A DNA stretch of 45,210 nt from NCBI GenBank assembly GCA_016938595.1, contig JAFGUJ010000080.1, positions 1 through 45,210 on the forward strand. The letters run 5' to 3'. The notes under the pieces were generated by a model that was not told where the DNA came from, made no database searches, and saw nothing but the letters and a program-made list of their open reading frames with translations. This DNA is from Campylobacterales bacterium (GTDB taxonomy: Bacteria; Campylobacterota; Campylobacteria; Campylobacterales; Sulfurimonadaceae). Each line of letters starts with the position of its first letter. Within the stretch, counting starts at the first letter, position 1. Of the stretch, positions 1 through 45,210 are shown one piece after another. The translations under genes were made by a program, and so were the position numbers.

Positions 1-527
1 GCGTAGGCGGCCGCTTCTTTGCCCGCCAACACCGCGGCGCTGTAGGCGGCCGCTTCGATCAGGGTCGCCGTTTTGAGGTAGAGCATTTTGAGGTAGAGAG
101 CGCGGTCGGCGTTAAAGCTCTCCGCCATCGCCACGTCCATCATCTCCCCGACGGAGAGACGGGTAACCGATTCGGCGACGGCGCGGGCGATGGAGGGGTC
201 AAAGGCCGTGAGTTCGCTGAACGCTTTGGAGTAGAGGATGTCTCCGAGCATGATCGCGACTTTGCTCCCGTGGGTTGCGTTGACCGAGGGGGCACCCCGG
301 CGCACCATCGCTTCGTCGATGACATCATCGTGCAGCAGGCTTGCCGCATGGATCAGTTCGACGATGGCGCCCAGCAGCGGGGCATCCGGAGCTTCGGGGG
401 CAATCGTTAAAATCAGGCGTGCCCGAAGCCGTTTCCCCCCGGAAAGTTTTGCGAAAAGTTCGCCGGCCTGGGGGTAATCGACCTCATCGACCAGCTTTGC
501 GATGAGTGTTTCTACTTTTTCCAACAT
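1..527 (-). CDS. ispB: polyprenyl (octaprenyl-type) diphosphate synthase, N-terminal part, cut by window edge
   Basis: The visible first ~175 residues match a trans-isoprenyl diphosphate synthase, which extends farnesyl-type diphosphates with isopentenyl diphosphate to make the quinone side chain. The first aspartate-rich motif is present in the context LLHDDVIDEAMVRRG, preceded by the GGKRLRARL substrate-binding stretch. The second aspartate-rich motif would lie outside the window. The ATG at 527 begins MLEKVETLIAKL. It lies 8 nt after the upstream exported-protein gene, so the two are probably co-transcribed. The exact chain length made cannot be read from this fragment, so octaprenyl is an assumption from the family's usual role in menaquinone synthesis. 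Confidence 0.9.
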   Translation of the reverse strand, partial: MLEKVETLIAKLVDEVDYPQAGELFAKLSGGKRLRARLILTIAPEAPDAPLLGAIVELIHAASLLHDDVIDEAMVRRGAPSVNATHGSKVAIMLGDILYSKAFSELTAFDPSIARAVAESVTRLSVGEMMDVAMAESFNADRALYLKMLYLKTATLIEAAAYSAAVLAGKEAAAY

Positions 528-535
528 CCTCTGTA

Positions 536-943
536 TCACTTCTCCGTTAAATAGTCCAACACGATCCGGTTCTCTTTGTCAATCAAAAAGAGGTCCATTT
601 GCGCCGTTTTTTCCCCTTCATCGAATTTTTTGAAGACGACGATGATGTAGGGGACATCTTTTTCACTTTTCCCGGGGGGCAAAAGACGTTTTCGAAAGCT
701 TTGATTGGCATGCGAAGCGTACAGAATGTGCTGCCCTACAAACCGATCAAAACTTTCATGTACAACCAGTGCCTTGTCGGTATAAAGGGTCCAGCGAAAC
801 GTCAGCAGACGCTCCTGCCCTTCGCTTTTTACCAGCACTTTGACAAGGCGGTCTTTGGGGAGGAGAAAGCTTTTTGTCTCCCTCCAAGGCGCTGCGTTCG
901 CCCACAGCGCACACACTGCCAGAGCGAGAAAAAGCTTTCCCAT
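536..943 (-). CDS. exported hypothetical protein (135 aa)
   Basis: I do not recognise a named family. The protein begins with a short hydrophobic signal peptide (MGKLFLALAVCALWANA, likely cleaved near residue 17). A compact, charged beta-rich domain follows, so it is probably periplasmic. It has no cysteine pair or catalytic motif that I can see. It sits between the RND pump and the polyprenyl diphosphate synthase on the same strand. A TATAAT box at 996-1001 suggests it can be transcribed independently of the pump. A role in envelope or quinone metabolism would be a guess from position only. Confidence 0.75.
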   Translation of the reverse strand: MGKLFLALAVCALWANAAPWRETKSFLLPKDRLVKVLVKSEGQERLLTFRWTLYTDKALVVHESFDRFVGQHILYASHANQSFRKRLLPPGKSEKDVPYIIVVFKKFDEGEKTAQMDLFLIDKENRIVLDYLTEK

Positions 944-995
944 TTTACCCTACCCGTTTTGGATCGAATCGAATCTTTCAAAGTTTAAGACCGCG

Positions 996-1001
996 ATTAT
1001 A
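996..1001 (-). promoter_or_regulatory. candidate -10 box for the exported hypothetical/ispB pair
   Basis: The minus strand reads TATAAT here, in the short gap between the RND pump stop and the exported-protein start at 943. Initiation would fall near 989, giving a leader of about 45 nt. No convincing -35 is visible, which is usual for sigma70-type promoters in this phylum. Confidence 0.35.
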
Positions 1002-1013
1002 CCACCACAATTC

Positions 1014-4000
1014 TTATTTGATGCGATAGACGACACTGTAGAGGAGCGGAACATAGATCAGATTCAAAAGGGTCGCCCATGCCAGCCCAAATCCAAGCGA
1101 TATCGCCATCGGCTGCAGTATCTGCGCCTGCCCCGAGGCAAAAAAGATCAGCGTGGAGAGCCCCAGTACCGTCGTGATGGAGGTCATCAGGATAGGGCGC
1201 AGTCGGGTTTTGGCCAGAGAAATGAGCTCGGCTTTATCCCGCGCTTTCTGGATGAACTGCACCATCAGCAGCCCGTCGTTGACGACAACTCCGACAAGAC
1301 CGACGGTACCGATCAGCCCCGGCATCGTCATGTTCAGCCCCATGAGGGCATGCCCCGCATAGACTCCCAGCAGGGAGAGGGGGATGACGCTCAGCACAAT
1401 CAGCGATTTGATGAAGGAGTCAAACAGCCACACCAGCGTAATGAAAATCAGGACGATCGCGATGATGGCCGCTTGCGACATCTCCCGCTTGGTTTTGGCG
1501 TTTTCTTCCTCTTCCCCTTTGATTTTGACGGTGTAGCCCTCCTCTTTCAGGGTGGCAATCGTCGGTTCCAGCCGCTTCATCACCTCGGAGGAGATGATGG
1601 TCTCTTTGTCAATCGAGGCGAAGACGCTGCGATTGCGTTTCCCGTCCTCCTTGCTCAGCGTCACGAAACCCCGGGTGTAGATAAAATCGCAGACGTCGCG
1701 CAGCGCTATCCGCTCGCCGCTGGCAAGGAGAATCGGAAAATCGTCCAGGGAGGAGAGAAAATCTTTCTGTGCCCCTTCGATGCGAATCCGGATGAGCCCC
1801 TGGTCGTTGAACATTTTCGCGTACTCGGCTTTGAGGTAATAGGCACGCAGCTGTGCATTGATCGACGCTTCGTCCAGCCCCAGCTGCTGGCCGTAGCCGT
1901 TCACCCTGAGTTTGAGTTCGGGAACGCCGATGTCGGCGTTGTTGCCGATGCTGTGCACCCCCGAAATCGTCCGAAGTTGCGCTTCGAGCCGCTCTATCCC
2001 CTTTACCAGTTCCCCGTCGCTTTTCCCTTCGAGCGCGATCTCGACATCGTGCGCCACCACGCCGGTTCCCGGCACCGAGGTGATGAGTTCGTCGTACACA
2101 GGTTTCCCCCCCTCCTGTCTGGTAACGAACGGCTTGATAATCCGCGCCACCTCTTCGCCGATCAGATCGGCATCACGGTTACGGCTCATCCCCGAAGAGT
2201 CGTATTCGATACTCAGATAGGGGTTGATGTAGCGGTCGAAGAAATTCACCGGGGCCCGTTCGTGTAAATCGATAAAAATATGAAACAGGTTGTCTCCGAG
2301 TTCGGCCTTGTTTTTCGAATCAAGCCGCATGCCGATCACCGAGGTCACCGATGCCGCATCCCTGTCGGGAAGTTTCTCCATCAGCTCTTTTTCAATTGCT
2401 TCGACCATTTTTTCGGTCGCTTCGAGATCGTTGTTGATGTCCACTTTCCCCGTCACATAGACCTGCGTCACGTCAAACTGAGGGAAAAGCTGAAATTTCG
2501 TATAACGGACGAACAACGCTTCGGCGACCAGTATCCCCCCCGCGATCACGACCAGAGACACCACCTGACGCCGCAGAACAAACCCCAAAACAGCGGCTAA
2601 CCAATTGTACAGTTTTTCCCAAATAGCGTGGGAGAGGTGGTCTTCGCGGCGCACGCGGAGAAAATCGTGCGAATGGAGGGGGAGAAAATAAAACGCTTCA
2701 AACAGCGAACTCAGCAGCAGAATCGAGATCATGATCGGGAGGATTTTGATAAATGTCCCCATCTCTCCGCTCATCATCAGCAAAGGCATAAAGGCGAAAA
2801 TCGTCGTCATCGTCGCCGCCAGCACCGCAGGGAACATTTCGACCGTTCCCCGGATCGTCGCTTCGCGACGGCTGAGTCCCTCTTCCATGTGGCGGTAGAT
2901 GTTCTCTGCCACGACGATCGCCTCATCGACGAGCATCCCCAGGGCGATCAGCGCCCCAAGCAAGGAAAGCATGTTGAGGCTGTATCCCAGTATCTGCGTC
3001 GCGATCAGGCCGATCATAAAGCTGAGCGGTATCCCCATCGCAACGACCATGGCGATGCCGCGGTTGACAAAAATGAGCATCGCGAAAAAGACAAGGACCA
3101 GACCGAACACGATATTCGAAAAAACGGTATTGAGACGGTTTTTGATCCACACCGAGGTATCGGTATAGATCTCGAATTCCAGATGGGGATAGTTCTTCTC
3201 GTATTTTTCCAGTTTCTGACGAATGTGTTTGACCAGCTCGATCGCGTTGCCGCTTTTGGCCTTGTTGATGTTGAGCGAGACGTTCCGCATCCCGTTGTAA
3301 TGGGAGAGTTCCGATCCCTCGCTCAGCTCGAACGAAACGGTCGCGATATCCCCCAGCCGCACCTGTGCCGTCCCTACGGAGATCAGTGTCTCTTCGAGGT
3401 TTCGGACCTCTTTCTCCCCGTTATAGGTGCTGATGTAAAGGTGGTTTTTCGCCTCTTTGATCGTACCGATCGGAAAAATGGAGCTGATGTTCCCCAGTGC
3501 CGAGACCACCCCGCTCTGCGTCAATCCGAACGCCTCGATTTTTTGCTCATCCAGACGGATAACGAGCTCGTTATCCGCATCCCCCCGGATCGTGATGTCG
3601 CTCAGGTCTTTTAGCTCGGAAAGGTCGCTTTTGAGCTCTTCGGCCCGCATCAGCAGTTCTTCGGTCGCCACATCGCCGGCAATCGCCACCAGAACGAGGG
3701 GAATCGTCTCTTCGATGATCTTGGCAGTCGGTTCATCCATATCCGAGGGGAGGTCGCGTTTGGCCGTTCCGATGATGTCTTTGACATCATTGAGGACTTT
3801 GTTGTTATCGGACCCGGACTTGATATCGGCGACGATGACAAACGAACCGTTTTTGATCGTCGAAGTCACCTTGTCGAGTTCACTGACGTTTTTGAGGTCA
3901 TCCTCCAGCGTCTGGACGACCATCTTGTCCAGTACATCGGCACTGGTCCCCGCATAGGCGCCGTTGATCGTAATCTTGTCCATCTGCATCGGCGGAAAAA

Positions 4001-4112
4001 TCTCTTTCGAGATGTTCAGATAGGCGAAAACGGCACTCAGAAAAATGAAAAACAAAAAGAGATGGTTAAGGAGAGGCTTGTCGAGGGAAAACTCCACAAA
4101 ACGGCGCAACAT
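1014..4112 (-). CDS. RND family efflux pump, inner-membrane subunit, AcrB/HAE-like
   Basis: A full-length (1032 aa) resistance-nodulation-division transporter. It has one N-terminal transmembrane helix, a large periplasmic loop (about 35-330), helices 2-6 in mid-protein, a second periplasmic loop (about 540-860) and helices 8-12. TM4 carries the proton-relay region as GMLVDEAIVVAEN, so the usual Asp-Asp pair of AcrB is Asp-Glu here. TM10 has GVVVNDGLLMVQF, where AcrB has its relay lysine. Substrate cannot be inferred. No periplasmic adaptor or outer-membrane channel gene lies beside it, although the RND pumps best known as drug exporters work as tripartite complexes. It starts 11 nt after the FtsL-like gene and so shares the rsmH transcript. 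Confidence 0.93.
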   Translation of the reverse strand: MLRRFVEFSLDKPLLNHLFLFFIFLSAVFAYLNISKEIFPPMQMDKITINGAYAGTSADVLDKMVVQTLEDDLKNVSELDKVTSTIKNGSFVIVADIKSGSDNNKVLNDVKDIIGTAKRDLPSDMDEPTAKIIEETIPLVLVAIAGDVATEELLMRAEELKSDLSELKDLSDITIRGDADNELVIRLDEQKIEAFGLTQSGVVSALGNISSIFPIGTIKEAKNHLYISTYNGEKEVRNLEETLISVGTAQVRLGDIATVSFELSEGSELSHYNGMRNVSLNINKAKSGNAIELVKHIRQKLEKYEKNYPHLEFEIYTDTSVWIKNRLNTVFSNIVFGLVLVFFAMLIFVNRGIAMVVAMGIPLSFMIGLIATQILGYSLNMLSLLGALIALGMLVDEAIVVAENIYRHMEEGLSRREATIRGTVEMFPAVLAATMTTIFAFMPLLMMSGEMGTFIKILPIMISILLLSSLFEAFYFLPLHSHDFLRVRREDHLSHAIWEKLYNWLAAVLGFVLRRQVVSLVVIAGGILVAEALFVRYTKFQLFPQFDVTQVYVTGKVDINNDLEATEKMVEAIEKELMEKLPDRDAASVTSVIGMRLDSKNKAELGDNLFHIFIDLHERAPVNFFDRYINPYLSIEYDSSGMSRNRDADLIGEEVARIIKPFVTRQEGGKPVYDELITSVPGTGVVAHDVEIALEGKSDGELVKGIERLEAQLRTISGVHSIGNNADIGVPELKLRVNGYGQQLGLDEASINAQLRAYYLKAEYAKMFNDQGLIRIRIEGAQKDFLSSLDDFPILLASGERIALRDVCDFIYTRGFVTLSKEDGKRNRSVFASIDKETIISSEVMKRLEPTIATLKEEGYTVKIKGEEEENAKTKREMSQAAIIAIVLIFITLVWLFDSFIKSLIVLSVIPLSLLGVYAGHALMGLNMTMPGLIGTVGLVGVVVNDGLLMVQFIQKARDKAELISLAKTRLRPILMTSITTVLGLSTLIFFASGQAQILQPMAISLGFGLAWATLLNLIYVPLLYSVVYRIK

Positions 4113-4123
4113 TTTCCCCCCTC

Positions 4124-4405
4124 CTAGAAAAGAGTATCTAAAATCTGATTTTTGTACTTGAGTTCTTCCACTTTAGCGTTGATCAGGCGGTTTTCCTCCA
4201 ACAACGCATCATGTTCATGGGTCAGCGTCGATATCTCGCGACTTTTGAAATAAATCTGGGTATTGATGAAAATTTTGGGAAACACGACGACCAGTATCAG
4301 AAATATCCCGACAAAAACGTTCCGCAAAAAAAGGAGCCCCATCCCCTCGTTCGGGGCGATGATCTCCCGGGTCTCTTCGAGGATATCGTGTTTGTCCGTA
4401 TTCAT
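4124..4405 (-). CDS. small bitopic coiled-coil protein, FtsL-like
   Basis: A 93-residue protein with a short cytoplasmic N-terminus, one transmembrane helix at about 27-47 and a periplasmic coiled coil (about 52-88) with regular leucines and charged residues. This is the architecture of FtsL, the divisome protein that pairs with FtsB and recruits FtsW/FtsI. The position supports it: its start overlaps the rsmH stop by 4 nt (ATGA), and rsmH-ftsL is the conserved order of the dcw cluster in many bacteria. FtsL sequences diverge strongly, so the call rests on size, topology and synteny, not on a sequence motif. An FtsB/DivIC-type protein is the alternative. Confidence 0.6.
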   Translation of the reverse strand: MNTDKHDILEETREIIAPNEGMGLLFLRNVFVGIFLILVVVFPKIFINTQIYFKSREISTLTHEHDALLEENRLINAKVEELKYKNQILDTLF

Positions 4406-5322
4406 CGGTTAATCTCAAATATCCGCAGTTTTGCGCTGCGGCTGCGGGGATTCTGGCGCAGCTCGTCCTCCTGCGCGGTGAGCGGTTTTTTCGTGATGAT
4501 CTTGCCGATGGCGTGATTGTTTCCGCAGGTGCACCGCATTGCTTCGGGCGGGCAAATGCAGTTTTTTGCCCATGTGGAAAAACGGTTTTTAACCATCCGG
4601 TCTTCGAGCGAATGGAAGGTGATGATCGCGACCCGCAGACGGCGGATCGATGAGGCCTCGATCGCATCGAGCAGCCGCGCGAGTTCCCCAAGCTCGTCGT
4701 TCACCTCGATCCGTATCGCCTGCATCACCAGCGTCGAGGGGTGGATCTTTTTCCCCTTGGGCATCAAATGAAAAATCGCGTTGGAGAGCTCTTTGGCCGA
4801 TCCGAACGGACGGCGCTGTACGATCGTTTCGGCGACGCGGCGGGCATTCGTCACCTCCCCGTATTCGCGGAGAATTTTTTCCAGCTCGCTTTGCGAATAG
4901 GTGTTGACCACCTCTGCCGCACTCAGAGCCGCATCGGGGTTCATCCGCATATCAAGGGTATCGCTCTCATACGAAAATCCCCGATCACGCTGATCCAGCT
5001 GCAGCGATGAGACGCCGATATCGGCCAGGATGCCGCAAAGCACTTCCCCTTTTTCAGAGATGACCTGCGCCGCGACATCCGAAAAACGGCCTCTGCGTAT
5101 CTCTATGCGCTCACCGTAAGGGTGCAGCCGTCGGGTCGAAAAATCGATCGCGGTGGGGTCCTGGTCGATCCCGATCAGCGTGAGAGAAGGGTTGTTCTCC
5201 AGCAGAAGCGAAGTGTGCCCTCCGTATCCCATCGTACAATCGACCACGATCCCCTCTTTGCACGGCGCGAACGCTTCGATCACCTCACGGTATAAAACGG
5301 GAATATGGGGAGTTTCCTGCAT
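4402..5322 (-). CDS. rsmH: 16S rRNA (cytosine(1402)-N(4))-methyltransferase RsmH
   Basis: RsmH (formerly MraW) methylates N4 of C1402 in the 16S rRNA decoding centre using S-adenosylmethionine. The 306-aa protein opens with the family signature HIPVLYREVIEAF. A SAM-binding segment (VVDCTMGYGGHT, about 27-38) and the IGIDQDP acidic strand end follow. Later family stretches include VLQIDQRDRGFSY-like text, HPSTLVMQAIRIEVN and FHSLEDRMVKNRF. Length is normal. The start at 5322 lies 27 nt from the lysR stop, with AAAGGCG upstream as a weak ribosome site. It is translationally coupled to the FtsL-like gene. Confidence 0.97.
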   Translation of the reverse strand: MQETPHIPVLYREVIEAFAPCKEGIVVDCTMGYGGHTSLLLENNPSLTLIGIDQDPTAIDFSTRRLHPYGERIEIRRGRFSDVAAQVISEKGEVLCGILADIGVSSLQLDQRDRGFSYESDTLDMRMNPDAALSAAEVVNTYSQSELEKILREYGEVTNARRVAETIVQRRPFGSAKELSNAIFHLMPKGKKIHPSTLVMQAIRIEVNDELGELARLLDAIEASSIRRLRVAIITFHSLEDRMVKNRFSTWAKNCICPPEAMRCTCGNNHAIGKIITKKPLTAQEDELRQNPRSRSAKLRIFEINR

Positions 5323-5349
5323 CCTGAGCGCCTTTAGGGAATTATCCCC

Positions 5350-6231
5350 TTATAATATCTTAAGCTCACTAACATATCGTTTAAAATCGGAGACAACCCG
5401 CGTTATGATTTTCTCCCTCCGCCAGATGAGGCGGAACTCCCGTTCGAAGCGGTGGGCTTTGATGCGGGCTTCGAACATTTTTCCCTGCCGCAGCTCTTCA
5501 GACACACTCAGTTTCGGAAGGCAGGAGAGAGCTTCTTTGTCGTGCAGCAGATAGCGCTTGATCGCTTCATTGTGTTCAAATTCCATATCGATGTTCAGCT
5601 CTTTGTCAACCGGGGAAATCTGGGAGAGAAAAATCTCGCGGGTTCCCGAACCCCGTTCACGCAGCACCCACCGCCTGGGCGAAAGTTCGTCGATGTAGAA
5701 AGGGCGTTGCGCCAACACCGGATCGCTCCCGACCACGACCAGTTCATCGCTCATCAGGATCAGCGATTCGAGATCATTCTCCTCAAACCGCCCTTCGACA
5801 AACCCAAGATCGCAGACACCGCTTCGGACCATCTCGATCACGTCGGTGCTGTTGGCGGTTTTGAGCGTTATCTTTACAGTGGCGTTTTGCGACCGGTAGT
5901 CTCCGATCCATGCGGGAAGAAGGTAATTGCTGATCGTGACGCTCGCAGCCAGTTGCAGATGGCCGCCGCTCAAATCCGCTTTGAAAGATTGGTAGAGGTG
6001 GTGCGCCCCCTCGACGATCTCCCGGGCATGTGTCCGAAAATAGCGCCCGCGCTCATTCAGTACCAGACGTTTGCCGATCCGCTCATACAGCTCTTCCCCC
6101 ACCTCCTTTTCGAGTTCGCGGACCGCCATCGAAACGGCAGAAGGGCTCATATGCAACGATTCCGCGACGTCGATCACCCTCGATGACTCGGCCAAGGCGA
6201 CGAAAATCTCAAGCTGGCGCAATGTAAACAT
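5350..6231 (-). CDS. LysR-type transcriptional regulator
   Basis: A 293-aa LysR regulator. Residues 1-60 form the winged helix-turn-helix (MFTLRQLEIFVALAESSRVIDVAESLHMSPSAVSMAVREL). A periplasmic-binding-fold effector domain (about 90-290) follows. I place the start at 6231 because the family begins exactly at MFTLRQLEIF and an AGAGGACAG ribosome site precedes it; the frame is open further upstream but has no family similarity. It is divergent from the class II aldolase-fold gene, with 46 nt between the starts, so both promoters overlap. That is the classic arrangement for a LysR protein controlling its neighbour, although the ligand is unknown. It may read into rsmH downstream. Confidence 0.92.
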   Translation of the reverse strand: MFTLRQLEIFVALAESSRVIDVAESLHMSPSAVSMAVRELEKEVGEELYERIGKRLVLNERGRYFRTHAREIVEGAHHLYQSFKADLSGGHLQLAASVTISNYLLPAWIGDYRSQNATVKITLKTANSTDVIEMVRSGVCDLGFVEGRFEENDLESLILMSDELVVVGSDPVLAQRPFYIDELSPRRWVLRERGSGTREIFLSQISPVDKELNIDMEFEHNEAIKRYLLHDKEALSCLPKLSVSEELRQGKMFEARIKAHRFEREFRLIWRREKIITRVVSDFKRYVSELKIL

Positions 6232-6255
6232 ACTTCTGTCCTCTCTATTGACACC

Positions 6256-6261
6256 ATTATA
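6256..6261 (-). promoter_or_regulatory. candidate -10 box for lysR
   Basis: The minus strand reads TATAAT, with TTGTCC 18 nt upstream (6280-6285, inside the divergent gene) as a possible -35. Transcription would begin near 6249, which leaves about 18 nt including the AGAGGA ribosome site before the ATG at 6231. Confidence 0.4.
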
Positions 6262-6264
6262 TGA

Positions 6265-6270
6265 TAAAAT
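6265..6270 (+). promoter_or_regulatory. candidate -10 box for the class II aldolase-fold gene, leaderless geometry
   Basis: TAAAAT ends 7 nt before the ATG at 6278, so a normal start site would coincide with or directly precede the A of ATG. No Shine-Dalgarno-like sequence is present in the CCTTTTC between them. It overlaps the divergent lysR promoter. Confidence 0.35.
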
Positions 6271-6277
6271 CCTTTTC

Positions 6278-6868
6278 ATGGACAAACAACACATCAAACG
6301 TCAACTTGCCTCTTTTGCCCTTTCGATGTTCCGAAAAGATTTTTTCGGTATCTATCACGGGTCGCTCTCGGCCAAACTCGATACCAACCTTTTCACGATC
6401 AACACGAAAAATGCCATTTTCGATTCGATTCAGGAGCACAGCCTGATCGATCTGTTTTTCAACAAGGACTATCGCTGGAAAGATGCCAGCATCGACGCGT
6501 CGATCCACCACGGGATTTACCGTCAGATTTCAGACGCCAAATTCGTCACCTTCACCATGCCGCCGTTTACAACGGCCTTTTCGCTCAACCACAGCATCAT
6601 CATCCCCAAAGACTATTTCGGGTTTAAAGAGTTCGGGAAAGTCGCCATCTATGATCCCAAAAAATTTGATGACTGGTATGAGCGGGCGATCAGCGAGATC
6701 CCCCACTATTTTCAGCAAAACAATACAGCCATCATGGTAATCCGGGGATACGGCGTCTATGCGTTCAGCCGCGACATCCATACGATGGTCCGTCAGCTCT
6801 CCATTCTCGAAAGGAGCTGCCGGATTCTAATGCTCGATCACTCCCAGGCCCGGCTGGACATCGACTGA
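6278..6868 (+). CDS. class II aldolase/adducin-fold protein lacking the zinc ligands
   Basis: A 196-aa protein of the class II aldolase/adducin family (FucA, AraD). It has the early Gly-x-Leu-Ser strand (HGSLSAKL, 27-34), the HHGIYR helix (77-82) and the MPPFTTAFS segment (94-102). The residues that make FucA an enzyme are replaced. The catalytic Glu73 position is Asp73. The zinc-binding His-x-His of the VHTHS strand is Phe92-Thr-Met94. The third zinc ligand, His in the usual NHG turn, is Tyr158 (GYG). It is therefore probably not an aldolase; a binding or structural role is an inference. ATG at 6278 is the first codon that fits the family N-terminus. The 3' end overlaps bioA for 42 nt on opposite strands. 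Confidence 0.85.
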   Translation: MDKQHIKRQLASFALSMFRKDFFGIYHGSLSAKLDTNLFTINTKNAIFDSIQEHSLIDLFFNKDYRWKDASIDASIHHGIYRQISDAKFVTFTMPPFTTAFSLNHSIIIPKDYFGFKEFGKVAIYDPKKFDDWYERAISEIPHYFQQNNTAIMVIRGYGVYAFSRDIHTMVRQLSILERSCRILMLDHSQARLDID

Positions 6869-8161
6869 AACCGATTCAACCGCCCCTTTGATCGCATCGA
6901 AGACACGCACCATTTCCGTTTCGGTAATGATGTAGGGGGCCATCACATAGATGACACTTCCCAGCGGACGGATAAGGACCCCCTGTGCAAGGCAGAACTG
7001 ATGGATTTTGAGCCCGATCCGTTCCTTGGAATCGAACCCTTCCAGTTCGATCGCGGCGATCATGCCGCACTGGCGCGTCTCCTTCACCCTTTTCATCCCG
7101 TCAAACCGTTTGAGCTCTCTCCCGATCACGGCAATCATCGAACGGTTCTTCTCAATCACGCCGTCCGTTTCGAAAAGATCCAGCGTCGCATTGGCCGCCG
7201 CGCATGCCAGGGCATTTCCCGTATAACTGTGGGAATGCAAAAAAGAGCGGGCGGGATCGTATTCGCAGTAAAACGCTCCGTAGACCTCTTCGGTCGTCAG
7301 TACCACCGAGAGAGGGAGATACCCTCCGGTCAGCCCTTTGGAAAGGGCCATGAAATCGGGGGTGATCCCCGCCTGCTCACACGCAAACAGACTTCCCGTC
7401 CGGCCGAATCCGACGGCGATCTCGTCGGCAATGAAATGGATACCGTATTGTTCGCACAGACGCTTCGCTTCACTCAGGTAAAGGGGATGGTACATTTTCA
7501 TCCCTCCGGCACACTGCACCAGCGGTTCGACAATCAGGGCGGAGATCTCTGCGCCCCGCTCCATCAGCAGCTTTTCGAACGCTTCGGCCGCTTCGTAGGC
7601 CGCTTCGACACTCTGGTCGCGCGGCGACGGAGTCGTAACGGAACGGATCAGCAGCGGCTCATAAGTCTCCTTGTACAGCGCCACGTCCCCTACCGCGAGG
7701 GCGCCCAGCGTCTCGCCGTGATAGCTCTCGGAGAGGGAAACAAACAACGGACGGTCTTCCCCCCTGTTGCGGTGTGCGTGATAGCTCATTTTAAGCGCCA
7801 CCTCGATCGCACTGGAGCCGTTGTCGGCATAAAAACAGCGTGTTAGCCCTTCGGGAGATAGGGCCACAAGCCGCTCCGAGAGACGGACCACCCCCTCATG
7901 GGTAAAGCCAGCCAGAATCACATGCTCCAGCCGCTCCAGCTGTTCTTTGATTTTCCCGTTGATATAGGGGTTGCAATGGCCGAACAGATTGACCCACCAG
8001 CTGCTCACCGCATCGATGCATCGGTTTCCCTCGAAATCCTCGAGATAGACCCCTTCTCCTTTGCTGATCGGAGTCATGGGAAGGGTTTCATGATCTTTCA
8101 TCTGGGTGCACGGATGCCACACGACTTTCAGATCCCGTTCTGCCATCTCTGTGTTCTTCAT
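6827..8161 (-). CDS. bioA: adenosylmethionine-8-amino-7-oxononanoate aminotransferase BioA
   Basis: BioA makes 7,8-diaminononanoate from KAPA using SAM as amino donor and PLP as cofactor, the step before dethiobiotin in biotin synthesis. The 444-aa protein shows the family's N-terminal VWHPCTQMKDH, the SSWWVNLFGH substrate stretch (53-62), the IADEIAVGFGRTG cofactor aspartate (Asp246) and the Schiff-base lysine in LSKGLTGG (Lys275). No other bio gene is next to it, so biotin genes are dispersed or lie outside the window. I see no BirA-type operator in the 118-nt gap to the divergent chaperone gene. Its last codons overlap the aldolase-fold gene. Confidence 0.96.
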   Translation of the reverse strand: MKNTEMAERDLKVVWHPCTQMKDHETLPMTPISKGEGVYLEDFEGNRCIDAVSSWWVNLFGHCNPYINGKIKEQLERLEHVILAGFTHEGVVRLSERLVALSPEGLTRCFYADNGSSAIEVALKMSYHAHRNRGEDRPLFVSLSESYHGETLGALAVGDVALYKETYEPLLIRSVTTPSPRDQSVEAAYEAAEAFEKLLMERGAEISALIVEPLVQCAGGMKMYHPLYLSEAKRLCEQYGIHFIADEIAVGFGRTGSLFACEQAGITPDFMALSKGLTGGYLPLSVVLTTEEVYGAFYCEYDPARSFLHSHSYTGNALACAAANATLDLFETDGVIEKNRSMIAVIGRELKRFDGMKRVKETRQCGMIAAIELEGFDSKERIGLKIHQFCLAQGVLIRPLGSVIYVMAPYIITETEMVRVFDAIKGAVESVSVDVQPGLGVIEH

Positions 8162-8182
8162 AAAAACCTTTCAAATGTGCGT

Positions 8183-8188
8183 TATAAT
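8183..8188 (+). promoter_or_regulatory. candidate -10 box for the ppiD-ftsA-ftsZ run
   Basis: TATAAT lies in the gap between bioA and the PpiD-like gene and would give a leader of about 85-90 nt before the ATG at 8280. It is the only good match to the consensus between the two divergent genes. No -35 is obvious. Confidence 0.35.
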
Positions 8189-8279
8189 GTGATAACGTGT
8201 GTTAGCCATGGACTCTTTTCATCCAGCTTTAATGGTAAACTCAATAAAATATCTGAATTTTACAACAGGATCGTTTAAT

Positions 8280-9746
8280 ATGATTACTTGGATGCAACGC
8301 CACCGGAAATACTTGGTCGTCACAATCTGGATTTCCACGATCGCCTTTGTCGGAGCCGGATTTGTCGGATGGGGACAATACAGCTACGGGGACAAAGCCG
8401 GTTCAGTTGCCAAAGTAGGCGACATCCCGATTACTGCCGAAGAACTTCAAAAATCCTATTCGGCCCTCTTCAACCAGTACAACCAGGTTTTCCAGGGAAA
8501 ATTCGATGAGAAGCAGGCACAGCAGTTCGGCCTTCAGCGTCAGGCCCTTCGCCAGCTTGTCAACCAGGCTCTGGTTCTGAACCTGGCCGGAGAGTACGGG
8601 ATGATCGTCAGCGATGAAGAACTGGCCAGCACAATTCAGGCCCAGCCTGTCTTTTTCAAAGAGGGAGCGTTTGACAAAAGCGTTTATGAAAAAGTCCTCT
8701 CCGACAACCGCCTCACCAAAAAAGAGTATGAAGAATCGCTGCGCAAAGAGTTGCTGATCCAAAAAACCCTTTATCTTCTCGCTTCCGGCGCAAAAACGCT
8801 CGAAGCAAAAAGCATCGACAGCGCTTTGGGTGTATCGGACAAAATCAGCTACAAACTGCTCACCCCCGATATGGTCTCTCTTACCGTTGATGAAGCAGAG
8901 CTCAAAGCGTTTTGGGAAAAACGCAAAACCGAGTTCAAAACCGAACCGAGCTACGAGATCGCCTATGTACGCCAAACTCCTCTTGTCGTGGAGCACAGCC
9001 AAAGCGAGATCAGCGAATACTACGAAGCAAACCGCCAGAGTCTCAAGGATGCGGAGGGGAAACTTCTCTCCGCATCCGATGCGCATGAGTTAATCGTTGC
9101 CGGTCTGAACGACAAAGCAACCGAAAAAGAGGCACTCCGCCTCTACATCGATTACAAAAAAGGGGAACTCAAAGAAACAATCGTTCCGGAGAAAGCGACG
9201 ATCAGCGCTTCGGCATCCGTCTTTGATCCCGAACTGACCCATGAGATCATGACCCTGAACGACAAAAAAATGTTTCTCAAACCCCGAAAAAGCGGAAACG
9301 ATTACGTCATTGTCAAACTGGAAAAATTCATCCCCGCACGTTCTAAAACATTCGAAGAGGCCAAAACAGAAGCTAACGGACTCTACCGTGCCGAGTTGGA
9401 AAAAACCAAACTGCTGGAGTTAGCCAAAGCAAGCCATGCATCGTTCAATGGAACGACGACCGACTTCATCACCCGTCTTGACGCCTCCCAGCTGGCGGGA
9501 CTCAGCCCTATGGAAGGATCGGAATTTTTGTCAAAGCTTTTCCGTTCAAAAGAAAAACAGGGTTTCATCCCGCTGGAAAATGGAAATGTTATAATCTATA
9601 ACGTTTTGGAACAAAAATTGCTTGAAACGAAAACAGTAGCAGATGAGACCGCAGTTGCAAAACTGAAGGGCAGTTTGTTGGATCAGGAACTTGTCAAAGC
9701 TCTTGAAAACAAATACCCCGTTGAAATCTATGTAGAAGGGATTTGA
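8280..9746 (+). CDS. membrane-anchored periplasmic chaperone, SurA_N/PpiD-like
   Basis: A 488-aa protein with a cytoplasmic MITWMQRHRKY start, one transmembrane anchor (about 12-33) and a SurA/PpiD-type N-terminal chaperone domain (GSVAKVGDIPITAEELQKSY onward, about 40-175). A region of about 230-370 sits where parvulin-type prolyl isomerases fall, but I do not see a clear parvulin signature there. Such proteins escort outer-membrane and secreted proteins. The ATG at 8280 is chosen because it starts the anchor and has AGGA 10 nt upstream; the open frame upstream has no domain sense. ftsA begins 1 nt after its stop, so the chaperone leads the division operon. Confidence 0.88.
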   Translation: MITWMQRHRKYLVVTIWISTIAFVGAGFVGWGQYSYGDKAGSVAKVGDIPITAEELQKSYSALFNQYNQVFQGKFDEKQAQQFGLQRQALRQLVNQALVLNLAGEYGMIVSDEELASTIQAQPVFFKEGAFDKSVYEKVLSDNRLTKKEYEESLRKELLIQKTLYLLASGAKTLEAKSIDSALGVSDKISYKLLTPDMVSLTVDEAELKAFWEKRKTEFKTEPSYEIAYVRQTPLVVEHSQSEISEYYEANRQSLKDAEGKLLSASDAHELIVAGLNDKATEKEALRLYIDYKKGELKETIVPEKATISASASVFDPELTHEIMTLNDKKMFLKPRKSGNDYVIVKLEKFIPARSKTFEEAKTEANGLYRAELEKTKLLELAKASHASFNGTTTDFITRLDASQLAGLSPMEGSEFLSKLFRSKEKQGFIPLENGNVIIYNVLEQKLLETKTVADETAVAKLKGSLLDQELVKALENKYPVEIYVEGI

Positions 9747-9747
9747 C

Positions 9748-11139
9748 TTGAAACGGACCGTTTTAGCCATTGACATCGGCTCGACCAAAGTATGTGCCAT
9801 CATTGCCGAAATCGATGAAGACAACAGCACGCAGATTATCGGAGCCGGAATTTCAAAAGCTCAGGGACTCCGAAAAGGGAGCATCACGAATATCGAGCTG
9901 GCCAGCAAATCGATCAAAAATGCCCTGAATGATGCCAAACGGGTAGCCGGGACGGAACTGCGCAGCGCTGTCGTCACCATTTCGGGTGCTTACACGCGCA
10001 GTCTCAACTCCAGCGGAATCGTCAATATCCCGAACAAAGAGATCACCCTCAAAGAGATCAACCGGGTGATGCATACCTCATTGTACAATGCCAACATTCC
10101 CAACGAGTACGAAGTCCTCCACGCCCTCCCCTACAATTTCAAAGTGGACGATCAGGATTTCATCGAAGACCCGCTGGGAATGAACGCGGCGCGTCTGGAA
10201 GTCGAAACCCATATCATCACCACCCAGAAAAGCAACCTGAACAATCTGCGCAAAGCCGTCAGAGCCGCCGGCGTCGAAGTCGAAAGCGTCGTTCTCAGCG
10301 GTTACGCTTCGGCAATCGCCGTCCTCAACAATGACGAAAAGGAACTGGGAGCTGCCGTTGTCGATATGGGGGGCAACACCAGCAATATCGTCATCCACTC
10401 GGGACATGCGATCCGCTACAACGATTTTCTGGGTGTCGGTTCCAACCATATCACGAACGATCTGTCGATGGCGCTGCACACGCCGCTCCAGACAGCCGAC
10501 AATGTCAAAATCAGTTACGGTTCCCTATATGCGCCCAGCAACGACCTGATCGAACTTCCCGTTATCGGAGACGAAAACACGACCCATGAGGTATCGCTCG
10601 AGGTCGTCCACAACGTCATCTATGCACGGGTCGAAGAGACCCTGATGATTATCGCCCAGTCACTCGAAAAAAGCGGGCTCAAAGAGCACATGGGGGCCGG
10701 TGTCGTCCTCACCGGCGGATTTACGAAAATCGAAGGGCTCCGTGAGCTGGCCGTCGCCATTTTCGACAACATGCCGGTACGCCTCGCCAAACCCAGCGAT
10801 ATGGGGGGGTTGTTCGATACCCTCAGAGACCCCTCCTATTCCGGAGCCGTCGGCCTCATCAAATACATGGCCGGGGGATATACCCCCTATGAAATCGACG
10901 TCAACAAGCGGATGCGTCACACCAGCGAAGAGCCGGCGACCCAACCGCACATGCAATTTCACGAAGAGGTGCCGGAATTTGAGATGCCCGCCGCAACTCC
11001 TCCTCCCCCCGAACCGGTCAGGGACGAGAAGAAAGCGGACAGTTCAAAGATGGTCAACATCGGATCCAACAAACCGGTCCAAAACGATCAACCCAACCCG
11101 ATTGCCAAGTTCTGGAATTGGGCAACTCAACTTTTTTAA
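9748..11139 (+). CDS. ftsA: cell division protein FtsA
   Basis: FtsA is the actin-like ATPase that tethers FtsZ to the inner membrane and recruits the divisome. The 463-aa protein begins with the phosphate-1 loop (AIDIGSTKVCAII, 7-19) and contains the VVDMGGNTSNIVI phosphate-2 loop and VVLTGGFTKIEGL adenosine motif. A proline- and charge-rich linker (about 385-445) leads to a terminal amphipathic helix (NPIAKFWNWATQLF) that fits membrane targeting. The start is a TTG at 9748, one base after the preceding stop, with AGAAGGGA upstream. No ATG is available before the actin fold. It is followed by ftsZ after 18 nt. Confidence 0.97.
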   Translation: MKRTVLAIDIGSTKVCAIIAEIDEDNSTQIIGAGISKAQGLRKGSITNIELASKSIKNALNDAKRVAGTELRSAVVTISGAYTRSLNSSGIVNIPNKEITLKEINRVMHTSLYNANIPNEYEVLHALPYNFKVDDQDFIEDPLGMNAARLEVETHIITTQKSNLNNLRKAVRAAGVEVESVVLSGYASAIAVLNNDEKELGAAVVDMGGNTSNIVIHSGHAIRYNDFLGVGSNHITNDLSMALHTPLQTADNVKISYGSLYAPSNDLIELPVIGDENTTHEVSLEVVHNVIYARVEETLMIIAQSLEKSGLKEHMGAGVVLTGGFTKIEGLRELAVAIFDNMPVRLAKPSDMGGLFDTLRDPSYSGAVGLIKYMAGGYTPYEIDVNKRMRHTSEEPATQPHMQFHEEVPEFEMPAATPPPPEPVRDEKKADSSKMVNIGSNKPVQNDQPNPIAKFWNWATQLF

Positions 11140-11157
11140 TCACGTCAAGGAGCAAGC

Positions 11158-12300
11158 ATGGAACCATTTTCAATTGAAGAATCAAAAACTCTCACGGGAG
11201 CACGTATTGTAGCGGTGGGTGTCGGCGGCGGCGGCGGCAACATGATCGGTTACATGCTCAAAGAGCAGATCCCGGGGATCGAACTTATCATGGCGAACAC
11301 CGATGCCCAGGTTTTGGAACAGGGAAGCGCAGCGACGAAAATCCAGCTCGGCGCGAAACTGACCAAAGGTCTTGGTGCGGGGATGAAGCCCGAAGTGGGC
11401 AAAGAGTCGGCACTGGAGAGCTATGAGGACCTTGCACGTGCGCTGGAAGGGGCCGACATCGTTTTCGTCGCAGCCGGTCTTGGCGGCGGTACGGGAACGG
11501 GCGCGGCCCCTATCATCGCCAAAATCGCCAAGGAAGTGGGTGCATTGACGATTGCCGTCGTCACCAAACCGTTCTCGTTCGAAGGGAAAAAACGGCTCAA
11601 ACTGGCCGACGACGGTCTCGAAGAGCTGAAAAAAGAATCTGACTCGATCGTGGTCATCCCCAACGACAAGCTCCTCTCGATCATTGACCCCAAACTCGGG
11701 ATCAAAGAGAGTTTCAAAATCGTTGACAGCGTCCTCGCCCGCGCGGTGAGCGGAACATCAGGAGTGATCCTTGCCAGCGGCGACAACGACATCAACCTCG
11801 ACTTCGCCGACCTTCAGACGGTCATGAGCCACCGCGGACTTGCCCTCATGGGTGTGGGCGAATACAAAGGGGACAACGCGGCCTACGAAGCGATCAAAAA
11901 CGCGATCGAATCACCGTTGCTCGACAACATGTCGATCACCGGCGCTCTCGGAGTTCTCGTCCACTTCAGCATGCACCCCGAGTTTCCGTTTATGGAACTC
12001 TCTGCGGCGATGGATGTCGTCCACAACAGCGTCGATGACAGTGCCGATGTTATTTTCGGTACGACGACCGATGAAAACCTGCCGCAGGATTTCATCCGTA
12101 TCACCCTCGTGGCCACCGGTTTCGAGAAAAAAGCGGCGCAGGGAATCAACAACTGCGAATTTGAAAACAAAGAAGTTATCGCCGCGGTCGCTGCCGCCAC
12201 GCAGCCCCGCGTCGTTGTCCGTCCGGCCATGGTTGTCGGCGGTGACTACAGCGAAGATTTTCTGGATGTTCCGACGTTCATGCGTCAGCAAAAAGACTAA
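11158..12300 (+). CDS. ftsZ: cell division protein FtsZ
   Basis: The tubulin-like GTPase that forms the Z ring. The 380-aa protein has the N-terminal GVGGGGGNM loop (21-29), the tubulin signature GGGTGTGAAP (109-118), the T7-loop region NDINLDFADL (about 203-212) and the C-terminal grappling peptide DFLDVPTFMRQQ that binds FtsA. A strong AAGGAG lies 7 nt before the ATG, consistent with FtsZ being made in excess over TTG-started FtsA. Length and motifs are normal. A J-domain gene follows 11 nt later. Confidence 0.99.
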   Translation: MEPFSIEESKTLTGARIVAVGVGGGGGNMIGYMLKEQIPGIELIMANTDAQVLEQGSAATKIQLGAKLTKGLGAGMKPEVGKESALESYEDLARALEGADIVFVAAGLGGGTGTGAAPIIAKIAKEVGALTIAVVTKPFSFEGKKRLKLADDGLEELKKESDSIVVIPNDKLLSIIDPKLGIKESFKIVDSVLARAVSGTSGVILASGDNDINLDFADLQTVMSHRGLALMGVGEYKGDNAAYEAIKNAIESPLLDNMSITGALGVLVHFSMHPEFPFMELSAAMDVVHNSVDDSADVIFGTTTDENLPQDFIRITLVATGFEKKAAQGINNCEFENKEVIAAVAAATQPRVVVRPAMVVGGDYSEDFLDVPTFMRQQKD

Positions 12301-12311
12301 TCTCCCTTTCC

Positions 12312-12602
12312 ATGCTCTCTTTTGACACGCTTATGAAGGCCAAAACGCTCCTTGGCCTTCATGACAAAGCGACCCTCTCCGAAATCAAAACCCGCTACAA
12401 AAACATGATGCACCAATGGCATCCCGACAAACACCCTGACGATCCCGATGGGGCCCACGCGATGAGCACCCAGATCAACGAAGCTTACGCAACGCTGCTC
12501 GAATACTGTGAGAAATACGAATACAATTTCGATGAAAACTTTTTGAAAGAGCAGACCCTTACCCCACAGGAGTGGTGGACGAAAAAATTCGGCGGGAGAT
12601 AG
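12312..12602 (+). CDS. small J-domain protein downstream of ftsZ
   Basis: A 96-aa protein that is almost entirely a J domain (about 8-70), with the invariant His-Pro-Asp in MHQWHPDKHPDDPDG (about 37-39). The domain stimulates Hsp70/DnaK ATPase. The rest of DnaJ (Gly/Phe linker, zinc fingers) is absent, so it is a class III J protein. The start used is ATG 12312 (MLSFDTLMKAKTLLGL). A second in-frame ATG at 12333 opens the recognisable domain and lies in one arm of an inverted repeat. It is 11 nt from the ftsZ stop and so probably shares the transcript. Its client is unknown. Confidence 0.88.
   Translation: MLSFDTLMKAKTLLGLHDKATLSEIKTRYKNMMHQWHPDKHPDDPDGAHAMSTQINEAYATLLEYCEKYEYNFDENFLKEQTLTPQEWWTKKFGGR
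12333..12362. repeat. perfect 11-bp inverted repeat after ftsZ, within the J-domain gene
   Basis: ATGAAGGCCAA (12333-12343) is exactly complementary to TTGGCCTTCAT (12352-12362) across an 8-nt loop. In RNA this forms a stable hairpin 33 nt after the ftsZ stop. It is not followed by a T run, so it does not look like an intrinsic terminator. The first three bases are the codon for Met8 of the J-domain protein. Confidence 0.7.
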
Positions 12603-12689
12603 CCGTTCGACATACTCACTTTCTTTTCCAGGCTGAATCACATTTTTTTTCCTTCGTTCTTTAATCCTCCCAGAACTTTATCTCCCTTG

Positions 12690-12737
12690 TATAATAAATA
12701 ATTATTTGTGTTTTTATATGTTTTATGATATTATAAT
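12690..12737 (+). promoter_or_regulatory. AT-rich segment with two candidate -10 boxes
   Basis: The 161-nt gap after the J-domain gene is notably AT-rich. It holds TATAAT at 12690-12695 and again at 12732-12737. The second is 26 nt before the ATG at 12764 and leaves room for the AGGAAAT ribosome site. I see no terminator for the division operon in this gap. Confidence 0.4.
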
Positions 12738-12763
12738 AATATATCAATTAATAGGAAATAACC

Positions 12764-13129
12764 ATGAATGATGTATTAGGTGATGTAATCAAGGATTTCC
12801 AGACCCTCTATGCACTTCTCGTATTCCCGGAGGCACATAGCCAAAACTATTATGTGCAACTGAGTATAGCTACCGAAGAAGCCTATTTTACGTTGAATAA
12901 GAGGATGGATACATTTTTGAAGATATGCGAACGTTCCACCGAGTACCGGGATTTCATCCGTACCGTCATGGAAGTTCTGGGAGAAGTGGAAGCAAGCAAC
13001 TCACTAGCCCTCCACTTAAGCGATATACTGGAAGAACTGACGATCCGGACACGGGAACTCATCGAGCGTATCAATGGTATCCTCTCCTCCAGCGAAGGAT
13101 CGCGTCTGCGTCATGGTTTGCCCCTCTGA
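12764..13129 (+). CDS. hypothetical helical protein (121 aa)
   Basis: Not recognised. It is a soluble, acidic, mostly helical protein with no signal peptide or transmembrane segment. Residues 75-112 (EVEASNSLALHLSDILEEL and following) have the heptad look of a coiled coil. It has its own AT-rich promoter region and a good AGGAAAT ribosome site. It stands alone, convergent with the MlaF-like ATPase with 9 nt between stops. The first codons are more AT-rich than the neighbours. A regulatory or adaptor role is possible, but nothing in the sequence shows it. Confidence 0.7.
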   Translation: MNDVLGDVIKDFQTLYALLVFPEAHSQNYYVQLSIATEEAYFTLNKRMDTFLKICERSTEYRDFIRTVMEVLGEVEASNSLALHLSDILEELTIRTRELIERINGILSSSEGSRLRHGLPL

Positions 13130-13138
13130 ACAAATCCC

Positions 13139-13891
13139 TTAGTGGAAAGCGATCGGCCCGTTGGCACGGGCGTGTATAAACTGCTGAACGACGTCATTGC
13201 TTGAAGATTGGAAGGATGCTTTGTCCCCCGTTTCGACGATGACGCCGTCAAAGAGCATCGCGTAATAATCCCCCGCCTTGAAACTCTCTCCGATATCGTG
13301 GCTGATCAGCACCGACGTCATCTTGATCTCGTCTCGCAGCCGGCAGATCATCTGGGTGATAAAATCGCTCGTGACCGGGTCAAGCCCCGACGTCGGCTCA
13401 TCGTACAAAATGACCTCCGGCTCCAGCGCCAGGGTACGGGCCAGTCCGACCCTCTTTCGCATCCCGCCGCTGAGCTCTTCGGGATAGAGAGGTTTGACGA
13501 CTTTGGGATCGAGCCCTACCATCGTGATTTTTTCATCGATTTTGTATTCGAGCTCTTTGGGGGTGAGCTTTTGGTGTTCCAGGATCGGAAACGCAACGTT
13601 CTCCCGGATGTTCATACTGTCGAAGAGCGCCCCGTTTTGGAACAAAAACCCCACCTTGGTACGGATCGCACGCAGTGTTACCTCATCGGCATTGTCGATC
13701 CGGGTCCCATCGAGGGTGATTTTGCCGCTGTCGGGTTTGAGCAGCCCCACGACATGCTTGATGATCGTCGATTTTCCCCCTCCGGAGACGCCGAAAATAA
13801 CGGTTGTTTTACCCCGCTCTATCTCCAGGTCTACCCCTTTGAGGATCTGCCGTTCCCCGAAACTCTTCGTGACGTTTTCGAAATGGATCAT
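13139..13891 (-). CDS. ABC transporter ATPase, MlaF-like
   Basis: A 250-aa ABC ATPase with Walker A GVSGGGKST (about 35-43), signature LSGGMRKRVGLART (about 138-151) and Walker B VILYDEPTSGLDP (about 160-172). The extended LSGGMRKRV signature and the SGLDP sequence are typical of MlaF/Ttg2A, the ATPase of the phospholipid-trafficking Mla system that keeps the outer membrane asymmetric. No MlaE permease or MlaD substrate-binding gene is adjacent. It overlaps the upstream membrane-protein gene by 4 nt (ATGA), so the two are translated together. Confidence 0.9.
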   Translation of the reverse strand: MIHFENVTKSFGERQILKGVDLEIERGKTTVIFGVSGGGKSTIIKHVVGLLKPDSGKITLDGTRIDNADEVTLRAIRTKVGFLFQNGALFDSMNIRENVAFPILEHQKLTPKELEYKIDEKITMVGLDPKVVKPLYPEELSGGMRKRVGLARTLALEPEVILYDEPTSGLDPVTSDFITQMICRLRDEIKMTSVLISHDIGESFKAGDYYAMLFDGVIVETGDKASFQSSSNDVVQQFIHARANGPIAFH

Positions 13892-14367
13892 CGCTTCACC
13901 GCCATCAGGTAAGCGCGGCGTCCGAAGAGGATCAACAGCATCAGAAGGAGGATTTTAAAATCGATTTCGCTGGCTTTGTGAAGCGCTTCAAACGTTTCGT
14001 CCATCGCATCCTCGCCGCGTAACTGGTATTCGAGGATCTTGGGGGTGTAGACGGCGCTGAACAGCAGCAGCGTCCCGACCGACCCCAGAGCACTGAGAAT
14101 AGCGATTTTGTCGATCTGCATCACTTTGTAGCGGGAAATTTCGTACACCGTGATGAGTGCCGCCATCACATAGCCCCAGTAGCTGAATCGGCGGAATATT
14201 TCCCCCATGATCTGCCCCTCCTCGAAGCGCGAAAGGAGCGGTGTTGTCAGATAGAGTTCGGAGTGGAACACGACGGCGGCGACAAAAACTCCCAGAATCA
14301 CGACAGCTCCGGCCGTCATTCCCACCAGCAGCAGATACACTACATCGACCAACGCTTTTTTATTCAT
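13888..14367 (-). CDS. four-helix inner-membrane protein, DUF4149/TMEM205-like
   Basis: A 159-aa polytopic protein with hydrophobic segments near 8-30, 62-80, 90-110 and 135-152. The size, spacing and the N-terminal motif with a central VFHSEL stretch suggest the DUF4149 (TMEM205-like) family, whose function is not established. I choose ATG 14367 because AAAGG sits 6 nt upstream; a GTG two codons earlier is also open. The start overlaps the end of prmC by 8 nt, and the stop overlaps the MlaF-like start by 4 nt. The MlaF-like ATPase might act with it, but this protein is not MlaE-like in sequence. Confidence 0.7.
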   Translation of the reverse strand: MNKKALVDVVYLLLVGMTAGAVVILGVFVAAVVFHSELYLTTPLLSRFEEGQIMGEIFRRFSYWGYVMAALITVYEISRYKVMQIDKIAILSALGSVGTLLLFSAVYTPKILEYQLRGEDAMDETFEALHKASEIDFKILLLMLLILFGRRAYLMAVKR

Positions 14368-15193
14368 GAACACCCTTTAAGATAAATCCCCGGTCCAACG
14401 AGGCCAAATCGGTATAAAATTCCAACGATTTTACCGCAAAATTTTTAAGATACTCTTGCACTTTCTTCCGCTGGTCAAACCCCATCTCGCAGGCGAACAT
14501 TCCGATACGCCGTGCGTATACCTCATCCAGCAGACGCCGTATGATCTCATCGCCGATCTCACCGCCGAAAAGCGCGTTTTGCGGTTCGTACGAGAGATTG
14601 CTCTGCAACGGGGCGTCGTGGGCGATGTAGGGGGGATTGGAGACAAGAAGGTCGATCGGCTCGTCCACGGATGAGAGCAGGTCCCCCTGGCGCAGTTCGA
14701 TCCGTTCTTCCAGAGAAAACGCGGCGATGTTGCGCCGTGCCACGGCCAGCGCCCTCTCGGAAATGTCGACGGCGATAAAACGGGCATTCGGAAGATGAAG
14801 GGCCAGCACGATAGAGATGATACCGCTCCCGACCCCCACTTCGACAACGGTAATGTCGCTGGTCGCGTCGACGCGCTTGAGCACCTCGTCGATCAGATGC
14901 TCCGTTTCCGGACGTGGGATCAGCGATCCTTCGTCGACGTAAAATTCTCTGGAGTAAAAACTGACGCGGTTTGTGAGGTATTCCAAGGGGACGTTAAGGC
15001 TCCGTTTTTCGATCCATTCGAGAAGCCTGGGATCGCTCTCGTCGATCCGATCGTCCTGGTGGGTGATAAAATAGAGCTGGTCTTTGCCCAGATAGGCCAT
15101 CAGGAGCAGTTCCGCCTCGCGGCGGGGAGATTCGACGATACCCCGCAGAGATTGGGTAATATCGTCGTGGAGTTCTTTCAGTCGTTTGGACAT
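14360..15193 (-). CDS. prmC: peptide chain release factor N(5)-glutamine methyltransferase PrmC
   Basis: PrmC (HemK) methylates the glutamine of the GGQ motif in release factors RF1/RF2, raising termination efficiency. The 277-aa protein has the helical N-terminal domain, LIPRPETEHLI (91-101), the SAM-binding strand VVEVGVGSGIISI (116-128) and the catalytic NPPY (186-189), which recognises the glutamine side chain. Length is normal. Its start overlaps the M48 protease stop by 16 nt and its stop overlaps the membrane-protein gene, so the block is translated in series. Confidence 0.97.
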   Translation of the reverse strand: MSKRLKELHDDITQSLRGIVESPRREAELLLMAYLGKDQLYFITHQDDRIDESDPRLLEWIEKRSLNVPLEYLTNRVSFYSREFYVDEGSLIPRPETEHLIDEVLKRVDATSDITVVEVGVGSGIISIVLALHLPNARFIAVDISERALAVARRNIAAFSLEERIELRQGDLLSSVDEPIDLLVSNPPYIAHDAPLQSNLSYEPQNALFGGEIGDEIIRRLLDEVYARRIGMFACEMGFDQRKKVQEYLKNFAVKSLEFYTDLASLDRGFILKGVHE

Positions 15194-16422
15194 GGATCGC
15201 CATACCCCTCATCAGTATCAACGCGGATATCGGCTCCGAGAGCGCGGAGACGCTCGATGACCGGCGGGTGGGTCGTGTGGAAAAAGCGGTAGAGAGGATG
15301 GGAGAGCGGGAAACTCTTGTTTTCGCTCACCAGTTTTTTAAGGGCGTTAACCAGATGTTCGGCACCGCCCAACTCCGCACCGCTGCGATCCGCCTCATAC
15401 TCGTTGTGGCGGCTCATCATCCCGAACAGGGGCATGATGAAAAAACTCACGACCGGCATGAGCAGAAGGAAAAGCATCATGACGATGTGGGGACTCTTGG
15501 CCACCCCGAGCTCCATATAGAGAGTTTCGGGAAGGTTTCCGAAAAAGGCAAACATCCCAAAAAGCATCACCCCCACCATCGCGATGTTTTTGTACAAATC
15601 GCCGTGAGCGAAGTGGCCGAGCTCATGCCCCAAAACGGCGATCAGTTCGGCAGGGGAAAGCTTCTGGATCAGGGTGTCGAACAGCACCACCCGCTTGCTC
15701 TTGCCAAGTCCGCCGAAGTAGGCGTTGAGACGCGCATCGCGCTTGCTCGCATCGCTGACGAACACCCCACTGCTGACAAACCCGGTTTTGGCCATCAGCT
15801 CTTCGATCTGCGATTTCAGCTGCGGATCTTCGAGCGGCGTCACCTTGTCAAAAAAGAGAGCCCTAATCGTCGGAAAGAGCATGTTGATCACGATGACGAC
15901 CACCATGATAAAGGCGAAGCTCCACAGCCACCATTGCTCGCTGCCGCCGATGATAGCCGCGATTCCCCATACGACGAGCGATCCGAAAAGAAGAGTGAGC
16001 ATCGTGCTGATCAGGGTGTCTTTGACAAACTGCCCCGTGCTGGAACGGTTGAAACCGTACTGCGCATCGAGCTTGAATTTGGCGTACCAGCCAAAGGGAA
16101 GCATCACAAGCGCGTTGATCAAAATCAGCCCCATCACGGCACCCACCGTATGGACGGTAGCGTTTTGTCCCATCCATGCGCTGTCCATCCATGCCAACAT
16201 GCCGCCCATCCACCCGAGGAAAAGGAGGAACTCGACAAACACTTCCGCCATCGAGAGCTTTTCTTTGGCGACTGCGTACGCCGCTGCATCGCGATATTCG
16301 CGTTCTCCCATCAGCACAGCCCCTTTTCGTTTGACCTGGTTGATGTATCCGATCTGCATGGCGCTGACGTAAAACCGCACTAAAATATAGAGCGTATAAA
16401 CCGCAATTATGGCCGTAATCAT
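15178..16422 (-). CDS. M48 family membrane metalloprotease, Ste24/CAAX protease-like
   Basis: A 414-aa polytopic zinc protease with several hydrophobic helices. The zinc-binding HELGH is at residues 266-270, and the third ligand is in NEYEAD (Glu341, with Asp345). FDKVTPLEDPQLKSQIEELM and the N-terminal helices match the Ste24 (CAAX prenyl protease 1) subgroup, not the short HtpX type. Bacteria do not usually prenylate CAAX proteins, so the substrate is more likely a misfolded or exported membrane protein. AAGGGGTG precedes the ATG at 16422. It leads the prmC-membrane protein-MlaF run. Confidence 0.94.
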   Translation of the reverse strand: MITAIIAVYTLYILVRFYVSAMQIGYINQVKRKGAVLMGEREYRDAAAYAVAKEKLSMAEVFVEFLLFLGWMGGMLAWMDSAWMGQNATVHTVGAVMGLILINALVMLPFGWYAKFKLDAQYGFNRSSTGQFVKDTLISTMLTLLFGSLVVWGIAAIIGGSEQWWLWSFAFIMVVVIVINMLFPTIRALFFDKVTPLEDPQLKSQIEELMAKTGFVSSGVFVSDASKRDARLNAYFGGLGKSKRVVLFDTLIQKLSPAELIAVLGHELGHFAHGDLYKNIAMVGVMLFGMFAFFGNLPETLYMELGVAKSPHIVMMLFLLLMPVVSFFIMPLFGMMSRHNEYEADRSGAELGGAEHLVNALKKLVSENKSFPLSHPLYRFFHTTHPPVIERLRALGADIRVDTDEGYGDPCPND

Positions 16423-16449
16423 TTCACCCCTTGATGATAAAAAAGGAGA

Positions 16450-16455
16450 ATTGTA
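16450..16455 (-). promoter_or_regulatory. candidate -10 box for the M48-prmC run
   Basis: The minus strand reads TACAAT 28 nt before the ATG at 16422. The box lies just inside the short gap after the 65-aa gene, so the protease operon can be transcribed on its own. Confidence 0.3.
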
Positions 16456-16458
16456 CCA

Positions 16459-16656
16459 TTACTTGAGCGGCACTTTACCGATTGAGTCCTCAACCTGAAT
16501 CGAATCGTTGGCATCACCGTAATAGTATCTGGCTCCGACGATGAGAGCACCGATCAGCAGACCGGCAATGATGACGGTCCATACAATCCGTTTTTTCTCC
16601 CCCTTGAGGGTGTTGTAGTCCTCGATGGAATTGAGAGTGGGTTCATTGTCTTTCAT
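16459..16656 (-). CDS. small single-span membrane protein (65 aa)
   Basis: Not recognised. It has an acidic cytoplasmic N-terminus (about 1-20), a Lys-Lys-Arg stop (22-24) and one transmembrane helix (about 25-43). A short tail (about 45-65) is rich in Asp and Ser and would face the periplasm. The ribosome site AGGAGAAA is well placed before the ATG, which supports it as a real gene. It lies upstream of the M48 protease on the same strand with 36 nt between. It could be a small partner of the protease, but that is only position. Confidence 0.65.
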   Translation of the reverse strand: MKDNEPTLNSIEDYNTLKGEKKRIVWTVIIAGLLIGALIVGARYYYGDANDSIQVEDSIGKVPLK

Positions 16657-16732
16657 AGGTTTTCTCCTGAAATGTTTAGTACAGATATCATAGCCATCTT
16701 ATCCTATATACGGTTAATAAAACCGCCCTATT

Positions 16733-16799
16733 ATGACGGTTTAAGTTTGCATATTGGTTTGTTTTACCGTCATTCATAATGGACGGCCATAACAATGGC
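16733..16799. promoter_or_regulatory. cluster of inverted repeats, possible operator
   Basis: ATGACGGT (16733-16740) is complementary to ACCGTCAT (16766-16773), with 25 nt between. A shorter repeat, GCCAT/ATGGC, lies at 16786-16799. They occupy the 209-nt gap between the divergent 65-aa gene and the binding-protein gene, 60-130 nt upstream of the latter. That position suits a regulator site, but which protein binds is unknown. Confidence 0.4.
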
Positions 16800-16836
16800 T
16801 GTGGATCCAATAATGGAATTTCATCACAAAAAAAGA

Positions 16837-16842
16837 TATAAT
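16837..16842 (+). promoter_or_regulatory. candidate -10 box for the binding-protein/GGDEF-EAL operon
   Basis: TATAAT lies 23 nt upstream of the ATG at 16866. It leaves space for a start site near 16849 and for the TTGGAG ribosome site at 16854-16859. The box lies 38 nt downstream of the inverted-repeat cluster. Confidence 0.5.
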
Positions 16843-16865
16843 TCCCGACCACCTTGGAGAATATA

Positions 16866-17786
16866 ATGTTTAATTTTAAAACTGGTTTAATATTTATCCT
16901 CTTCCTGCACTCGTTTTACGGAGCTTTGTCGGCTTTGAGCGCCCGGACCATCGCTTTTGCGCAGGACACGCTGGCCAATGACTTTCGAAAGGCACAGCTT
17001 TTCGAGGTACGCGACGCGCTGGCCAAACACAGCCAAACGAAGTTTGTCTATTCGGATGCCAAAGGACAGACTTCGTTGCTGATCCACCAGATCAACCATT
17101 TTATCGCGACGAAAGCCGACCTCATCATCGTCGGAACCAACGATGAAAAGGCCGTTGTCCCGGTGGTTTCCAAAGCCTACCAAAGCAACATCCCGGTCAT
17201 TATCCTAGACCGAGGAATCACGGGAAAAGAATATACAACGTTTATCCATTCGGACAACGTCAAAATCGGAACACTGGGGGCCCGATACATCGCCAAAAGA
17301 CTGGGCGGAAGAGGAAAAGTGCTGCTGTTTGAAGGGCTTCAAAAAGCCGATGTCACCAAACTCCGAACCAAAGGGTTTATGGATGAAATCCGAAAACACA
17401 AACAGATAACCGTCCTCAAACGGACCGGCAACTACCTGCGCAAAGATGCGATCTTCGAAATGGAGAAACTGATCGCTTCGGGGGAAAAGATCGATGCGAT
17501 ATTTGCCGAAAGCGACAGTATGCTCAGCGGTGCCCGTCTGGCCATGCAGCGCCGCGGGATCGATCCCTCCTCTTTGGTCACCGTGGGATGCGACTACACC
17601 TCTGAAGCCCGTGATGCCATCAAAGCGGGGACGCAGAGCGGATCGGTCCTTTTCCCGCTCGGAGGGAAAAAAGCGGCGGAAACTGCACTCCGGATTCTAA
17701 AGGGGGAAAAAGTTCCCAAACACATTGTGATACCGGTGCAACTGGTAACCAAAGAGAATATTGAGAAAGTAGATCCGATTTTTTGA
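16866..17786 (+). CDS. periplasmic sugar-type substrate-binding protein (RbsB-like)
   Basis: A 306-aa exported binding protein of the type I periplasmic-binding-protein fold (Peripla_BP_4, ribose/galactose group). A signal peptide (about 1-26, ending ALSALSA) is followed by the mature N-terminus RTIAFAQDTLANDFRKAQ. Family landmarks are ADLIIVGTNDEKAVVPVV, IPVIILDRGI (hinge-side ligand strand), DAIFAESDSMLSGARLAM and VTVGCDY. ATG 16866 is preferred over an open TTG at 16854 because that TTG is part of the TTGGAG ribosome site. No ABC permease or ATPase gene is near. The next gene, whose start overlaps this stop by one base, is a membrane GGDEF-EAL protein, so the binding protein probably serves as a sensor, not a transporter component. 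Confidence 0.9.
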   Translation: MFNFKTGLIFILFLHSFYGALSALSARTIAFAQDTLANDFRKAQLFEVRDALAKHSQTKFVYSDAKGQTSLLIHQINHFIATKADLIIVGTNDEKAVVPVVSKAYQSNIPVIILDRGITGKEYTTFIHSDNVKIGTLGARYIAKRLGGRGKVLLFEGLQKADVTKLRTKGFMDEIRKHKQITVLKRTGNYLRKDAIFEMEKLIASGEKIDAIFAESDSMLSGARLAMQRRGIDPSSLVTVGCDYTSEARDAIKAGTQSGSVLFPLGGKKAAETALRILKGEKVPKHIVIPVQLVTKENIEKVDPIF

Positions 17787-20287
17787 TGATACGCATGTGG
17801 TATATGAAACTGAATTTAAAAAACAAACTCTCGGTGATTCTGATCTCCTCCATGGTCATACTGGTCGTCGTCCTCGGGGCCTATTTCGACACTTTTTTAC
17901 GCGAAAGCTATTTTGAAACGGCCAAACAGAGGATCTCCTATGCTTTCAACCGCATCAATCTGAATCTTTCCGAACTCGAAAACGATTTGACAAAAGGGGT
18001 GGCTTTCATCAAAGACGACGAGGCGATGCTCGCATCCGTCGAACTGATCAATGCCTATCAAGACAAAAACAATTACGATACCGTTTTGCTCGATGAAGAG
18101 AAAAAACAGATTGCCGAACAGCTCCTGCACAGGGTCAAACTCTCCTTGAACGATACGATCGCCCTTTACGACCGAAACGAAGAGCTGATCGCCTACGTCG
18201 CCAAAACGGATCCGGGCTATTCCCTTCATTTCGTCTCCTATGAAAACGGCCGTCCCCTCTTCTACAGCCGGCTGGAGGATGAAAACGACTACTGCCGCGA
18301 TGGACTTGTCGAACTCCGGCGCATCCCCTACAAACACGTCAATTACTACACCCAAAAAGAGCTCATGCAGAGTGCAATGATCACCTATCATTCCGACAAC
18401 GACGTACTGATCGTCACATCGCACCAGAGCCTTTTTGTGGGCGACAAAACATCCCCTACGGCACATATTGAACTCTCCCGCCACCTTGGCCCGTCCTATT
18501 TCCGACACCTTTCGCAGGATTTGAATATGGAGATTGCGGGGAGCACACATCCCTCCCCCCAAAGCGCCAGCCACCTGATGCAGGGGCCAAAGAACCCTGT
18601 GATCGACATCGTCGAAAATCATCAAAACTATCTCAGCAGCGGTGCTCTCCATACCCGCAACGGAGCGTATTACATCGCTGTCTCCCTTGAGAGGTCTTCC
18701 CTCTCCTCCATGTTAAACAAAAACCGCAGTGTCTTCGTCATGCTCATTTTGGCCCTGACGGCCATCGCCGTATTTCTGCTCCGCTTTTTGTTCAACCGCA
18801 GCATTGCCCGGCCCCTGCAGGCGCTGATGGTGCAGGTCGACAAGATCAAGCGGCAGGATTATTCGGATACCGTTGTCGTCCGCACCGGAGACGAGCTCGA
18901 AACCATCTCCGAAAACATCAACCAGCTGGCACGGACGATAGATGAGAGGGAAAATGCGCTGAGCGCATCCCAAAAACAGCTGGAGCATCTTTCGAACACC
19001 GACTCCCTGACCAATCTGCCCAACCGCCGTCTTTTCAATGCCCTGCTGGAGCATGCTCTGCAGATCGCCCGCAGAAACCATCAGCAGATTGCCGTCGTGT
19101 TTCTGGATCTGGACAATTTCAAACAGATCAACGACACTATGGGGCACGATGTCGGAGATGAACTTCTCAAAGCGGTTTCCCTGAGACTCAAAAGCTCGTT
19201 GCGCGGCAGCGACACGCTGGCCCGGATCGGCGGGGACGAATTCAATATCCTGATTGAGGGGATAGAGGAGAGAACACAGATCGCCCCGATCGTCCAAAAG
19301 ATACTGGACGATTTCAAGGAGCCGTTTTTCTGCAATGGCCATTCGATACGGACCACGACCAGCATCGGCATCGCCCTCTATCCCGAAGACGGAGAAGACA
19401 TCGTCACCCTGACCAAGCATGCCGATCTGGCGATGTACAAATCAAAAAACATCGGGCGAAACGCCTACAGCTATTTTTCACAGGATCTCTTCGATGCGAT
19501 CGAGAAAAAAACCCTCATTATCCATGAACTCAAAGCGGCCATCGATGCCAAAAACGGTTTTTATCTGCTGTATCAGCCCAAAGTCTCGGTACAAGAGCCT
19601 GAAAAAATGGCGATAGAAGCGTTGATCCGCTGGAAGAGTGAGACACTGGGACCCCTGACTCCGGACCGTTTTATCCCGATTGCCGAAGAATCCGGTCTGA
19701 TCATCCCCATCGGGCAATGGGTTTTGGAACAGGCCTGCCGCGATTTTCTCACATTGTCCGAGCAGGGGTACCGGTTCGACCATATCAGCGTCAACGTCTC
19801 CAGCATCCAGCTCCAGAAAAGCGATATGATCGCGACGCTGGGCAACCTGATTGCCGCCACACAAATCAATCCGACGCAGCTCGAGCTGGAAATCACCGAA
19901 AGCTATATCGCCACCGAGCAGCAAAAAGCCCTTACCACTCTTCAAGCGCTTCGGGACATGGGGATACGGATCGCGATCGACGATTTCGGCACCGGGTACT
20001 CCTCGATGAGCTATCTGCAAAAACTCCCCGTGACCCGGCTCAAAATCGATAAATCGTTTGTCGACGATCTCCCCGGTTCCGCCGAAAGTACGGCCGTGGC
20101 CAAAGCGATCATCGCCCTGGCCAAAACATTTGGCCTCTCCATCACGGCAGAGGGAGTCGAAACGGCCGAACAGCTGGCGTTTCTGGCGCAGGAGGGGTGT
20201 GATGAGATTCAGGGGTATTATTATTCCAAACCGCTCGAGATCGGTGCATTAAAAACGTTTGTAACATCGTTCAAAAGAAAAAAATGA
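17786..20287 (+). CDS. membrane GGDEF-EAL protein with large periplasmic sensor
   Basis: A protein of about 833 aa. TM1 is near 15-35, a periplasmic sensor of about 275 residues follows, then TM2 (about 314-334) and HAMP (about 335-388). The GGDEF domain has an intact RIGGDEF (GGDEF at 482-486) and an RxxD inhibitory site (RGSD) five residues before the motif. The EAL domain has intact EAL (611-613), with VNVSS, LEITES, DDFGTGYSS and AEGVET. Both cyclic-di-GMP synthesis and hydrolysis look possible. Start candidates are TTG 17783, ATG 17786, 17795 and 17804; MKLNLKNKL at 17804 is the most family-like, while 17786 gives a TGATG overlap with the binding-protein gene. The pairing suggests that liganded binding protein docks on the sensor. 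Confidence 0.9.
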   Translation: MIRMWYMKLNLKNKLSVILISSMVILVVVLGAYFDTFLRESYFETAKQRISYAFNRINLNLSELENDLTKGVAFIKDDEAMLASVELINAYQDKNNYDTVLLDEEKKQIAEQLLHRVKLSLNDTIALYDRNEELIAYVAKTDPGYSLHFVSYENGRPLFYSRLEDENDYCRDGLVELRRIPYKHVNYYTQKELMQSAMITYHSDNDVLIVTSHQSLFVGDKTSPTAHIELSRHLGPSYFRHLSQDLNMEIAGSTHPSPQSASHLMQGPKNPVIDIVENHQNYLSSGALHTRNGAYYIAVSLERSSLSSMLNKNRSVFVMLILALTAIAVFLLRFLFNRSIARPLQALMVQVDKIKRQDYSDTVVVRTGDELETISENINQLARTIDERENALSASQKQLEHLSNTDSLTNLPNRRLFNALLEHALQIARRNHQQIAVVFLDLDNFKQINDTMGHDVGDELLKAVSLRLKSSLRGSDTLARIGGDEFNILIEGIEERTQIAPIVQKILDDFKEPFFCNGHSIRTTTSIGIALYPEDGEDIVTLTKHADLAMYKSKNIGRNAYSYFSQDLFDAIEKKTLIIHELKAAIDAKNGFYLLYQPKVSVQEPEKMAIEALIRWKSETLGPLTPDRFIPIAEESGLIIPIGQWVLEQACRDFLTLSEQGYRFDHISVNVSSIQLQKSDMIATLGNLIAATQINPTQLELEITESYIATEQQKALTTLQALRDMGIRIAIDDFGTGYSSMSYLQKLPVTRLKIDKSFVDDLPGSAESTAVAKAIIALAKTFGLSITAEGVETAEQLAFLAQEGCDEIQGYYYSKPLEIGALKTFVTSFKRKK

Positions 20288-20395
20288 TCTATGTGAAATA
20301 CGGAGAAACTGCAGCAGAGAAGAAACCGTGCCCACACAGACTTAGTGTGTGAAAAAAAAGAAGGAGTGAGCACTTTCGGAATTATACACGATAAA

Positions 20396-20414
20396 ACTTA
20401 TCTGACGAATAAGT
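20396..20414 (-). terminator. weak candidate terminator for the rhodanese gene
   Basis: On the minus strand ACTTAT and ATAAGT form a 6-bp stem around a 7-nt loop, followed by TTTT, about 20 nt after the rhodanese stop. The stem is AT-rich, so its strength is doubtful. The rest of the 147-nt gap 20288-20434 holds no gene that I can see. Confidence 0.3.
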
Positions 20415-20434
20415 ATTATCGGAAAATAGGAACT

Positions 20435-21319
20435 TTATTTTGAAAACATCTCGTAGCGGTATTGGCTCATCGGAGTATCCTCTCGGTTCCCCCACTCTTT
20501 CATCGACGCATCGTACAATCGGACGTTTTTATACCCCAGCACGCCGCTAAGGACGAAATAGTTGTACGACGTCTCCAGCCCGCCCGTGCAATAAACGAGG
20601 ATCTCTTTGTTTTTGTCGAGGCCGTACCCCTCTTTGAAAACTCTCTCGAGCATTGCTCTGGGTTTGAGGAGATACTCTTTGTCTACCGAATAGTTCCACG
20701 AATAGCTCATTGCCCCCTCGACGTGACCGTTGCGCTTGACCGTCGGGGTCGGGGTGATTCCAAGATACATGTCAGCAGGGCGGGCGTCGATCATCGGCAG
20801 TTTCCCCAGATGGTTTTTCACATAGGCCAGATCGGCGATTTTTCCGTTGTCCAGACGCGCTTTGAACGCGGTCGGCTTGATCATAGTCTCTTCGGACGTC
20901 AGCGGCAACTGCGCATTTTTCCACGCCTTCATCCCCCCATCGAGAATCCCAACGTTTTTGATCCCGTAGTAATTGAGGGCCCAGTAGATGTAGCTGGTTT
21001 TGAGCAGGTCTTTGGGCTCACTGATCGGGGCGTAGAGGACGACTTCGCTCTTCTCATCGATACCCAGACGGGAGATCTCTTTTTCGATCTCCTCGACGCT
21101 TCGAACCGAGAGGAAAGTGCCGTTGTCAAAACGCCATGCAGCGATCGTTGTGTGGGAAGCTCCGGGAATGTGTTCTAGGTCATAGCTTCCCCCTTCGGAA
21201 ACTTCGACGACCCGGACGGAGGGGTTGTTCATATTTTTACCAAGCCACTGTGGGCTCACCAGCGGTTCTACCGCAAACAGCGACACCACCCCGGCTATCA
21301 ATGCAGCGAATATTTTCAT
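20435..21319 (-). CDS. exported sulfurtransferase with two rhodanese domains
   Basis: A 294-aa protein with a signal peptide (MKIFAALIAGVVSLFA, cleaved near 17) and tandem rhodanese domains (about 20-140 and 160-288). The C-terminal domain has the catalytic cysteine in VYCTGGLETSY (Cys244). The equivalent N-terminal loop reads YAPISEP and lacks cysteine, as expected for a two-domain enzyme whose first half is structural. It would transfer sulfane sulfur in the periplasm; donor and acceptor are not evident. AAAGGAAAAAC gives a good ribosome site. It stands alone, divergent from the MacB-like permease. The active-site loop differs from the CGSG loop of mercaptopyruvate sulfurtransferase, so a thiosulfate or polysulfide substrate is more likely. 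Confidence 0.88.
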   Translation of the reverse strand: MKIFAALIAGVVSLFAVEPLVSPQWLGKNMNNPSVRVVEVSEGGSYDLEHIPGASHTTIAAWRFDNGTFLSVRSVEEIEKEISRLGIDEKSEVVLYAPISEPKDLLKTSYIYWALNYYGIKNVGILDGGMKAWKNAQLPLTSEETMIKPTAFKARLDNGKIADLAYVKNHLGKLPMIDARPADMYLGITPTPTVKRNGHVEGAMSYSWNYSVDKEYLLKPRAMLERVFKEGYGLDKNKEILVYCTGGLETSYNYFVLSGVLGYKNVRLYDASMKEWGNREDTPMSQYRYEMFSK

Positions 21320-21445
21320 GTTTTTCCTTTAGGAATTTTTCTCATGATAGGAGATTTCTACTTAATCGATAATTTTTTTCCTTTATTAACTCTCTCCTTC
21401 CTATCCTATTTAAAATTCGTTGCATCGCGATTAAAATAAATCGAT

Positions 21446-21451
21446 TATAAT
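21446..21451 (+). promoter_or_regulatory. candidate -10 box for the MacB-like permease gene
   Basis: TATAAT sits 36 nt upstream of the ATG at 21488, in the AT-rich 168-nt gap that also holds the rhodanese promoter on the other strand. A GAAAGGGACGG ribosome site follows. Confidence 0.4.
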
Positions 21452-21487
21452 GAAAAAATAAATTAAACTATAGCGAAAGGGACGGAT

Positions 21488-22699
21488 ATGGTCTGGAACG
21501 CTTTTTTGCTCGCTTTGCGTGAAATCCGCCGCAGCGTCATGCGTTCGATCCTCACGACGCTGGGGATCGTCATCGGCGTCGCTTCGGTCATCGCAATGGT
21601 GATGCTCGGGGACGCGACGACGGCCTATGTCCACAACAGCATCAGCAAACTCGGCACCAACATGCTGATTATCACCCCCGGGCAGCAGCGGCGGGGACCT
21701 CCCTCCAGCGATACGACGGTCAAACGGTTCACCCACGGCGACGTGGCGGCGATGAAACGTGATCTCAGCGAGAGCCGCGGGGTCGCACCGGTAGCCAGCA
21801 CGACTCTTCAGGCAGTCTATGGAAACCGCAATTACCCCTGCAGCATCGAGGGGAGCAATAACGATTATTTCACCGTCAGAGAGTGGGGATTCCTTTCGGG
21901 GCGGCCGTTTTCCGATACCGAGCTTCAGGGAGGGAAACCGGTCTGTATCATCGGCGAAACCGTGCGCAAAGAGCTCTTCGACGATGAGAATCCGCTGGAT
22001 GCGTTCCTCCGGCTGGAAACCTTTTCCTGTACTGTGATCGGCTTACTGGAGCCCAAAGGTTCTTCCATGTTCGGACGGGACCAGGATGACGTGATCATTG
22101 TCCCGATCCGGATGTTCCAACGGCGTATCAGCGGCAATCAGGAGATATCGCGGATCATGATCGCAGCCGATTCCCCCCAAAAGATCGAAACCCTCAAAGA
22201 GTCGGCTATTTCCCTGCTGCGGGAGCGGCGGAATATCCAGCCGGGAAACGGGGAGGACTTCAATATCCGGGACAGACGCGAGATGGTTGAAACCCTGACC
22301 TCAACAACCCAGATGCTCACGATACTGCTGGGGGCCGTCGCGGCGATCAGCCTCCTAGTAGGGGGGATCGGGATCATGAACATCATGCTCGTCTCCGTCA
22401 CCGAACGGACCCGCGAAATCGGCATCCGCCTCGCGATCGGAGCCATGGAGCGCGAGGTGCTGATGCAGTTTCTCGTCGAATCGGTTGTCCTCTCTTCGCT
22501 GGGAGGAATCATCGGCGTCGTGCTGGGAATCGGGGCGGGGATCGGGATCAGCACCTATTTTGAGCTCCCCCTTATTTTCAATGCAGCCATCACCCTGATC
22601 GCTTTTTTGTTTTCGGCGCTAGTGGGAATCCTTTTCGGTTTTTTCCCCGCCCTCAAAGCCGCCCGTCTCAACCCGATTGACGCGCTGCGTTACGAGTGA
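21488..22699 (+). CDS. MacB/FtsX-type ABC transporter permease
   Basis: A 403-aa type VII ABC permease. TM1 is near 18-40 (SILTTLGIVIGVASVIAMVML), a large periplasmic MacB_PCD domain (about 45-260) follows, then three helices in the FtsX core. The core has the conserved GGIGIMNIMLVSVTERTREIGIRLAIGA stretch and the terminal PALKAARLNPIDALRYE. Such mechanotransmission proteins export macrolides, toxins or lipoproteins, driven by a separate ATPase. Neither that ATPase nor a MacA-like adaptor is next to it here. It is convergent with mscL, with 13 nt between. Confidence 0.92.
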   Translation: MVWNAFLLALREIRRSVMRSILTTLGIVIGVASVIAMVMLGDATTAYVHNSISKLGTNMLIITPGQQRRGPPSSDTTVKRFTHGDVAAMKRDLSESRGVAPVASTTLQAVYGNRNYPCSIEGSNNDYFTVREWGFLSGRPFSDTELQGGKPVCIIGETVRKELFDDENPLDAFLRLETFSCTVIGLLEPKGSSMFGRDQDDVIIVPIRMFQRRISGNQEISRIMIAADSPQKIETLKESAISLLRERRNIQPGNGEDFNIRDRREMVETLTSTTQMLTILLGAVAAISLLVGGIGIMNIMLVSVTERTREIGIRLAIGAMEREVLMQFLVESVVLSSLGGIIGVVLGIGAGIGISTYFELPLIFNAAITLIAFLFSALVGILFGFFPALKAARLNPIDALRYE

Positions 22700-22712
22700 T
22701 ACGGCTTCGTGA

Positions 22713-23153
22713 TTACTGCGCTGTGCGGCAGTACGGACAGGTTTTGGCGGCGACGGGAATCTCCATACCGCATTCGGGGCACGTTTTGCTCGTCGGTGCG
22801 GGAGGTTCCGGAGCCGGTTCTTCGGATTTGAGCCGGTTATATCCCTTGATCATCATGAACATTACCCATCCCAGGATAATGAACGAGATCGTGTCATTGA
22901 TAAACACCCCCAACTTGATGGCCGGGGCTCCCGCCGCATCGAGCGCCGCGAGGGAGGCGTATTCTTTGCCGTCCAGGGCGATAAACAAAGAAGAGAAATC
23001 AACCCCTCCCATCAGCAGGCCGATGGGGGGCATAATGATGTTCGCGACAAGCGATTTGATCACCGTGGCAAACGCCGCTCCGAAGATAAAGCCTACCGCC
23101 ATATCGATCACATTTCCCGTAATAAGAAATTTTTTAAACTCTTGAAACATCAT
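22713..23153 (-). CDS. mscL: large-conductance mechanosensitive channel MscL with C-terminal zinc ribbon
   Basis: MscL opens under membrane tension to release solutes on osmotic downshock. The 146-aa protein has the FQEFKKFLITGNVIDMAVGFIFGAAF N-terminal amphipathic helix and TM1, a periplasmic loop (about 50-80), and TM2 (about 82-103). The usual cytoplasmic helix is replaced or extended by a Pro/Glu linker (about 110-122) and a Cys4 zinc-ribbon motif, CPECGMEIPVAAKTCPYC, with Cys125, 128, 139 and 142. Short zinc-ribbon tails occur on some other MscL proteins. The start may be 23153 or the next ATG at 23150. Confidence 0.95.
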   Translation of the reverse strand: MMFQEFKKFLITGNVIDMAVGFIFGAAFATVIKSLVANIIMPPIGLLMGGVDFSSLFIALDGKEYASLAALDAAGAPAIKLGVFINDTISFIILGWVMFMMIKGYNRLKSEEPAPEPPAPTSKTCPECGMEIPVAAKTCPYCRTAQ

Positions 23154-23201
23154 GACCCCTTTTTGTGTAATAGTTTAGATTAGGTGCATCTTTTCAGAGG
23201 A

Positions 23202-23564
23202 CTAATCTCTTCCTCTCCCTTTGTGCTTGTTTTTGTAATGCCCTTTGTGCAATCCGTTATCGTGGCGCCCGCGGTAATCGTCCTCGACGATGACCCGTGC
23301 CACAGGAGCCCCTCCGACGTTCACACGGGCCGAGGATTCTGCCGATCCACTTTTGCTCCCCGCCGCGGCTCCGAGAGCACCGCCTACGCCGCCGCCGATG
23401 ATTGCACCGTCTTTGCCTCCGACAGCCGATCCAACCGCAGTCCCAGCAGCAGCTCCGATTGCGCTTCCCAACACGGCTCCACCGTCAATTTCGCCTCCGC
23501 TCAAATTCATGGCCGCTGCCAGGATCCCTGCGACAACCAGCGTTTTTTTCGATTGAATGTTCAT
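23202..23564 (-). CDS. exported glycine-zipper protein
   Basis: A 120-aa protein with a signal-like start (about 1-20). A glycine zipper (about 27-75) follows, with repeated GxxxG and AxxxG spacing such as GSAIGAAAGTAVGSAVGG and GGGVGGALGAAAGSKSG. The tail is very basic, with many His, Lys, Arg and Gly (HKGHYKNKHKGRGRD). Glycine-zipper proteins insert in or associate with membranes, often the outer membrane. No lipobox cysteine is visible. AAGGAGTATGC gives a strong ribosome site. It may be co-transcribed with mscL, which follows after 48 nt. Function unknown. Confidence 0.82.
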   Translation of the reverse strand: MNIQSKKTLVVAGILAAAMNLSGGEIDGGAVLGSAIGAAAGTAVGSAVGGKDGAIIGGGVGGALGAAAGSKSGSAESSARVNVGGAPVARVIVEDDYRGRHDNGLHKGHYKNKHKGRGRD

Positions 23565-23708
23565 GCATACTCCTTGAATAGTGCAAATATTCTATCATGA
23601 TTATGTCAATATTGGGACAACCGATACCTTTTGACGTTTCCCATATTAAGCGAATTTTAAAGGATGTTCAGGATAAAATCACCTCTCTTATACACATAAG
23701 GATTTTTT

Positions 23709-25457
23709 ATGGAAGAACATCGACCTCCGGAACCGATACGCGTCAACGGTATCCTCGAACAGTTGCCGGACGGGATGTTTACCATCGATACGAATTTCAT
23801 CATCGGATACGCCAATCCCGCCTTTTGCCGTCTCCTCGGATTCACCTTCGACGAACTGGTCGGATCGTCCATCACCGAACATCTGCACGATTTAAATATC
23901 CTCAACGTCTGCATGGACAGCCTCAATGCCACCGGCCGCTGCGAAGATCAGATGACCACCTTCAAACGAAAAGACGGCTCGGTCGTCCACATCTCCAAAA
24001 ACGTTCAGGCTCTCTACAACGACGACGGTTCGCTGCAAAGCGTGCTGGTCAGTATACGCGATCTCACCTCGCTGCATGAACTGAACAAAGAACTCTCCCG
24101 TTCCAAGTCCGATTTGGAACGCTACAGCAACGGCCTTGAGGCGCTGGTCGAAGAACGGACCAAGGAGCTGACCCACCGGCTGCTGCACGATACCCTCACG
24201 GGGCTTCCCAACCGCCTCAAACTGATCAGCGACCTCAAAGCATTGCACCTCCCCCATGCCATCATCCTGATCAATATCGACAGTTTCAACGAACTCAATA
24301 CGTTTTACGGCCATCAGATCGGAGACGAACTTTTGTGTGCCGTCGCCGCCACGTTGGTCGATTTGTCAGCCCAATGGGACCAATCGAGCGTCTACAAACT
24401 GCCGGTCGATGAATACGGCATCGTGATCCAAAATTTTTCCGCCCCCTCAGATATCGAACGGTTTGCAGCGAAGCTCTCCCACTGGATCAGCAACCATGTT
24501 TTTACGGTGCGTGATCAGGAAATCAGCCTTGCCGCAACCCTGGGGATCGCTTTTTCACCCCAGACCTCCGAAGACGACCTCAGCCTTCTCATCCGCTCCA
24601 ACATGGCCCTGAAACTGGCCAAAAAAACGCGGCGCGATCTTCTCGTATACGATCATTCGCTCCATATCAAAGAAGACTACGAAAAAAACCTCTCCTGGAT
24701 CAAAAAACTCCGAAGCGCCATTGAGGAAGACCGCGTTGCCCCGTTTTATCAGCCGATCGTCAATGCCGAAACGCTCAAAATCGAAAAGTACGAAGCCCTT
24801 GTCCGGATCATCGATGAGGACGGAAGTGTCATCACCCCGTTTCACTTTCTGGAGATCTCAAAAAAAGTGAAACTCTACCACCGGATCACGACGATCATGA
24901 TCGACAAAGTGTTCGCCGCGCTCCGGCTCCATCCGGATCGCATCTGTTCGATCAATCTCTCGATCGAGGATATCAACGATCTCTCGATGCGCACCTACAT
25001 CTTCGACAAAGTCCGGGAGTGTCCCCAGAGCCGCCACATCATTTTTGAGATTCTCGAATCGGAGGGGATTGAAAACTACGATCTTGTCAACCATTTCATT
25101 ACCGAAGTGAAAAAACACGGCGTCCAGATTGCCCTCGACGATTTCGGGGCGGGATATTCGAATTTTGCCTACATCGCCCGGCTTGACATCGATTACATCA
25201 AAATCGACGGCTCCATCATCCGCGACATCCACACCAACCCCATCTCCCAGATCATCACCGAAACGATCGTCGACTTCGCCACCAGGCTGGGGATCAAAAC
25301 GGTCGCCGAATTCGTCTGCTGTGAAGAGGTTTGCAGCTATCTCAAACATCTCCCGATCGATGCGATGCAGGGGTATTATTTCGGAGCGCCCAAGCCCTCG
25401 ATGGGCGGAACGTCCCCGAAGGTCGAAACTGATCAGCGGATCAGTGGTAAGGGATAA
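23709..25457 (+). CDS. cytoplasmic PAS - degenerate GGDEF - EAL protein, probable c-di-GMP phosphodiesterase
   Basis: A 582-aa protein without transmembrane segments. A PAS domain (about 12-125, LEQLPDGMFTIDTNFIIGYANPAF) leads through a coiled coil (about 128-158) to a GGDEF-fold domain (about 165-310). That domain keeps DTLTGLPNR, but its active loop reads KLPVDEYG instead of GGDEF. The EAL domain (about 325-570) has YEALVRI, SINLS, FEILESEG, DDFGAGYSN and KIDGS, that is, the usual metal and catalytic residues. It should hydrolyse cyclic-di-GMP, with the PAS and dead GGDEF domains as regulators. AAGGATTTTTT precedes the ATG. It is unlinked to the membrane GGDEF-EAL gene 3.4 kb away. Its 3' end overlaps the DsrE-type gene by 17 nt on opposite strands. 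Confidence 0.9.
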   Translation: MEEHRPPEPIRVNGILEQLPDGMFTIDTNFIIGYANPAFCRLLGFTFDELVGSSITEHLHDLNILNVCMDSLNATGRCEDQMTTFKRKDGSVVHISKNVQALYNDDGSLQSVLVSIRDLTSLHELNKELSRSKSDLERYSNGLEALVEERTKELTHRLLHDTLTGLPNRLKLISDLKALHLPHAIILINIDSFNELNTFYGHQIGDELLCAVAATLVDLSAQWDQSSVYKLPVDEYGIVIQNFSAPSDIERFAAKLSHWISNHVFTVRDQEISLAATLGIAFSPQTSEDDLSLLIRSNMALKLAKKTRRDLLVYDHSLHIKEDYEKNLSWIKKLRSAIEEDRVAPFYQPIVNAETLKIEKYEALVRIIDEDGSVITPFHFLEISKKVKLYHRITTIMIDKVFAALRLHPDRICSINLSIEDINDLSMRTYIFDKVRECPQSRHIIFEILESEGIENYDLVNHFITEVKKHGVQIALDDFGAGYSNFAYIARLDIDYIKIDGSIIRDIHTNPISQIITETIVDFATRLGIKTVAEFVCCEEVCSYLKHLPIDAMQGYYFGAPKPSMGGTSPKVETDQRISGKG

Positions 25458-25872
25458 ACGCGTACCCGTCGTTTTGGAGTTCGATCACCCGTGTAATCGA
25501 GTTACGGACGCTTCCCACATGCGAAGGAAGATCATTTTTCTCGATGCCAAACCGTTCCAACGCGATTTCACACGCTTCGATTTTCACCCCGTACTCCGCG
25601 TGGAGTTTTTTCAGCCGCTGCGAAATCCCCCGTTTGACCTCGTCGTCTCCCTCCTCTTCGACAGCAATCGGGGTACACCCCGAATGAATCGTCAGGACGA
25701 ATTCGTAGGGGACGTTTTTCGCCTTGAGCTCTTTGGCGCTCTCTTCGATCAGAAACATCCGCGACGCGACGAATTTCATATCTTTGGCGGCGCAATCAAA
25801 CACCGCCCGTGTCGTCTGTGCACCCCACAGTGATAGCCCTCCGATCAAAAGTCCCAATACGATTTTTCTCAT
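25441..25872 (-). CDS. exported DsrE-family protein
   Basis: A 143-aa protein with a signal peptide (MRKIVLGLLIGGLSLWGAQ, cleaved near 18) and a DsrE/DsrF-like domain. Family-like stretches are VPYEFVLTIHSGCTPIAV, VKIEACEIALERFGI and the ending SITRVIELQNDGYAFIPYH. Three cysteines remain in the mature part. DsrE-type domains carry or sense sulfur. Exported single-domain versions are common in sulfur-oxidising bacteria, but their exact role is not settled. ATG 25872 is chosen because it starts the signal peptide and has GGAGCGACGT upstream; the frame is open for 30 more codons. It is divergent from the small membrane-protein gene at 25961. Confidence 0.82.
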   Translation of the reverse strand: MRKIVLGLLIGGLSLWGAQTTRAVFDCAAKDMKFVASRMFLIEESAKELKAKNVPYEFVLTIHSGCTPIAVEEEGDDEVKRGISQRLKKLHAEYGVKIEACEIALERFGIEKNDLPSHVGSVRNSITRVIELQNDGYAFIPYH

Positions 25873-25947
25873 ACGTCGCTCCTTATCCGAATAGTTTGGC
25901 CAAAGTATATAGCGTCCCTCCTTAAACCCCTGCAAGTTCCCATCCGC

Positions 25948-25953
25948 TATAAT
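25948..25953 (+). promoter_or_regulatory. candidate -10 box, leaderless geometry
   Basis: TATAAT ends 7 nt before the ATG at 25961, so a start site at normal distance would be the A of the ATG or the base before it. The bases between (TCGCCCC) contain no ribosome site. Confidence 0.45.
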
Positions 25954-25960
25954 TCGCCCC

Positions 25961-26278
25961 ATGAACAGCGAGCGTCCCCTTTTTCATATCGATCCGACAC
26001 CGACTCTCCCGACGCGCCGATGCCGTCTTATGGCACGCGGGCTGGGGTGGGCTCTTGGTTATGGCAATTATGCTTTAGCCCTGCTGGTGTGGTGGCAAAG
26101 CGACTGGTTTATCGCCCTGGGATCATTCCTGCTCGGTTTTATCGTGTTCGGCATCATCCGTTCCAAACTCCGCAACGACTCGATCCCTCCGGCCCAGCGC
26201 GAAACCCCCTACAACGACTACGCGATCGCGACCTGGTACCTTTCACGCACAACCTGCATCACACTCCCCAAGGAATAA
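25961..26278 (+). CDS. small inner-membrane protein (105 aa)
   Basis: Not recognised by family. Two hydrophobic helices (about 27-45 and 49-66) form a hairpin with short basic ends. The C-terminal 30 residues are cytoplasmic and unremarkable. It is followed 4 nt later by the ABC-F gene, so the two are very likely co-transcribed. No ribosome site precedes the ATG, and a TATAAT box ends 7 nt upstream. A later in-frame ATG (Met24) would remove the N-terminus but keep both helices. Confidence 0.65.
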   Translation: MNSERPLFHIDPTPTLPTRRCRLMARGLGWALGYGNYALALLVWWQSDWFIALGSFLLGFIVFGIIRSKLRNDSIPPAQRETPYNDYAIATWYLSRTTCITLPKE

Positions 26279-26282
26279 CAAC

Positions 26283-28238
26283 ATGGCCCTAGTCGATCTC
26301 CTCGGTGTCAGCAAACACTACGAAGCCCAGAAAATTCTGGAAAACATCAACTTCCACATCGATGAGGGGGAGAGAGTCGTCATCGTCGGCAAAAACGGAA
26401 GCGGCAAATCGACCCTGATGAAAATCGTCCACGGTTCACTCGACGCCGACGAGGGGGAGCGGATCACCCGTCAGGGAATCGAGATCAAAATGCTCTCCCA
26501 GATCCCGAAATTCGAACCGGACCACACCGTGCGCGAAGCGGTCGAAGCGGGTTTGGGGGAGCTCAGAACGGCTAAAGTCCGTTTCGACGAAATCTCGGCC
26601 CTTCTCGCAGAACAGTACGACAACACGGCGCTGCTCGAAGAACAGTCGCGCCTCACCAATTTTCTTGATCACCACAACGCCTGGAACCTCGACGACAAAA
26701 TCGAGCGGGTGATGCACCACTTCATGCTCAAAGAGTACGAACACAAGCGGGTCGACCTTCTCAGCGGAGGGGAGCAGCGCCGTGTTGCCCTCGCCTCATT
26801 GCTGCTGCAGAAACCCGATATCCTGCTGCTGGATGAGCCCACCAACCACCTCGACGTCTATATGGTCGAATTTCTCGAGGAGCTGATCCTCAAAGAGCGC
26901 TTCACCCTCCTCTTCATCTCCCACGACCGTTATTTCATCGATCAGGTCGCGACGAAGACGATCGAGGTCGAGGACTGCGCTCTGCGCGAATTCAACGGCG
27001 GCTACAGCCATTACCTGGAGCAGAAACAGGAGCTGCTGCGTACCATGGCACAGCAGCACGAAAACCTCCTCAAACTCCTGAAATCCGAGAACGAATGGCT
27101 CCGGCGCGGGGTCAAGGCGCGTCTGAAACGGAACGAAGGGCGCAAACAGCGGGTACTGGCGCTGCGCGAAGAGGCCAAAAACAACCCCTCCAAAATCCGT
27201 AAGATGAAACTGGAGCTGGAGCGCGAAGCGAAACACTTCAACCGCTCCGAGGGGATCAACCGCCAAAAGATGCTCTTCGAGATCGAGCATCTGGGGCTCA
27301 AACTCGGCGACAAAATGCTGATCCGCGATTTTTCAACACGGATACTCCAAAAAGACGTCATCGCCGTCGTCGGTCCCAACGGGAGCGGTAAATCGACCCT
27401 GCTCAAAGCGCTGTTGGGGCGTCTCAAACCCACCTCCGGAGTCATCAAGACGGGGGAGCTCACGATCGGCTATTTCGACCAGCACCGCGAGATGCTCGAC
27501 GACAACCTGAACCTCATCGAGACCTTCTGCCCCCATGGCGGTGACCGCGTCGATGTCATGGGTCAGGACTATCACGTCTACGGCTATCTGAAAAACTTCC
27601 TCTTCCCGAGAGAATTTCTCGATAAAAAAGTGGGGGTTCTCAGCGGAGGGGAGAAAAACCGCGTCGCCCTCGCCCTGCTCTTCACCAAAAAAGTCGACTG
27701 TCTGATCCTGGATGAGCCGACCAACGACCTCGACATCCCCACGATCAATATCCTCGAAGAGAAGCTCCAAAGCTTCCCGGGTGCGGTTATCCTCGTGAGC
27801 CACGACCGTTATTTCGTCGACAAGATCGCCAAAAAGCTCTTCATCTTCAAAGGCGACGGAACGATCGAGGAGAGCTACAAACCCTACAGCGAATACCTCG
27901 AGGATGAAAAAGAGTTCCATGAGATGGAGGCGATGGAAGCTGAGTTTGCCAAATCCGAAGCCGCTCCGAAAGCCGCCGCTTCCGAAAAACCAAAAGTTTT
28001 AAAACTGACGTTTAATGAGCAAAAAGCGCTCGAAAAACTTCCCCAGGAGATCGAAGCGCTCGAAACCAAAATAGACGAGCTGAACGCCTCACTGGCCGAT
28101 CCGAAACAATACGAAAAAATCGGGATTACGGTACTCGCCGAAGAGCTGGAAAAAGTGAAAGCGCTTTACGAAGAAAAAGTGGATGAACTGCTGAGTATCG
28201 AGGAGAAAGCCGAGGAGATCGAAAAGAACAAAGGGTAA
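26283..28238 (+). CDS. ABC-F family ATPase, Uup-like
   Basis: A 651-aa protein with two ABC ATPase cassettes and no transmembrane domain. Cassette 1 has GKNGSGKST (about 37-45), LSGGEQRRVALAS and LLLDEPTNHLD. Cassette 2 has GPNGSGKST (about 362-370), LSGGEKNRVALAL and LILDEPTNDLD. A charged P-site tRNA-interaction linker (about 245-330) joins them, and a C-terminal coiled coil (about 570-648) matches the Uup subgroup. ABC-F proteins act on the ribosome to resolve stalled states; Uup also affects DNA transposition and branch structures. AAGGAATAAC gives the ribosome site. A strong terminator follows directly. Confidence 0.94.
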   Translation: MALVDLLGVSKHYEAQKILENINFHIDEGERVVIVGKNGSGKSTLMKIVHGSLDADEGERITRQGIEIKMLSQIPKFEPDHTVREAVEAGLGELRTAKVRFDEISALLAEQYDNTALLEEQSRLTNFLDHHNAWNLDDKIERVMHHFMLKEYEHKRVDLLSGGEQRRVALASLLLQKPDILLLDEPTNHLDVYMVEFLEELILKERFTLLFISHDRYFIDQVATKTIEVEDCALREFNGGYSHYLEQKQELLRTMAQQHENLLKLLKSENEWLRRGVKARLKRNEGRKQRVLALREEAKNNPSKIRKMKLELEREAKHFNRSEGINRQKMLFEIEHLGLKLGDKMLIRDFSTRILQKDVIAVVGPNGSGKSTLLKALLGRLKPTSGVIKTGELTIGYFDQHREMLDDNLNLIETFCPHGGDRVDVMGQDYHVYGYLKNFLFPREFLDKKVGVLSGGEKNRVALALLFTKKVDCLILDEPTNDLDIPTINILEEKLQSFPGAVILVSHDRYFVDKIAKKLFIFKGDGTIEESYKPYSEYLEDEKEFHEMEAMEAEFAKSEAAPKAAASEKPKVLKLTFNEQKALEKLPQEIEALETKIDELNASLADPKQYEKIGITVLAEELEKVKALYEEKVDELLSIEEKAEEIEKNKG

Positions 28239-28240
28239 GC

Positions 28241-28276
28241 GCTGTATCGTCAGATATGGGGACGATACAGCTTTTT
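28241..28276 (+). terminator. strong intrinsic terminator after the ABC-F gene
   Basis: GCTGTATCGTC (28241-28251) pairs perfectly with GACGATACAGC (28261-28271) around a 9-nt loop and is followed by TTTTT. It begins 2 nt after the ABC-F stop. Most of the hairpin lies within the last codons of the convergent sulfatase-fold gene. The opposite strand has no T run after the stem, so it works for the plus strand only. Confidence 0.88.
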
Positions 28277-30151
28277 GGCATACAGATCATCCAAAACGGT
28301 AATCAGTGCCAGTGCATCTCTTTCCAGTTTCTGATCGTGTGGCACCGGATTCAGCCGTTTGTTATCGTAGCGGAATGTCTGCGGCGCTTTGTCAGGCTCC
28401 AGTATCGCTACCCGGTCGCGGTCGCGCAGTGCGAACGCATCGTTGAACATCATGAACGCCACCTCGGGGTTTGATTCATCGAACATCGAATGCCCCAAAA
28501 TCGGGTAGGTCAGGTCGACCCCGACCAGATCCAGAGCCGTCGCAAGTACATCGGGCTGGGTTGCGATTCGGTCGAATTTTTGGGGTTCCACCCCCTCCGA
28601 TACGATCAGCGCGGGAATGTGGAACATGTTAACCGGCACCGTATCGTCCCCGTAGACCCGCACGTTGTGGTCGGCCACGACGACGAAAACCGTATCCTTG
28701 TAGTACGCCTCTTTTTTCGCCATCTCGAAAAAGCGGCCGATCGCGAAATCGGCATATTTGATCGCGTTTTCGGCACTCTGGCGCGGTTGGCCCGGAATGA
28801 ACTCGATCTTTCCGTCCGGAAGTTCGAAGGGGGAATGATTGGACTGCGAAAACATCACGCTGACGAATTTCTCCCCTTTGCGGGTATGTTCCCTGAACTT
28901 TTCGTTCGCCCTTACAACGAGGTCCTCGTCGCACACCCCCCAGGAACTGACGAAGCTGGGGGAGTCGAAATCTTTCTGCTCGATTACCTCGTCAAACCCG
29001 TTCCCCATGTACCAGCTGCGCATGTTATCAAACCGCCCTTCCCCTCCGTAGATGAAGCTCGATTTGTACCCCAGCGGTTTGAGGAGCGAGGCGACGGTGA
29101 AAAAACCGCTTTGTGATTTGTTCCGCTTGACGACCTCTTCCCCGGCCAGAGGGAGCCATCCTGACGTCATCGCTGCCAGTCCTCGGATACTGCGGGTGCC
29201 GTTGCTGTAGAGGTTGGTGAAAACGAGTGCGTCGCGGGAAAGTTTGTCCATATTCGGGGTGATCTCCGCATCACCGCCGCTGAAGCCGACGAACTGCGCC
29301 CCCATCGATTCCTGGATGAAAATAACCAAATTTTTGGGTTTGTCCGCCGGAAAACGGCTCTGGACCGTACGGCTGAACGGGAATCCTTTACCCAGGGGAA
29401 GATCAAGGCGTTCGGAAACCCGAGCATAGGCTTCATCCCGATCGATCCGGCCGTACCGCTTGAGAATCGATTCCTCGCTGCGGTAGCTTTTGTACGCGTA
29501 CCCGATGCTGTAAAGAGAATTCTTCGCGATCTCGTTGGCCATCCGGTTGGTGCTGTAGAGGGCGTCGGAGATATTGGCCGGACGATGGCCTAAAGAGGAT
29601 CGGATACCGAGAAAAAGAACCGCCCCGACCAGAGGGAAAAGGATCGCGCGTTTCCACCACACCGACTGCATCCCCTGCTCAAAATGGAAAAAACGGAAAC
29701 GTCGGTAGAACCAGACTGCCAGAGCCAACATCAGCCCCGCCACAACGAGCTCGAAAGGATATTCTTTGACAATCATCGACGAAACTTCCTGAGGATATTC
29801 GAGATATTCGACAAAGAGGTAATTGGGGCGGACGTCATACTGAGCGACGAACGGGAAGGTCGCGTTTTCGACGAACAGGGCGATCAACAAAAACAGGAGG
29901 GTATAAACATGGAGGAACTTCCCTGCCGCCGGAGCGAACCGTGCGGGGGCGAACGCCATAACGAGCGCGGGGACGACGAGGATGATCGACGCTGCCATCG
30001 TGTCGAGCCTGAGGCCGTAAAGAAACGACAGCAGTGATTCGGCAAACGCCATGTCGGCCATCCGGTCGGCATAGAGAAAATAGAGCCCCGCCCTCCCGAC
30101 GAAAAACAGGAGGATGAAAATAAGATAGAGTTTAAAGAGCTCGCGGATCAA
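28250..30151 (-). CDS. LTA synthase family (sulfatase-fold) membrane phosphotransferase
   Basis: A 633-aa protein with an N-terminal block of about five transmembrane helices (about 5-180) and a periplasmic sulfatase-fold domain (about 270-600). The metal/nucleophile residues are visible: Glu281 in FIQESMGAQF, the nucleophile Thr319 in SNGTRSIRG, and the SNHSPF and VVADHN segments. Relatives transfer phosphoglycerol or phosphoethanolamine to surface glycans or glucans (LtaS, OpgB). In a Gram-negative host the acceptor is probably a periplasmic glucan or lipid A/LOS, but this cannot be decided here. The start is TTG 30151, with AAGGAATCTTA upstream. It is divergent from the metal-efflux operon. 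Confidence 0.9.
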   Translation of the reverse strand: MIRELFKLYLIFILLFFVGRAGLYFLYADRMADMAFAESLLSFLYGLRLDTMAASIILVVPALVMAFAPARFAPAAGKFLHVYTLLFLLIALFVENATFPFVAQYDVRPNYLFVEYLEYPQEVSSMIVKEYPFELVVAGLMLALAVWFYRRFRFFHFEQGMQSVWWKRAILFPLVGAVLFLGIRSSLGHRPANISDALYSTNRMANEIAKNSLYSIGYAYKSYRSEESILKRYGRIDRDEAYARVSERLDLPLGKGFPFSRTVQSRFPADKPKNLVIFIQESMGAQFVGFSGGDAEITPNMDKLSRDALVFTNLYSNGTRSIRGLAAMTSGWLPLAGEEVVKRNKSQSGFFTVASLLKPLGYKSSFIYGGEGRFDNMRSWYMGNGFDEVIEQKDFDSPSFVSSWGVCDEDLVVRANEKFREHTRKGEKFVSVMFSQSNHSPFELPDGKIEFIPGQPRQSAENAIKYADFAIGRFFEMAKKEAYYKDTVFVVVADHNVRVYGDDTVPVNMFHIPALIVSEGVEPQKFDRIATQPDVLATALDLVGVDLTYPILGHSMFDESNPEVAFMMFNDAFALRDRDRVAILEPDKAPQTFRYDNKRLNPVPHDQKLERDALALITVLDDLYAKKLYRPHI

Positions 30152-30183
30152 TAAGATTCCTTTGCTGTTGCTATGTGTTAAGT

Positions 30184-30189
30184 ATTATA
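30184..30189 (-). promoter_or_regulatory. candidate -10 box for the LTA-synthase-type gene
   Basis: The minus strand reads TATAAT 32 nt before the TTG start at 30151. It is only 12 nt from the ATG-ended repeat ladder that begins at 30201, so a regulator bound there could affect both directions. Confidence 0.45.
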
Positions 30190-30200
30190 GTATCTTATAA

Positions 30201-30240
30201 CCAATGCAAAGCCAATGGTCTTTCTCATGATTTTCTCATG
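30201..30240 (+). promoter_or_regulatory. four ATG-ended repeats spaced 11-12-11, candidate response-regulator operator
   Basis: CCAATG occurs at 30201-30206 and 30212-30217. TTTCTCATG occurs at 30221-30229 and 30232-30240. The ATG ends are 11, 12 and 11 bases apart, about one helical turn each, which is how OmpR/PhoB-type regulators bind tandem half-sites. The last repeat ends 9 nt before a TAAAAT -10 box, so the ladder occupies the -35 region, as an activator would. The operon downstream encodes its own OmpR-type regulator. Confidence 0.55.
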
Positions 30241-30249
30241 TCGTTTCCC

Positions 30250-30255
30250 TAAAAT
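30250..30255 (+). promoter_or_regulatory. candidate -10 box for the metal-efflux operon
   Basis: TAAAAT lies 26 nt before the ATG at 30282, followed by a GAGGGAG ribosome site. No -35 hexamer is present; the repeat ladder takes its place. Confidence 0.45.
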
Positions 30256-30281
30256 TTGCCCTATCAATCGAGGGAGAAAAA

Positions 30282-30641
30282 ATGAAACCATCTTTTATTA
30301 GTGTACTCCTACTGTCTTCGCTCGTGCTGCATGCGTCGGTGGATTCTTCCGTCCAGGTCCCCCCCCAGCAGCACCTTAAATACACGTACGGCAATCACAA
30401 AAACCACCCCGTCCAGAAACTCGAGGAAAGACGCTATTTCCGTTCTCTCGCACCGCTGAGCGAAGAAGACGTCCGTAGCAGACTGAACCATTCCGGGTAT
30501 ACAATCTCGCGTATCGAACTGCGCGACGTTTCCTCGGAACTCATCTACCAGGTCTATGCGACCTCTCCCACCCAGCAGCGGCTCAAACTCGCCGTCGATC
30601 CGGCTACCGGCGTTATTCTCCACAGCGAGCCTCTGCCATGA
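30282..30641 (+). CDS. small exported PepSY-like protein
   Basis: A 119-aa protein with a signal peptide (about 1-18) and a single PepSY-type alpha-beta unit (about 58-118). The unit reads LSEEDVRSRLNHSGYTISRIELRD, then a strand and LKLAVDPATGVILHSEPLP. PepSY units of this kind occur in periplasmic proteins next to metal efflux and two-component genes and may bind metal or modulate a sensor. The linker (about 28-50) has several histidines (YGNHKNHPVQ), which could bind metal. It is the first gene of a seven-gene operon, and its stop overlaps the TolC-like start by 4 nt. Confidence 0.8.
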   Translation: MKPSFISVLLLSSLVLHASVDSSVQVPPQQHLKYTYGNHKNHPVQKLEERRYFRSLAPLSEEDVRSRLNHSGYTISRIELRDVSSELIYQVYATSPTQQRLKLAVDPATGVILHSEPLP

Positions 30642-31822
30642 ACATCCGGTTGAGTTTCATCCTGGTTCCCGTAATGGGATACTCGATTGGGTTTGGCGAC
30701 TTTACGCAAAAAATCTATGACTATTCCGAAGAAGTAGTTGCGACACAGGGGCGGATACAGGCGATGGGATTCGAAAAGGCCGCTTCCCTCTCCGGCGAGC
30801 CGGCGGCACTCGAAGCCTCAAGCCGGCGCATCAGGGCAGACGACAGGGCAGACAGCGGAACCGAATATGCGATGATGGTGGACTGGTCGTTTAAAACATC
30901 CTCCTTCAAACGCTCCATCGGACGGGAATGGGACGCAAGAGAACACAACGCCCACCGGCAGGGGGATACCCTCCGCAGCATGATCGGTGTCGAAGCAAAA
31001 TACGAATGGCTCCTGTATGACGTGGCGGCAGAACGGGCCGCAATCTATGCGGACAAAGCAGCCATCTCCTCCAAAGCATACGAAAGCGGACTGAAACAGT
31101 ACCAGGCTGGGCGGCTTTCAAAGATGGAGCTGGCCCGTCTTGCCACCGAAGCCGAACGGGCACGGAGCGAACACACGCAGGCTTCCATGGAGGCCGAGCA
31201 CATACAGCACCGCATGCGCGCCCGTTCCATGATGGACGAAATGATCCTCATTGACGATATGCCCTTTCGTTTTGTGAACGACACGCAAAAGGTGCTGGGA
31301 ATGGTAGATGATGCGCCCACCCTCACCGCCATACAGATGCGGCTGAACGAAATCGAGACGCAGATCCTCACCCTGCGGGGTGCCCGGATCGAATCGTATT
31401 CGGTAGGGGTTGGGATGACGCAGGAACCGACCCAGAAAAGCGTCGACGTGCGGTTGAGTGTCCCTTTCGAGTGGAATGACCGCCGCGAAAACAAGATCGC
31501 GGCCCTTATGAGCGAAAAAAGCGCCCTCCTCCATCAAAAAAGGCTGGCGACTGAAAAACTCCGTTTGACCCTGAGAGCGATGATGCAGCACCTGGCCGAA
31601 CGCGAAGCGCTTCTGGAACGTTCACGCAACGCCGAAGCGGAATACCAGTCGCTGTTTGCCATGGCCCACAAAGCCCTGGAAGGGGGGGTGATGAACCAGT
31701 TTGAATACCTCGCCGCAAAAGGGGCCTATTACGATGCACGGCTGCGCAGCGTCGCTATCCGCGAAGAGTACCTTCGGGAGCTCAACACCATCGAAACACA
31801 ATTGGGGAGAATCATTGAATGA
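30638..31822 (+). CDS. TolC-like outer-membrane channel of the metal-efflux system
   Basis: A 394-aa outer-membrane efflux protein, somewhat shorter than typical CusC/CzcC. A signal-like start (about 1-18) is followed by two long helical repeats with the usual pattern of Ala, Glu and Arg (about 100-210 and 275-390). YQAGRLSKMELARLATEAERARSE and the final GGVMNQFEYLAAKGAYYDA stretch match the family's helical hairpins. It would form the exit duct for the tripartite pump. ATGA overlaps occur at both ends. The similarity is structural and weak in the strands, but position between PepSY-like and adaptor genes makes the call firm. Confidence 0.85.
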   Translation: MNIRLSFILVPVMGYSIGFGDFTQKIYDYSEEVVATQGRIQAMGFEKAASLSGEPAALEASSRRIRADDRADSGTEYAMMVDWSFKTSSFKRSIGREWDAREHNAHRQGDTLRSMIGVEAKYEWLLYDVAAERAAIYADKAAISSKAYESGLKQYQAGRLSKMELARLATEAERARSEHTQASMEAEHIQHRMRARSMMDEMILIDDMPFRFVNDTQKVLGMVDDAPTLTAIQMRLNEIETQILTLRGARIESYSVGVGMTQEPTQKSVDVRLSVPFEWNDRRENKIAALMSEKSALLHQKRLATEKLRLTLRAMMQHLAEREALLERSRNAEAEYQSLFAMAHKALEGGVMNQFEYLAAKGAYYDARLRSVAIREEYLRELNTIETQLGRIIE

Positions 31823-32871
31823 AACTGTTTTGGCTTAGTTGTCTATTGGGGGCCTCTTTGGCGGCTCAAATCCAGATGAGTGACGTGCAGATCCAGAAAA
31901 TGGGCATCAAAGTTCAAGAAGTCCGCCTGATCCGCTCCGAAGCGATGGGGCCCATGATCGGGATGATCGATTACAGCGACAAAGGGGCCAAAAGCTATAC
32001 GCTGGGAGCCGAAGCGAGCGTCGTCGAACTCCTCAGACACAAAGGGGATCTCGTAAAAAAGGGGGAGGTGATCTGCAAAATCGCCTCAAGCGAACTCCTC
32101 TCGTCGTTGGCTGAACGAAACGATCTGCGCAACCGGCTGAAACTGGCACAGGAATATGCACACAAGGACCAACAACTCTATCAAGACGGAGTCCTGTCGC
32201 TTCGTGAAGCCCAAAAAAGCGCATTGGAGGAGAACACCCTCCGCACCAAAATCCAAGAGATCGAAGGACGTTTTGCATTCGCCGGAGCCGACATAAAGGC
32301 TTCGGACGGGATGAGTTTTACCATCCGGGCAAAACAGAGCGGCGTGCTGGCCGAAGCCCCTCTCAAAACGGGAGAAAAGATCGAACCCTTCCGCCCCTAT
32401 CTGAAAATCGCCTCGACCAAAGAATTCACCGCCTATATCAAAATACCTCCGAAACTGATCGGTTCAATTTCCAAAGGAGCAAGCGTCCTCGACACACAGG
32501 GGCACCAGATCGGCACCGTCATGTCGACCACCGGATCGGTCGATGTGTTGAACAATACCGCCACGGTGGTAGCGGCACTGAAAAACTCCGATCAGACCTA
32601 CCGTCCCGGAACGTCGTCTGAGTTTTACATCGCAGCACCGATCAGCGAAAAATGGGTCCTCCTCCCCCGCTCATCGGTCAGCAAATACAAGAAAAAAGAT
32701 ATCTGTTTCGTCAAAACGGCGACCGGTTTCGAACCCAAGACCGTAGAGATCAAAAAAATCTACAAAGAGCACATCGCCGTTTCCGCAGAAGGGTTCACTT
32801 CCCACACCAAAGTCGCCAAAGACGGAATCATCACCCTCAAAGGAGCTTTGAGCGGAATGGGGTTTGAATAA
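31819..32871 (+). CDS. periplasmic adaptor (membrane-fusion) protein, CusB/CzcB-like
   Basis: A 350-aa adaptor with a signal peptide (about 1-16) and a barrel-sandwich lipoyl half (GAEASVVELLRHKGDLVKKGEVICKI, about 63-88). An alpha-helical hairpin (about 90-150), the second lipoyl half (FTIRAKQSGVLAEAPLKTGEKI) and beta-barrel and membrane-proximal domains follow. It joins the inner-membrane pump to the outer-membrane channel. The N-terminal segment has several methionines (MSDVQIQKM and AMGPMIGM), which fits but does not prove soft-metal binding as in CusB. Its stop overlaps the pump's ATG by one base (TAATG). Confidence 0.92.
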   Translation: MKLFWLSCLLGASLAAQIQMSDVQIQKMGIKVQEVRLIRSEAMGPMIGMIDYSDKGAKSYTLGAEASVVELLRHKGDLVKKGEVICKIASSELLSSLAERNDLRNRLKLAQEYAHKDQQLYQDGVLSLREAQKSALEENTLRTKIQEIEGRFAFAGADIKASDGMSFTIRAKQSGVLAEAPLKTGEKIEPFRPYLKIASTKEFTAYIKIPPKLIGSISKGASVLDTQGHQIGTVMSTTGSVDVLNNTATVVAALKNSDQTYRPGTSSEFYIAAPISEKWVLLPRSSVSKYKKKDICFVKTATGFEPKTVEIKKIYKEHIAVSAEGFTSHTKVAKDGIITLKGALSGMGFE

Positions 32872-35800
32872 TGCTCTCATCCATCATCGAATTCTCGCTG
32901 AAACAGCGGCTGATCGTCCTTCTCCTCTCGCTCGCCCTGTTCGGGTACGGGCTCTATTCGTTTTTCAAAATACCGATCGACGCTTTTCCCGACATCTCTT
33001 CGACGCAGGTCAAAATCATCATGAAAGCCCCCGGCATGACCCCCGAAGAGGTGGAAAACCGGGTCGTCAGACCGCTTGAGGCGGAGCTGCTGGGGCTGGA
33101 GAATGAAAAGCTCCTCAAAAGCACTTCAAAATACGCAATCGCCGATATCACGATCGATTTCAACGACGGCACCGACATCTACCGCGCGCGCGCCCAGGTC
33201 GCCGAAAAACTCTCCTCACTGCTGCCGACGCTCCCTACAGGGGTGGAAGGGGGAATGGCCCCGATCACGACGCCACTGGGCGAAGCCTTTATGTTTACCA
33301 TCGAGGGAGACATCAGCCCCACAGAGAAGCGTGAACTCCTCGATTTCGTCATCCGCCCCGCCTTGCGAGGGGCGAAAGGGGTAGCCGATGTCAACGCTCT
33401 GGGAGGCGAGGCGCGTTCGATCATCATCGCTCCCGATCCCCTCTCGATGCGCCACCTCGGAATTCCGATGAGCGTGCTGCAAGAGACCCTCTCGAACAAC
33501 CTCAAAAACGACGGAGCCGGACGGCTGGATATGAATGAGGAAAGTTTTCTGGTGAAATTTGAAAGCGGGGTCAAAGACGCCGCCGAAATCGCCAATATCA
33601 CGATCCATTCGCACAGCGGACCGATCCGGATCGGCGATTTTTGCGATATCCGCGAAGATGCACGGACCCGAATGGGATTTGTGACCAAAGACGGGGTCGG
33701 GGAAGCGACCGAGGGACTTGTACTGACCCTCAAGGGAGCCAACGCCCGCGAGACGATCGCCCAGATCAAAGAACGACTGGCGGTTCTGAAACCTCAGCTC
33801 CCCGCAGGAGTGTCGATCGTCCCCTTCTATGACCGGAGTTCTCTGATCGAAAAAGCGATCGGAACCGTCTCAAAAGCCCTCGTCGAAGCGATCGTGCTCG
33901 TCATCCTCCTCCTCATGCTCTTTCTGGGAGACCTGCGCGCGGCGATCGCGGTCAGTGTTATTTTGCCGTTTTCGCTCGCCATCGCATTTTTATTGATGCG
34001 CTACTTCGGCCTCAGCGCCAATCTCATGAGTCTGGGCGGTTTGGCGATCGCGATCGGGATGCTGGTCGATTCGGCCGTCGTCGTCGTCGAAAACGCATTC
34101 GCACGCCTTGGCGAACATGACTCGACCCTTCCCAAACTGCACAAGGTTTACCGAGCGACCAAAGAGGTGAGTACCGCTGTGTTCAGCGGAATATTGATCA
34201 TAGCGGTCGTTTTTCTTCCGCTCCTGACACTGGAGGGGTTGGAAGGAAAGCTGTTTGCCCCGGTCGCCATGACGATTGTCTTCGCCCTGTTCGGTTCACT
34301 CATCCTCTCGCTGACGCTGATTCCGGTCGTCTGCTCGCTGATTCTCAAAAGTGCTCCCCATGCAGAGACCCGTCTCGGAGCGTTTTTCAACCGCGTCTAC
34401 GGGCCGATGCTTGACTTTGCCCTTAAGCGGACAAAACTCCTCTTTGGCGGGGCGATCGCGTTTCTGATCGTCAGTTTCACCCTCTTCGCGTTCGTCGGGA
34501 AAAGCTTTATGCCGACCCTCGATGAAGGAGACATCATCCTCGGGGTCGAAACACCCCCGTCCATCTCGCTCGAAAAATCCAAAGAACTGAATCTGGCGGT
34601 CCAGCGGACCATCATGGAGAAGGTCCCCGAAGTTCACTCCATCGTCGCCCGGACGGGGTCTGACGAACTTGGACTTGATCCGATGGGACTGAACCAGACC
34701 GATACTTTCATCGCCCTCAAGCCCCAGGAGGAGTGGCAAGCCGCCGACAAGGAAGAGATCAAGGCCAAAATCCAAAACGCGCTCAGCGATTTCAGCGGTA
34801 TCAGTTTCAGCTTTACCCAGCCGATCGAGATGCGCATCTCTGAAATGCTCACCGGATCACGCGGTGACCTGGCCATCAAGATATACGGCCCGGACATCGA
34901 AACCCTTAACGTTCTCAGCCAGAAAATAGCCGATACGCTCGGGGAGATCAAGGGGTCTACGGAGGTTTTCACGACGCTGAACGAAGGGGTGAACTATCTC
35001 AGTGTCCGCCCGGACCGGATCGAAGCGGCCAAAATCGGCGTCGACACTGCCGAGCTCGATCTGTTTCTAAAAACCGCCCTCGATGGCATCGTCGTCGACG
35101 AGATTCCCCAGAACAACGCCCGTATTCCCGTCATCCTCCGGATGGACAGCGAAGTGAGCCATGACATGGAACGGTTCAAATCGCTCGAACTTCCCCTGGC
35201 GGAAGGATTTTCGGTACCGCTGCAAAGTGTCGCCCGGATAGAGACGACCGAAGGGGCACTGAAAGTAGACAGGGAAAACAATGAACGCCTCAGCGTCGTC
35301 CGCTCCAACGTCGAGGGACGGGACCTGGTCGGATTCGTCAACGAGGCAAAAGAGAAAATCTCCCAGAACGTCCATCTCCCCAAAGGGTACCGGATCGTCT
35401 ATGGAGGACAGTTTGAAAACCAGCAGCGTGCGGCGGCCAAACTGATGACAGTGATCCCGATCAGCATCGGAATCATTTTCCTGATCCTTTTCTTCACCTT
35501 CCGCTCGGTGAGTTCCACCCTTCTCATCCTGCTCAATATCCCGTTTGCCGTTACGGGGGGGATCATTTCACTCTATTTCAGCGGTGAATACCTCTCCGTC
35601 CCCGCTTCGGTCGGATTTATCGCGCTGTTCGGAATCGCGGTTCTCAACGGCGTCGTCATGGTCAGCTACTTCAACACGCTGCTCGCGAGCGGGTACAGCA
35701 TCGATAACGCCGTCTCCGAAGGGGCGCGCAGACGGCTCCGGCCGGTTTTGATGACGGCATTCATTGCCGCATTGGGGCTGTTGCCGCTGCTGTTTGCCAC

Positions 35801-35930
35801 GGGAGTGGGGAGCGAGGTCCAAAAACCGCTGGCCATCGTTGTGCTGGGAGGGCTTGTGACCTCCACGATTCTCACCCTCCTCATTCTGCCGCCTGCCTTT
35901 AAAATGCTCCACCTGCGAGGTCAGAAATGA
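32871..35930 (+). CDS. heavy-metal efflux RND pump, CusA/CzcA family
   Basis: A 1019-aa proton-driven inner-membrane pump. TM1 is near 12-30, followed by the family start IPIDAFPDISSTQVKI and two large periplasmic loops (about 35-330 and 560-850). TM4 reads LGGLAIAIGMLVDSAVVVVENAF, with the relay aspartate in GMLVD, and TM10-12 end the protein. The sequence belongs to the heavy-metal (HME) group and not to the drug group of the lone pump at 1014-4112. Metal specificity (Cu/Ag versus Zn/Co/Cd/Ni) is not certain from TM4. The companion DUF3240 gene and two-component system are typical of metal operons. Confidence 0.94.
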   Translation: MLSSIIEFSLKQRLIVLLLSLALFGYGLYSFFKIPIDAFPDISSTQVKIIMKAPGMTPEEVENRVVRPLEAELLGLENEKLLKSTSKYAIADITIDFNDGTDIYRARAQVAEKLSSLLPTLPTGVEGGMAPITTPLGEAFMFTIEGDISPTEKRELLDFVIRPALRGAKGVADVNALGGEARSIIIAPDPLSMRHLGIPMSVLQETLSNNLKNDGAGRLDMNEESFLVKFESGVKDAAEIANITIHSHSGPIRIGDFCDIREDARTRMGFVTKDGVGEATEGLVLTLKGANARETIAQIKERLAVLKPQLPAGVSIVPFYDRSSLIEKAIGTVSKALVEAIVLVILLLMLFLGDLRAAIAVSVILPFSLAIAFLLMRYFGLSANLMSLGGLAIAIGMLVDSAVVVVENAFARLGEHDSTLPKLHKVYRATKEVSTAVFSGILIIAVVFLPLLTLEGLEGKLFAPVAMTIVFALFGSLILSLTLIPVVCSLILKSAPHAETRLGAFFNRVYGPMLDFALKRTKLLFGGAIAFLIVSFTLFAFVGKSFMPTLDEGDIILGVETPPSISLEKSKELNLAVQRTIMEKVPEVHSIVARTGSDELGLDPMGLNQTDTFIALKPQEEWQAADKEEIKAKIQNALSDFSGISFSFTQPIEMRISEMLTGSRGDLAIKIYGPDIETLNVLSQKIADTLGEIKGSTEVFTTLNEGVNYLSVRPDRIEAAKIGVDTAELDLFLKTALDGIVVDEIPQNNARIPVILRMDSEVSHDMERFKSLELPLAEGFSVPLQSVARIETTEGALKVDRENNERLSVVRSNVEGRDLVGFVNEAKEKISQNVHLPKGYRIVYGGQFENQQRAAAKLMTVIPISIGIIFLILFFTFRSVSSTLLILLNIPFAVTGGIISLYFSGEYLSVPASVGFIALFGIAVLNGVVMVSYFNTLLASGYSIDNAVSEGARRRLRPVLMTAFIAALGLLPLLFATGVGSEVQKPLAIVVLGGLVTSTILTLLILPPAFKMLHLRGQK

Positions 35931-36208
35931 AAACCGTCGAAATTTATTGTCCCATCGCTTCCAAAGATACCATCGTCGATTTCCTCCTTTCACAGGAGAA
36001 AAACGACTTCTATTTTTTCCCCTGCAGCCGTTACGGAGCAAGCGGGTTCTTGATCAGTGCCGAAGAACAGGTAAGTGCGCGCTCACAGTTCGGGATGTTT
36101 CGGCTGATCAGCGACGATGCACAGGCTTTGACGCTGGCCGAAGGGCTTAAAGCACATCTTAAAGACAAAACGATCAAAATAGTGTCCTATGATATACACG
36201 AGCTGTAA
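35927..36208 (+). CDS. DUF3240 (PII-like fold) protein
   Basis: A 93-aa cytoplasmic protein resembling DUF3240, a small ferredoxin-like/PII-like family usually encoded directly after CzcA/CusA-type pumps. Two beta-alpha-beta halves are visible: VEIYCPIASKDTIVDFLLSQ at the start and FRLISDDAQALTLAEGLKAHLKD at the end. Two cysteines (Cys8 and Cys33) could bind metal. Its function is not established; a regulatory or metal-sensing role on the pump is a reasonable inference. It overlaps the pump by 4 nt, and the response-regulator ATG follows its stop directly. Confidence 0.8.
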   Translation: MKTVEIYCPIASKDTIVDFLLSQEKNDFYFFPCSRYGASGFLISAEEQVSARSQFGMFRLISDDAQALTLAEGLKAHLKDKTIKIVSYDIHEL

Positions 36209-36856
36209 ATGCGCCTGCTGATTGCCGACGATGAACCCGAACTGCTGGAACTGTTGAAACTCTCCCTTCACGACAGCGAATGGATTATCGATACCGCCGC
36301 AGAGGTCGAGGAGGCAAAAAACTTCCTGGATGCTTTTTCCTACCAGTTGTTCATTGTCGACAGGACGTTTCACGGGCGGGACCGGGTCAAAGAGCTGATC
36401 ACCCATGCCAAAACAAGGAATCCCTCGACGGCTGTACTGGTCCTCAGCGCTCTGGGAAGCATCGACGACAAGGTGGAGGGGCTGGAATACGGTGCGGACG
36501 ATTATCTCGAAAAGCCGTTCGATATCAAAGAGCTACGTGCCCGGCTGAACGCCCTCGCCCGCCGCTTCGCCCCTGCACTCATCCGCTTCGAGGGGATCGA
36601 GATCGATCCCCAGCACCAGAAAATCAAAAAAGAAGGGAAAAAAGTAGTCCTGAGCCAAAACGAGCATAAACTCTTTTTCCATCTCCTCGGCCGTGGAAGC
36701 GTCGTCTCGCGTGAAGAGATCATGGATGCGCTGTACAACAATCCCCAGAACATCACCTCCAACACCATCGACGAACTCGTAGGGAGAGTCCGGCGCAAGC
36801 TCCATCCAGCCATTATTAAAACCATCAAGACACGAGGGTACCTCATTGAGATTTGA
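36209..36856 (+). CDS. OmpR/PhoB-family response regulator
   Basis: A 215-aa regulator with a receiver domain (1-115) and winged-helix DNA-binding domain (about 122-215). Phosphorylation residues are intact: Asp7/Asp8, acceptor Asp51 in LFIVDRTF, Ser80 and Lys102 in YLEKPF. The output domain has LSQNEHKLFFHLLGRGSVVSREEI and the recognition region TSNTIDELVGRVRRKL. OmpR-type proteins bind direct repeats one helical turn apart, which is what lies upstream of this operon at 30201-30240. It is encoded with its likely partner kinase, whose start overlaps it by 11 nt. Confidence 0.94.
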   Translation: MRLLIADDEPELLELLKLSLHDSEWIIDTAAEVEEAKNFLDAFSYQLFIVDRTFHGRDRVKELITHAKTRNPSTAVLVLSALGSIDDKVEGLEYGADDYLEKPFDIKELRARLNALARRFAPALIRFEGIEIDPQHQKIKKEGKKVVLSQNEHKLFFHLLGRGSVVSREEIMDALYNNPQNITSNTIDELVGRVRRKLHPAIIKTIKTRGYLIEI

Positions 36857-38060
36857 ATGGGCATCATCACTGAAATTCCGCATCACAATGATTTTTGCGC
36901 TGGGGATGGCGATCGCCTTCAGCATTAACTGGATTGTAGCGATCAAAACGATCCATACCGAAAAAGCCGGAGACGTCGAAAAAGTCCTCAAGCATCTGCT
37001 GGTGGAGAGCACCGACGAGTACCTCCTCTCCCCGCTCACTCCCCAAAGCGATCTGGATTTCCTCTACAAGATTCCCCATATCGAAATGCTCCTGAGTGAT
37101 TCGGAAGTCAGCCGGCTGGACCTGTTCGTCTCGGAGCGCCCCCATCCCGCCAGCGACACCCTGATCGTCTCTTCCATCCGCCTCCCGAACGGATACTATT
37201 TAAACGCCGCCAGCGACCACCGGAAAATTGACCATGCGGTCCGAAGATATGCCGAAAAGCTCTTGAGCCGCTTCGTATTATCGCTGTTCCTTATCCTCGT
37301 GATCGTGGTATGGATTCTCAATCATTACATGAAACCCCTAGGGATACTCGCCCGGAAAACGAGGGAGTGGAGAAAGGATACCCCTTTCGACCTGGAACAA
37401 AAAGAGGCAGCCACGGAGATCAGGGAGGTTTCGAACGCGTTTGCCGCACTGGTACGCAGACTCGAAGCGTACCGCCAAAAGGAAGCCCAACTGTTCAAGG
37501 AGGGCGCCCACGAACTCAAAACGCCTCTGGCGCTGATGCGCTCGCGCCTAGATGTCTATGAAGCCAGTGAATACTATGACAAAGAGAGATTCGTCAAAGA
37601 GCTCGCCCATGACATCGAAAGGCTTACCGGAGAGCTCAAAAACGTCCTGTTCCTGGAAAGCTCGGACTTCGAAGAGCCCGTTCTTCTGGACTTAAAACAG
37701 GTTGCTGAAGCCCTTGTACGGAAAATGGGGATATTGATCGAGCGTAAAAAGCTCTCTGTGGAGCTTCCTGAAGTGATGTTTCGGGTTTCTGCCCCCGAAA
37801 AGCTTTTACTGAAAGTGCTGGGGGCCTTGCTGGAAAATGCGATCACCTACGCGACGGCGAACAGCATCGTGCAGATTGAAACCCTACCGTCGGAGCGGAG
37901 CATGTCGATACGCAATACGATCGGGAACGAAAAGTATCTTTTCAGCTCGAAAATCGGGGAAAAAATGCTCAAACGGCTTTCCCTCGAAGTGGGGTTTGGC
38001 TATCAGATCACCCAAACCCCGACGACCTATACGATAACCCTCTCGTTCCCGCAGAGGTGA
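36846..38060 (+). CDS. sensor histidine kinase with an atypical ATP-binding domain
   Basis: A 404-aa membrane kinase with TM1 (about 12-33), a short periplasmic sensor (about 34-140), TM2 (about 141-160), a HAMP-like linker and the H box FKEGAHELKTPLALMRSRLD (His222). The N box is visible as LLENAITYA (Asn331). After that the domain is short: the usual Asp-x-Gly-x-Gly box is missing (SIRNTIGNEK in its place) and the glycine-rich G2 box is reduced to KIGEKMLKRL. The start is TTG 36846, preceded by GAGGG, since no ATG fits before TM1. It is the last gene of the metal-efflux operon, so it probably senses periplasmic metal. Confidence 0.9.
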   Translation: MRFEWASSLKFRITMIFALGMAIAFSINWIVAIKTIHTEKAGDVEKVLKHLLVESTDEYLLSPLTPQSDLDFLYKIPHIEMLLSDSEVSRLDLFVSERPHPASDTLIVSSIRLPNGYYLNAASDHRKIDHAVRRYAEKLLSRFVLSLFLILVIVVWILNHYMKPLGILARKTREWRKDTPFDLEQKEAATEIREVSNAFAALVRRLEAYRQKEAQLFKEGAHELKTPLALMRSRLDVYEASEYYDKERFVKELAHDIERLTGELKNVLFLESSDFEEPVLLDLKQVAEALVRKMGILIERKKLSVELPEVMFRVSAPEKLLLKVLGALLENAITYATANSIVQIETLPSERSMSIRNTIGNEKYLFSSKIGEKMLKRLSLEVGFGYQITQTPTTYTITLSFPQR

Positions 38061-38063
38061 GCG

Positions 38064-38450
38064 TCAACGTCCCCCTTTTCCACCGCCCATACCGCCACCC
38101 TGGCCTTTGTGCAACCCCTGCTGCAGCCCCTGGCTCTGGCCGTATCCCATCCCTTTACCCTGCTGTCCCATCTGCTGGGAAACCTTTTCGGGAGTCCGGC
38201 TGAATTTTTCTTTCTGCTCTTTGGTCATCGTCTTCTCACGATTCATAAGCTCGTTGTGGAGCTGCTCGCGTTCCTGTTCGCTCCGAAGCGTCCCGCGCTG
38301 CTGCAGCAGCTCATCCGTACCCATGGTTTTGAACCGGTTGGTGTTCTCGTTTTGGACTTTTACCTGTTCTTTGACTTTCAACGGCGTTTCCGCCATCGCG
38401 GCTGTGGTCAAAAGAACGGAAGCGGATATGATGCTCATCCATGTTTTCAT
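38064..38450 (-). CDS. exported Gly/Gln-rich protein (128 aa)
   Basis: Not recognised as a named family. A clear signal peptide (about 1-20, ending AAMA) is followed by a charged helical region (about 21-88) with a repeated Met-Arg/Glu pattern (LHNELMNREKTMTKEQKEKF). The low-complexity tail is rich in Gly, Gln and Met (GMGYGQSQGLQQGLHKGQGGGMGGG). The methionines and histidine and the location directly convergent with the metal-sensing kinase suggest a periplasmic metal-related or stress role, but that is inference. AAGGAGATTCAC is a strong ribosome site. Confidence 0.78.
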   Translation of the reverse strand: MKTWMSIISASVLLTTAAMAETPLKVKEQVKVQNENTNRFKTMGTDELLQQRGTLRSEQEREQLHNELMNREKTMTKEQKEKFSRTPEKVSQQMGQQGKGMGYGQSQGLQQGLHKGQGGGMGGGKGGR

Positions 38451-38479
38451 GTGAATCTCCTTAGGGCTGAATATACCCT

Positions 38480-38485
38480 ATTGTA
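38480..38485 (-). promoter_or_regulatory. candidate -10 box for the Gly/Gln-rich protein
   Basis: The minus strand reads TACAAT about 30 nt before the ATG at 38450, with TATATT nearer as an alternative. The gap to the next gene upstream is 66 nt, so independent transcription is plausible. Confidence 0.3.
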
Positions 38486-38516
38486 ATGAAGAATTGTTAA
38501 AAAACGATTAATGAAA

Positions 38517-39599
38517 TCAGTCTGTCTCGACCTCGATTTCGAATTTGTCTTCCATGAACCGTTTGGCCTCTTCCTCTTTCATGCCGGAGGACTGGACGAG
38601 GAAATTTTGCACCTGGGCCATTGTGTAGTGCTCTTTGTTTTTCCCTTTCAGGACGATTTCACCCGCATCCCCTTTGAGCATGGCGATCATGGCACGGATA
38701 AGCTCTTTTTCCACGACTCCTGATGTTGTTGCAAGATCGGTTTCGAACCGCTTGGCGATGGCATCGTTGATGGCTTTGGAGGCTTTGGCCCGGTCGTTCA
38801 TGTCAGCAGGTTGCAGTCCGAATTCTTTGAGGAACAGGACTTTTTCCTCATCACTGAGCTGCTCCACGAAACTGTGGACCGACTCGTACGTCACATCGGA
38901 AATGGCGCGGTCCTCCACACTCAGCGAAAATTCTTTCAACACCATCGAATCGGGGGAACCTCCGGCGATGTCGCTCGCTGTCATCGCAAATTCGATCGGC
39001 ATGATCGCGTTGTCGATCCGAAGCCGTTCGATGACAAGATTCTCGATCAGTGCCGAAGAACCCTCAACTTCCCCTTTCAGTATCAGGCTGAGTTTGCTCA
39101 GTTTGTCGAAGGTATTTTGCTGAAACGCGTTGCTGACGTTTTGGGAGACGACTTGGGCAAGCAGCGCTTCGGGAAGCGCCACATCGTCGATTTCAATATC
39201 GATGGAGGCTTTGACCGATTTCCCTTCGCTGAATCCTTTGAGCGATTCGAGTTCCTCGACATTCCCCAGACGAAGCGCTTTGATCGAAAGCTGATCCTGC
39301 CCCATAACGGAGAAGCGGATCCCTTCGATTTCGCAATCGGTGGAGAGGATGCCGCTGCATTCCAGAGCATCGTAATGCATCTCCCCTCCCACAAGGGCAA
39401 GCCCTTGTCGGTACTCCTCGATCGATTTGACCAGTTCCTCTTTGACCAGGCCGTTTTTGTAATGGACCAACGCGCTTCCGGCCACGACCAGTACGGCCGC
39501 CGCTACGGAGAGGTGGATTTTGTACCGTTTAAGTGTTGATTGCCAGTTTTTCGGGCTCTCCTCGTTGGATTGTTCTTGCGCTATACTCTCTTCGTTCAC
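38517..39599 (-). CDS. membrane-anchored hypothetical protein (360 aa)
   Basis: Not recognised. It has an acidic cytoplasmic N-terminus (about 1-25), one transmembrane helix (about 31-46) and a long periplasmic part. Residues 70-240 alternate strands with phrases such as YDALECSGILSTDCEIEGIRFSV, which suggest a repeated beta-sheet (AsmA- or DUF945-like) fold; I would not name it. The last 60 residues are helical. Two cysteines (about 80 and 87) might form a disulfide. The start is GTG 39599, with AAGGG 5 nt upstream; an ATG two bases before it is out of frame. It follows the Dabb gene on the same strand. Confidence 0.72.
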   Translation of the reverse strand: MNEESIAQEQSNEESPKNWQSTLKRYKIHLSVAAAVLVVAGSALVHYKNGLVKEELVKSIEEYRQGLALVGGEMHYDALECSGILSTDCEIEGIRFSVMGQDQLSIKALRLGNVEELESLKGFSEGKSVKASIDIEIDDVALPEALLAQVVSQNVSNAFQQNTFDKLSKLSLILKGEVEGSSALIENLVIERLRIDNAIMPIEFAMTASDIAGGSPDSMVLKEFSLSVEDRAISDVTYESVHSFVEQLSDEEKVLFLKEFGLQPADMNDRAKASKAINDAIAKRFETDLATTSGVVEKELIRAMIAMLKGDAGEIVLKGKNKEHYTMAQVQNFLVQSSGMKEEEAKRFMEDKFEIEVETD

Positions 39600-39644
39600 A
39601 TGTACCCTTGTTAATTTTTCTGCTTCTTTTATTATGCCAAAAAT

Positions 39645-39935
39645 TTATTGCCAATAATCCACAACTTTGGACAGTACCGTCACTTCTTTGATAAAACGGA
39701 CCACTTCCTGATGAGCCGGATGGGGAGCGTAGACGTCAAGCCCCTCCTGACTCTCGAACATCGAAACGAGCGCCATGTCGAACGAGCGTTCCGAACGGCT
39801 CACATCGATCCCCACTTCCATACGTTTGAGGGTGTCGATTTTGGACGGCAGCGCTTCGAGCATCTCCTTGACACGGGCCATGTTGGCCTCCTTGTTTTCC
39901 TCTTTGAACTGAAACATCACGATGTGTACCAACAT
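39645..39935 (-). CDS. Dabb (stress-responsive A/B barrel) family protein
   Basis: A 96-aa dimeric alpha-beta barrel protein. It begins with the family motif LVHIVMFQFKE and contains DMALVSMFESQEGLDVYAPHPAHQEVVRFI, which is the conserved Dabb C-terminal strand-helix. Members include stress proteins and small cyclases or decarboxylases; the substrate is not known here. AAAAGGAAAAAA is an excellent ribosome site. It sits 36 nt after the SLC13 transporter gene, probably in the same transcript. Confidence 0.9.
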   Translation of the reverse strand: MLVHIVMFQFKEENKEANMARVKEMLEALPSKIDTLKRMEVGIDVSRSERSFDMALVSMFESQEGLDVYAPHPAHQEVVRFIKEVTVLSKVVDYWQ

Positions 39936-39971
39936 TTTTTTCCTTTTAGTGCGGCTTTGATAATGGCGGCA

Positions 39972-41321
39972 TCACCCCAAAAAGTGACGCCAGAGAAAAT
40001 GGGCGAACAGAACGATCAGCCCTATCCCCGCCAGATTGAGGATGAAACCATAGCGCACCATATCTTTGACGCGGATAACGCCGCTGCTCATGACGATCGC
40101 ATTGGGAGGGGTCGCGATGGGGAGCATGAACGCGTAGCTCGCGCAGACCGTCGCCGTCATCATCAGCAGGATCGGGTCCAGATGGTTTTGGAGGGCAAAC
40201 GCATAGATGACGGGGAGCATGACCGAGATGAGCGCCGTATTGGAGGTGATTTCGGTCGTAAAGGTGATCAGCGTCGCGACGGCCAGCAGAATCATCCACG
40301 GCGCAAGCTCTCCGAGCACTCCGAGGCTCTGTGCCGTGACATCGGCGAGTCCCGTTTCGGAAAAGGCTTTCGCGATCGCAAACCCCGCCCCGAACAGGAA
40401 CATGATCCGAAACGGGATCTTCCCCTTGTCCTCGTTCCACTCCAGAAGATTGAATCCCGGCAGAAACAGCAAAAGACCGAACGCGAGCATAATCCCCTCT
40501 TCCGCCAAACCAAGACCGTCCCACCAGGGCTTGATCGGGGCGTTGAGAAACAGCAGCCCCATCAAAATCCCCAGAAGCGAAAGGACTTTCTTCTGCGGAA
40601 GGGTCAGCGGGGGATGCGACTCGCTTGCATGACTCGGTTCATCTTCCAGACCGAACCCCAGCACCCATCCCATCACGAGCAGCATCAGCACCGCCAGCGG
40701 CGCCACCATGATGACCCATTGGACAAACGGAATAGCCGGAAGGGAATGCTCCCCCAAAATCCCCAGGAAGATCAGATTCGGAGCCGTCCCGATGGGGGTA
40801 ATGATCCCCCCGGTACTCGCTCCGTAGGCGATGGCGAGAAGATAGCGCATCTGCACATTCGGCTTGTTCGACAGAAACAGCCCCATCGATAACAGAAGGA
40901 GCGTCGTCGTCGTATTGGAAAGAAGCGAACTCAGCAGTGCCGACGTAAAGGCGAGGGCAAAAATGACCCCTTTGGCGCTTTTGGGAAAGAGGGAAAGGAG
41001 GTGGTGGGCCATCCAGCGGTGCAGCCCGCTCTTTTCGACGGCAATCGCGAGGAGAAAACCGCCGAAGAAAAGGTAAACGATGGGGTTGGCGTAATTGAGC
41101 GCCGTCGTTTTCGTATCGGTAATCCCGAATGCGGGAAACATCACGATCGGGAGCAGGGATACCACCGCCATCGGGAGCGCCTCGTTACTCCACAAGGCTA
41201 CGAGGAAGACGATGGAGCCCAGCAGCGCCGCCTGCACATGGTTCAGCATGCCCAGGGAAGCGCCGAACATCGCCAGCGCCGCGGCAACGGCGATCAGGAT
41301 CTTTCTAGCCTCGCTGCTCAT
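39972..41321 (-). CDS. SLC13/DASS family anion transporter
   Basis: A 449-aa sodium-coupled divalent anion transporter with about eleven hydrophobic helices. Both Ser-Asn-Thr sodium-site motifs are present: SNTTTTLLLLSMG in the first half and TSNTALISVMLPV in the second. GTAPNLIF and ATPPNAIV loops pair with them. Substrates in the family are succinate, citrate, sulfate or phosphate; the sequence alone does not choose. ATG 41321 is preferred since it overlaps the gpsA stop (ATGA) and starts directly before TM1; the frame is open for 53 more codons within gpsA. Confidence 0.92.
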   Translation of the reverse strand: MSSEARKILIAVAAALAMFGASLGMLNHVQAALLGSIVFLVALWSNEALPMAVVSLLPIVMFPAFGITDTKTTALNYANPIVYLFFGGFLLAIAVEKSGLHRWMAHHLLSLFPKSAKGVIFALAFTSALLSSLLSNTTTTLLLLSMGLFLSNKPNVQMRYLLAIAYGASTGGIITPIGTAPNLIFLGILGEHSLPAIPFVQWVIMVAPLAVLMLLVMGWVLGFGLEDEPSHASESHPPLTLPQKKVLSLLGILMGLLFLNAPIKPWWDGLGLAEEGIMLAFGLLLFLPGFNLLEWNEDKGKIPFRIMFLFGAGFAIAKAFSETGLADVTAQSLGVLGELAPWMILLAVATLITFTTEITSNTALISVMLPVIYAFALQNHLDPILLMMTATVCASYAFMLPIATPPNAIVMSSGVIRVKDMVRYGFILNLAGIGLIVLFAHFLWRHFLG

Positions 41322-42208
41322 CGTTCTATCAGGTCCCGTAGGCTTTGCAGAGGCGGTTTCCCCTCGAGAATCGCATACACCTCCGCGGCAATCGGGAGAT
41401 AGATTCCCCGCGAGAGGGCGATCTCGTGCAGAGCGTAGGCGGTTCCGATCCCCTCGCTCACCTCTCCGATCGCTTCGCACACCGCCTCTTTGGTTTTCCC
41501 CTCGGCCAGTCCGAGGCCGACGCGGTAGTTACGCGACATCGGCGAACTCGCGGTCAGAAAAAGGTCCCCCGCCCCGCTCAGTCCCAGGAAGCTGTCGGTT
41601 TTGGCCCCGTAGGCACGCCCGAACCGCTCCATCTCGACCAGCCCGCGCGCGATCAGCGATGCGGCGGCGTTATTCCCCAGTTCAAGCCCCTGACATATCC
41701 CTGCCGCAATCGCAATGACGTTTTTATACGCTCCGGTAATTTCCGCACCGATAACATCGTCACTCGTATAGGTACGAATGAAACGGGGGAAAAGGGCGGC
41801 AAACTCATCGGCGAGCGTCTGCGAACACGAATTAACCACCAGTGCGGTCGGAAGCGAGCGGATCACCTCGGCGGCGAACGAGGGGCCGGAGAGAAACGCC
41901 AGATTTTCTTCGGGGAGGTATTGCGCATAGATTTCGTTTAAAAAACGGCCGGTTGAAGCTTCGATCCCTTTGGCCGCGACCAGCACTTTCTGCCCCGTGA
42001 ACACAAAGTTCTCTTTCAGCCATGACGCAACCTGCTGCGCGGGAACGGTAATGATCAGGTACTCGCATTCGAGCACCTCGCAGAGGGGACGGAAATTAGG
42101 CCAGCCGCGCGGGGTGCGGGAAGTGATGATCACCTCGTTTTTTTCCCCCATCGCAAAAGCAAGGGCCTCGCCCCATTTGCCCGCTCCGATCACCCCTACT
42201 TTTTTCAT
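41318..42208 (-). CDS. gpsA: glycerol-3-phosphate dehydrogenase [NAD(P)+] GpsA
   Basis: GpsA reduces dihydroxyacetone phosphate to sn-glycerol-3-phosphate, the backbone of phospholipids. The 296-aa protein starts with the dinucleotide-binding KVGVIGAGKWGEALA (3-17). It has the LIITVPAQQV strand, the catalytic lysine region GAYKNVIAIAAGICQGLELGNNAAASLI and SGAGDLFLTASSPMSRNYRVG. Length is slightly shorter than the E. coli enzyme, as is usual. It overlaps the trkA-like gene and the SLC13 gene by 4 nt each. Confidence 0.97.
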   Translation of the reverse strand: MKKVGVIGAGKWGEALAFAMGEKNEVIITSRTPRGWPNFRPLCEVLECEYLIITVPAQQVASWLKENFVFTGQKVLVAAKGIEASTGRFLNEIYAQYLPEENLAFLSGPSFAAEVIRSLPTALVVNSCSQTLADEFAALFPRFIRTYTSDDVIGAEITGAYKNVIAIAAGICQGLELGNNAAASLIARGLVEMERFGRAYGAKTDSFLGLSGAGDLFLTASSPMSRNYRVGLGLAEGKTKEAVCEAIGEVSEGIGTAYALHEIALSRGIYLPIAAEVYAILEGKPPLQSLRDLIER

Positions 42209-42906
42209 CCTTTTTCCCCCATCGCTTGGCTCAGTGCCGCAATTTTATCCTCATATCCGGCGACAATCAAGAGATCCCCCCCGTCGATGTGGTGGTTGTG
42301 CCCTTTTGACGTGAAACTGAACGCCGCCGAGAGCTCGTGATCGACGACCGCCAGTACCAGAACATCAAATTCGCTTCCCCAGTCGATATCGTACAGATGT
42401 TTTCCCACCAGAAACGATCCCTCCGGAACGGCCAGCTGGACGATTTTGAGCGGACTGTTTTCGTACAGAATATCGTGCAGCACTCCCCGCACCGTCGGCT
42501 TTTCGAGCATTTCGGTAATGATGCTGGCAGTGATCTGCTGCGTCGCCAGTACCTTGTTCGCCCCCGCGCTTTTGAGCTTCGCGGCGCTCTCGTTGTCCTG
42601 TGCCAGCGCAATGATGGGCAGATGGTCGAACACCGAGCGAAGCGAGATGGTGAGAAAAACGTTTTCGGCATCGTCTTCCAGCGCACAAAAAACGCTCAGC
42701 CTCTTGGGATCAAAACGCTCTTCGATACTCTGCCACTCTTCGCTCAGATCGAATATCTCCGTCTCAAATCCCTTCGCTTCCGCCGCCGCTTTCTCGGTGT
42801 CGTTCATGACGAAAACGACAATGGCATTGTATTCCCCCGCTATCTGCAGGGCAATCTCTTTGGCGTATTCGTTGAATCCGAAGACTATCGCACTGCGCTC
42901 TCTCAT
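42205..42906 (-). CDS. TrkA/RCK-domain protein paired with the K+ channel
   Basis: A 233-aa soluble protein with a Rossmann-type TrkA-N (RCK) domain (about 5-125) and a TrkA-C domain (about 145-230, SPLKIVQLAVPEGSFLVGKHL). These units regulate potassium channels and transporters by binding nucleotides. The nucleotide-binding glycine motif is degenerate (VFGFNEYAKEIA in place of GxGxxG). It is translated with the upstream channel through a 4-nt overlap, and the channel carries its own RCK unit, so this protein could complete a mixed gating ring. Confidence 0.88.
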   Translation of the reverse strand: MRERSAIVFGFNEYAKEIALQIAGEYNAIVVFVMNDTEKAAAEAKGFETEIFDLSEEWQSIEERFDPKRLSVFCALEDDAENVFLTISLRSVFDHLPIIALAQDNESAAKLKSAGANKVLATQQITASIITEMLEKPTVRGVLHDILYENSPLKIVQLAVPEGSFLVGKHLYDIDWGSEFDVLVLAVVDHELSAAFSFTSKGHNHHIDGGDLLIVAGYEDKIAALSQAMGEKG

Positions 42907-44462
42907 CGTCTTCCTTTCTGATACAGGAGTGCCTTGAACTCATCGATCAGCGCGCGGCTGCCGATGACGATCGCCACATCCCCCTCCTTGGGCCCACTCT
43001 CAACACCCGGGTTGAAGGCAAAATCGCCCGTATCCGTTTTGTAAAGCCCCAATACGATCAGGCGGTTATGAAACAAAACATCCCGTGAGGTTTCGAAAAA
43101 ACGCTCCCCGCTGAATGCATCGAGAACGATCTCCTCGACAAAGACCCCGCTGTTTTCGCTTCTGAGGGCATGAATTACCTCAAATGCCACCGGACTGCCG
43201 CTCATCTCCTTGCTCACCAGACCGATGAGCTCCTGCGTGTAGACAATCTCGTTGATCCCGGCCAAAGAGAGTTTCCGGCGGTTTTCGCGATGTACCAGTA
43301 TCGAAAGGAGCGGCACGTTTTTGGAGAGTTCACGGATCGTGAGCGCCGTGTAGACGTTTAGAATATCGCTCTCCTGCAGCAGAATCGCCGCGATCACCTG
43401 TGTATCGAAACTGACACGGAGGCTCCGGTAGGAATTGAGGCTGGAAGGGTCGTAGGAGAGAGCCAGAAACCCTTCCTTCTGCGCTTCGGCGACTTTTTCG
43501 GCGTCGCTGTCGAGAATGACCGCTTTCCCCCCCTTATGGATAAAATGACGGGCAATCTGCTGCGCAAGCGGGGTATAGCCGCAGATCAGGTAGAAACGCC
43601 CCAGCTTGGAGACGTCCTCTACCAGTTTCTCCTCTTTGATCGCATCGAGTTTTTCGGTAAAGGCCGACACGACGATAGAAGTCGCGAACGAGATGACCGC
43701 AATACCGGCGATGATGATCGCCATCGCGACCCAACGCCCCTCCTCCGTTACCGGCACCAGATCGCCGTATCCGACAGTGAAGATCGTCACGACCGACCAG
43801 TAAAGGGCATCGAAGAGGGTATTGATCGGGGAATCGGGGTTGTTCGCCTCCATCACGTAGATCAGGACCGACGATACGGCGATGATGACCGACGCGAAAA
43901 GCCCCAATGTCGCGATCTCGAATTTTTTCGAGGAGAGGATCGAAACGAACTGGGTCAGGCTTTTCGTGTAGCGGAAAAGTTTGAAAATCCGGAAGAGGAT
44001 AAAAATCCGAAGCAGCCGCAGCTCATGGAAAAACGGCATGATCGCGAACAGATCGATAATCGCCGAGGGCGAGCGGGCATACTCTATTTTTTTGCCCAGC
44101 ACCTTGCCCAGCGCCGATCCCCACCGAAAAGGGCGCTGGAGGAAAAGGTCATGCTCATACTGCTCGATCAGAATGCGCGAGCTGTCGCTGTAAACCCACA
44201 TACGAAAAAGATACTCGATGAGAAAAATCAGCGATATGACGTAGTTGTTGAAAAAAAGCCATTCGCTGCTGACATCGTGCTTGACATGGCGAACCAGCGT
44301 GTAGACACTGATGGCGATCAGCACCATCATCGTGTAGTCGAGGAGTCTTTTGTAGAGGTAATTGTGGTTTTCGAGAAGATTGTAAAAAAACGCCTTGGTA
44401 CGGCGATAGGGTGAAGAACCCTGAAGATAAAAAGAAACTCCTATCAGCGCCCGGCCGACCAT
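42903..44462 (-). CDS. voltage-sensor-type K+ channel with RCK domain
   Basis: A 519-aa channel. After a soluble start come S1-S3 (about 42-57, 72-90, 133-146). The S4-like helix LRLLRIFILFRIFKLFRYTK carries basic residues every third position (Arg149, 152, 158, Lys161, Arg164, Lys167). S5 (about 183-203), the pore with the potassium filter TVGYGD (229-234) and S6 (about 244-268) follow. A TrkA-N/RCK domain (about 288-400) and TrkA-C (about 415-515) end it. The filter marks it as potassium-selective. The RCK nucleotide motif is incomplete (LICGYTPLAQQIA). ATG 44462 has GGGAAGG upstream and lies 15 nt after the gatB stop. Confidence 0.9.
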   Translation of the reverse strand: MVGRALIGVSFYLQGSSPYRRTKAFFYNLLENHNYLYKRLLDYTMMVLIAISVYTLVRHVKHDVSSEWLFFNNYVISLIFLIEYLFRMWVYSDSSRILIEQYEHDLFLQRPFRWGSALGKVLGKKIEYARSPSAIIDLFAIMPFFHELRLLRIFILFRIFKLFRYTKSLTQFVSILSSKKFEIATLGLFASVIIAVSSVLIYVMEANNPDSPINTLFDALYWSVVTIFTVGYGDLVPVTEEGRWVAMAIIIAGIAVISFATSIVVSAFTEKLDAIKEEKLVEDVSKLGRFYLICGYTPLAQQIARHFIHKGGKAVILDSDAEKVAEAQKEGFLALSYDPSSLNSYRSLRVSFDTQVIAAILLQESDILNVYTALTIRELSKNVPLLSILVHRENRRKLSLAGINEIVYTQELIGLVSKEMSGSPVAFEVIHALRSENSGVFVEEIVLDAFSGERFFETSRDVLFHNRLIVLGLYKTDTGDFAFNPGVESGPKEGDVAIVIGSRALIDEFKALLYQKGRR

Positions 44463-44477
44463 CCGGTAGAGCCTTCC

Positions 44478-45210
44478 CTACTGGGCCAGTTTGGCTTGGA
44501 GGATATCGTTGAGCGCCTGCGGGTTGGCGGAACCTTTGGACGCTTTCATTGCCTGACCGACGAAGAAACCGAACAGTTTGTCTTTGCCCGATCTGTACTC
44601 GGCCACTTTGTCGGCATTGGCGGAGAGGATCTCGTCGATCAGCGCTTCGAGGGCACCCGTATCGCTTACCTGCTTGAGTCCCAGTTTTTCGATCGCCGCA
44701 TCGACGTCGCTGCTGCCCGATTCGAGAAGATAGTCGAGAATCTCTTTGGCGGCCTTGCCGCTGATGACGCTTTCTTCGATCCGTTTGACGAGAATTCCGA
44801 GCGTCGCGGCGCTGATCGGTGAAGTCGACGGCGTTACGCCGCCGCTCAAACGCCCCGGGAGCTCGACGGTGAGCCATGTGACAGCGTTTTTGGCGGTGAT
44901 CCCCTCTGAGAGCATCGCTTCGAAATAATGGGCGGTTTCGAGATCCGCCGTAATCACCGCCGCATCGTATTCACGAAGACCGAATTCGCGGACAAGGCGC
45001 TCTTTTTTGGCATCGGGGAGTTCTGGGATGTCGCGAATCTGCGCATACATCGTATCGTCCACGACCACCTTGAGGAGGTCGGGTTCGGGGAAGTAACGGT
45101 AATCCGCGGCTTCCTCCTTGCCGCGCATGGAGCGGGTCTCCTGTTTGACCTGGTCAAACAGGCGCGTCTCCTGGACGATCTCCTCTTCGTACATCCCGTC
45201 TTCCCACGCC
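44478..45210 (-). CDS. gatB: Asp/Glu-tRNA amidotransferase subunit B, C-terminal part, cut by window edge
   Basis: GatB is the kinase/amidotransferase subunit of GatCAB, which converts misacylated Glu-tRNA(Gln) and Asp-tRNA(Asn) to the amide forms. The visible 243 codons include [33 protein letters not shown], the family's conserved substrate loop. The helical GatB middle domain and the C-terminal YqeY-like tRNA-binding domain (about the last 140 residues, [16 protein letters not shown] through [18 protein letters not shown]) follow. The frame stays open to the edge ([10 protein letters not shown]), so the beginning lies outside. Stop 15 nt before the channel gene. Confidence 0.96.

Follow-up and report, generated by a model that had tools for sequence, protein, structure and literature searches.

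Does a ribose-type periplasmic binding protein that is encoded against a membrane-bound GGDEF-EAL protein, with no transporter genes beside it, serve sugar uptake or signalling? The question is raised by two genes in the window, by which we mean the whole 45,210-nucleotide stretch of DNA analysed here, part of a draft Sulfuricurvum-like genome (G000; 1.82 Mb, 89% complete). An earlier note on this DNA had described an exported RbsB-like protein without adjacent transporter genes, its stop codon overlapping the start of a membrane protein with a ~275-residue periplasmic sensor, a HAMP linker, an intact GGDEF domain with an RxxD site and an intact EAL domain. All of these features were recovered in our annotation of the locus:

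16866..17786, + strand: RbsB-type (type I, Peripla_BP_4) exported binding protein, 306 aa, without a transporter partner
16866..16943 (boundary approximate), + strand: N-terminal signal peptide of the binding protein, no lipobox seen, from sequence inspection; the mature domain of the structural model starts at ~residue 27
17784..17788, + strand: TGATG overlap of the binding-protein stop and the GGDEF-EAL start, putative translational coupling
17786..20287, + strand: sensor-HAMP-GGDEF-EAL membrane protein, 833 aa
17891..18721, + strand: periplasmic sensor, residues ~36-312, modelled as a divergent double-CACHE-like fold, no Pfam family
18035..18145, + strand: near-invariant sensor motif SxELINxYQDKxNYxxxLLDEEKK...KLS, residues 84-120, putative docking face
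18791..18940, + strand: HAMP linker
18995..19462, + strand: GGDEF domain, active site and RxxD inhibitory site intact
19526..20233, + strand: EAL domain, catalytic motifs intact

The binding-protein gene (Peripla_BP_4, Pfam E=4e-47) runs from an ATG at 16866 to a TGA at 17784-17786, which shares one base (17786) with the ATG of its partner. In the partner, transmembrane helices at residues ~13-35 and ~313-335 leave ~277 residues in the periplasm, and the HAMP, GGDEF and EAL domains all exceed their Pfam cut-offs. The I-site RGSD lies exactly 5 residues before the GGDEF motif, and the motifs EAL, EITES, IDDFGTGY, LKIDKSF, AEGVE and QGYYYSKP are all present. With both catalytic motif sets intact, the enzyme is, as judged from its sequence, a bifunctional GGDEF-EAL protein; its orthologues keep the GGDEF and EAL catalytic motifs, with RxxD missing in about a quarter of them. 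No transporter genes adjoin the pair, the only ABC ATPase of the region (13139-13891) being presumably of the Mla/Ttg2 type, and promoter and terminator scans around the pair gave counts close to those in shuffled sequences. The window also holds a second PAS-GGDEF-EAL gene (23709-25457), whose GGDEF domain scores weakly and is probably degenerate, and the genome as a whole has 43 GGDEF-domain matches, a high density for its small size.

Conserved adjacency of the two genes in other genomes had been set beforehand as the check on the pairing. Across 151 genomes of the family (Sulfuricurvum and its relatives), we counted the Peripla_BP_4 genes that pass the Pfam cut-off, leaving out two weaker matches in G117 and G137 as probable false positives. 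This gave 50 genes spread over 42 genomes. In G000, the window gene is the single copy. Every one of the 50 has a membrane signalling gene as its neighbour, namely a GGDEF gene in 47 cases (the background in G000 being 43 GGDEF domains in the whole genome) and a histidine kinase gene in two; in the last case (L052) the contig stops just inside the neighbour, where the start of a membrane sensor with a transmembrane segment is visible. Orthologues of the window protein account for 31 of the genes, at 42-74% identity, and all 31 are followed by the same-sensor GGDEF-EAL gene, normally within a few bases. Since overlapping or touching junctions recur in these orthologues across genera, the TGATG overlap is not a chance arrangement. 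Conversely, the full-length window-type sensor was found in 32 family genomes, with the binding protein adjacent in 31 (hypergeometric 8e-22 for co-occurrence, uncorrected for kinship, which inflates such statistics among related, non-independent genomes). In a wider sample of 397 genomes from the phylum, the sensor also occurs in the Campylobacterales families f4 and f7, mostly with an adjacent binding protein.

The remaining 19 genes are distant paralogues. Sixteen of them neighbour GGDEF proteins whose sensors differ from that of the window type, those of L073 and L079 neighbour histidine kinases, and the last is the gene of L052. Their partners include a ~690-residue GGDEF-EAL protein, a 792-residue PAS-GGDEF protein and 930-960-residue PAS-GGDEF-EAL-CZB proteins, among others. 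Adjacency is seen in four or more unrelated pair types. Further families of RbsB-type/GGDEF pairs with other periplasmic sensors, at least three in number, can be recognised (L042:5172-8502, L062:5027-8910, L082:4830-7963), the L062 type also having a LamB gene upstream. At L079:4973-7815, the gene of a divergent Peripla_BP_4 protein overlaps that of a histidine kinase (HisKA, HATPase) in which Pfam recognises no sensor. Among the 31 window-type loci, one has an insertion: at L067:5062-9424, the gene of a different solute-binding protein, NMT1/taurine-like by eye, stands between the RbsB-type and GGDEF-EAL genes, an arrangement that suggests a three-protein receptor.

The binding protein might nevertheless serve an ABC sugar importer whose genes lie at another place and merely moonlight at its neighbour, or never contact it. 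Outside the phylum, distant homologues carry annotations as RbsB transport proteins; in plasmid records, the relatives were only ~33% identical and those with an annotation were mostly RbsB-type transport proteins. However, the CUT2 permease (PF02653), the family searched here, is absent from G000 and from 149 of 151 relatives, and neither of the two genomes that have it carries a Peripla_BP_4 gene. Absences from G000 itself weigh little because that genome is 89% complete. Homologues consistently next to permease or ATPase genes had been named beforehand as the outcome that would speak against the pairing; the orthologues never stand beside a CUT2 permease. The window pair is thus not a CUT2 ABC sugar-uptake system, as the permease is missing from G000, and with the translational overlap and the recurrence of adjacency in unrelated pair types also against it, we regard a hidden importer as highly improbable.

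The arrangement can be compared with several known systems. NspS is a PotD-like protein that binds polyamines. In Vibrio cholerae, and also in Sinorhizobium meliloti, NspS-MbaA is a pair in which a periplasmic binding protein sets the net activity of a membrane GGDEF-EAL enzyme (PMC8967002, PMC9993111). The window pair likewise joins a periplasmic binding protein to a membrane GGDEF-EAL protein, and both features of an NspS-MbaA-type pair are found in it, namely adjacency of the two genes and no dedicated transporter beside them. In contrast to NspS, its binding protein is of type I and RbsB-like (Peripla_BP_4), with no match to a polyamine family, as the earlier note had anticipated; the pair therefore does not belong to the NspS family by descent, which has a polyamine-type (type II) protein. 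In the ScrB-ScrC operon of Vibrio parahaemolyticus, an enzyme with both GGDEF and EAL domains is switched by its periplasmic binding protein (PMC10269520), the same logic that we propose here. ScrB, however, binds an autoinducer made by ScrA, whereas the loci inspected here contain no synthase gene and some have LamB instead.

In LuxP-LuxQ and TorT-TorS, no ABC transporter is involved and the membrane sensor is under the control of a type I binding protein, as would be the case here. These two systems differ in having a histidine kinase as output and AI-2 or TMAO as ligand, and the window protein matches the TorT and LsrB models only weakly. The closest signalling relative by structure is BT1754, the hybrid two-component fructose sensor of Bacteroides, which also uses an RbsB-type domain as a sugar sensor; there the domain lies within the kinase polypeptide, whereas the window encodes it as a secreted protein of its own, next to a cyclic-di-GMP enzyme. 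With E. coli RbsB and other CUT2 sugar-binding proteins the window protein shares its fold, ~30% identity (to E. coli RbsB) and the core sugar contacts, but RbsB is encoded in the rbsDACBKR transporter operon and the window pair lacks permease and ATPase. Given the conserved adjacency and the orthologues without a neighbouring CUT2 permease, the comparison supports NspS-MbaA-like logic, as the earlier note had suggested, as the best reading of the window pair.

What ligand might such a pair detect? Against family models, the window protein scored 123 bits with RbsB, 46 with TorT and 13 with LsrB, reaching neither the cut-off of the RbsB equivalog (NCBIfam, 337 bits) nor that of LsrB (384 bits). 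RbsB gave the best match in all pair types tested but one, the kinase-linked protein of L079, which matched no model, and the closest folds to the predicted structure were ribose-binding protein followed by fructose-sensing BT1754 (Foldseek rank 2, E=3e-24). Of the positions that we take to contact sugar in E. coli RbsB (N13, D89, R90, R141, D215 and others), four show no variation among 30 orthologues, namely N13, R90, R141 and D215 (N38, R116, R167 and D243 in window-protein numbering), and D89 (D115) is kept in 28 of 30. Position F15 is occupied by F or Y and F164 by Y. Other positions carry the substitutions S9D, N64G, N190S and F214C and, in the pairwise alignment, an invariant R in place of F16. 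The pocket differs further in a five-member subclade (L055, L060, L067, L072, L075). Because the core contacts are kept and others are changed, the pocket points to a sugar-like ligand that is probably not ribose.

The genes found upstream bear on the same question. Few family genomes (11 of 151) have a gene for LamB, the maltoporin, and in each of these 11 the gene lies directly upstream of a binding-protein/signalling pair, eight of them of the window type (8 of 31 such loci) and three of a divergent type; co-occurrence of LamB and the pair by genome alone gives a hypergeometric value of 3e-7. Characterised LamB channels are carbohydrate channels, so this constant position argues for a carbohydrate ligand. 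No LamB match was found in the window's own genome (89% complete); the porin thus appears to be optional, and the case for a sugar is indirect for the window member.

The earlier note had left the input as sugar or AI-2, and only the first of these is favoured by the RbsB-like pocket and the upstream LamB genes. A quorum-sensing input to cyclic-di-GMP through AI-2, in the manner of LuxP or LsrB, would be consistent with the type I fold shared with LuxP, with the two PAS/CACHE-like lobes of the sensor, as in LuxQ, and with luxS in 140 of 151 family genomes. The pair, however, occurs in only about one fifth of these genomes, and luxS was not found in the incomplete G000. The distribution of luxS does not track the pair and, because the gene is nearly universal, is uninformative about AI-2. 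The low LsrB score (13 versus 123 bits for RbsB), the retained sugar contacts and the LamB linkage, which points to glycans, also argue against AI-2, which we consider an unlikely ligand, and a quorum-sensing role for the pair accordingly a slim prospect.

A non-sugar small polar molecule is a more serious, if still doubtful, candidate, with TMAO, the ligand of the type I protein TorT, as a precedent; the rest of the mechanism would be unchanged. The five departures from RbsB in the pocket (S9, F16, N64, N190 and F214) and the weak TorT match would fit such a ligand. The retained RbsB-type contacts, the preference for the RbsB model in all pair types tested but the L079 kinase-linked protein, and the co-occurrence with LamB count against a ligand of this kind.

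The sensor was modelled with a pLDDT of 84 as a long N-terminal helix followed by two alpha/beta lobes. Its Foldseek neighbours were dCACHE domains (2p7j, 3lid) of GGDEF proteins, kinases and chemoreceptors, at modest TM-scores of ~0.35-0.5; Pfam Cache models gave no convincing match to the window sensor, and a sensor profile run against PDB sequences found only a weak match in the HAMP region. The model resembles a divergent double-CACHE fold. Conservation in the sensor is highest along NYxDxxNYxxxLLDEEKK, a stretch within the N-terminal helices of its periplasmic region. A single full-length sensor in the family, the sensor-GGDEF-EAL protein of G133 (L112:4816-7296), is an orphan in a genome without any Peripla_BP_4 match, and in it the DEEKK stretch is damaged by a two-residue deletion and substitutions. 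From this one natural case, the DEEKK stretch may be the docking site for the binding protein.

Many dCACHE domains bind ligands directly, those of diguanylate cyclases included (PMC8846402), and the sensor could do so as well, in which case the binding protein would be an accessory, such as a co-receptor or a scavenger of ligand, and not the main input. Against this stand the higher conservation of the binding protein (66% mean column identity versus 44% for the sensor), the decay of the sensor motif where the binding protein is gone, and the near absence of full-length family sensors without a binding protein, which together make direct sensing improbable. Binding protein and sensor travel together: their identities correlate at r=0.87, compared with 0.57-0.74 for binding protein and output. 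The same binding protein and sensor are joined to a PAS-GGDEF-EAL output of another lineage in L044 and L078, and to PAS-HisKA-HATPase in L118:4323-7604.

We therefore consider it likely that the pair is a two-protein receptor in which a sugar-like ligand, acting through the RbsB-type protein, controls the coupled GGDEF-EAL enzyme rather than being transported. The physical interaction, the ligand class and the transmission of the signal are parts of this proposal that we infer. The secreted protein would capture a small sugar-like molecule in the periplasm, close around it and, through contacts between the proteins, dock onto the double-CACHE-like sensor at its membrane-distal part. Docking would shift the transmembrane helices and the HAMP linker and tip the balance between synthesis by GGDEF and breakdown by EAL, so that the sugar would set cyclic-di-GMP and hence attachment or motility. 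In those relatives with a LamB gene directly upstream, the porin probably lets the ligand cross the outer membrane.

The external signals that act on cyclic-di-GMP enzymes are known in few cases. Among domains of the binding-protein clan, SBP_bac_3 is the only one that a review of 2022 lists as studied in cyclic-di-GMP networks (PMC8846402). Our literature search, with partial coverage of subscription journals, found no RbsB-type protein paired with a GGDEF enzyme, which at that coverage is not proof of novelty. One genome of the sample (G062) is Sulfuricurvum kujiense DSM 16994, as a stretch of its 118,585-base contig exactly matches the DSM 16994 plasmid. In this genome, LamB, binding-protein and GGDEF-EAL genes follow one another at L039, and L081 is a further pair; with the operon in a cultured type strain, ligand and output are directly testable.

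More broadly, the chances seem to us evenly balanced that the ribose-type binding-protein family as a whole has switched from uptake to sensing in Sulfuricurvum and related chemolithoautotrophs. LamB (where present), an orphan sugar-binding protein and a GGDEF-EAL enzyme would then make up a pathway from carbohydrate to cyclic-di-GMP that is dedicated and non-nutritive, and its portable binding-protein/sensor module would also have been placed on other GGDEF-EAL enzymes and on histidine kinases. The sulfur-oxidising bacterium of the window and its relatives probably read a sugar as information rather than as food, and a sugar cue in bacteria that live on sulfur and CO2, without a matching importer, would separate sensing from feeding.
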